A stretch of 37,472 nt of DNA from Actinomycetota bacterium (GTDB taxonomy: Bacteria; Actinomycetota; Aquicultoria; UBA3085; Oleimmundimicrobiaceae): assembly GCA_030017835.1 (NCBI GenBank), contig JASEGU010000013.1, positions 1 to 37,472 on the forward strand. The letters run 5' to 3'. The notes below the pieces were generated by a model. It was not told the origin of the DNA. It made no database searches and worked only from the letters and a program-made list of their open reading frames with translations. Shown piece by piece: positions 1-37,472 of the stretch (position 1 is the stretch's first letter; every line of letters starts with the position of its first letter). A program made the position numbers and the translations under genes.

Positions 1-18
1 GGCCGCCTTTAGGCGGCC
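1..18 (-). terminator. GC-rich hairpin after leuA (possible terminator, cut by window edge)
   Basis: A perfect 7-bp inverted repeat (GGCCGCC, 4-nt loop, GGCGGCC) lies about 45 bases past the leuA stop in the direction of transcription. On the minus strand a U-tract would have to lie to the left of base 1, outside the window. The stem is therefore seen directly, while its role as the intrinsic terminator of the ilv-ser-leu operon is inferred. Confidence 0.5.
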
Positions 19-62
19 ACTTCGACTACGCTTAAAGCCATCCTTTGAAAGGGCAATCAGCT

Positions 63-1571
63 TTAGGCGCTTAGGGACTTATTTATGGCGTTCAGATAGG
101 CCTTGGCGCTGGCTTCGATGATGTCTGTGCTGATGCCCCGGCCAAGATATTTCTTGCCTCCGATCTCAAGTTGGATGGTGACATCGCCCTGAGCATCCAA
201 GCCGCCGGTTATGGCGCTGACGTTGTAGAAGAGGAGCCTAGCCTGGACATTCAAGGCCGAGGCTATGGCCTTGCACGAGGCGTTGACCGGCCCGTCGCCT
301 TCGGCCGTGCGCTCTATCGTCTCAGAGTTCTTGACCAATTTTACGGTAGCCGTGGGCGTCTGGTCGCTTCCGCTCACCACGTGAAGATAGGCCAGATTGT
401 AGACCTCTCCTTGAGCCGTCCTCACCTCGTCGGCAATCAAGGCCTCCAGATCATCGTCGGATATCTCCGCCTTCTTATCGGCGAGCTCCTTGAAGCGTTC
501 ATATGTCCGCTCGAGCTCATCATCGGCAAGAACATGGCCCATATTCTCCAAATGTTGACGGAGGGCGTGACGTCCAGAGGTCTTGCCCAAAATTATCTTG
601 CTCTCGGTGAGACCCACCCTTTCCGGGCTCATGATCTCGTAGGTGGTCCTATCCTTGAGCATGCCATCGGTATGAATGCCAGAGGAGTGGGCAAAGGCGT
701 TGGCCCCGACTATCGCCTTGTTGAATTGGATCTGATAGCCGGTCAAGGTGCTGACGAGGCGACTGGTCCTGATTATCTCTTCGGTCTTAATGTTGGTCTT
801 CTTGCCAAGGCTTGGATAGTGAGTATCTAAGATCATGATCAGCTCTTCCAAGGCGGCATTACCGGCCCGCTCGCCGAGGCCGTTTATGGTACACTCCACC
901 TGGTTTGCTCCATTCTGGACGGCGGCCAGGCTATTGGCCACAGCAAGGCCAAGATCATTGTGGCAATGGACGCTTAAGATCACGTCATTTAGCCCGGCCA
1001 CATTATTCTTAAGCTCCCTTATCAAGCGGCCAAATTCATCGGGTAGCGCGTAGCCGACCGTATCTGGAATATTTATCCGGGTTGCCCCCGCCTCGATGGC
1101 CGCGCCAACCACCTTGCAGAGAAAATTAAAGTCTGAGCGAGTGGCATCTTCGGGCGAGAACTCCACCTCGTCGAGATAGCTTTTGGCCCTTTTGACGGCC
1201 GCTTCGGCCATCTTCAATACCTCATCCTTGCTCTTTTTGAGTTTGCGCTCGATATGTATGTCTGAGGTGGCCAAAAAGGTGTGGATCATCGGTTTTTCGG
1301 CCCCTTTGACCGCTTCGAAGGCGCGATCGATATCGGCATCAACGGCCCGAGCCAGCCCCGCAACGAAGGGCCCTTTTATCCGATCGGCCACGGTCTTGAC
1401 CGCTTCAAAGTCGCCCGGCGAGGTTATGGGAAAACCGGCCTCGATGGCATCGACCCCGAGCCTTGCCAACTGCTCTGCAATCTCGAGCTTTTCGCGAATA
1501 TTTAAACTTATGCCGGGTGACTGCTCGCCATCCCTTAGCGTTGTATCGAATATGTAGACCTTATCTTCCAT
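63..1571 (-). CDS. leuA: 2-isopropylmalate synthase
   Basis: LeuA condenses acetyl-CoA with 2-oxoisovalerate, the first committed step of leucine synthesis in the cytosol. The 502-residue length is normal for the family. The HMGL-type TIM barrel spans about residues 5-270, with the TTLRDGEQ motif at 10-17, the metal-binding HCHND at 202-206 and GLGERAGNA near 231-239. HSSGIH at 295-300 lies in the linker, and residues from about 365 to the end match the LeuA allosteric/dimer domain that usually binds leucine. The ATG is preceded by GAGG five bases away. It is the last gene of the ilv-ser-leu run and starts 8 bases after serA stops. Homocitrate and citramalate synthases share the fold, but the length and the ilv context favour LeuA. 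Confidence 0.95.
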
Positions 1572-1579
1572 CTCCGCCT

Positions 1580-3157
1580 CTAGATGTTTAAATCGACGAA
1601 TTTCGCCTTCATGACTCCTGGTATCGCCTCTATCTCCTTTAATGCTTTCTCCGAAATCGGCTCGTCCACGTTGAGTACACTTATGGCATCGCCCCTCGCC
1701 TTCATCCGGCCAAACTGCATCCTGGCTATATTTACGTTGTGCTTGCCGAGGGTGGTTCCAATATTTCCGATCATGCCCGGCCGGTCCTCGTTATGAACGA
1801 TTAGCATATACTCCGATGGGATGACATCGACATCGTAGCCGAAGAGATTCATTATCCTCATCTTGCCCGGACTAAGCAGGGTGCCCGAGACGACGAAGTC
1901 ATCCTTGCTCAAGGTTATCGAATTGACATATTCACAAGTCTTGGTCGTCCGGCTCTCCTTGACCTCGATGCCCCTCTCGGCGGCCAGACTCGGCGCGTTA
2001 ACATAGGTTACCGGCTCTTGAACCACAGACTCCAGAAGACCCTTTATTACGGCGATGGTTAAAAGCTCTAGGCTCTTCCCGGTCGCTATGTCGCCGGAAT
2101 ACTCAATATCCAAGGAGTTTATCTGACCGCCCGCAAGCTTCATAAAGAATTTGCCCAAGACCTCGGCCAGTGGCAGAAATGGTTTTAAGATATCCACGGT
2201 CTCGGGGGCGACCGCCGCCACATTGACCGCGTTGCTGACAAAATCGCCCTTTAGGGCGGCAATCACCTGCTCGGCGACGATTACGCCCGCCTTATCCTGA
2301 GCCTCTATGGTTGAGGCGGCGATATGAGGTGTGACTATTACGCTGTCCAACTCAAGCAGGGGTCCCTTGGTATAGGGCTCTTCGGTAAATACATCTATGC
2401 CGGCTCCGGCCACCTTGCCATCCTTTATGGCATCGGCCAAGGCCTGCTCATCCACTATCCCGCCCCTTGAGGTATTTATGATCCTGACCCCGTCCTTCAT
2501 CATGGCAAACTCTTTCTTTCCTATCAAACCCAGAGTCTCTTTAGCTTTTGGCAAGTGAACCGTTATCACATCACAGACCTTGAAGAAGTCGGCGATATTG
2601 TCGATGACTTCGATGCCTATCTGTTTGAAGCGGTCGGATGAGACATAAGGATCGTAGGCTACGACCTTCATGCCCAATCCCCTTGCCCGGCTGGCCACCA
2701 AGGTTCCGATGCGACCCAAACCGAGTACCCCCATCACCTTATCATTCAACTCAATCCCCATGAATTTGGACTTCTCCCACTTGCCGTTCTTCATTGAGTT
2801 GGTGGCCTGAACTATCATCCTGGCTTGGGTCATCAGCAGGGCCAATGCATGTTCAGCTGCGGATATGATGTTGCTCTGGGGAGCGTTGGCCACAATGATA
2901 CCCCGCTTGGTCGCGGCCATTATGTCTATGTTGTCGACGCCGATACCGGCCCGGCCGATCACCTTTAGTTTAGAACCCTTCATGATGGCTTCCTTATCGA
3001 CCTGAGTTGCGCTTCTTACGATCAAGCCGTCGTAGTCAGAGAGACAGGCCAGCATGTCATCTCTGGACATATCGAAAGCTAAGTCCACCTCAAATCCGGC
3101 CTCCTTCAGCTTCTCAATACCGAGATCTGCAATCTGCTCTTTGACAAGTACCTTCAT
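1580..3157 (-). CDS. serA: D-3-phosphoglycerate dehydrogenase (long form with ACT domain)
   Basis: SerA oxidises 3-phosphoglycerate to 3-phosphohydroxypyruvate with NAD+, the entry step to serine. At 525 residues it is the long form. The nucleotide-binding motif VLGLGRIG is at 144-151. The catalytic Arg-Glu-His set is visible as R231 in NTSRGG, E260 in the FTEEP segment and H278 in VTPHIA. An intervening ASB-type domain spans about 315-450, and the C-terminal ACT domain starts around the HNEDRPGMIGN motif, a site that commonly mediates serine feedback. The ATG has a GGGAG site upstream. It stops (TAG) 8 bases before leuA and follows a class V aminotransferase that could catalyse the next step of the pathway. 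Confidence 0.95.
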   Translation of the reverse strand: MKVLVKEQIADLGIEKLKEAGFEVDLAFDMSRDDMLACLSDYDGLIVRSATQVDKEAIMKGSKLKVIGRAGIGVDNIDIMAATKRGIIVANAPQSNIISAAEHALALLMTQARMIVQATNSMKNGKWEKSKFMGIELNDKVMGVLGLGRIGTLVASRARGLGMKVVAYDPYVSSDRFKQIGIEVIDNIADFFKVCDVITVHLPKAKETLGLIGKKEFAMMKDGVRIINTSRGGIVDEQALADAIKDGKVAGAGIDVFTEEPYTKGPLLELDSVIVTPHIAASTIEAQDKAGVIVAEQVIAALKGDFVSNAVNVAAVAPETVDILKPFLPLAEVLGKFFMKLAGGQINSLDIEYSGDIATGKSLELLTIAVIKGLLESVVQEPVTYVNAPSLAAERGIEVKESRTTKTCEYVNSITLSKDDFVVSGTLLSPGKMRIMNLFGYDVDVIPSEYMLIVHNEDRPGMIGNIGTTLGKHNVNIARMQFGRMKARGDAISVLNVDEPISEKALKEIEAIPGVMKAKFVDLNI

Positions 3158-3192
3158 TCTCTTCGCTCCCTTTGCCTATCGATTGGATCTAT

Positions 3193-4347
3193 TTAAAAAT
3201 CGTTCTCCAAAAATACCTTCTCAGCGGCCGTGATACCGGCCCCTTGTTCGAATTTATAGGCGAGCTCTTTTAGGGTCATCTCAATTCCGCTTAGAGTGGT
3301 TATGATATCAAACCTATCATAATAGCCCAAGTGACCGAGGCGAAATATTAGACCGGTCACCTTGCCTTGGCCACCGGCTATGGTCAGCCCGTACTTCTCC
3401 CTCATGATCTTGACTATCTCCTTGCTATTTATCCCTTCCGGCGCCTTTATGGCCGTGACCGCATTGGAGGTATCATCACATGCTCCGAAGAACTCCAAAC
3501 CCAGAGCTTTGACACCGGCTCGGGCCGCTTTGCCCAAGATACTATGTCTCTTGATTATATTGTCCAGCCCCTCGGCCTTGATCATCTTGAGCGCCTCATC
3601 GAGGGCCAAGACCAGCGAGACGGGCGGGGTGAAGGGGTTCTGGGGCGTATCTTTCTTGAGAGCGGCCAGCGATTTTTCGTAGCTGAAGTAAAATTTGGGC
3701 AGCGTTGATTTCTCCACCATCGCCCAGGCCTTCTCGGATACGGCCGCAAAGGCGAGCCCGGGCGGGGCCATGAGCGCCTTTTGAGAGCCGCATACGGCCA
3801 CATCAACGTGCCAAGCGTCCGTCCGAAATTCGAGGGCGCCAAGACCGCTAACCGTATCGACTATCAAGGCGGCCTTGGTATCTTTGACCATATCGCCTAT
3901 GACCTTAATGTCGTTGACGATGCCGGTCGAGGTCTCGCTATGGGTAACGAAGACCCCCTTGATATCGGGATCATTAGCAAGGGACTTCCTTATATCATCG
4001 GGATTTGCCTTCTCTCCCCACTCATAGGCGAGCTCTGTCACCTCGAGACCGTAGGCCTTGGATATTTTGGCAAAACGCTCTCCGAAGTTTCCGGTATTTA
4101 CCACGATGACCTTATCGCCTTGTGAAAATAGGTTGACGACGGCCGACTCCATAGCTCCGGTTCCCGACGAGCTGAAGATGAGGACATCATTGTCGGTCTG
4201 AAAGACATATTTTAGGCCATCCAAGACCGAGGTGAAGACCTTGGAGTAGTAAGGAGCCCGGTGATGGATCATCGGCTTAGCCTGGGCGAGCAAGACTTCG
4301 GCCGGGACTGGGGTCGGACCTGGAGTCATCAGGTAATTTTTCTTCAT
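3193..4347 (-). CDS. class V PLP aminotransferase (alanine/serine-glyoxylate type; probable phosphoserine aminotransferase substitute)
   Basis: This is a fold type I PLP enzyme of the alanine-glyoxylate/serine-glyoxylate aminotransferase family. It opens with the family signature MTPGPTPVP, has SSSGTGAMES around the PLP phosphate site, and HSETSTG and VDTVSGLGA in the middle. The Schiff-base lysine lies in CGSQKAL (about residue 190 from the chosen start). I chose ATG 4347 over an in-frame GTG 12 bases upstream because AAAGGTGG sits 8 bases before it and the family starts this way. It is directly upstream of serA (35-base gap). In several anaerobes this family replaces SerC, so phosphohydroxypyruvate is a plausible substrate; that role is inferred from context, and 2-oxo acid or glyoxylate transamination remains possible. 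Confidence 0.85.
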   Translation of the reverse strand: MKKNYLMTPGPTPVPAEVLLAQAKPMIHHRAPYYSKVFTSVLDGLKYVFQTDNDVLIFSSSGTGAMESAVVNLFSQGDKVIVVNTGNFGERFAKISKAYGLEVTELAYEWGEKANPDDIRKSLANDPDIKGVFVTHSETSTGIVNDIKVIGDMVKDTKAALIVDTVSGLGALEFRTDAWHVDVAVCGSQKALMAPPGLAFAAVSEKAWAMVEKSTLPKFYFSYEKSLAALKKDTPQNPFTPPVSLVLALDEALKMIKAEGLDNIIKRHSILGKAARAGVKALGLEFFGACDDTSNAVTAIKAPEGINSKEIVKIMREKYGLTIAGGQGKVTGLIFRLGHLGYYDRFDIITTLSGIEMTLKELAYKFEQGAGITAAEKVFLENDF

Positions 4348-4380
4348 TGCTTGTGCCACCTTTCACAATCTTTTAAAACA

Positions 4381-4409
4381 ATCTTACCCAATTTCGGGCA
4401 GAACCACAA
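4381..4409 (-). promoter_or_regulatory. possible sigma-A-type promoter before the aminotransferase-serA-leuA genes
   Basis: On the minus strand TTGTGG (4404-4409) and TAAGAT (4381-4386) are 17 bases apart in the ilvC-aminotransferase gap. The match is weak. The gene may simply be read through from ilvC. Confidence 0.3.
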
Positions 4410-4427
4410 GCTAAAAGAGGTAGTAAT

Positions 4428-5420
4428 CTACTTCTTTATCCAGCTCATCATGGAGCGGAGTCTCTTGCCGACCTGCTCTATTTGATGGTCGGCTTCCCGT
4501 TTCTTGATCGCGTTGTAGACTGGGCGTCCGGCCATGTTCTCGAGTATCCACTCATTGGCGAACTCACCGTCTTGTATGCGACGGAGGGCCTCCTTCATGG
4601 CCGCCCGCGAGCTCTCCCCGATGATCTTCTTGCCAACGGATATATCGCCGTATTCGGCCGTATCGCTTATCGAGTAGCGCATGCCACTGATGCCGCTCTC
4701 ATAGATGAGATCGACTATCAGCTTTAGCTCATGCAAGCATTCGAAGTAGGCGACCTCGGGTTGATAGCCGGCCCCAACCAACGTCTCAAACCCCGCTCTG
4801 ATAAGCTCGGAGGTGCCGCCGCAGAGGACGCACTGCTCGCCGAAGAGATCGGTCTCGGTCTCCTCTTTGAAGGTGGTTTCAAGGACGCCCGCCCGAGTGG
4901 AACCGATGCCCTTGGCGTAAGCCAAGCTGATCTCCTTGGCCTTACCTGAGTGATCTTGATAGATTGCAAAGAGGGCCGGAACGCCATTACCCTCCTGATA
5001 GGTCCGCCTGACCAGGTGACCGGGTCCTTTGGGAGCGACCATGATGACATCGACGTCTTCCCTTGGAAGTATCTGATGAAAATGGATATTGAAGCCGTGG
5101 GCAAACATCAGCACATTTCCGGGAGCGAGATTCTCATTTATCTCCGAGTAGAAGACCTGCTTCTGAACCTGGTCGGGAACGAGGATCATGATGATATCGG
5201 CCGCCTTGGCGGCCTGACCCGGCTCCATCAGAGTAAGCCCAGCCTCACGCACGGCCGAGGCCGACTTGCTATCCTTCTTGAGTCCAACCACCACATCTAA
5301 CCCGCTCTCGTGAAGGTTTAAAGCGTGGGCGTGGCCCTGGCTTCCAAAGCCGATAACGGCTATTTTTTTCCCTTTAATGACGCCCAGGTCTCCGTCCTTG
5401 TCGTAGTACATCTCTGCCAT
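4428..5420 (-). CDS. ilvC: ketol-acid reductoisomerase (class I)
   Basis: IlvC isomerises and reduces 2-acetolactate or 2-aceto-2-hydroxybutyrate using NAD(P)H and Mg2+, for valine/leucine and isoleucine. From the chosen ATG the protein has 330 residues, the usual class I length. The Rossmann motif [10 protein letters not shown] is near residue 24, APKGPGH follows in the middle, and the Mg-binding region ETDLFGEQ opens the helical knotted domain. The longest frame starts 51 bases upstream, but ATG 5420 has an ideal AAGGAGG site and the family-typical N-terminus (MAEMYYDKD), so I use it. It sits 60 bases after ilvN in the operon and ends with TAG. Confidence 0.97.
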
Positions 5421-5480
5421 TAATTCCTCCTTGAGTTGATGATCGATGATCAAACTTAAGTTAAAAATCAAACCAGCTAT

Positions 5481-5966
5481 CTATTCCGATTTTAGTCCCC
5501 GGCTCAGAGCGATCTTGCCGGTTCTGGCAAGCTCCTTGATACCGTAGGGACGGAGCATCTCCTCAAAGGCGTTGAGCTTGTCGGCGCTTCCGGTTATCTC
5601 GATGGTCAAGGTATTTTTGGCCACGTCGACGATATTGGCTCTGAAGATATCGACTATCTCGATTATCTGTGCCCGGGTGGTTGGGGGGGCATTCACCTTG
5701 ATGAGCACCAATTCGCGCTGAATAGACTCTTTGGGATCGAGGTCGTTTATCTTGAGCACGTTTATCAACTTGTGAAGCTGCTTGGTCACCTGCTCCAAGG
5801 TATGGGTCTCACCATCGACCACGATGGTCATGCGCGAGTAATTGGGGTCCTCGGTCGGACCGACCGCCAGGCTATCGATGTTGAAGCCCCGCCGGCTGAA
5901 GAGACCGGCAACCCTGGTTAAGACACCCGGCTCGTTATCAACCAAAACGGATAGTGTATGTTTCAC
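5481..5966 (-). CDS. ilvN: acetolactate synthase regulatory (small) subunit
   Basis: This is the small subunit that activates the IlvB catalytic subunit and confers valine feedback inhibition. The 161-residue length is standard. The N-terminal ACT domain (about 3-78) shows VDNEPGVLTRVAGLFSRRGF, the conserved valine-binding face. A second ACT-like domain (about 80-160) contains REL.LIKV. It overlaps the end of ilvB by 4 bases (ATGA), so the two subunits are probably translationally coupled. Confidence 0.97.
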   Translation of the reverse strand: MKHTLSVLVDNEPGVLTRVAGLFSRRGFNIDSLAVGPTEDPNYSRMTIVVDGETHTLEQVTKQLHKLINVLKINDLDPKESIQRELVLIKVNAPPTTRAQIIEIVDIFRANIVDVAKNTLTIEITGSADKLNAFEEMLRPYGIKELARTGKIALSRGLKSE

Positions 5967-7657
5967 TCTCCTTCGCCTCCCATCATATCGCTTATGGAAC
6001 CGCCGGCCGGCACCATCGGAAATACGTTCTCCTCTCGCTCGACGACGAAATCTATGACGTAAGTCTCGGGCGAGGCGATGGCCTCCTTGATGGCCGCCTC
6101 AACATCATCTTTTTCGGTGACCCTGAGTCCCTTGGCTCCATAGGCCTCGGCCAGTTTAACAAAGTCGGGCGTTCCGACGGCAATATCGGTGTGAGAGTAG
6201 CGACGGTCGTAGAAGAGCTCCTGCCACTGCCTAACCATACCCAGATAGCCGTTGTTCAAGATGAATATGTTAACGGGCAGCTTGTTTGCAACGGCCGTGG
6301 CCAGCTCTTGGGAGACCATTTGGATGCTGCCGTCGCCCGCGATATCGATGACGACCTTATCCGGGCAGCCGACCTGAGCCCCGATGGCTGAAGGAAAACC
6401 GAAGCCCATGGTACCCAGACCCCCCGACGAGATAAAGGTTCTCGGCTTAAGCGCCCTAAAGTATTGGGCCGCCCACATCTGATTCTGTCCGACTTCGGTC
6501 GCGATTATGGCTTCGCCCGCCGTTATCTCTGATATCTTCTCGACCACGAATTCGGGGCGAAGCTTATCATCCTTTTTGTAGGTAAGCGGATACTTCTCCT
6601 TCCAGCCTTCAATCTTCTTGCGCCAAGAAGAGATGTCGGCGGAGCCATCGGCCCTCTCCTTCTCTATCTCCTCAATTAGTTGAGAGATGACAACCTTGGC
6701 ATCTCCTACTATCGGGATTCTGGCCTTGAGATTCTTGCTTATCTCGGCCGGATCGACATCGATGTGGATTATCGTGGCCCCTTGAGCAAAGGTCGAGAGC
6801 TTGCCCGTCACTCGATCGTCGAAACGCATGCCGATGGCCAAGAGGAGGTCGCACTCGGTCAAAGCATGGTTGGCCGCACGCATGCCATGCATGCCGGGCA
6901 TCCCGATGAAGAGATCGTCATTTTCGGGAAAACCCCCTTTGCCCATGAGGGTGATAGTAATCGGTATCTGGGTCAATTTAACCAGTTTAAAAAGTTCATC
7001 CCAGGCTCCGGAGCGCAAGATGCCGCCCCCGGCGACGATGACAGGTTTTTTGGCCGAGAGGATGGCTCCGGCCGCCTGTTTTATCTGGCGCGCGTGTCCC
7101 TTTTGAGTGGGGTTATACCCGGCAAGGCTCAACTGAGTTGGTTGTTTGAAGACGAACTCGGCCTTTGATATATCGACCGGGATATCGATGAGGACCGGGC
7201 CTGGCCGCCCCGTCGAGGCGATGTAGAAGGCCTCCTTGATGATCCTTGGAAGCCCCTTGACGTCCTTGACCAGGTAACTATTCTTAACTATCGGCAGCGT
7301 TATGCCGGTAATATCGGCCTCCTGAAAGCCGTCCGTCCCGAGCAGGGTCGTTGCCACCTGACCGGTTATGGCCACCAGCGGTATCGAGTCGAGATAGGCG
7401 TTTGCTATCCCGGTAACCAGATTGGTCGCTCCGGGTCCGGATGTAGCCAGGCAAACCCCAACCCTTCCAGTCGCCCTAGCGTAGCCGTCGGCTGCGTGAG
7501 CTGCACACTGCTCGTGGCGAACCAGGATGTGACGTATCTTGGAGTCATATATGACGTCATAAATGGGAAGGACGACGCCTCCGGGGTAGCCGAAGATTAC
7601 TTCGACGCCCTCATCTTCCAAACATTTGATCAAAGCCTGTGCACCAGTTAATTTCAC
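5963..7657 (-). CDS. ilvB: acetolactate synthase catalytic (large) subunit, biosynthetic
   Basis: This ThDP-dependent enzyme forms 2-acetolactate or 2-aceto-2-hydroxybutyrate from pyruvate and a second 2-oxo acid. Near the N-terminus FGYPGG and RHEQCAAHAADGYARATG carry the catalytic glutamate. The FAD/central domain follows, and the ThDP-binding motif GDGSIQM...NNGYLGM lies in the C-terminal third. I choose GTG 7657 as the start: GAGGTGAT lies just upstream and gives the canonical MKLTGAQ-like N-terminus. The ATG 15 bases further upstream has only an A/T-rich leader. The length (about 564 residues) and the linked ilvN favour the anabolic enzyme over catabolic AlsS. Confidence 0.96.
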   Translation of the reverse strand: MKLTGAQALIKCLEDEGVEVIFGYPGGVVLPIYDVIYDSKIRHILVRHEQCAAHAADGYARATGRVGVCLATSGPGATNLVTGIANAYLDSIPLVAITGQVATTLLGTDGFQEADITGITLPIVKNSYLVKDVKGLPRIIKEAFYIASTGRPGPVLIDIPVDISKAEFVFKQPTQLSLAGYNPTQKGHARQIKQAAGAILSAKKPVIVAGGGILRSGAWDELFKLVKLTQIPITITLMGKGGFPENDDLFIGMPGMHGMRAANHALTECDLLLAIGMRFDDRVTGKLSTFAQGATIIHIDVDPAEISKNLKARIPIVGDAKVVISQLIEEIEKERADGSADISSWRKKIEGWKEKYPLTYKKDDKLRPEFVVEKISEITAGEAIIATEVGQNQMWAAQYFRALKPRTFISSGGLGTMGFGFPSAIGAQVGCPDKVVIDIAGDGSIQMVSQELATAVANKLPVNIFILNNGYLGMVRQWQELFYDRRYSHTDIAVGTPDFVKLAEAYGAKGLRVTEKDDVEAAIKEAIASPETYVIDFVVEREENVFPMVPAGGSISDMMGGEGE

Positions 7658-7724
7658 GTCATCACCTCTCATTTTTTTATTTTTATTCCATAGGTTGATC
7701 TAAACTGGTTAACTTAAAGTAACT

Positions 7725-9383
7725 CTATTCTATTATCGCACCCTTGGCGGCCGAAGAGACCAGGCGCTGATAGCGGGCCAGATAACCCTTTAGGACCTTG
7801 GGCGGTTTAGGAACCCAAGCCTTTTTACGTTCGGCGAGCTCACTGTGTGAGACCTTCAAGTTTATGCTCTTATTTGGTATATCTATTGAAATCCTATCGC
7901 CATCTTTGATGAGGGCGATCGCCCCGCCCTCCGCCGCTTCCGGAGAGACGTGGCCGATGGCCGCCCCCCGGCTGCCGCCGGAAAAACGACCGTCGGTTAT
8001 AAGGGCGACTTTACTGTCCAATCCCATGCCGGCTATGGCCGAAGTTGGGGTGAGCATCTCGCGCATCCCCGGCCCACCTTTGGGCCCCTCGTAACGGATA
8101 ACGACGATGTCTCCCGCCTCTATCTTGCAACCGAGAATCGCTTCCACCGCCTCCTCCTCGGAGTCAAAGACCTTGGCTGGTCCCTCATGAACCAGCATCT
8201 CTTTGTCAACGGCTGACTGCTTGACGACTGCACCATCGACGGCCAAGTTACCTCTTAAGATGGCAAGCCCGCCCGATTTTGAGTAGGGATTATCGATCGA
8301 TCTTATGGCGCCGTTATCGAAGGCCCTTGCCGCCTTTATATTTTCATCGACCGCCCGGCCGCTTACCGTCATCGCCTCGGTGTTTATCAAACCTTTTTTA
8401 GATAGCTCGGCCATGACCGCTTGAACGCCGCCAGCTTCGTCTAAGTCTTGGATGTGGTGCTTTCCGGCCGGACTTATCTTGCAGAGGTTGGGAGTCACAT
8501 CGCTCACCTCGTTGAACATCTCAAGGCTTAAGGGAAAGCCGGCCTCCTTGGCTATGGCCGGAAGGTGAAGGACGGTATTGGTCGAGCAACCCAGAGCCAT
8601 ATCGACGGTGAGCGCATTGCCAAAGGCCGCCTCGCTCATTATATCTTTTGGACGGATATCTTTCTTTTGCATCTCCATGACGGCGATGCCGGCCATCTTG
8701 GCCAGCCTAATCCTCTTGGCATAAACCGCAGGAATCGTCCCGTTTCCGGGAAGAGCCATGCCGATCGCCTCAGTCAAACAGTTCATCGAGTTGGCTGTAA
8801 ACATACCGGCGCAGGAGCCACAGCCCGGACAAGCCGAATCTTCGATTTCGGCCAATTCCTCCTCGCTCATATTGCGGGAGCTGACCGCCCCCACCCCCTC
8901 GAAGACCGAGATGAGATCGATGTCGGTCCCCTTGTAACGACCGGCCAGCATCGGTCCGCCGCTTATGAAGATGGTCGGGATGTTGACGCGGGCCGCCGCC
9001 ATCAGCATACCGGGAACTACCTTGTCGCAATTGGGTATCATGACCATGGCATCGAAGGCGTGGGCTTCCACCATGAGCTCGATGGAGTCGGCGATTATTT
9101 CGCGGCTGGGCAGCGAATGCTTCATGCCGGCGTGATTCATGGCGATGCCGTCGCAGATGCCGATGGTGGAGAACTCTATCGGGGTCCCGCCGCCCATACG
9201 GACTCCGGCCGCGGCAGCTTTCGCGATCTTGTCCAGATTGATGTGACCGGGCACTATTTCGTTGTATGAGTTGACGATGGCCACAAAGGGCTGGTCTATC
9301 TCTTGGTCGGTCAGACCATCGGCTTTGAGAAGCGACCTATGGGGTGACTTGCTCACTCCCCGTTTGGCCATATCGCTCTTCAA
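7725..9383 (-). CDS. ilvD: dihydroxy-acid dehydratase
   Basis: IlvD dehydrates 2,3-dihydroxyisovalerate and 2,3-dihydroxy-3-methylvalerate in valine/leucine and isoleucine synthesis using an Fe-S cluster. Its 552 residues match the short archaeal/anaerobe-type IlvD. The cluster and Mg ligands are visible in the [10 protein letters not shown] and [11 protein letters not shown] motifs, and GRFSGGSRG is near the C-terminus. The start is probably TTG 9383: an AAGGGGG site lies 7 bases upstream and the family begins with the MKSDM-like sequence. ATG 9371 is the alternative but is too far from that site. It is the first gene of the ilvDBNC-aminotransferase-serA-leuA cluster and has its own promoter. 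Oxygen lability of such enzymes fits the anaerobic context. Confidence 0.96.
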
Positions 9384-9423
9384 GATGGCGCCCCCTTAAA
9401 GGTCGAAAAAATTTGAAGGTATA

Positions 9424-9452
9424 ATTCTACTATAAAACGGTGTGGCTGTGAA
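9424..9452 (-). promoter_or_regulatory. sigma-A-type promoter of ilvD operon
   Basis: On the minus strand TTCACA (9447-9452) and TAGAAT (9424-9429) are separated by exactly 17 bases, placing transcription start about 35 bases before the ilvD start. No leader peptide, T-box or hairpin attenuator fits in the short leader. Confidence 0.6.
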
Positions 9453-9528
9453 GGAAATTGCCCGTTTGAAATCGACTTTTATCGCTCCGTTTTGATGATG
9501 ATCGAATGATGATGATTAAATTTAGGTG

Positions 9529-9570
9529 AAAAAAATTATAAGCGCAGGCGAAAGCCAAAGGCTTCCGCCT
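9529..9570 (-). terminator. intrinsic terminator of the rubrerythrin-desulfoferrodoxin unit
   Basis: Arms at 9546-9556 and 9560-9570 form an 11-bp stem in minus-strand RNA (one G-U) with a 3-base loop. A run of seven U residues (9529-9535) follows after about ten bases. It separates the oxidative stress genes from the ilvD promoter. Confidence 0.65.
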
Positions 9571-9611
9571 ACTTCAAAAAAGTCATTCACCGATTCTTAG
9601 ATGAGAAAATG

Positions 9612-9637
9612 AGCCTTAAATAATTGGCTTTAAGGCT
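9612..9637 (-). other. hairpin overlapping the desulfoferrodoxin stop codon
   Basis: A 9-bp perfect stem (9612-9620 with 9629-9637, loop of 8) includes the TAA stop of desulfoferrodoxin and is followed by a short T-rich stretch on the minus strand. It may be an additional weak terminator or a 3'-end stabiliser. Confidence 0.4.
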
Positions 9638-10010
9638 TTGACCTCCAGAGACCGTGAACGTTGCAGTACTCTCTCATCTCAAAGTCATCGCCCATCACGC
9701 AAAAATCTGCCTCCGGTTTGCCCGTCGGGTTCAGTTTTTTCCTGAAGGTTCCCCCATCGGTTATGACTTCAATCCATTCGATGTGATGCTCCATCCCCAT
9801 CGGATGCGGGGTCGCCCCGACCTTAACTTTGACCCCTGAGGCGCTCTTTTCGGCCACCGGAAGATGCTTCTCAAAGCCGACATCTTCGGTCTTCTCGGTC
9901 AAAAGGATCATCGGCTCGCCGCAGCAGACGAGCTCGCCCACCCCGGTATGGAGGACCGAGGCGATGTTTCCGCAAATCTCACACTTGTAGATCTGGCCTA
10001 GCTTCGTCAT
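9630..10010 (-). CDS. dfx: desulfoferrodoxin (class II superoxide reductase)
   Basis: The enzyme reduces superoxide to hydrogen peroxide without making oxygen, a detoxification route of anaerobes. At 126 residues it has both domains. The N-terminal desulforedoxin FeCys4 site is formed by C10, C13, C29 and C30. The catalytic Fe(His4Cys) centre is formed by H49, H69, H75, C116 and H119, with E47-K48 next to the first histidine as in active enzymes. The ATG has AAGGAG 8 bases upstream. It follows rubrerythrin by 21 bases, so electron transfer and peroxide removal are encoded together. All expected ligands are present. Confidence 0.96.
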   Translation of the reverse strand: MTKLGQIYKCEICGNIASVLHTGVGELVCCGEPMILLTEKTEDVGFEKHLPVAEKSASGVKVKVGATPHPMGMEHHIEWIEVITDGGTFRKKLNPTGKPEADFCVMGDDFEMREYCNVHGLWRSKP

Positions 10011-10031
10011 ACAATCATCTCCTTTGAATGA

Positions 10032-10616
10032 TTAGTATTCCTCGCACCTGACCTGATAGAAGGCTCTTGGATGGTCGCAGGAAGGACATTTTTCGGGCGG
10101 TTCGGCCCCAATATGCGGATAGCCGCATTCGCGGCAGAACCACTCGACGGGAGCCGCTTTCTTGAAGACGGTTTCCCCCTCCACCTGCTTTAAAAGTCTC
10201 TTGAACCTATCCTCGTGATGACTCTCGGCCTTGCCGATTGCCCTCAAGCGATTGGCGATATCGTTTAAACCTTCCAAGTCACCCAAGTCGGCAAATTCAG
10301 GATACATTTCGGTATATTCGTAATTCTCACCGGCTATGGTGGCTCTTAGGTTTTCGGCCGTAGTCCCAAAGATGGTCGGAGCGGCCGAACCCACGGCAAT
10401 CTCATCCAGATTCTCGCTTGATTTGGCTTTCAGCTCGCCTATCAGCCTAAAGAGCCATTTGGCATGCTGCTTCTCATTGTCGGCTGTGATCGTAAAGACC
10501 TCAGCTATCTGCTCAAAGCCCTCATCCTTGGCAACTTTGGCATAGAAGGTGTAGCGATTCCTAGCCTGGCTCTCGCCGATAAAAGCCTTGCAGAGATTCT
10601 TAATCGTCTCTTGCAT
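10032..10616 (-). CDS. rbr: rubrerythrin
   Basis: This is a non-haem di-iron peroxidase of anaerobes. The N-terminal four-helix domain (about 1-140) carries GESQARNRY, the DNEKQHAKW ExxH motif, and later ENYEYTEMYPEF and ESHHEDRF ligands. The C-terminal rubredoxin-like domain has the CREC and CPSC pairs. ATG 10616 gives 194 residues and has AAAGGGG upstream; the longer frame from a TTG 18 bases upstream would contain that ribosome site within its own codons, so I reject it. Paired with desulfoferrodoxin downstream it forms a superoxide/peroxide pathway. A TTGACG at 10667-10672 could be its -35 element, but I see no convincing -10 at correct spacing. Confidence 0.95.
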   Translation of the reverse strand: MQETIKNLCKAFIGESQARNRYTFYAKVAKDEGFEQIAEVFTITADNEKQHAKWLFRLIGELKAKSSENLDEIAVGSAAPTIFGTTAENLRATIAGENYEYTEMYPEFADLGDLEGLNDIANRLRAIGKAESHHEDRFKRLLKQVEGETVFKKAAPVEWFCRECGYPHIGAEPPEKCPSCDHPRAFYQVRCEEY

Positions 10617-10697
10617 CAAACCATCCCCTTTCAATTTTTTGGTTATCTTTAAATTTTACCACCCATCGTCAAACGTAAAGATCGGCCAAATGAGTTA

Positions 10698-10850
10698 TCA
10701 TTCGATTGAATCGGCCACTCTGCTCCGTAACTCAATCAAGTTTATTTCGGGAGGCGCAAAGAATCTGAGCGGCGGGGTTATCGTCCCCACCCCGAAAAAG
10801 AAGGTGGCGCTGAGGATAAACAAAAAGAGGACCCGGGAGGCCACGGTCAA
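10698..10850 (-). CDS. small single-span membrane protein, unknown, coupled to pheT
   Basis: I do not recognise this product. A 50-codon frame starts at TTG 10850, overlapping the pheT stop (TTGA), or at GTG 10844, and ends at TGA 10698. Residues 4-24 form one uninterrupted hydrophobic segment ([20 protein letters not shown]), followed by a proline-rich [13 protein letters not shown] and a charged tail ending RSRVADSIE. The membrane-like composition and coupling to pheT support a real gene. The absence of a good ribosome site and the small size count against it. The opposite-strand frame over the same bases is Lys/Arg-rich and looks like a shadow. Confidence 0.45.
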
Positions 10851-13249
10851 GACTGCCTGATCTCGGCCGAAAGCTTCTCTTTAAGTTGCGATACTATCGC
10901 CTCGATGGCCTTGGCCGCTTCATCGTCGGTCAGTGTCCTCTCCATGGATTGGAAGAGAAGACTGTAAGCCAGGCTCTTTCTGCCAGCACCCAACTCCTCG
11001 CCCCTGTAAAGATCGAATAGCCTTGCGTCCTTCAAGAGCTTTCCCCCGCTTTTTAGTATCACCTCAATCACCTCTTGGTGGGTGACGAGGTCACCCACCA
11101 GCATCGAGATGTCGAGATTGATGCCGGGAAAACGGGGAATATCCTCAAATTTCTTTACTGAATCGACCCCTTGGATCAAGCTATCAACAGAGAGTTCGAA
11201 TATGGCAACGTTTGGACCGAGCTCATAGGCCGCGGCCACTTTAGGGTGAACCTTCCCGAGGATGCCCGCGCTCCTACTTTTGATGAAGAGTTCGGCCGCC
11301 ATGGATGGATGAAGGCTCAGATGATCGACCCTTTTAAATTGATACTCCCTTATGTGAAGATCTAAGAGGAGCTTTTCTATAACCCCTTTGATGTCGTAAA
11401 AATCTATATCGATCGCCTTTGAATACCAATGGTCTTGGCCACTCGCCCCGGCCAAGGCGGCCGAGACCATCAGACTCTCCTTGGGCAACTCCTCCCCCTC
11501 TTGCTCCTTGAATACCCGGGCCATCTCAAATATCTTGACGTTATCGTTTTTGCGGTTTAGGTTCCACTTGACCGTTTCAAGGAGGCTTGGGATGAGGGTG
11601 GTACGAAGGACCGCTTGCTCCTCACCTAGGGGGTTTTTTAGCCACATTGCCCCCTCATAGTCAGAAGCTCCCTCAAGACCTGCGCCACGCAAATAATCCG
11701 GCGAGACGAAGGTATAACTCATCGTCTCAAAGAGCCCAGCCGATATGAGCGAGCCCGCGATCATTTTCTTGATCTTTTGGGCCAAGGTCAGCCCGCCGAC
11801 AGCCTCGCCCCTCGGCAAGGTCGACTCTATCTTGTTGTAGCCGTGGGTCCGGGCTATCTCTTCAATCAGATCTATCTCGCGGGTGAGATCAGGCCTAAAT
11901 GTCGGTGCGGCGACTTTAATCTCGCCGCCCATGGCAACCTCGGCCGCGATCTCGAGCGAGGTCAGGATATCGATCAGATTATCGATAGCAAGGTTGGTGC
12001 CCAGGATCTGGTTGACCCTGTTGACCCTAAGGTTCAATTCTTTGGGTTCAATCTTTTTGGGATAGACGTCTATCCTACCCTTGAGCACCTCTCCTCCAGC
12101 CACCAATTTTATTAGCTCGGCCGCTCTGTCGCAGGCCCATGGCGCCCCATTTGGATCGCTGCCCCGCTCAAAACGCAAAGATGATTCCGAGATCAGGCCG
12201 AGGTCCCTTGAGGTCCGGCTGATATTTGCGGCGTTGAAATGAGCCGACTCCAAAAGGATCGCCCTTGTCTCACTTGAGACCTCGCTATCAGAGCCGCCCA
12301 TAACCCCGGCAAGAGCAATCGGCCCCGACGGATCGGTTATGGCAAGTATGGTAGAGTTCAAGCTTCTCTCAACATCGTCCAGGGTGGTGATGGTCTCGTT
12401 ATCTCTGGCTCTTCTGACTATGATCTTACCATCCTTGATCTTGGCCAGGTCGAAGGCATGGAGGGGCTGGCCCATCTCCAGCATTACATAGTTGGTCACA
12501 TCGACCACGTTGCTTATCGGCCGGATACCGGCCGCTTTTAGCCTTCTTTGCATCCAGTCGGGAGAGGGGGCAATCTTCACCCCATCGATCACCCTGGCCA
12601 CATACCTTGGACAGAGATCCGGGTCATCTATCTCAACCTCGGCCCGAGCCGAAACCTCTTGACCCTCGTCTTTGAGACCGATGGACGGTTTTTTGAGCTC
12701 CTTGCCCGTCAGGGCAGAGACCTCCCTTGCGATGCCGATCATGCTCAAGCAATCGGGGCGATTTGGGGTTATTTCCAGCTCCAAGATGGTATCATCTAGA
12801 CCGAGCGCCTCGCCCAAACTTCTTCCAAGCCCGACCTCACTATCGATGATCATGATGCCGCTTGCATCCTCACCAAGACCGAGCTCGACGGCCGAGCAGA
12901 TCATACCCTCCGACTCGACTCCCCTTATCTTGGCCTTCTTGAGCTTCTCGCCTTTGAGGATGGCCTGGGCCTTGGCCACCGCCACCCGATCGCCCTCCTT
13001 CATGTTCTTGGCTCCGCAGACGATTGATAGGTCTTGATCGCCTACGTCCACGGAGACTAACACCAGGCTGTCGGCATTGGGATGGGGCTCGATCTTTGAA
13101 ATCTTGCCCACCACAACGCCTTCAAAATCACCGCCGATCCTTCCCACCGATTCTACGGCCGTGCCGCTTAAATCGAGCTTCTCCTTGAGCTCACCTGGGC
13201 TAATATCGAGATCGACGTAGTCTTTTAACCAATCTATTGAAACCTTCAT
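10847..13249 (-). CDS. pheT: phenylalanyl-tRNA synthetase beta subunit
   Basis: PheT pairs with PheS in the (alpha-beta)2 enzyme that charges tRNA-Phe. The 800-residue length is typical of bacteria. It has an EMAP-like tRNA-binding domain (about 40-150), the B3/B4 editing domain (about 200-370, with the [10 protein letters not shown]-like region written here as PRYVARVI), the B5 domain (about 395-470), a core-like domain, and a C-terminal FDX-ACB domain (about 700-795, [12 protein letters not shown]...). The ATG has GGAGG 7 bases upstream. It starts 16 bases after pheS stops and is under the same T-box. A small ORF overlaps its stop. Confidence 0.97.
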
Positions 13250-13265
13250 TGCTTGTCCTCCAGGA

Positions 13266-14294
13266 TCAAAATTGTCTTAAAAATCTCAGATCGTTCTCGA
13301 AGAAGAGCCTTATGTCGCTGACGCCATATTTGAGCATGGCTATCCTCTCGACTCCCATACCGAAGGCAAATCCGCTCAACTCCTCGGGATCGTAGCCGAC
13401 TTCACTAAGGACCTTTGGATCGACCATGCCGGATCCAAGGATCTCCAGCCAACCGCTGCCAGAGCAGACCCTGCAACCTGAGCCCTTGCAGATTATGCAG
13501 GCCACATCGACTTCGGCGCTCGGCTCGGTGAAGGGAAAGAAGTGGGGGCGAAGCCTTACCCGGGCGGAGTCGGAGAATAACTTCTTGGCGACCACCTCCA
13601 AGGTGCCCTTAAGGTCACCAAAGGTAATATTTTTGTCGACCGCCAAACCCTCGACCTGATGGAACATGGGGGAATGACTGGGATCGGACACGTCACGCCG
13701 ATAGACGCGGCCGTGCGATATCATGTAGAGGGGAGGCTTCCTCTTCTTCATCGTCCTAATCTGAACCGGCGATGTATGGGTTCGAAGCAAGGCCCCCTTT
13801 TTCTCCATGTAAAGGGTGTCCATGAGCGATCTGGCCGGATGATCAACCGGAGTATTTAAGGCATCGAAGTTATAATAATCCGTCTCGACTTCCGGTCCCT
13901 CTGCAATGAAGTAGCCAAGGCCGATGAATATTTCGCTTATTTCATCGATGACCTGGCTTATCAAATGGGCTCTACCGGAAGGCAGAAGGCGGCCAGGCAG
14001 GCTGATGTCTATCGCCTCATCCTCCATGCGCCTATTGAGATCTTCCGCCTCGAGCTGAGTCCTCCTTGATGAGATGGATGACTCGAAGAGTTCCTTTATC
14101 TCATTGGTGACCTTGCCAAATTTTGGCCGCTCAAGCGGATCAAGCGAGCCAAGCGTCTTTATCGCCTCGGTCAACTCGCCCTTCTTGCCCAGAAGGGCGA
14201 CCCTTGCCGCCTCCAAGCTCTTAAGCGAGTCCGAAGAGTTGATCGCCTCAAGGCCTTGCTTCTTTATCCTCTCAAGTTCATCAAATATCGACAT
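13266..14294 (-). CDS. pheS: phenylalanyl-tRNA synthetase alpha subunit
   Basis: This is the catalytic subunit for Phe-tRNA formation. It has 342 residues, the usual length, with an N-terminal coiled coil (about 1-90) and a class II core. The [11 protein letters not shown] and [10 protein letters not shown] segments contain the ATP and Phe site residues. CxxCxGSGCxxCSGSGW is the bacterial PheS cysteine-rich loop. Motif 3 is [14 protein letters not shown] near the C-terminus. The ATG has GAGGGGG upstream. It is the first gene behind the T-box, at the 3' end of the infC-rpmI-rplT run. Confidence 0.97.
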
Positions 14295-14328
14295 CGAAAC
14301 CCCCTCTAGAGACTTAAAAACATTTTAG

Positions 14329-14364
14329 CCAAAAAAATAAACCCCGTCCAAAAAAGGGACGAGG
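14329..14364 (-). terminator. T-box controlled terminator before pheS
   Basis: In minus-strand RNA CCTCGTCC and GGACGGGG (14357-14364 with 14342-14349, one G-U) form an 8-bp stem with a U-rich loop, followed by a U-rich tract (14329-14340). It is the terminator expected immediately after a T-box sequence. Confidence 0.85.
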
Positions 14365-14600
14365 TTTTTAACCCGCGGTACCACCCTGCTTCCCCAAGAT
14401 TTACTTGGGACGCTTTCATCTTTTAACGCCGGATTATCCGCGTTGAGCCCTAGTTGCGACGCCTCGCTTTCGGACTCACAGCTCAAGAGCGAAACCTTGG
14501 CCGGCTTAACCTTTGGACCGCTTTCAGCTTGAGCGCTCCTCTCTGTGTTGGTCTATACCGACCGGCTCTCCGTCAAAGCTTTTGAGATATTCGGTTTTTT
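14341..14600 (-). promoter_or_regulatory. T-box riboswitch, Phe type, controlling pheST
   Basis: The hallmark AGGGTGGTACCGCG is present on the minus strand at 14374-14387 and is followed by a terminator. Upstream I can fold a Stem I with base CTCAA...TTGAG, an AGAGAG-type bulge and an apical CAAGCTGAA loop containing GCUG, matching the GNUG motif. On its 3' side near the base lies TTC (14491-14493), a Phe codon followed by a purine, which fits the specifier. Uncharged tRNA-Phe would pair with it and with the T-box, preventing termination and raising pheST expression. The leader begins right after the rplT stop, so it acts on transcripts arriving from infC-rpmI-rplT. Stem I details are my hand fold. 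Confidence 0.92.
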
Positions 14601-14608
14601 AAGAGACC

Positions 14609-14968
14609 TTAAGCCCCGAGCTTCTCCTTGGCCAAAGTTGCGGCCTTGGCAAAGCTCTCGGGATCGTTTACGGCCATATCGGATAGGACCTTTCTGTCTA
14701 TCTCGATATTGGCAAGTTTTAGACCATTCATCAGACGGCTGTAGGATATGCCGTTTTGACGCGCGGCCGCGTTTATCCTGGTTATCCAGAGCTTTCTAAA
14801 GTCTCTCTTTTTGTTTCTGCGATCCCTGTATGAGTAGGAGAGAGAATGCATGAGCTGCTCCTTGGCGGCCCGGTAGGAGCGGGATTTGGCTCCATAGTAA
14901 CCCCTGGCCAGCTTCAAGAGCTTTCTTCTCTTCTTCCTTGCATTAACTCCTCGTTTTACCCGCGACAT
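14609..14968 (-). CDS. rplT: 50S ribosomal protein L20
   Basis: L20 binds 23S rRNA early in large subunit assembly. The 119-residue basic protein begins [16 protein letters not shown] and contains the [17 protein letters not shown] and [10 protein letters not shown] segments typical of the family. The ATG is 7 bases after AGGGGG. It follows rpmI by 26 bases. L20 is a known repressor of its own operon in several bacteria, and the structured leader before infC could be such a target. Confidence 0.97.
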
Positions 14969-14994
14969 ATAAAAACCCCCTAATTAACTTCGTA

Positions 14995-15183
14995 TTAGAT
15001 CATTTTTTTGATTCTTTTTTCGTCCGCCTCTGAGACGAGTGCGGATTTGGCAAGATTCATCTTTCTCTTGGGAGACTTTTTCTCCAAGATGTGGCTCTTG
15101 CCATTGCGCATCCGAACTATCTTGCCCGATCCAGTAAGCCTGAATCTTTTGGCTGCGCCCTTGTGAGTTTTTATCTTTGGCAT
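14995..15183 (-). CDS. rpmI: 50S ribosomal protein L35
   Basis: A 62-residue, highly basic protein beginning [15 protein letters not shown] with the LTGSGKIVR segment typical of L35. Its ATG directly abuts the infC TAG, so translation is probably coupled to infC. The AAAGGGG ribosome site lies inside the end of infC. Confidence 0.96.
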
Positions 15184-15738
15184 CTATTCAGCATCCCCTT
15201 TCTTTACGGATGGATCATTGCTTTTGGGCTTATTTATCGGTGAAAATACCATAACCATATTTCTGCCATCCAATTTTGGAGCCGATTCCACCACGGCAAG
15301 TGTCTCTAAATCCTCGGCCAACCTCTTTAAGATCGCCGTGCCGATATCAGTGTGGGCCATCTCGCGGCCCCTGAACATCACCGTAACTTTGACCTTGTCT
15401 CCGTGATTTAAGAACCTTTCAACGTGCTTCTTTTTGGTCTCATAATCATGCTTATCTATCTTGGGCCGAAACTTGATCTCTTTGACAACCGTTATGGTCT
15501 GGTGCTTCTTGGCTTTTTTGGCCTTCTGCTCTTGCTCATATTTATACTTTCCATAATCCATTATCCGACAGACCGGAGGAGCCGCCTGAGGAGCCACCTC
15601 GACCAGATCCAAGCCCTTCTCCTCAGCTATGGCCAGCGCCTCGCGCATGGGCTTTATGCCGAGCTGTTCGCCGTCATCTGAGATCAGTCTGACCTCTTGG
15701 GCACGTATTCTAGAGTTGATACGAACGTCTGTGTTTAT
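15184..15738 (-). CDS. infC: translation initiation factor IF-3, AUA start
   Basis: IF-3 keeps 30S subunits free and checks the start codon-anticodon pair. The first ATG in frame (15648) is inside the conserved N-domain, at the MREALAIAEEKGLDLVEVAP motif. The frame continues upstream through INSRIRAQEVRLISDDGEQL, which is conserved IF-3 sequence, and meets a TAA at 15739-15741. The only initiation candidate at correct distance from the GGGGGGTG ribosome site is the ATA at 15736-15738, giving 184 residues. Rare start codons (AUU, AUC, AUA) are known for infC and allow IF-3 to repress itself. CRIMDYGKYKYEQ and the C-domain (REMAHTDIG..IL) are present. Confidence 0.93.
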   Translation of the reverse strand: MNTDVRINSRIRAQEVRLISDDGEQLGIKPMREALAIAEEKGLDLVEVAPQAAPPVCRIMDYGKYKYEQEQKAKKAKKHQTITVVKEIKFRPKIDKHDYETKKKHVERFLNHGDKVKVTVMFRGREMAHTDIGTAILKRLAEDLETLAVVESAPKLDGRNMVMVFSPINKPKSNDPSVKKGDAE

Positions 15739-15775
15739 TTATTTTCACCCCCCAGGGTATCAATGGTCCCCTCAC

Positions 15776-15901
15776 AAAAAAAGGGTGGCCGAAAGCCACC
15801 CGATAAATCCAAAAGATACTTTTAGTGACCTCTGGGCTGCCTATGCGCCGTAAGGTGAGAAGCGGTGGCTTCTACTTTCAATATTTCATATACAATTTTA
15901 A
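15776..15901 (-). promoter_or_regulatory. infC leader with competing hairpin and terminator (possible L20/IF-3 type attenuator)
   Basis: In minus-strand RNA a perfect hairpin AGAAGC-CACC-GCTTCT (15858-15873) precedes a 7-bp terminator stem GGGTGGC/GCCACCC (15783-15789 with 15795-15801) and a run of seven U (15776-15782). GAAGCCACC of the first hairpin can also pair, with one G-U, with GGTGGCTTT of the terminator, so the two states exclude each other. This fits attenuation of infC-rpmI-rplT, as known for L20 leaders. Which ligand sets the switch is not visible. The terminator could also serve transcripts coming from thrS. Confidence 0.7.
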
Positions 15902-15908
15902 GAAGGAA

Positions 15909-15937
15909 AGTATAACCTTATGTGGCTGGCATGTCCA
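15909..15937 (-). promoter_or_regulatory. sigma-A-type promoter of infC operon
   Basis: On the minus strand TGGACA (15932-15937) and TATACT (15909-15914) are 17 bases apart, just past the thrS stop. Start of transcription would fall near 15902, giving a leader of about 165 bases before infC. Confidence 0.7.
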
Positions 15938-15945
15938 GTCAGACT

Positions 15946-17865
15946 TTAGGATTTAGTATCGACCTCTTCTTTGAGCTTCTTGATAAAGCCCTCAAGCTCC
16001 AGACCTCTCTCCTCTTTGCCGTCTCGGCTTCGCACAGATAAAGTCCTGGCCTCCACCTCGTTATCGCCGACAATCACCATGTAGGGCATCTTTTTCAGCT
16101 GAGCGTCCCTTATCTTCTTATTTACCGACTCGCCCCTCTGATCCACTTCCACCCTAAGCCCCAGGCTCCTAAGCCCATCTGCCACCTCAAAGGCGTAATC
16201 GTTATGGCGGTCGGCGATCGGAAGGATGACCGCTTGAATCGGAGCTAGCCAAAGGGGAAAGGCCCCCACGTAGTGCTCGATCAAACAGCCCATGAAGCGC
16301 TCGAGTGAGCCAAGGAGCGCCCGGTGAATCATTATCGGACGGTGCTCGGTATTATCGCCGCCCATGTAGGTCAGGTCAAAGCGCTCGGGATTGTTGAAAT
16401 CGACTTGGATGGTCGAGCACTGCCAGGCCCTCCCCAGAGCATCCTTTATCTTGATATCGATCTTGGGACCGTAGAAGACGCCTTCGCCCGGATCGATCTC
16501 ATAGCTTAAGGAGGTCCGATCAAGGGCCTTCTTTAGGGCCTCGGTCGCAAGCTCCCAATGCTCAATATCGCCGACGTATTTTTCCGGGCGCGTCGAAACG
16601 TAGATATCATATTCGGCAAAACCAAAGGTCTTTAGCATAAAGGTCACGATATCCAATATTTTTATTATCTCATCTTCGATTTGGCTTTCCCGGCAAAAGA
16701 TGTGGGCGTCATCCTGGGTAAAACCCCTCACCCGAAGCAGGCCGTGCAAAACGCCGGAGCGCTCGAAGCGATAGACGGTGCCGAGCTCGGCCCAGCGCAA
16801 GGGAAGCTCGCGGTAGCTCCTGGTTTTAGATTTGAAGATCAGAAGATGGGCCGGGCAGTTCATCGGCTTGATGACGTACTCTTGCCCCTCCACATCCATT
16901 GGAGAGTACATATTGTCACGATAAAAATCCCAATGACCACTCGTCTTCCAGAGATCTACCTTGGCGATGTGGGGGGTCATGACCAGCTCATAACCCCTAT
17001 TCAAATGCTCGTCTCGCCAGAAGTCCTCGACGATCTTCCTGATGAGAGCCCCTTTGGGATGCCAGAGAACCAGGCCCGCTCCAAAATCGTCATCCATGCT
17101 GAAGAGGTCGAGTTCTTTGCCGAGCTTGCGATGGTCCCGCTTTAAGGCCTCTTCTTGAAGCTCAAGGAATCTCTTCAAGTCCTTGGGATCGTTGAAGGCC
17201 GTCCCATAGATCCTCTTGAGCATCGGCCGCCTCTCATCGCCCCGCCAGTAGGCTCCCGCCAAACTTAAGAGCTTTAACGCTTTCAATCTACCGCTCGAAG
17301 GGATATGGGGACCGCGGCAGAGATCGGTGAAACCGCCGCTCTTATAGACCTTGATCTCATCTTCCTCGATATCCTCGATCAACTCGACCTTATAATCCTG
17401 GCCGAGCGATTTGAATAGCTTTATCGCCTCTTCTTTGCCCATGACTTCTGAGGTGAAGGTTTCATCCCTGGCTATGATCTCCTCTATCTTGGCATAGGTC
17501 CGCTCCAGATCGTCCGGACCAATCGGCTGGCTCACCTCAAAATCATAGTAGAATCCGCCCTCGATGGCCGGACCTATGCCAAATTTGGCGCCCGGATAGA
17601 GCTCGCTTATGGCCGCGGCCATGATATGAGAGGCGCTATGGCGGTAAATTTCGGGCCCCTCGATTGAAGCGAAGGTTATTATCTCAAGAGATGAATCATT
17701 GGTAAGGGAAGTGCTTAAATCGACGAGCGCGCCATCGACCTTGGCGGCCAAAGCGTCCTTGGCAAGTTTTGGACCGATTAAGGAGGCAACCTCCAAAGGG
17801 GTTGCGCCCGCCTCAGCCTTGCGCACCGAGCCATCAGGAAGGGTTAGGTTGATCTCACCGGCCAT
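15946..17865 (-). CDS. thrS: threonyl-tRNA synthetase
   Basis: ThrS charges tRNA-Thr. Its 639 residues include every bacterial domain: a TGS domain (about 1-62), a second additional domain with the HSASH editing motif near residue 76, the class II core (about 240-530), and an anticodon-binding domain (about 535-635). In the core, MNCPAH, TQDDAHIF and the HRALLGSLERF motif 3 carry the zinc ligands and ATP site. The ATG has GGAGG 6 bases upstream. It is followed by the separately promoted infC operon and preceded by three tRNA genes. No T-box is present. Confidence 0.97.
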   Translation of the reverse strand: MAGEINLTLPDGSVRKAEAGATPLEVASLIGPKLAKDALAAKVDGALVDLSTSLTNDSSLEIITFASIEGPEIYRHSASHIMAAAISELYPGAKFGIGPAIEGGFYYDFEVSQPIGPDDLERTYAKIEEIIARDETFTSEVMGKEEAIKLFKSLGQDYKVELIEDIEEDEIKVYKSGGFTDLCRGPHIPSSGRLKALKLLSLAGAYWRGDERRPMLKRIYGTAFNDPKDLKRFLELQEEALKRDHRKLGKELDLFSMDDDFGAGLVLWHPKGALIRKIVEDFWRDEHLNRGYELVMTPHIAKVDLWKTSGHWDFYRDNMYSPMDVEGQEYVIKPMNCPAHLLIFKSKTRSYRELPLRWAELGTVYRFERSGVLHGLLRVRGFTQDDAHIFCRESQIEDEIIKILDIVTFMLKTFGFAEYDIYVSTRPEKYVGDIEHWELATEALKKALDRTSLSYEIDPGEGVFYGPKIDIKIKDALGRAWQCSTIQVDFNNPERFDLTYMGGDNTEHRPIMIHRALLGSLERFMGCLIEHYVGAFPLWLAPIQAVILPIADRHNDYAFEVADGLRSLGLRVEVDQRGESVNKKIRDAQLKKMPYMVIVGDNEVEARTLSVRSRDGKEERGLELEGFIKKLKEEVDTKS

Positions 17866-17894
17866 CTAAAACCTCCAAGGAATGAATAGAAAAG

Positions 17895-17900
17895 ATTATA
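17895..17900 (-). promoter_or_regulatory. extended -10 promoter element before thrS
   Basis: A perfect TATAAT preceded by TGC lies about 30 bases before the thrS ATG on the minus strand. The corresponding -35 region (CTTACC) is poor, so an extended -10 promoter is the best reading. Read-through from the tRNA genes is also possible. Confidence 0.5.
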
Positions 17901-17938
17901 GCATAGAGGTAGAGTGAGGTAAGAGATCTGAAGAAAAG

Positions 17939-18013
17939 TGGTGGGCGCTACTGGATTCGAACCAGTGACCCCTTCCGCGTCAGGGAAGTACTCTCCCGCT
18001 GAGCTAAGCGCCC
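17939..18013 (-). tRNA. tRNA-Val (GAC)
   Basis: A 75-base cloverleaf with acceptor GGGCGCT/AGCGCCC, anticodon stem CTTCC/GGAAG with loop CTGACGC (anticodon GAC), T-loop GGTTCGAATCC, discriminator A and encoded CCA. Confidence 0.97.
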
Positions 18014-18068
18014 ACTTGAGTGAAGCCCAAAAACTAAAGGATAGACTATCTGTAGAATCTAAATAACT

Positions 18069-18143
<75 letters not shown>

Positions 18144-18235
18144 AGATGGAAATCTTGGCCCTCCGCCCTATAAACTAATGGCCAATGGCCTTTCTCTGGA
18201 CAATACTTCAAACACCATCGACCATGAACTTGTTC

Positions 18236-18310
18236 TGGAGCGGAAGACGGGATTTGAACCCGCGACCCTCACCTTGGCAAGGTGATGCTCTACCACTGAG
18301 CCACTTCCGC
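18236..18310 (-). tRNA. tRNA-Gly (GCC)
   Basis: Acceptor GCGGAAG/CTTCCGC, anticodon stem TCACC/GGTGA with loop TTGCCAA (anticodon GCC), T-loop GGTTCAAATCC, discriminator U and encoded CCA. It is first of three tandem tRNA genes. Confidence 0.97.
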
Positions 18311-18326
18311 TTATTTTACAGAAGGT

Positions 18327-18355
18327 ATTCTAGCATCTAGGTTTGGATAGTGCAA
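18327..18355 (-). promoter_or_regulatory. sigma-A-type promoter of the Gly-Cys-Val tRNA cluster
   Basis: On the minus strand TTGCAC (18350-18355) and TAGAAT (18327-18332) are 17 bases apart, placing the start of transcription about 10 bases before tRNA-Gly. Confidence 0.7.
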
Positions 18356-18417
18356 TAATTCGATTGATACCAAACCGCTTGCATGCCCGGTCCAAAAGGG
18401 ATGCGCAATCGGTAAGC

Positions 18418-19254
18418 TTACCCCTTTTTGTCGAAGAAATTCGCCAAGGAACTCACGGCCTCATCGAGCGTTTTGGGCGGCTCAATATCATAGCCCATCC
18501 CCCTTAGGCTTGCAAAGAGAACCGGGATGTCGGGCGGGACCATCTCGACCTGCTCTAAGCTTTTAGGGTCCAAAAACAGGTCTGCGGGAACGCCTTTGCC
18601 CACGATCTCGGCGTGATTGATCAGGTAGACTACGTTTGCAAAGCGCCAGACCAGATTGACGTCATGGGTGGTCATCACGATCGTCATCTTTCTATTCTCA
18701 TTCAACTTAAGAAGAATATCTATCATGTCATTCTGACTGCGCTGGTCGAGACCACTAAGCGACTCGTCCAAGATCAACAGCTTGGGATCGGTGACTAAAG
18801 CGCCGGCCAAAGCCACCTTCTTCTTCTCCCCGCCCGAAAGGTTGTGGGGCATCCTATCCTTTAGTTCGGTTATGCCCACCTCGTCCATTATGGCCGCCAC
18901 TTTAGATAATACCTCCGCCTCGGCGATTCCCCTATTGCGCAAGGTAAAGGAGATATCGTCTTGAACGGTCGGACCGATGATTTGGTCATCGACATTTTGG
19001 AAGACCACCCCAATCTTCGAAATAACCTCATCGAAGTGATCCTTTGGATCCTTGTCAAATACCTCTATCTTGCCCTCGCTCGCCTTGAGTAGCCCTATTA
19101 TGTGAGAGAGAAGGGTAGTCTTGCCGCTGCCGTTGGGCCCCAAGATTGCCACCCTCTCGCCCTCACAGACCACAAAATCGAGTCCGCAAAGACTGATTTC
19201 AACAGAATCGGGGTATACGTGCTTTAAGCATTTAACCTTGACTATCTCTTTCAT
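18418..19254 (-). CDS. cbiO: energy-coupling factor cobalt/nickel transporter ATPase
   Basis: This is the ATPase that powers the CbiMQO importer. Walker A is GPNGSGKTT, the Q-loop VVFQNVDDQIIGPT carries the typical CbiO DDQ sequence, the signature is LSGGEKKKV, Walker B is LLILDES, and the switch histidine is in TTHDV. The 278-residue length is normal. It overlaps cbiQ by 4 bases (ATGA). It is the last gene of the metal cluster and is followed by a GGTAAGCTTACC palindrome but no clear terminator. Confidence 0.93.
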   Translation of the reverse strand: MKEIVKVKCLKHVYPDSVEISLCGLDFVVCEGERVAILGPNGSGKTTLLSHIIGLLKASEGKIEVFDKDPKDHFDEVISKIGVVFQNVDDQIIGPTVQDDISFTLRNRGIAEAEVLSKVAAIMDEVGITELKDRMPHNLSGGEKKKVALAGALVTDPKLLILDESLSGLDQRSQNDMIDILLKLNENRKMTIVMTTHDVNLVWRFANVVYLINHAEIVGKGVPADLFLDPKSLEQVEMVPPDIPVLFASLRGMGYDIEPPKTLDEAVSSLANFFDKKG

Positions 19255-19958
19255 CTTAATGTTATGGCCCCCAGAAATAAGCCCGCTCCAAGCAGAAGCG
19301 GAAATAGATCGTATGCGGATGGTTTCTTTTTCAAGCCGTGATGGGTGATCCCCCCATGATATCCCCTAATATTTAAGATGCTGCTACTTCTTGAGCTCAT
19401 ATCGATGGCGTGGATCAGGAGCGTCCCAAGGATGCTCCCCAAGTTCTTTAAGTTAAAGAGGAGCCTCTTTGGCGTAAGACCTCCTCTGATCTTTAGAGAC
19501 GTCATAAGATCATTGAGCTCTTTTAAGAGTATAAAAAACGACCTATATGTCATGAAGAGGGCATCTGCCACCAGCTTCGGCATAAATTTGGCCATGGCAC
19601 CGAAGATATCGAAGTAATTGGTCGTGGCAAAGAGGATCAAGAGGCCGAGGGCGGCGGCCACCGCCTTGGAGATGATGACAAGTGGCTGGACAAAAGAGAC
19701 GTTGATTTGGCTGAGCGCAAAGATGGCCGCAAAGATGGCCATGTAAGAGGTCATGAAGAGAAGCTTTATGGTGGGTAATTTTAAAGCCGAAATAAGAAAG
19801 ATCAGAAGCAGTAGTAGCGAGACCAACTGGGCCAATTCATTCAAGATTATGACGGCAAACACGACGCTGGCCGCAAAGAAGATCTTTGATGGAGCGGACG
19901 CACGATGAAAGGGACTCTTGCCCGACGAAGCGAGCGAATCTATCAGGTATAGCTCCAC
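19251..19958 (-). CDS. cbiQ: energy-coupling factor cobalt/nickel transporter transmembrane subunit
   Basis: CbiQ is the T-component linking the ATPase to the substrate-binding CbiM. It has 235 residues with about five hydrophobic segments (roughly 25-60, 64-85, 90-110, 215-233 and a central amphipathic region). The coupling-helix motifs appear as LKIRGG near 158 and the Ala-Arg-Gly-like SSILNIRGYHG near 195-205. It starts at GTG, overlapping the cbiM TAG, with AAGGAG upstream, so the two genes are coupled. Confidence 0.9.
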   Translation of the reverse strand: MELYLIDSLASSGKSPFHRASAPSKIFFAASVVFAVIILNELAQLVSLLLLLIFLISALKLPTIKLLFMTSYMAIFAAIFALSQINVSFVQPLVIISKAVAAALGLLILFATTNYFDIFGAMAKFMPKLVADALFMTYRSFFILLKELNDLMTSLKIRGGLTPKRLLFNLKNLGSILGTLLIHAIDMSSRSSSILNIRGYHGGITHHGLKKKPSAYDLFPLLLGAGLFLGAITLR

Positions 19959-20683
19959 TATCTCTCCTTGCCATCGATTAGCTCGGGTCTGACCTTACCA
20001 ATAAATGATACCATCTCCGCTATGATAAAACTCTCGATTAGCCAGCCGATGGAGGCAAGCGGCACCACTATCTTGGCGAAGTTAATGAGCGAGATCTCAC
20101 CATACTCATCACCATCCCGTTCCTCTTCATCATGGTGACCCTCTTCAAGTTCGTGACTTTCATCCCCATCTGGCCCATGAATATGTAGTATATCCCCTGG
20201 ACTGCTTCCGGTCATAACCACCATGCCGATCATCAGAGCCGTAGATAGAACCAAGGCAGCAAACGTCGTAAGAAAGGCCGCCCATTTTATGGAAATCATC
20301 CTCCTAAGTGACCTAAAGAAGATGAATCCAAAACAGGCTTCGGCGCCGGTTATGAGGGCATTCAAGCCGACGACGGTAATTCCACCATGACCGGTGAGGG
20401 CCAGAATCAGATTGACCACAAAAGCAGAGATGAAGGCGGCAAATGGACCAAGAATGATGCCGGCAAGCACGCTCAGGTTGAGATGATAGCCCAGAATGGG
20501 TAGCGGAACGATCATTCCGAGCAGCATGACCGCCCCGAGGACGCCGATCTTGGGCACGATATTTTTTAAATCGACAGCCTTAAGCTTATATAGCGAGAGG
20601 CCAAGAAGAGACGCCGTGATAAGAAAGCCGATGATGAGCCAACTGGGAGCGATTATTCCATCCGGAATATGCAAGTGCGACAT
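19958..20683 (-). CDS. cbiM: cobalt/nickel ECF transporter substrate-specific subunit
   Basis: This is the S-component that binds Co2+ or Ni2+. The N-terminal HIPDGI motif supplies the metal-binding histidine, and GHGGITVVGLNALITGA is the family hallmark around 100-115. It has about seven hydrophobic segments in 241 residues. Between about 172 and 195 a loop rich in His, Asp and Glu (HIHGPDGDESHELEEGHHDEE) may collect metal. The ATG gives MSHLHIPDG with GGAGG 4 bases upstream. An in-frame TTG three codons on would give the shorter MHIPDG terminus but is badly spaced. There is no CbiN or NikN gene beside it. The choice between cobalt and nickel cannot be made from sequence. Confidence 0.9.
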   Translation of the reverse strand: MSHLHIPDGIIAPSWLIIGFLITASLLGLSLYKLKAVDLKNIVPKIGVLGAVMLLGMIVPLPILGYHLNLSVLAGIILGPFAAFISAFVVNLILALTGHGGITVVGLNALITGAEACFGFIFFRSLRRMISIKWAAFLTTFAALVLSTALMIGMVVMTGSSPGDILHIHGPDGDESHELEEGHHDEEERDGDEYGEISLINFAKIVVPLASIGWLIESFIIAEMVSFIGKVRPELIDGKER

Positions 20684-20696
20684 GGTCCCTCCAATC

Positions 20697-20722
20697 TGGC
20701 CAAAGACATTACCTTTGGGCCA
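20697..20722 (-). other. hairpin next to the cbiM ribosome binding site
   Basis: TGGCCCAAAG and CTTTGGCCA pair on the minus strand with one bulged C and a 7-base loop, ending 4 bases before the cbiM ribosome site (20687-20692). It has no U-tract, so it is not a standard terminator. It may modulate read-through or translation from feoB into cbiM. No cobalamin riboswitch is recognisable. Confidence 0.4.
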
Positions 20723-20778
20723 TCAATAATCTGACTTCTTTCAATTGATAAGCGTAGGCTTCAAAGCGTGCATGATGT

Positions 20779-22485
20779 CTAGAGAATCATATTTAAAGCC
20801 GACCCGACGACCAGCGCCACCGATACCATGATGAGGGCCGATTTAAAGGTATATTCCATTCCGAGCTCCTTGATCATAACCATGAAGGTGGCCATGCAGG
20901 GAAAGTAGACGGCTAGCACGGTGCTGCCGATGACCGCCTGCTTGGCGGTAAGGCCTGCTGGGCGAAGCATCCCGACGGCCAGATCTTTGCGCAAGAAACC
21001 TATCATCAGAGAGGGCGCGGCCTCCTTGGGCAGGCCCCAAAGATTGGTCACAATGGGCGTCGTAGCCCTAGAGACCAGATCTATGATGCCGACCAAATAG
21101 AGAACGTTTACGATAAGCACGCCCAAGAGGAGAAGCGGTATCGCCTCTAGGATGTAGCCTTTCAGCCTCATCCAGAGCTTCTTCGAAAGGGCGCCCAGAT
21201 TGGGCAGGCGGTAATGGGGTATCTCTAAAAATATCTCCGGGCTCTCACCTTTTATGGTGGCATTTAGAATGACGCCGAGGGTCAGCCAGACCAGAAAGAG
21301 GGTCAGAAAAACGATCATGAGATAGCCCAGACCGAACCTGGCCACCAAACCGATTATCATGGCTATCTGAGCCATGCAGGGAATCGAGATGGCCATGATG
21401 GTCGAGGCGATGAATTTTTCACGGCGGCTCTCTAAAATCCTCGTCGAAAGGGCGCCCGGCACGTTGCAGCCGAGACCGAGTATCATCGGGATGATGGCCG
21501 CCCCGTGAAGACCCAGGTGGTGCATGACATTGTCCATGAGTACGGCTATCCTGGGAAGATAGCCGAAATCTTCCAGAAAGCCGAGCATAAGATAGAAGGA
21601 GAAGACATAGGGCATCACAAGAGCGATGGAGACGTAGGGAGCAGTCGTCAGAAGGCCGAAGGATTGGCCGAAATCTATCGACCCGGAGACCAGGCTGCCT
21701 ATCAAAAGATCGTGAAGGAACCCGCTTGAACCCAAGAGGTTGCTGAGTTTCATCATTATTGGCAGGTAAATGCCTTCAAAGAGGGGGTCGAAGGCGTAAT
21801 TTATCAGACTCTCGCCTATCAATCTGACCACAAAAAATGATGCCGTAATGACGGCGGCAAAGATGAGTATGCCGTAGAAGGGGCTTATGCTGGCATCTTC
21901 TATCCTCTCAAGGATGGTGTGATGACGATGGACCACCTGCTGGCTCCGACCTATGATCTCTCCTATCTTTGACCAGCGATCCTCTCTGTTGTGGCCCAAT
22001 GCAGCCGTCGGTCTCGCTTCTCCTAAGCGGCTGACGAGTTCCTTTATCCCTTCACCGCTCACAGCCACCGTCGGAATGACCGGCACGCCCAGCATCTCCT
22101 CCAGAGCTTGGGTATCGATGGTTATGCCCCTATGTTTGGCGTCGTCCCACATGTTAAGGGCTATGATTGTCGGTTTGCCAAGCTCGAGTATCTGAAGGGT
22201 TAAAAGCAGGTTTCGCTCGAGGTTGGTCGCATCGATCACGTTTATTATTAGGTCGCCCTCTTCGATCATTCCGACGGCTACCTCTTCGGCCTCACAGGTC
22301 GCATCCAGACTGTAAGTTCCGGGCACGTCTATGAGCTCGACCTCCGTATCCTTCAGCCTCAGACTGCCCTTGGTATATTCAACGGTCGTGCCCGGATAGT
22401 TGGCGGCCACAACATGAACGCCGGTAAGCCTGGAGAAGACCACGCTCTTTCCAACGTTCGGGTTGCCCATTAGAAGGATCTTCAC
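20779..22485 (-). CDS. feoB: ferrous iron transporter FeoB
   Basis: FeoB imports Fe2+ across the inner membrane. The cytosolic G domain shows G1 GNPNVGKS (7-14), G2 around T33-T34, G3 DVPG (53-56) and G4 NMWD (111-114). A short helical domain follows and then about eight membrane segments from residue 200 on. LGCNVPGALSTRILESRR and YFPCMATFMV are the conserved gate-region motifs. The second motif block reads SIPCMAQ where many homologues differ. GTG 22485 is the likely start: it overlaps the feoA stop by 4 bases and begins directly with the G1 region. At 568 residues it is at the short end for FeoB. The longer upstream frame would begin inside feoA. Confidence 0.93.
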   Translation of the reverse strand: MKILLMGNPNVGKSVVFSRLTGVHVVAANYPGTTVEYTKGSLRLKDTEVELIDVPGTYSLDATCEAEEVAVGMIEEGDLIINVIDATNLERNLLLTLQILELGKPTIIALNMWDDAKHRGITIDTQALEEMLGVPVIPTVAVSGEGIKELVSRLGEARPTAALGHNREDRWSKIGEIIGRSQQVVHRHHTILERIEDASISPFYGILIFAAVITASFFVVRLIGESLINYAFDPLFEGIYLPIMMKLSNLLGSSGFLHDLLIGSLVSGSIDFGQSFGLLTTAPYVSIALVMPYVFSFYLMLGFLEDFGYLPRIAVLMDNVMHHLGLHGAAIIPMILGLGCNVPGALSTRILESRREKFIASTIMAISIPCMAQIAMIIGLVARFGLGYLMIVFLTLFLVWLTLGVILNATIKGESPEIFLEIPHYRLPNLGALSKKLWMRLKGYILEAIPLLLLGVLIVNVLYLVGIIDLVSRATTPIVTNLWGLPKEAAPSLMIGFLRKDLAVGMLRPAGLTAKQAVIGSTVLAVYFPCMATFMVMIKELGMEYTFKSALIMVSVALVVGSALNMIL

Positions 22486-22712
22486 TCCTCCACCTCGACC
22501 ATTATCTTTTTGGCCACGCCGTAACCGAGGGCAAGCTGGCAACCATCCACCCTGACGACAACCGGCCCTTTAAGGAGCATTGAGCCCGCCTTGGTGACGC
22601 GACTACCCTTCCTTATGCCCAGAGCCTCAAGTCTCCTTTCGACGCCGCTTCCGCCGTCTATCTTAGTGACAAGACCCTTTTCGCCTATCTTCATCTCAGC
22701 AAGCATTTTCAA
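22482..22712 (-). CDS. feoA: ferrous iron transport protein A
   Basis: FeoA is a small SH3-like protein thought to act on FeoB in the cytosol. The 76-residue product shows the family pattern AEMKIGEKGLVTKI, ERRLEALGIRKGSRV and the C-terminal GYGVAKKIMV. The start is uncertain. TTG 22712 lies 10 bases after AGGAGG, ATG 22706 lies 16 bases after it, and an earlier TTG 22739 lies inside fur. I take 22712. It overlaps feoB by 4 bases and follows fur closely. Confidence 0.88.
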   Translation of the reverse strand: MKMLAEMKIGEKGLVTKIDGGSGVERRLEALGIRKGSRVTKAGSMLLKGPVVVRVDGCQLALGYGVAKKIMVEVEE

Positions 22713-22726
22713 TAGATTTAAGCCTC

Positions 22727-23137
22727 CTACTTTGAGCAACCGGCGCAGATGCCATGATACTCTACTTGGCAGTCAGTTGCGTCAAAGCCGTATTTTTGAT
22801 TTATTTTATTTCTATCGTTGGCACAAAAGTCCGATTTAATCTCGGTGACTCCACCACAGGACTGACAGATTAGATGCGAGTGATCCTTGGCTTTTATCTC
22901 ATATCGCTTCTTGCCACTGGGTGAATCAAGGCTGGTTATGAGGTCGAGCTCCTTTAAAAGCTCCAGCGTGCGGTAGGTGGTGGCAAGCCCCGCGCTCGGA
23001 CATATATCCTTTATCCTCTCATGAAGCTCGTCTATGCTCATATGCTCTTTTGAGGTGGCAAGAATGTCGAGGGCGGCAAGCCTTGGTGGAGTAAGTTTAT
23101 GACCGGACTCCTTGAGCCTTTTCAGTTCGACCTTCAT
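22727..23137 (-). CDS. fur: Fur-family metalloregulator
   Basis: This is a Fe2+-responsive repressor, most likely of this same operon. The 136-residue protein has an N-terminal winged helix (about 5-80, with LTPPRLAALDIL and GLATTYRTLELL) and a C-terminal metal/dimer domain containing H86, H88, C91/C94 (CQSC) and C131/C134 (CAGC), the structural zinc set. I choose ATG 23137, 3 bases after GGGGTG, rather than the longest frame. That frame would run through the promoter and the palindromic operator. PerR or Zur cannot be excluded from sequence alone, but the linked feoAB and the operator favour Fur. Confidence 0.9.
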   Translation of the reverse strand: MKVELKRLKESGHKLTPPRLAALDILATSKEHMSIDELHERIKDICPSAGLATTYRTLELLKELDLITSLDSPSGKKRYEIKAKDHSHLICQSCGGVTEIKSDFCANDRNKINQKYGFDATDCQVEYHGICAGCSK

Positions 23138-23147
23138 GATCACCCCA

Positions 23148-23186
23148 AACGAGAATAAATGAGAATTATTCTCATTTATTCTCGTT
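23148..23186. promoter_or_regulatory. 39-bp perfect palindromic Fur operator
   Basis: Two 19-base arms mirror perfectly around base 23167. The centre TGAGAATTATTCTCA (23160-23174) is a 7-1-7 Fur box, differing from TGATAATNATTATCA only by G at the fourth position of each arm. Repeats of GAGAAT in each arm (GAGAATAAATGAGAAT) leave room for overlapping Fur dimers. The element covers the -10 and start region of the fur promoter and ends 11 bases before the fur ATG. Confidence 0.88.
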
Positions 23187-23206
23187 CTTTTGGATCGAAT
23201 TGTCAA
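23178..23206 (-). promoter_or_regulatory. sigma-A-type promoter of fur-feoAB-cbiMQO
   Basis: On the minus strand a perfect TTGACA (23201-23206) is followed after 17 bases by GAGAAT (23178-23183), which lies inside the palindromic operator. Bound Fur would block RNA polymerase directly. Confidence 0.78.
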
Positions 23207-23268
23207 TACATTTATGGATCAAGATTTTGGAAGGCTAACTCGTAGCTTCAACTCTGCTTAAAGCCGGC

Positions 23269-24015
23269 TCAAATCCGCTTTTCGAAGAGGAGCTCTTTGG
23301 TCTCCTCATCAAAGACGTAGAGGGCGCTAAGAGCCCGCTCATCCCCTTTTACCGCGGCGACCAGGAGGGCATCTCTCCCGTTAAATAGGACAGGTTTGAT
23401 AAGAAATCCATCCGCTCCCAGAGTGTTGATCGAGGTAAGGCTGATATCTATTTCGGGGGGTAAATCTGATATAAGCCCGCCAGCTTCCAATTCCAAACTT
23501 ATCTCCTCAATGATTCCACCAAGCCTATCTTCATCAAATTCAAGCCGCTCCTCAGTATCGGCAAATTCAAAAGATGGGCCGGTCTCTTGGGGAGCCTTTG
23601 AGAGCATGGCCTCGGAGCCCCCTTTCTGTTTGACTAAATCTTCAAGAAGGACGCTATCGCCCTGAAAGAGGCCGCCTTGCCGGTAGATGAGAACGGAGAG
23701 GGCCAGGATGGTCGCAAGGGCAACTGTGGAAAGGGCAAGCCCAATCGCTCTGGTATGCTTGCTTCGTTCTCTTGTCTGGTGTCCCTCATTATCCCTCTTC
23801 GGCAAGGCAGCCAAGCGTTCGGCAAGACCCAGGGGGATCTCTTTTTTTTCTACCGCACCCAAGACAAACTTGACCGCATCCAGCTCATCCAGCTTTTCTT
23901 GGCACGCCTCGCAAGTGGCAAGATGAGCCTGGATTTTGCCCTTTTTGACTTCGCTGAGCTCTCCATCCAAAAAGGCCGAGAGGTCGCCTTGGTATCTTTT
24001 ACATCTCATCATCAT
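23269..24015 (-). CDS. anti-sigma factor with zf-HC2 domain and one membrane span
   Basis: This is a membrane-bound anti-sigma factor for the ECF sigma encoded just upstream. The N-terminal zinc-binding ZAS domain has C5 and the H31-x3-C35-x2-C38 motif. A single hydrophobic span lies at about 89-111, followed by an acidic extracytoplasmic domain of about 135 residues that I do not recognise (DISLTSINTLGADGFLIKP, ALYVFDEETKELL). Of 248 residues, roughly 90 are cytoplasmic. Three consecutive ATG codons at the start make the exact first residue uncertain (GGAG lies just upstream). The 20-base gap after the sigma gene suggests co-transcription. Confidence 0.85.
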   Translation of the reverse strand: MMMRCKRYQGDLSAFLDGELSEVKKGKIQAHLATCEACQEKLDELDAVKFVLGAVEKKEIPLGLAERLAALPKRDNEGHQTRERSKHTRAIGLALSTVALATILALSVLIYRQGGLFQGDSVLLEDLVKQKGGSEAMLSKAPQETGPSFEFADTEERLEFDEDRLGGIIEEISLELEAGGLISDLPPEIDISLTSINTLGADGFLIKPVLFNGRDALLVAAVKGDERALSALYVFDEETKELLFEKRI

Positions 24016-24035
24016 ACGCTCCAGAATATAGACGA

Positions 24036-24623
24036 TTAAGTCCTTTTGATTGTTCCGCTTGCCCCTTTAAGCTCAGCGGCCAGCTTAAGCCTGGCCCTGG
24101 CCAGCCTGGATTTTACCGTGCCAACCGGCACCTTCATGGCCTCGGCCGCCTGAGCGTAGCTGAGCCCATCGATATCGCAGAGGATTATTATCAGACGGTA
24201 TTTGGGCTTAAGCCCCCTTATTGCCCGTTCGATATCGGCCTTAAGCTCCCTCTCCTCAATACGACTTGTGGGATTTTCGCTAAAACTTGAGGGGCAAGCG
24301 ATTCGATCTGGACCTTCTTCGATCGAGATATCCCACCTTCTGGCTCGCCTTCTCAAAAAATCGAGACAGAGATTTACGGCTAATCGATAGAGCCAGGTGG
24401 AGAAGGAGGACTCAAAACGGAAGGTATCCATCTTCTTCATCATCTGAATGAAGATATCTTGGGTTAAATCCGACGCATCGTGGGGGTTCTTGCTCATCCT
24501 CAAGGCCAAATTATACATTTTTTGCTGATGAATCTGGATGAGGTCGCCGGTGGCTGCATCGTCGCCAACCATAGCCAACTTTACAAGCTCATCCTCGTCT
24601 CTAATGCTCCGGCCAAACAACAT
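24036..24623 (-). CDS. ECF-type RNA polymerase sigma factor (RpoE-like)
   Basis: A group 4 sigma factor of 195 residues. Region 2 (about 25-95) has DLTQDIFIQMMKKMDTF and FSTWLYRLAVNLCLDFLRRR, which recognise the -10 element. Region 4 (about 130-185) has LKPKYRLIIILCDIDGLSYAQAAEAM followed by the helix-turn-helix GTVKSRLARARLKL. The ATG has GGAG 5 bases upstream. The adjacent zf-HC2 protein is its probable antagonist. The inducing signal is unknown; nothing in the window shows an obvious regulon. Confidence 0.92.
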   Translation of the reverse strand: MLFGRSIRDEDELVKLAMVGDDAATGDLIQIHQQKMYNLALRMSKNPHDASDLTQDIFIQMMKKMDTFRFESSFSTWLYRLAVNLCLDFLRRRARRWDISIEEGPDRIACPSSFSENPTSRIEERELKADIERAIRGLKPKYRLIIILCDIDGLSYAQAAEAMKVPVGTVKSRLARARLKLAAELKGASGTIKRT

Positions 24624-24658
24624 CTCTTCTCCGCAACCAGGTGAGTTAGATAATTAAC

Positions 24659-24687
24659 ATGATAAGTTTTTAGAACTCCGTTTTCAA
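24659..24687 (-). promoter_or_regulatory. promoter before the ECF sigma gene
   Basis: On the minus strand TTGAAA (24682-24687) and TATCAT (24659-24664) are 17 bases apart, upstream of the sigma gene. It looks like a housekeeping promoter rather than an ECF one. Confidence 0.5.
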
Positions 24688-24725
24688 TCGTTATCGGTGG
24701 TTGAAGGGTGTTATGAAGGGTCAAG

Positions 24726-24813
<88 letters not shown>

Positions 24814-24825
24814 AATTTGAATCAG

Positions 24826-24854
24826 CCTATAAATATTACAAAAATCCGTGGCAA
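24826..24854 (-). promoter_or_regulatory. promoter of tRNA-Leu
   Basis: On the minus strand TTGCCA (24849-24854) and TATAGG (24826-24831) are 17 bases apart, with the start expected about 6 bases before the mature tRNA. Confidence 0.5.
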
Positions 24855-24903
24855 TAGTCTAGGGACGGCTTAAAAATATAGCTTCAAGAAAGTCCAAAGG
24901 TGA

Positions 24904-25908
24904 TCAGAGCTGAGTCTGAATCATGTGGCAGGAGACCATGTGACCCGATGATACCTCTATCAAATCGGGTTTAGATAAAAGGCATATGTTCGACGCCTCT
25001 GGGCAAAAAGCCGCATATTTGCAGGCCGCACGGGGGAGTGGTCGCTTCAAGCGATTTGCCTTTCGGGTGGGGCGCCCCTCCTTTTTGGTCTTCAGTGGGT
25101 CAAGGGGCGACATGGCAAGGATCAGAGCTTTCGTATAAGGATGGAGAGGGCAATTGAAAAGTTTATTGACCGGAGCCACCTCGACCAACCTGCCAAGATA
25201 GATGATGGCCACCCTGTCAGCCAGACGATAGACTACGCCTAGGTCGTGGGAGATGAATAGGTAAGTTAGGGCCCGCTCCTCTTTTATGAGACTCAGAAGG
25301 TCGATAAGCCTTGCCTTCATGATGATATCTAGGGCTGAGAGCGGTTCGTCCAGTATCAAGAGCCTCGGACTCAGGCTGAGCGCCCTGGCCAAAACCACCC
25401 GCTGAAGCTCGCCGCCGCTAAGTTGACCGGGCCTCTTGGCAAGGTGGCCCTCCTCCAAGCCGACCATAAGGATAAGTCTTTCGATCTCCTCTCTCCTCTT
25501 TGCTCTCTCCTTGACTCCCGTGGCGATGAGAGGCTCTCCAAGTATCTCTTCGATATTCATCTTGGGGTCTACGGCTGAGTAGGGATCCTGAAAGACGAGC
25601 TGTGCGCCTGACCTAAGCCTCTTCAGCTCGCCAGCATCCATCGAAAAGACATTCTTCCCCTCGAAGATAACCTTGCCCACGCTCGGCTCCATCAGCCCAA
25701 GGATTATCCTGGAAATGGTCGTCTTGCCGGATCCGCTCTCACCGACCAGGCCCAGAACCTCGCCCTCCTCAAGAACGAAGCTGACCTCATCCAGCGCCAC
25801 CTGAGGCGTCCTCTGACCAAATGGGCCCCTTCTGCTATCCTTAAAGACCTTGGAGACCCCTTCGACCCTTAAGAGCTTGTCGCTTCGATCCAATGAACTC
25901 ACCACCAA
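24904..25908 (-). CDS. oppF: oligopeptide/dipeptide ABC transporter ATPase (OppF-like)
   Basis: This is the second ATPase of the importer. Walker A is GESGSGKTT, the Q-loop is VFQDPYSAVDPKMNI, the signature LSGGELQRVVLARAL and Walker B LLILDEP, with SHDLGVV after it. The C-terminal extension has the oligo_HPY pattern (NCPLHPYTKAL) and a Cys-rich tail (CKYAAFCPEASNIC), as in OppF/DppF. It has 334 residues from TTG 25908. Two GTG codons at 25905 and 25902 and a TTG at 25893 are alternatives, and no strong ribosome site decides. The gene starts 1 base after oppD ends. Confidence 0.9.
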   Translation of the reverse strand: MVVSSLDRSDKLLRVEGVSKVFKDSRRGPFGQRTPQVALDEVSFVLEEGEVLGLVGESGSGKTTISRIILGLMEPSVGKVIFEGKNVFSMDAGELKRLRSGAQLVFQDPYSAVDPKMNIEEILGEPLIATGVKERAKRREEIERLILMVGLEEGHLAKRPGQLSGGELQRVVLARALSLSPRLLILDEPLSALDIIMKARLIDLLSLIKEERALTYLFISHDLGVVYRLADRVAIIYLGRLVEVAPVNKLFNCPLHPYTKALILAMSPLDPLKTKKEGRPTRKANRLKRPLPRAACKYAAFCPEASNICLLSKPDLIEVSSGHMVSCHMIQTQL

Positions 25909-25909
25909 A

Positions 25910-26872
25910 TTAACCGGCTCCTTTTGCCATATGACAGGCGATCAGATGCCCAGGCTCGGGCTCAATCAATTTTGGAATCCGCTCCTTGCAAATATTATCT
26001 GATATCCTGCACCTTGCCGCATAAGGACAACCGATAGGATTGAAAGCCTTAGCCGGTCTCTGGTCCTTTGAGATGGGGGCCTTTCTGCCGCCATAGATCC
26101 TGAGCTTGGCCTCCATCAAATCTAACGTATAGGGATGAAGCGACCCTTCATACATCGCTTGGGTACTGCCCGCCTCGACGACTAAGCCGCCGCACATCAC
26201 GATGGCTCTATCAGCCAAAGAAGCCACCACATCAAGATCATGACTGATTAAAATGATGGCGCAGCCTATGGCCGCATGAAGACTCTCGATCAGATTAATA
26301 ATCCCCGCTCTAACCGTCACATCGAGCGCAGAAGTTGGCTCGTCGGCCACCAAAATATCCGGCTCACACGAGATGGCGACGGCTATGGTGGCCCTTTGTC
26401 TCATGCCGACGCTGAGCTCGTGGGGGTAGCGATCAAAAATATCATCAACATCACCCAGGCCAACCATCCTGATGAGATCATCCGATCTCCTTCTTGCTTG
26501 ACTCCTGGTCATCGCCCGATGTGATCTAAGCGTCTCGGTGATTTGGTGGCCGATCTTAAGGTTGGGATTCAAGGAAGCCGTCGGATCCTGAAATATCATC
26601 GATATCCTGTCTCCCCTTATCGATCTGAGCTCGGCATCGGACATCTCAAGAAGATTTTGTCCCAAGAAGGATACGGATCCGAAGATTTGGGCGCCTTCGC
26701 TCCTGTCTATTAGATTTAAGATGGCGTGGCCCAAGGTGCTCTTGCCGCTGCCGGACTCCCCGATCACGGCCAGCTTCTCGCCCGCGCCCAGATGGAAACT
26801 TACCTCTTTTACGGCCTGAGCCGGGGCCTCGCTCGATTCGAAGCTAACAGAAAGATTCCTCACTTCAAGCAC
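25910..26872 (-). CDS. oppD: oligopeptide/dipeptide ABC transporter ATPase (OppD-like)
   Basis: This is the first ATPase of the importer. Walker A is GESGSGKST, the Q-loop is IFQDPTASLNPNLKIG, the signature-equivalent is LSVGMRQRATIAVAI (Ser-Val-Gly instead of Ser-Gly-Gly), Walker B is ILVADEPTSALD, and the H-loop is ISHDLDVVA. The oligo_HPY tail contains SLHPYTLDL and CPYAARCRISDNIC. I choose GTG 26872: AAGGGG lies 9 bases before it, and it overlaps the oppC stop by 8 bases. The longer frame would begin inside oppC. Confidence 0.9.
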   Translation of the reverse strand: MLEVRNLSVSFESSEAPAQAVKEVSFHLGAGEKLAVIGESGSGKSTLGHAILNLIDRSEGAQIFGSVSFLGQNLLEMSDAELRSIRGDRISMIFQDPTASLNPNLKIGHQITETLRSHRAMTRSQARRRSDDLIRMVGLGDVDDIFDRYPHELSVGMRQRATIAVAISCEPDILVADEPTSALDVTVRAGIINLIESLHAAIGCAIILISHDLDVVASLADRAIVMCGGLVVEAGSTQAMYEGSLHPYTLDLMEAKLRIYGGRKAPISKDQRPAKAFNPIGCPYAARCRISDNICKERIPKLIEPEPGHLIACHMAKGAG

Positions 26873-27737
26873 TCTTATCTTCCCCTTCAAACTTTGGGTC
26901 GATCCCAAAGACCGGCTTTAATCCATCCGAGATGAGAAAGAGGCTGGTTACCATGATAAAGATAAAAAGCCCCGGAAAGACGGCCATCCAGGGGGCCGTG
27001 GTAATATAGGGCCTTGCGTCAAACAACATCGAGCCCAGGCTCGGATGGGGCGGCTGAATCCCAAGACCCAAAAAACTCAAGGCCGCCTCGTCCATTATGG
27101 CCGCCCCAGCGCAGACGGCCGAGTAGGCTATGGCTACCCCGATCGAATTTGGAATTATATGACGGATAATTATCCTTGCTTCACTCAGGCCAAGACATTT
27201 GGCCGCCTCTATAAAACCTTTTTCTTTTGTGGAGATGACGGAAGCCCTAAAGATTCTGGTCACATTGGCCCACTCAAAGACGGCCAAAACGACCACGATA
27301 TTGATGATCCCAGGGCCAACGATATAGATTATGGTTATCGCTCCAAGGAGGGTGGGGAAGGCGTAGATCATGTCGGCCAAGCGCATCATGAATGAGTCGA
27401 TGAGCCCGGCCCGATAGCCGGCCACCGAACCCGATATTACGCCGAGCGTCATGGCCAGGGCCATGGTCAAAAATCCGATTCGAAGCGAGACGCGGCTTCC
27501 CCAGATCACCCTGGCAAAGATATCTCGGCCAAGGTCGTCGGTACCCATGATGTGGGCGGCCGAAGGCGCTTCTTTGACGAGTTCGGGATTGAAGCCGACC
27601 GCCTCCTCAAGGGGAGCGATCAGGGGAGCAAAGAGAGCGGCCGTCATTATAATAATGAGTAGAGACAAGGCTAAAACGGCTGCTCTATGAGTTAAAAAAT
27701 CTCTGATTGCACCGCCTCTCCCTTTTCTTTCTCTCAC
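26865..27737 (-). CDS. oppC: oligopeptide/dipeptide ABC transporter permease (OppC-like)
   Basis: This is an integral membrane permease with an N-terminal span (about 17-38) and five further spans in the BPD_transp_1 domain (about 85-280). MGTDDLGRDIFARVIWGSRVSL is the OppC/DppC hallmark, and the EAA coupling loop is FIEAAKCLGLSEARIIIRHIIPN. The 290-residue length is normal. It starts at GTG 27737 overlapping the oppB stop (GTGA). Confidence 0.93.
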   Translation of the reverse strand: MRERKGRGGAIRDFLTHRAAVLALSLLIIIMTAALFAPLIAPLEEAVGFNPELVKEAPSAAHIMGTDDLGRDIFARVIWGSRVSLRIGFLTMALAMTLGVISGSVAGYRAGLIDSFMMRLADMIYAFPTLLGAITIIYIVGPGIINIVVVLAVFEWANVTRIFRASVISTKEKGFIEAAKCLGLSEARIIIRHIIPNSIGVAIAYSAVCAGAAIMDEAALSFLGLGIQPPHPSLGSMLFDARPYITTAPWMAVFPGLFIFIMVTSLFLISDGLKPVFGIDPKFEGEDKSA

Positions 27738-28693
27738 CTAGCATCGTCCCTCTTTGCCGAGACAGGGTCGCGGCCTAGCTTGATGGTGGGATCGAGATAG
27801 GCATGGATTATGTCCGTAATCAGATTGATGGCCAAAAATATTATGACCAGGATCAAGGTTGCCCCCATGACGACCGGAGTATCCCTCTGCAAGATGGCTA
27901 GATGGACCAGCCTCCCAAGCCCTGGCCACGAAAAGACCGTCTCTGTGAGCACTGCGTTGCCTATAAATAGTCCGAAGTTCAATCCAAACAAGCTGGTAAG
28001 AGGGATTGAGGCTCCCCTCAAGGCGTGAAACCGTATCGAGGTTTCAGAAAGACCTTTGGCCCGGGCCGCCCTGATGTATAGCTCCTTCATTTGGACACTC
28101 ATCTCAAACTGGGTTATTCGCTGAACGTAAGCTATTTGGGTTAAACCGATGGTTAAGGCGGGCAAAATATAGAATTTGAAGCTTCCATCGCCGATCCCTG
28201 AGATGGGCAGCATCTTTACCTTTAGCCCAAAAGTGATTTGAAGGATCATCGCCACCCAGAAACTCGGCAGAGCGATGGTGAGTAGAGAAAATGTCGAGAT
28301 GAAGCCGCTAAGTAGAGACCTCGGCCTTAAGGCCGAAATTATCCCAAGGGGGATACCGATAAGCATTTCCAGAATTACCGCCAGAGCGGCCAAGGTGACC
28401 GAGTTAGGAAGATAGAGAGAGATCAGCTCAAGGACCGGTTTCTTGTATCGGATAGAGGTGCCAAGATCGCCTTGGAATAAGTTTGCCAAGTACTTGCCGT
28501 ACTGAATATACCAGGGCTTATCCAGGCCATAGTGAGCCCTGATCATCTCGACTGACTCGGCCGTCGCCCCCTTGGGAATGAGAAGATTGGCCGGATCTCC
28601 CGGAAGCTTGAACATGATTAAAAAGACGATCAAGGTCAACCCCAAGAATACCGGGATGGCCCAAATTAACCTCTTGATTATATAGCGCGGCAA
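27734..28693 (-). CDS. oppB: oligopeptide/dipeptide ABC transporter permease (OppB-like)
   Basis: This is the partner permease. It begins PRYIIKRLIWAIPVFLGLTLIVF, the usual OppB N-terminal span, followed by LPGDPA, and contains the BPD domain with an EAA loop (YIRAARAKGLSETSIRFHALR). It has six predicted spans in about 319 residues. TTG 28693 has AAGGGG 5 bases upstream and yields the family N-terminus. The longest frame begins 30 bases earlier but places that ribosome site within its codons. It is followed by oppC with a 4-base overlap. Confidence 0.92.
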   Translation of the reverse strand: MPRYIIKRLIWAIPVFLGLTLIVFLIMFKLPGDPANLLIPKGATAESVEMIRAHYGLDKPWYIQYGKYLANLFQGDLGTSIRYKKPVLELISLYLPNSVTLAALAVILEMLIGIPLGIISALRPRSLLSGFISTFSLLTIALPSFWVAMILQITFGLKVKMLPISGIGDGSFKFYILPALTIGLTQIAYVQRITQFEMSVQMKELYIRAARAKGLSETSIRFHALRGASIPLTSLFGLNFGLFIGNAVLTETVFSWPGLGRLVHLAILQRDTPVVMGATLILVIIFLAINLITDIIHAYLDPTIKLGRDPVSAKRDDAR

Positions 28694-28771
28694 TTTTGCC
28701 CCTTTGTAACCGCTTTTTAGCAATCGTGGGTTTTGATGATTAAGCTTGGTGATATTGTAACTTAGGTGAAC

Positions 28772-30394
28772 CTATCTTGATAACCAGACCAGATCATAGG
28801 GGGTCTCTTCCATGCCGGTCCTGATATATCCTTCTACATTTTCAGCTATTATCCTATTGGAGCCATAGAAGGCGATCGGGATATAGGGCATGTCATTTAA
28901 GACCAGCCGTTCTATCTTGCGATACATCTCGATCCTCTTTGTGCTGTCAAGCTCGCCTCGGGCCGCTATCAACATCTCATCAAGATCGGGATTTTTGTAG
29001 AAGGAGAGGTTGTCATAGCCCGCATTTTTGGAATAGAAGAGGGGGTAGAGAAAACAATCAGCGGTCGGATAGTCCGCCGTCCAACCCATCCGATAGAAAG
29101 AGAGCTCACCCGCCTGGATCTTATCATAGAGGGCTGCCACCTCAAAACCGGATATATCGAAATCGATCCCGACCTCTTTGGCGTTTGCCTGTATGGCCTG
29201 GGCGATGCGATCATGGCCGAGACCAACATTGTAACTCAAGAGGATATCAACCAGTCCTTCTCCCTTGGGGTAACCCGCCCTCTCCAGCAGCTCGGCCGCT
29301 TCGCCCAAATCAAAATCTGCATCCATTGCGTCCTCTTGAAAGCCCGGCATCCCCTTGGGCAAAATACCCGTTGCTGGCAGGTATGAGCCCTCAAATATCG
29401 CCTTAGTTATGGCCTCTCTGTCGATGGTGTGGGCGATCGCCCTCCGTAAATCCGGGTTATCCTTGAACGGCCCAAGCTGCGTGTTGAAGCCGTAAAAATA
29501 GAGACTTAAAGCCGGTTCGCTTATGACCCGCTCGCCATATCTCTTTTTAGCCTCTTTCAGCCGGCCAATGGGGATGGGAGACTCGCCAAGATTCCCGGCT
29601 TCAAATTCCATGTAACCGGTAGTCTCATCGTTGAATACCTTAAAGACCACGCTGTCCAGATAGGCTATCTTCCCGCAATAATCTTCAAAACGCTCAAGGA
29701 CTATCCTCTCTCCCCTCTTCCATTCCTTGAACTTGAACGGACCGGTCCCTACGGGATTCTCGTAAAAAGCTTTATCCTGCCGCTTGACTTCTTCTTTTGG
29801 AACCGGGTAGAAGACGGCGTGACCAAGGGTGGTCGCAAAGTCCGCGTAAGGATAGGAGAGCCTAACCTCAAGGGTGTAGTCATCCGGCGCGCTAAGGCCG
29901 GCCAGACTATCGCTTAAACCAGCCTGGAAATCATCAAAACCTTCTATTGGTTCAAAGTGGTAGGCCAGCTCAGAGGCGGTTTTGGGGTTTACAGCCCGAT
30001 TCCAGGAGTATACGAAGTCGGAGGCCAAACACTCTCTCCCGTTATGGAACTTGATCCCCTTCTTCAAATGGAAGGTGAAAGTCTTGGCGTCGCTACTCAC
30101 GTCCCAAGACTCAGCCATCTTAGGGATCGTTTCAAGAGTTTTGGGATCGTAGGCGACAAGGCCGTCGTAGATCGCCTTGCCGACTTGAATATCCTCCGAA
30201 TTGAAGAGATGAACGGCATCAAGGGTTGTAGGATCAAACAGAAAGACGCTTAAGGTGCCGCCCCTCTTTGGGGAAGCGTCATCGGAACCATCCGATCTTA
30301 AGAGCCCCTCCATGCCTCCAACTTGGCTGATCGTAATGATCATAAAGAGGATGATGAGCCCCAAGACCGCAAACTTAAAACCTGGTCTTTTCAT
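28772..30394 (-). CDS. oppA: extracellular peptide-binding protein, SBP family 5 (OppA-like)
   Basis: This protein captures peptides (or another solute of this family, such as nickel chelates) for the permease. Its 540 residues match SBP_bac_5. It has PKRGGTLSVFLFDP at the mature start, LKKGIKFHNGRECLASDFVYSWNRAV, YENPVGTGPFKFKEWKRGE, and the C-terminal MPYIPIAFYGSNRI. The N-terminus has basic residues and a hydrophobic stretch (about 8-24), but no cysteine lipobox. It may therefore be held by an uncleaved anchor or released. It starts the opp operon. Confidence 0.93.
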   Translation of the reverse strand: MKRPGFKFAVLGLIILFMIITISQVGGMEGLLRSDGSDDASPKRGGTLSVFLFDPTTLDAVHLFNSEDIQVGKAIYDGLVAYDPKTLETIPKMAESWDVSSDAKTFTFHLKKGIKFHNGRECLASDFVYSWNRAVNPKTASELAYHFEPIEGFDDFQAGLSDSLAGLSAPDDYTLEVRLSYPYADFATTLGHAVFYPVPKEEVKRQDKAFYENPVGTGPFKFKEWKRGERIVLERFEDYCGKIAYLDSVVFKVFNDETTGYMEFEAGNLGESPIPIGRLKEAKKRYGERVISEPALSLYFYGFNTQLGPFKDNPDLRRAIAHTIDREAITKAIFEGSYLPATGILPKGMPGFQEDAMDADFDLGEAAELLERAGYPKGEGLVDILLSYNVGLGHDRIAQAIQANAKEVGIDFDISGFEVAALYDKIQAGELSFYRMGWTADYPTADCFLYPLFYSKNAGYDNLSFYKNPDLDEMLIAARGELDSTKRIEMYRKIERLVLNDMPYIPIAFYGSNRIIAENVEGYIRTGMEETPYDLVWLSR

Positions 30395-30427
30395 CTAAGC
30401 CTTGGCCCTCTTGTCCGTTAAAAAATT

Positions 30428-30457
30428 ATTATTTATATCGGCAAATCATAAGACCAA
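30428..30457 (-). promoter_or_regulatory. possible promoter of the opp operon
   Basis: On the minus strand TTGGTC (30452-30457) and AATAAT (30428-30433) are 18 bases apart in an A/T-rich gap downstream of the secG terminator. Confidence 0.4.
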
Positions 30458-30482
30458 CTTAAACGGGGCAAATAATATAAGA

Positions 30483-30514
30483 AGCACCCCGTCTGAGGTG
30501 ATGGGCGGGGCGCT
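30483..30514 (-). terminator. intrinsic terminator of secG
   Basis: AGCGCCCCG and CGGGGTGCT pair over 9 bp (one G-U) with a 14-base loop on the minus strand, followed by a T-rich stretch. Confidence 0.7.
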
Positions 30515-30552
30515 TGGATGCTGACTTAGGCTCAGAGTTAGCGGCCCCAATT

Positions 30553-30774
30553 TCAAAAGATAAAGACCAGTATAAGAGAGGTCAATGTAAAGACGACCGC
30601 CAGAATGATGGTTATCCTATCCAGATTCTTCTCAACAACGGTGCTGGAAGAGAAGCCTCCCATTGTGCCGCCAAATGATCCTGAGAGACCGCCGCCCTTG
30701 CCCGAATGCAAAAGGATGGCTCCGATTAAGCTTAAGGATACTATTATGTGCACGGTGACTAAGAAATAGTACAA
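30553..30774 (-). CDS. secG: preprotein translocase subunit SecG
   Basis: SecG is an auxiliary subunit of the SecYEG channel. The 73-residue protein has two hydrophobic spans (about 3-22 and 52-72) with the conserved central LLHSGKGGGLSGSFGG segment and a Gly/Ser-rich loop. The start is TTG 30774, with AAGGAG 8 bases upstream. It has its own promoter and terminator, so it is probably transcribed alone. Confidence 0.93.
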   Translation of the reverse strand: MYYFLVTVHIIVSLSLIGAILLHSGKGGGLSGSFGGTMGGFSSSTVVEKNLDRITIILAVVFTLTSLILVFIF

Positions 30775-30806
30775 ATTAATGACTCCTTTACCTTTTTATC
30801 TCCATC

Positions 30807-30835
30807 AATATAGCATAACCTCGATTTTAAGGCAA
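30807..30835 (-). promoter_or_regulatory. promoter of secG
   Basis: On the minus strand TTGCCT (30830-30835) and TATATT (30807-30812) are 17 bases apart, with an extended TGC before the -10. Confidence 0.6.
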
Positions 30836-30992
30836 TCGCAAAATTTTGCTTAAACAACTCACCTTATTCTTTAAACTTATACTCTATGGCAATGCGGTTT
30901 CATTGCCAAGACGCAAAAAAGCGGATGAAGAACGAAAACAAATAGAATTTGAGTAAGCTTTCCTTTAATCCTTGCCTACCTTCATGAGCCTC

Positions 30993-31038
30993 AAACCAAA
31001 AGAGGGGCACTCTTTTTGAGGCGCCCCTCTTTTGGTTT
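30993..31038. terminator. long hairpin between the surface-protein gene and secG
   Basis: A 16-bp perfect inverted repeat (30993-31008 with 31023-31038, 14-base loop) lies just past the surface-protein reading frame. It is A/T-rich at the outer ends, so it could terminate in either direction. A second pairing (GCCTCAAA with the loop's TTTTTGAGGC) is possible. The rest of 30841-30992 holds only an 8-bp hairpin at 30887-30908; I see no gene there. Confidence 0.6.
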
Positions 31039-31059
31039 ATCTTACCCAACTCTTGTCGG

Positions 31060-33098
31060 CTATATCAAGAGCGTCTCTATCTGATTTAAAACGGTGCTGG
31101 AGACAGCTCCCGAACCGCCGAAGATGAGAACCTTGTTGATGCTGGCCTTGTTGGTCGTAAGGAATGTCTTGGTCGCAAGGGAGCTGTCGATATTGGTCGG
31201 ATAGACCAGAACCATGACCGAACCGGCCCTCGCCCCATAGGCGCCGGCGCTCAAGGCATCGGGGTAATTCTCGCCGGTTACAACGATGGCCGTAGGCGTA
31301 CTGCCCATTCTTGACTTGACCTGTTCGGCAACCTTTTTGGCCGTTTCATAGCGGTCGGCCCCGCCCAGGCGGGTGATGGTATCGGCTCCGGTCTGGTCGA
31401 TGATCTGGCTTTTGACCGTATCGGAGATCGCGCCCACCCCGCCCAAGATGAAGCACTTGCTGGCACCAAGGCGGTTTATCTCCGCCTTGGTGTAGCTGTT
31501 CAAACTGGTCGACTCGGTAAGCAAGATGGGGCAGTCATAAGCGCCGGTCAAGGCGTCTGGATAACTGCCGCCAGTGGCTACGATGACGTATTCGGACGAT
31601 GCTATCCAGCCCTTCTACCTGACGGCCACGGCCGTCAGGTAGCGATCTGGTCCCTCAACACGCTCGGTCTTGCTGGTAGTGGCCTCTCCCACCGCAAAAT
31701 CGCTGAATGAAGTCATGCCGGTGGCCTGGGTGGCGGTAGAAGTTCTGGTGCCGACAGTAGGAGAAGTCCAGGTAGAACCGTCCCGTTTTGCTACGATAAA
31801 GTTGCTGGTGGTGGCCCCCGTATCGATATCGGCCGAGGTGAAGGTGAAGGTGGCCCCATAGTTATTGAAAGTGATACCGGAATTGGTCAACGTCCAGTAG
31901 GCGTTGACGTTCTTGCTGTCGTTGATGTTCGAACCTGTCAGGGTGCCGCTCGTAACTTTGGCCGTAAGGTTGCCGGCCGCTGTGACGCTGCCGAAGACAA
32001 CTGTAACCGGATTGTAGTTGCTCGCCGTACCCACCTCAAAGGTCCGGCTGACATTACTGCCAACAGCCACGTTCTTCTTTAATTTGCCATGGATGTATCT
32101 GCTCGCGTTTGCCCCCGATATCGAGCCGCCGGAGGCGATGATGACCTTATTTGTGCCGGTCGTTACCTTGCCGCTGGTCAGGGTGAGGTTATTGCTTACC
32201 GTTTCATCGCTGCTTATGGTCAAACCGTTTGAGTTGTTTAAGGTTAAATTATGGAAAGTAGTGGCGCCAGTCATCTTCTGAGCGCTTGAGCCATTGAGCG
32301 TGACCATGCCGGTTCCAGCCGTGAAGGTGCCACTGTTTGTCCAGGTTCCGGCAACGCTTAGGCCGTAGCTCGCGCCCGCCAAGGTGGTGCCGATTCCGAT
32401 GGTCAGATTGCCGCCCACCGTCGTGGCTTGCGCTAAAGTAGCATTGGCTGCGCCGCTTAGGCTCAGGTTGCCATTGATGGTGGAAAGGCCTGTCAGCGTC
32501 TTGGGGCCGGATCCGCTCAGAGTGAGGTTCCGATAGGTGACCGCTTTGACCGTCTGGGCGCCGCCGGCGGTATAGTTCACGGTATTGCCGGCGGCGGCGT
32601 TAAGGGTGGTGACTTCGCAAGTACCCCCAAGATTTAAGGTAGCGTTTGCCCCTTGGGTTAGGCTGCCTACCCGGTCAGATTGCCAGAGACGGTCAGCGCG
32701 CCGTTATTGGTCAAGGTGCCGTTAACGACGGAGTTTCCGGCGATGTTAAGCGTGCCGTTGTTGGTCAAGGTGCCGCCATTAACGACGAGGTTTCCGCTGA
32801 CGGTCAGAGTCTGGCTGGCCGAGATGACCAGTGTGCCGTTGTTGTTTACGGTCAAGTCGGTGATTTGATATGATCCGTCAACGGTTACCGTGTGGGTATC
32901 AAGTATGGTAACGTTATCTGCCGGGCTGGGAACGGCTGCTGTGTTCCATGTGGCCGCCACGCTCCAGTCGCCGGTAGCCTTGCTGTTGATGTCGGCCGCA
33001 AAAGCCGGATCGGCCAGAGAGACCAAAAGGCCCAAGGTCATGGCCGCCGTCAAAACCAGGCTTAACGCCTTCTGCTTAAATATCCTCTTTCTCATCAC
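31060..33098 (-). pseudogene. secreted surface protein with beta-strand repeats and two cell-wall-binding type 2 repeats, interrupted by a frameshift and a TAG
   Basis: Three consecutive pieces form one protein. The first (33098-32667, GTG or ATG start after GGAGG) has a signal peptide ending AFA, a GDWSVAATWN motif and Thr/Asn/Gly-rich beta repeats, and ends at TAG. The frame continues -1 from there as VGSLTQGANATLNLGGT and runs to 31615, so one G missing from a run of four G would explain the break. At 31615-31617 an in-frame TAG splits a wall-binding repeat (GPDRYLTAVAVR-stop-KGWIASSEYVIVATGG). The frame then continues to 31060 with a second repeat (LGGADRYETAKKVAEQV). TAG is an ordinary stop in other genes here, so recoding is unlikely. 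It is either a decayed gene or one with sequence errors. Confidence 0.8.
32701..32774 (-). repeat. 54-base imperfect tandem repeat in the surface-protein gene
   Basis: Bases 32701-32720 and 32755-32774 match at 19 of 20 positions, offset by 54 bases (18 codons). They encode GTLTNNG-type beta-strand repeats. A shorter related copy occurs near 32843. Confidence 0.7.
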
Positions 33099-33249
33099 TT
33101 GCTTCCTCCTTTGCTTATAGTGGTCAGACGCCTCTGCCAGCCGCCGGAAAAACCGATTATTTAAAGATCTCTTAGGCCTTATGGTTGATTTTTAGCCAGT
33201 TTTAAATGCTTTTTTTCTTATCTCCTTTCCATGGTTCATGTTTTTCTTA

Positions 33250-33279
33250 ATTGTAAATTAAAATAATCAATCACATCAA
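33250..33279 (-). promoter_or_regulatory. promoter and long leader of the surface-protein gene
   Basis: On the minus strand TTGATG (33274-33279) and TACAAT (33250-33255) are 18 bases apart. The start would fall near 33243 and leave a leader of about 145 bases before the first codon. I recognise no known riboswitch in this A/T-rich leader. Confidence 0.5.
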
Positions 33280-33326
33280 GCAAATAATAAATAAATATAA
33301 ATACGACGGGAGCGGGCTAAAATCCT

Positions 33327-34133
33327 TTAAACCGCTAGGTCTCGCCGGTTAAATCCCACAATGGCCAGGGCCAAAAAGAGGAGGGAGCAGACCAAGTAGA
33401 TAAGGATGCTCTTCAAGCTCAGGCCGTCCAAAAAAATGTCGGTTGCGTTGAAATAATAGAAGAGAGAGGCCGCCTCGTAAGGCTCGAGCTTATCGACCAG
33501 AGCGGCCAAGGTATCGGCCAAGTACATCATCACGGCTATGCTGCTCGTCAGGCCGAGGGTTAAACCCCGCTTGCCGGTAGCCGAGCCCAAGGCGAAAGCC
33601 AATGAAGAGAAGGAGAGACCGAGCAGAAAGAGACCCAAGCAGGCCTGGGCCAGCTTGAGGAGGTTGATATCGATCTTGAGCAGCAATAGGGGCAAGGACA
33701 TGCCGAGGTAGAACGAGGCCGAGATGACGATGAGACCAACCACTCCGGCCAAATACTTCTCCACCGCTACCCTCGTGCGGCCTATGGGATGGGAGAGCAA
33801 GAGGTCGATGGTGCCCTTCTCCTCCTCGCCGGCGATGACGCCCGCCCCAAAACCGACTGAGAAGAAGAGTATCAGTATCGGGCCCATCATGGAAAAGAGC
33901 TCGGCGTTCAAGAAGCCCTCTATCGTTGAGATGCTCAAAGCATCGCTCAAGTTGAAGGCCGCCTTCAGTTCGTCGGGCCAGACCTCCATGTAGTTGGAGA
34001 GCTCCAATGAAGCCTTCTCGACCGTGGGAAAGAGGGCCACGATGAAGGCACCGGTCAGGGCGAGCCCTATGCTCCACCAGATGATGGACTTCTTTCTTTC
34101 CCAGAGGGTCTTTAAGAAAATATTATGAAACAT
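33327..34133 (-). CDS. ABC-2 type transporter permease
   Basis: This is the membrane half of an exporter. The 268-residue protein has a basic N-terminus (FLKTLWERKKSIIWW), about six spans, a large extracytoplasmic loop after the first span (about 38-80) and the ABC-2 family motif GEEEKGTIDLLLSHPIGRTR before the third span. It overlaps the ATPase gene by 11 bases, so they are coupled. The substrate is unknown; lipid, polysaccharide or antibiotic export are all possible for this family. No dedicated terminator is evident. Confidence 0.85.
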   Translation of the reverse strand: MFHNIFLKTLWERKKSIIWWSIGLALTGAFIVALFPTVEKASLELSNYMEVWPDELKAAFNLSDALSISTIEGFLNAELFSMMGPILILFFSVGFGAGVIAGEEEKGTIDLLLSHPIGRTRVAVEKYLAGVVGLIVISASFYLGMSLPLLLLKIDINLLKLAQACLGLFLLGLSFSSLAFALGSATGKRGLTLGLTSSIAVMMYLADTLAALVDKLEPYEAASLFYYFNATDIFLDGLSLKSILIYLVCSLLFLALAIVGFNRRDLAV

Positions 34134-35028
34134 CGGCCTCTTCCTCTTCGTAGAAGTCCAAAAATATCTCCTCTAGGTTGGGCTCATGGGTGATGAGATT
34201 TACCACCTCAAACTGAGCGGCCCTCTTGATCAGCGGATCAAGCGAGCCCTTCACCTTGCAGCGCAAGGTTTTGTTATCTATCATCAAGTCTTGCACCCCG
34301 CCAACTCCCATGAAGTCTACCGTGGTTATAGGAGACGCGAAGTGTATCTCTAGGCTGCGCAGAGCCACGGCCTTTAGCTCGGATATCTCCTTTACGGTTA
34401 TGAGCCGCCCCTCGCGGATGACGCCGACGCGATCGCAGATCTTCTCCACCTCGGGCATGATGTGGGATGATAAGAAGACCGTTCGCCCCTTTCGCTTGAA
34501 TTCGCTTATCATGCGGTAGAACTCGTGCTGGACCAAGGGGTCGAGTCCTTTGGTCGGCTCATCCAAGATGAGAAGTCTGGGACTATTCATGAAGGCTTGG
34601 ACGAGCCCAAGCTTCTGTTTGTTCCCGCTGGAATAGGCGCCTATCCGGCGGGTGATATCCAGATCCAGACGCTCGGCCAGTTCATTCACGTAAGCCCAAT
34701 CAACCCCGCCCCTAAGACGGCCAAAGTAAATGATGAGATCTTTGGCCGTCATCTCTTCGTAAAGGGCAAGTTCGCCAGGGACATAGCCGATCTCATTTCG
34801 GGCTTGAAGCCCCTCTGTGTTCACGTCAAAGCCGAATATGGTGGCGCTGCCTATCATCGGCCGGATGAGATCGAGAAGAAGACGGATGGTGGTGCTTTTG
34901 CCCGCTCCATTCGGCCCCAAATAGCCGAATACTTCACCAGACAGGACTTCCAGGTTGACATCGATTATCCCGCGAGTCTTGCCGTAATATTTGGTCAGGT
35001 TGGTGGTCTTGATAACCGCTTGGCTCAT
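34123..35028 (-). CDS. ABC-2 type transporter ATPase
   Basis: This is the ATPase partner of the downstream permease. Walker A is GPNGAGKST, the signature is YSSGNKQKLGL (a common exporter variant of LSGGQ), Walker B is LLILDEP and the switch histidine is in SSHIMPEVE. The C-terminal extension of about 80 residues after the nucleotide-binding core is typical of CcmA/NatA-like exporters. It has 301 residues from an ATG with GGGGC upstream. In the 138-base upstream gap a weak TTGATT/TAGAAA pair could be a promoter. Substrate unknown. Confidence 0.88.
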   Translation of the reverse strand: MSQAVIKTTNLTKYYGKTRGIIDVNLEVLSGEVFGYLGPNGAGKSTTIRLLLDLIRPMIGSATIFGFDVNTEGLQARNEIGYVPGELALYEEMTAKDLIIYFGRLRGGVDWAYVNELAERLDLDITRRIGAYSSGNKQKLGLVQAFMNSPRLLILDEPTKGLDPLVQHEFYRMISEFKRKGRTVFLSSHIMPEVEKICDRVGVIREGRLITVKEISELKAVALRSLEIHFASPITTVDFMGVGGVQDLMIDNKTLRCKVKGSLDPLIKRAAQFEVVNLITHEPNLEEIFLDFYEEEEADVS

Positions 35029-35166
35029 CTGCTGCCCCGCAACATGGAGAGATTGTCGGCTTTTTTCCTAGCCGGCTTGGTCATACGTATAATTCTGATG
35101 GTCTTTCTAAGTCTTGTTTATCGGCAAATCAATCACGCATGAAGAGTTTAAACCCTAAGGGGTTGA

Positions 35167-37472
35167 TTATGTCGACCGTTCTTCAGGGCTTAATTGAAAG
35201 AATGATTTGGGATCGGTTTGCAGCCGATAGAGGGTCTCTGCCTCCTCGGCCGATAAGGCCTGCCGATATATTCTTATCTCATCAAGCGATCCCTTCCAAA
35301 GTGCAAAATCTCTACCTCCAAAAGTTAAAGGATTGTGGTTATTGAGAAGTTCGCCTTTGAGAGAAGCTTGGTCTGCAAAGCGGCCATCCTTATATGCCCT
35401 GATCATCTCCCCATCATAAGAGAAAACTAGGTGGGTATACTTGGCCGCCGGGACGCTTCCAAGGCTCAGATCCAAAGAGTCACTTAAGCCATTATCCCCG
35501 GTCATTTTGAAAGAGAAATCTCGACCTCCGGATTTGGCGATCAATGAGATTGGCACCCTGTTTGATAGGGGATGATATTGCTCAAGCAGAACGCGCCCAT
35601 CCGACCAGGCGTCGGGTTTGAGATAGAGCTCTATTGTGAACTTTTCGCTAAGCTCCATCGCCTTCTGGTAATCGGAATAGGTAACCACATCTATCTGGGA
35701 AGATTTTGATTTCAAATAATCGCTGACCTCTTTGAAGTTGGAGGTCAAATACCTGGTGGAGAGATCGGCCTTTTCGTCTACGATCTGGTGAAAGGTGAAA
35801 TTGATGAAGGATCCCTTTTCAATCGCCTCATCTATAGCTTTCTTGATGGAAGCGACCGACGTGGTGTTGGTGACGTAAAATCCCTTAACGAGATATTTTA
35901 GATCTCCAGAGGGCAATATGTTTGGCTGAAAGCTTCCGTCCTTTGTGGTCCTTGCCATTTCATGTCTTTCGGCCACCGTAACGATAACCCGCTCATCGTA
36001 GAGGCCGTATGGATAGGCGAAAAACTTCGCCGACTCTTTGAATCCGTTTCTTGCCAGCCAATCGTAACCCTCATTGATGTTTGATGCCAAAGCCGAAGGG
36101 CTAAGCGAGGTTAATTGGGGATGATTTTTGGTGTGGTTGGAGATATCCCAGCCGAAGTCTTTCATCTCTTTTAATTCGTCCTTGCTCATATGGGCACCGC
36201 CGCCGACATAATCGGTGACGATGAAGGCAACCCCTTTTTGACCATTGGCTTTCATGATGGGAAAGGCCTTCTCTTTGACCCCGTCGCAACCATCGTCGAA
36301 CGTTATGGCCGCCTTGGCTCTCGATTTATAATTAATTTTAAGATCATCAAAGCTTACGCTGCTGCTCTGACTCGAAGTTGATTTGCAAGCGACCCTGAGG
36401 GCGACCATTTGGCTATCCCAGCTCTCTTTGGCACTCGAGGTAAAGTCCCCCCCCCGCCCGAGCAAGAGATGATTCCAGCCTTCATTTAGAGCGGATGCGG
36501 GGATAGTCGCGCTCAAAGATTTTGAGAAGTTTTCGGTGGATGAAAGGCTCAAAGCGAGCGAGCGTAGACTCTCCAAATTATAGACATAGACCCAGATGCT
36601 CATGTTGCTGGCGCCCTTCGAGGCGAGGCTTATTTTTTTATCCAAATAGGCTAGGTTACCCCCTGATGAGGTCAGCTTTAAAGAGGCCTTTCCTTGCAAG
36701 AGGTTGGCGGTATCCAAGGCTTGACTGGCCATCTTGCCGCCCACCGACCAGTTTGAGGTGGTTTCAAAGCCCTCTAGGGGCGTGCCGTTCTTTTCTATAA
36801 GTCCGCCGTCCATTAGGGATAGGGATGAATCTGGGCCGAGGTTGAGCAGAGACGCCTCTCCGTCAAAATACTTGGCTAGGCCAAGCCCACCAGATACCGT
36901 CTTTGGGCCGCCTTTTCCGCTTGTTAAGTCGGGCAAATTCATGTGATCGACCATTTTCTGCCCTGCGGCCAAGAGGCCCTTGCTGAACTGATCGGCGCAA
37001 TTGGGATTGGCATAATATAATAGAAATTTTGGGTTTACCGAGCTTACCGGGCCCAATTTCAACCAGGCCGTCAGGCTTCCCGTCTTTGGGTCATACGCCT
37101 CTATCTCGTGAGCCAGCTTGCCTCCCTTTGAGTCAAGAAAGAGAAGATCGCCGCCGTCATCGGTGGCGACATGACCGCCGAAGTTGACCGACCTCAAGTT
37201 CAAGTCGGATAACTCTATCGGCAGCAGCAGACCGGAATTGAAGCCCGTTATTTTCTTAAGATCGAGAATTATGCCCATCCGATGCTTCCAGCCTTTGCCA
37301 TGCCAGGCTATGGGATCCGACTGGGCGGCCGATTTGAACGAGAGCGTAAGTGGCAGGGTTAGGGAGACGATTGTCAAGAGGGCGATGAGGGGTTTAACCT
37401 CTTTTCTACTTAAGATTTTCGAGTCGCAAAGAGCGCTTAACTTGACTTTAACGGCAGAGGCTGCTCTTTTTA
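35167..37472 (-). CDS. secreted polysaccharide deacetylase-like protein: DUF2341, LamG, CBM-like and NodB modules (5' end beyond the window)
   Basis: Residue numbers count from TTG 37377. A hydrophobic leader (LTIVSLTLPLTLSF) precedes a DUF2341-like domain (about 30-130, HRMGIILDL...LLYYANPN). A LamG-like opening (YFDGEASLLNLGPDSSLSLMDG, about 170-191) is followed by a carbohydrate-binding-like jelly roll (about 203-350) and a NodB deacetylase domain (about 355-570) with TFDDG (D361, D362), NHTKNH (H415, H419) and FAYPYG. Residues 579-715 continue the LamG domain (FTIELYLKPD, GSLDEIRIYRQALS). The frame remains open to the right edge with SRKEVKP before the hydrophobic core and no other start codon, so the true start probably lies outside the window. 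It should hydrolyse N-acetyl groups of a surface glycan; the exact substrate is unknown. Confidence 0.85.
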   Translation of the reverse strand, partial: KRAASAVKVKLSALCDSKILSRKEVKPLIALLTIVSLTLPLTLSFKSAAQSDPIAWHGKGWKHRMGIILDLKKITGFNSGLLLPIELSDLNLRSVNFGGHVATDDGGDLLFLDSKGGKLAHEIEAYDPKTGSLTAWLKLGPVSSVNPKFLLYYANPNCADQFSKGLLAAGQKMVDHMNLPDLTSGKGGPKTVSGGLGLAKYFDGEASLLNLGPDSSLSLMDGGLIEKNGTPLEGFETTSNWSVGGKMASQALDTANLLQGKASLKLTSSGGNLAYLDKKISLASKGASNMSIWVYVYNLESLRSLALSLSSTENFSKSLSATIPASALNEGWNHLLLGRGGDFTSSAKESWDSQMVALRVACKSTSSQSSSVSFDDLKINYKSRAKAAITFDDGCDGVKEKAFPIMKANGQKGVAFIVTDYVGGGAHMSKDELKEMKDFGWDISNHTKNHPQLTSLSPSALASNINEGYDWLARNGFKESAKFFAYPYGLYDERVIVTVAERHEMARTTKDGSFQPNILPSGDLKYLVKGFYVTNTTSVASIKKAIDEAIEKGSFINFTFHQIVDEKADLSTRYLTSNFKEVSDYLKSKSSQIDVVTYSDYQKAMELSEKFTIELYLKPDAWSDGRVLLEQYHPLSNRVPISLIAKSGGRDFSFKMTGDNGLSDSLDLSLGSVPAAKYTHLVFSYDGEMIRAYKDGRFADQASLKGELLNNHNPLTFGGRDFALWKGSLDEIRIYRQALSAEEAETLYRLQTDPKSFFQLSPEERST

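Follow-up and report, generated by a model that had tools for sequence, protein, structure and literature searches.

The window, by which we mean the whole analyzed stretch of 37,472 nucleotides, ends within a gene (35167..37472, - strand) whose open frame, together with the architecture of a paralogue described below, defines a predicted secreted protein of the order DUF2341-LamG(N)-[CBM-NodB]-LamG(C). The 5' end of this gene is lost at the contig edge, position 37472. We observed no break in the reading frame (35167-37470, - strand), which comprises 767 aa when counted from the contig edge and 736 aa from a TTG start at 37377; residues are numbered from this TTG. A hydrophobic N-terminal segment, PLIALLTIVSLTLPLTLSFKSAA (37324..37401, - strand), reads as a probable signal peptide or signal anchor. 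The downstream neighbours, on the same strand, are an ABC transporter ATPase (34123..35028), with NCBIfam matches below the equivalog cut-offs, and a probable ABC-2-type permease (33327..34133), named by sequence reading and without an NCBIfam match. An ORF of 321 aa at 31615-32580 also had no NCBIfam match at 1e-10. The rest of the window is housekeeping DNA with amino-acid and tRNA-ligase genes such as leuA, pheT and thrS, and neither these genes nor the transporter carry any pointer to polysaccharide.

All the domains of the protein lie on the - strand. The DUF2341 region, residues 24-150 (36928..37308), was delimited with PF10102 and with the first domain match of a profile built on 61 homologues (i-E 4.3e-20). 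In the scan of the single protein, PF10102 matched residues 74-129 with 21.7 bits, slightly below the cut-off, and in the search of the whole genome it reached 25 bits, above the cut-off of 23.4, with 43.8 bits for the paralogue. This domain precedes LamG, as in DUF2341-LamG proteins. The N-terminal part of LamG, about residues 160-191 (36805..36900, ending in FDGEASLLNLGPDSSLSLMDG), was placed by alignment to the FDGxxDYxxx strand of the 61 homologues, none of which carries an insertion. It is followed by an insert of 385 aa, residues 192-576 (35650..36804), a phage-type CBM-deacetylase module assigned from its homologues (L060, L062-L065, L170-L172, phage G gp673 and HFTV1 gp31). Within it, residues 199-352 (36322..36783) form a galactose-binding-like jelly-roll CBM; no Pfam family matched there, and the assignment comes from a match of profile A5 to the HFTV1 turret head and from an all-beta AlphaFold model. 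Residues 353-571 (35665..36321) form a NodB/CE4 deacetylase domain, with matches to CE4 structures in the PDB and to Polysacc_deac_1 (PF01522, residues 353-472, E 1.7e-22). This domain has the DD, H-x3-H, YPxG and late His signatures of CE4 enzymes, located by alignment in FDDG 360-363 (D361 and D362; 36289..36300), NHTKNH 414-419 (H415 and H419, the expected metal ligands; 36121..36138), AYPYG 454-458 (36004..36018) and FTFHQIVD 527-534 (H530; 35776..35799). The larger, C-terminal part of LamG, residues 577-716 (35230..35649), was recovered as the second domain match of the 61-homologue profile (i-E 6.5e-17) and by Laminin_G_3 (PF13385, residues 573-712, E 6.8e-19), which covers only profile positions 13-149 of 151.

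We compared this truncated match with an uninserted relative from a genome of the same class (G008, gene L051:1-1044), in which the Pfam LamG match takes in the FDG strand, starting from profile position 1. Since the match in the window protein starts at position 13, the missing first strand is FDGEASLLNLG (171-181), located before the insert. A scan of viral contigs returned 79 loci with DUF2341-LamG relatives, and 61 sequences from these loci were aligned with the window protein, the insert being omitted. MAFFT had placed uninserted full-length homologues into the insert, and the rows were therefore split and anchored. The 61 homologues run continuously through the junction, from FDGxxDYxxx..SLxx to xxFTIxxWxKP, and both halves of the window protein match them column by column. 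The resulting profile matched the window protein on both sides of the insert. In the paralogue, it matched with positions 1-179 before the insert (i-E 1.1e-54) and resumed behind it to position 326 (i-E 1.9e-17). The set of Laminin_G_3 positions is thus complete, with 13-149 in the C-terminal part and the first strand, by alignment, in the N-terminal part, and the chain is interrupted by the 385-aa insert. Taken together, these comparisons show, at the level of sequence, that a single lectin-like LamG domain is divided between residues about 160-191 and residues 577-716. The first-pass annotation had proposed a domain-in-domain insertion in a continuous frame, in which about 385 residues with a jelly-roll CBM-like part and an intact NodB core separate the first LamG strand from the rest. 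The observation is confirmed, and its interpretation is largely supported by the profile, the alignment of both halves, the paralogue and the stand-alone occurrence of the insert in phages; the LamG limits, given there as 165-191 and 579-715, had to be corrected. Judged by sequence, residues 577-716 do not make a complete LamG, and residues 171-191 lie outside DUF2341. An intein-like element was also considered and set aside, as no splice-type ends were seen on reading of the junctions.

Two AlphaFold models were examined. In model 1, the CBM, the NodB domain and the C-terminal part of LamG were well predicted: the CBM was all-beta, mostly with pLDDT 75-96, and nine strands were present in the LamG C-terminal part. 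Residues 19-196 had pLDDT below 50, in a region where the alignment had no rows. Model 2 (mb8848a37ee7b), built on an alignment that presupposes the split, predicted strand 167-172 to be beta (pLDDT about 82-90); its LamG body was well modelled and matched sandwiches of the ConA type, pentraxin and PAPP-A among them. Most of the insert, for which this alignment had no rows, had pLDDT below 50. Neither model reached good confidence over the first strand, the insert and the LamG body at once; the two halves would form one sandwich closed around the insert.

DUF2341 and Laminin_G_3 each match exactly twice in the draft genome assembly (G000; 1.31 Mb, 74 contigs), and their matches coincide in the window gene and in a paralogue of 819 aa on contig 33 (L003:4404-6863). 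This paralogue has the same architecture in an equally open frame, a hydrophobic N-terminal segment at the matching place (by sequence reading) and an insert that, by the same boundaries, also measures 385 residues. The two proteins are 45% identical overall, with 59% in NodB, 41% in the CBM, 38% in the LamG C-terminal part and 0-14% in the linkers, and neither lacks the DD, H-x3-H, YPYG or late His motif. The two copies come out as sisters in a NodB tree, where the one other NodB of this genome that was included groups with ordinary bacterial ones; an origin of the insert as a copy of such resident NodB genes was rejected. Genes for a sugar transferase and a UDP-GlcNAc 2-epimerase-like protein are found close to the paralogue, which has cell-envelope polysaccharide-type genes on both sides (names by sequence reading). 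Also near it is a gene for a 957-aa protein (L003:155-3028) that repeats a unit of about 130 aa several times and whose C-terminal part reads like a copper-amine-oxidase-type stalk domain.

We then considered the relatives of the inserted module. Identities of 33-41% over about 375 aa were found to L060 and L062-L065. Every close relative is viral, save a protein from a Zixibacteria MAG (L060:4446-6170), whose module is 40% identical to the insert and is chained with other domains, unlike the window gene, without LamG or DUF2341. A contig scan with the full-length pair as query, with peptide patterns drawn from DUF2341 only, returned no relative, and a second contig scan returned the Zixibacteria protein and one distant NodB. 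Among 397 genomes of the phylum, with the best 2-4 candidates scored per genome, no second genome with the module was found. On viral contigs, the module lies within or beside phage structural genes: after a head-tail adaptor (L067), after a tape-measure gene (L064) and before neck and tail genes (L069). In cultured phages, it is present in Bacillus phage G gp673 (30% identity), and a more distant form occurs in minor tail proteins of Gordonia phages (annotated minor tail protein or 'glucosaminyl deacetylase', AnClar gp19); the CBM-CE4 module is C-terminal in gp673 and alone in the Gordonia proteins, and in neither is it embedded in another domain. One viral NodB domain (L066:2-1801), read in translation, has an interruption of its own, about 115 residues long, directly after H-x3-H.

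As a structural match, Foldseek against the PDB placed the HFTV1 turret head at rank 1 (E 1.1e-21). Positions 5-340 of 388 of the profile matched the same protein (8qpg_TC, E 9.9e-8), the only one among the PDB sequence matches listed to span both CBM and NodB. The turret head, on the virion surface, combines a galactose-binding-like with a deacetylase-like domain, and a role in the binding and modification of host glycans has been proposed for it (PMC12494034). The solved structure of gp31 (PDB 8QPG) and the insert share a galactose-binding-like domain joined directly to a polysaccharide deacetylase, with homology over both parts, at about 23% identity. In contrast to the window module, which sits in a bacterial LamG loop amid housekeeping DNA, with its paralogue among polysaccharide genes, gp31 stands alone as a virion protein and forms trimers on the turrets of the capsid. 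On viral contigs, too, the module exists as separate proteins of about 400 aa (L170-L172), likely encoded by phage structural genes, and their leaders YIKSDGTLVEGFE resemble the insert start LIEKNGTPLEGFE. The LamG loop therefore holds an almost complete phage-type CBM-CE4 protein.

The module has entered LamG elsewhere. On a viral contig (L065/L069, IMGVR_UViG_3300049914_000331), a CBM-NodB module likewise lies within LamG, but DUF2341 is lacking, the insertion is one loop earlier (FNSPSA | DYIDTG) and the module belongs to a separate branch of the module tree. L165 and L166 are LamG relatives of L065 without the module; an empty site was also searched for the L064 host protein and none was found. 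In the tree of 12 modules, the three LamG-embedded ones were not united, and a constrained single clade was rejected (p-AU 8.9e-5, with long branches present). The different loop and this rejection suggest that the embedding of the module in LamG likely arose at least twice independently. The DUF2341-LamG scaffold, in the domain order of the window gene and with a continuous LamG free of any inserted enzyme in the G008 protein and the 61 viral-contig homologues, carries other in-frame insertions at seven viral loci. They comprise, between DUF2341 and LamG, a GH43-like domain (L123) and a piece without family assignment (L117), and, inside DUF2341, a BNR_4 domain (L146), an F5/8C domain (L160), LamG domains (L106 and L139) and another piece without family assignment (L118). 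These are metagenome contigs, of which any single one could be chimeric; it is unlikely that the whole pattern is. In a further DUF2341 frame (L050:104-649, contig 181 of G014), the frame terminates in DRKSTRLNSSHTDISRMPSSA, which resembles a translated sequencing adapter, the contig end probably being an artefact.

Several other explanations of the window gene have to be weighed. Two of them would do away with the nesting. The protein could be a simple chain of DUF2341, CBM, NodB and a complete LamG, residues 160-191 being a linker or a part of DUF2341; Pfam alone does find LamG only at 573-712, and model 1 shows nine strands in this part. However, what the Pfam match is missing is exactly profile positions 1-12, which uninserted relatives carry on the FDG strand, this strand stands directly before FTIxxWxKP in the 61 homologues, and the profile match to the paralogue breaks off and restarts at one point, so that we regard a simple chain as very improbable. 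An assembly or binning artefact, joining unrelated reads in frame, could be suspected in a draft genome of 74 contigs with the gene at a contig edge, yet it is refuted by the paralogue: two copies diverged to 45% identity in one genome share the same junctions and an equal insert length, both with open frames, and the chance that they arose in this way is practically negligible.

Two further explanations accept the nesting and change its meaning. That the gene is a structural gene of a resident prophage, encoding a virion deacetylase and not a cellular surface protein, would fit the viral origin of the close module relatives, the Zixibacteria protein excepted, and the frequency of DUF2341-LamG in viral contigs; we nevertheless consider it improbable, given the polysaccharide-type genes on both sides of the paralogue, the housekeeping genes of the window and the hydrophobic secretion-type segment at the N-terminus of both proteins. 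The alternative that deserves somewhat more weight, although it too is unlikely, is a catalytically dead or binding-only module in a protein that acts as an adhesin. The presence of two binding-type domains, CBM and LamG, speaks for it, and attachment may be the main role of some virion relatives. Against it, both paralogues retain the DD, H-x3-H, YPYG and late His motifs, and NodB is their most conserved part (59% versus 38-45%).

We therefore retain, with reasonable confidence, the reading of the gene as a secreted DUF2341-LamG surface protein that carries a virus-type CBM-CE4 deacetylase in a LamG loop and edits surface or exported polysaccharide. In this lineage, a single insertion would have placed an almost entire CBM-CE4 deacetylase of virus type in the loop that follows the FDGxxDYxxx strand, and a duplication of insert and scaffold together would then have produced the window gene and its paralogue. 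LamG would still close around the insert, and the deacetylase would project from the loop with its carbohydrate-binding partner outside the cell, where it would most likely deacetylate a polysaccharide of the cell surface or one that is exported. Judged from sequence and gene context, the most likely function is that of a secreted surface deacetylase on a DUF2341-LamG scaffold, and the genes read as sugar transferase and UDP-GlcNAc 2-epimerase near the paralogue are in keeping with polysaccharide modification. The viral majority among the module relatives suggests a transfer from phage to bacterium, in collections that were unevenly searched. More speculatively, and on balance doubtful, DUF2341-LamG could be a general loop-insertion scaffold common to phages and bacteria, in which glycan modules (CE4, GH43-like, BNR, F5/8C, LamG) are repeatedly inserted in frame; the bacterial copies would then be captured phage deacetylases, now acting on the surface sugars of their own cell and perhaps masking phage receptors.

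Each of the components, CE4, LamG, DUF2341 and the CBM-CE4 virion module, is already known; the part that appears new is the embedding of this module in a LamG loop, twice over. The first-pass annotation had recognized the arrangement from no described family. In the open-licence literature we likewise found no description of a CBM-CE4 virion module embedded in a LamG loop, nor any mention of DUF2341 together with LamG; the arrangement is, however, not confined to one gene, as it recurs in the paralogue and, in another loop, in a viral contig. A plain annotation, with DUF2341, deacetylase and LamG in a row, conceals this nested architecture. Overall, these results connect a surface deacetylase of virus type with a bacterial scaffold that is predicted to be secreted, and indicate that LamG domains can accept an enzyme of 385 residues in different loops, likely on at least two independent occasions. 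To our knowledge, DUF2341 has no known function; seen as part of a carrier of inserted glycan enzymes, the DUF2341 family would acquire a testable role.
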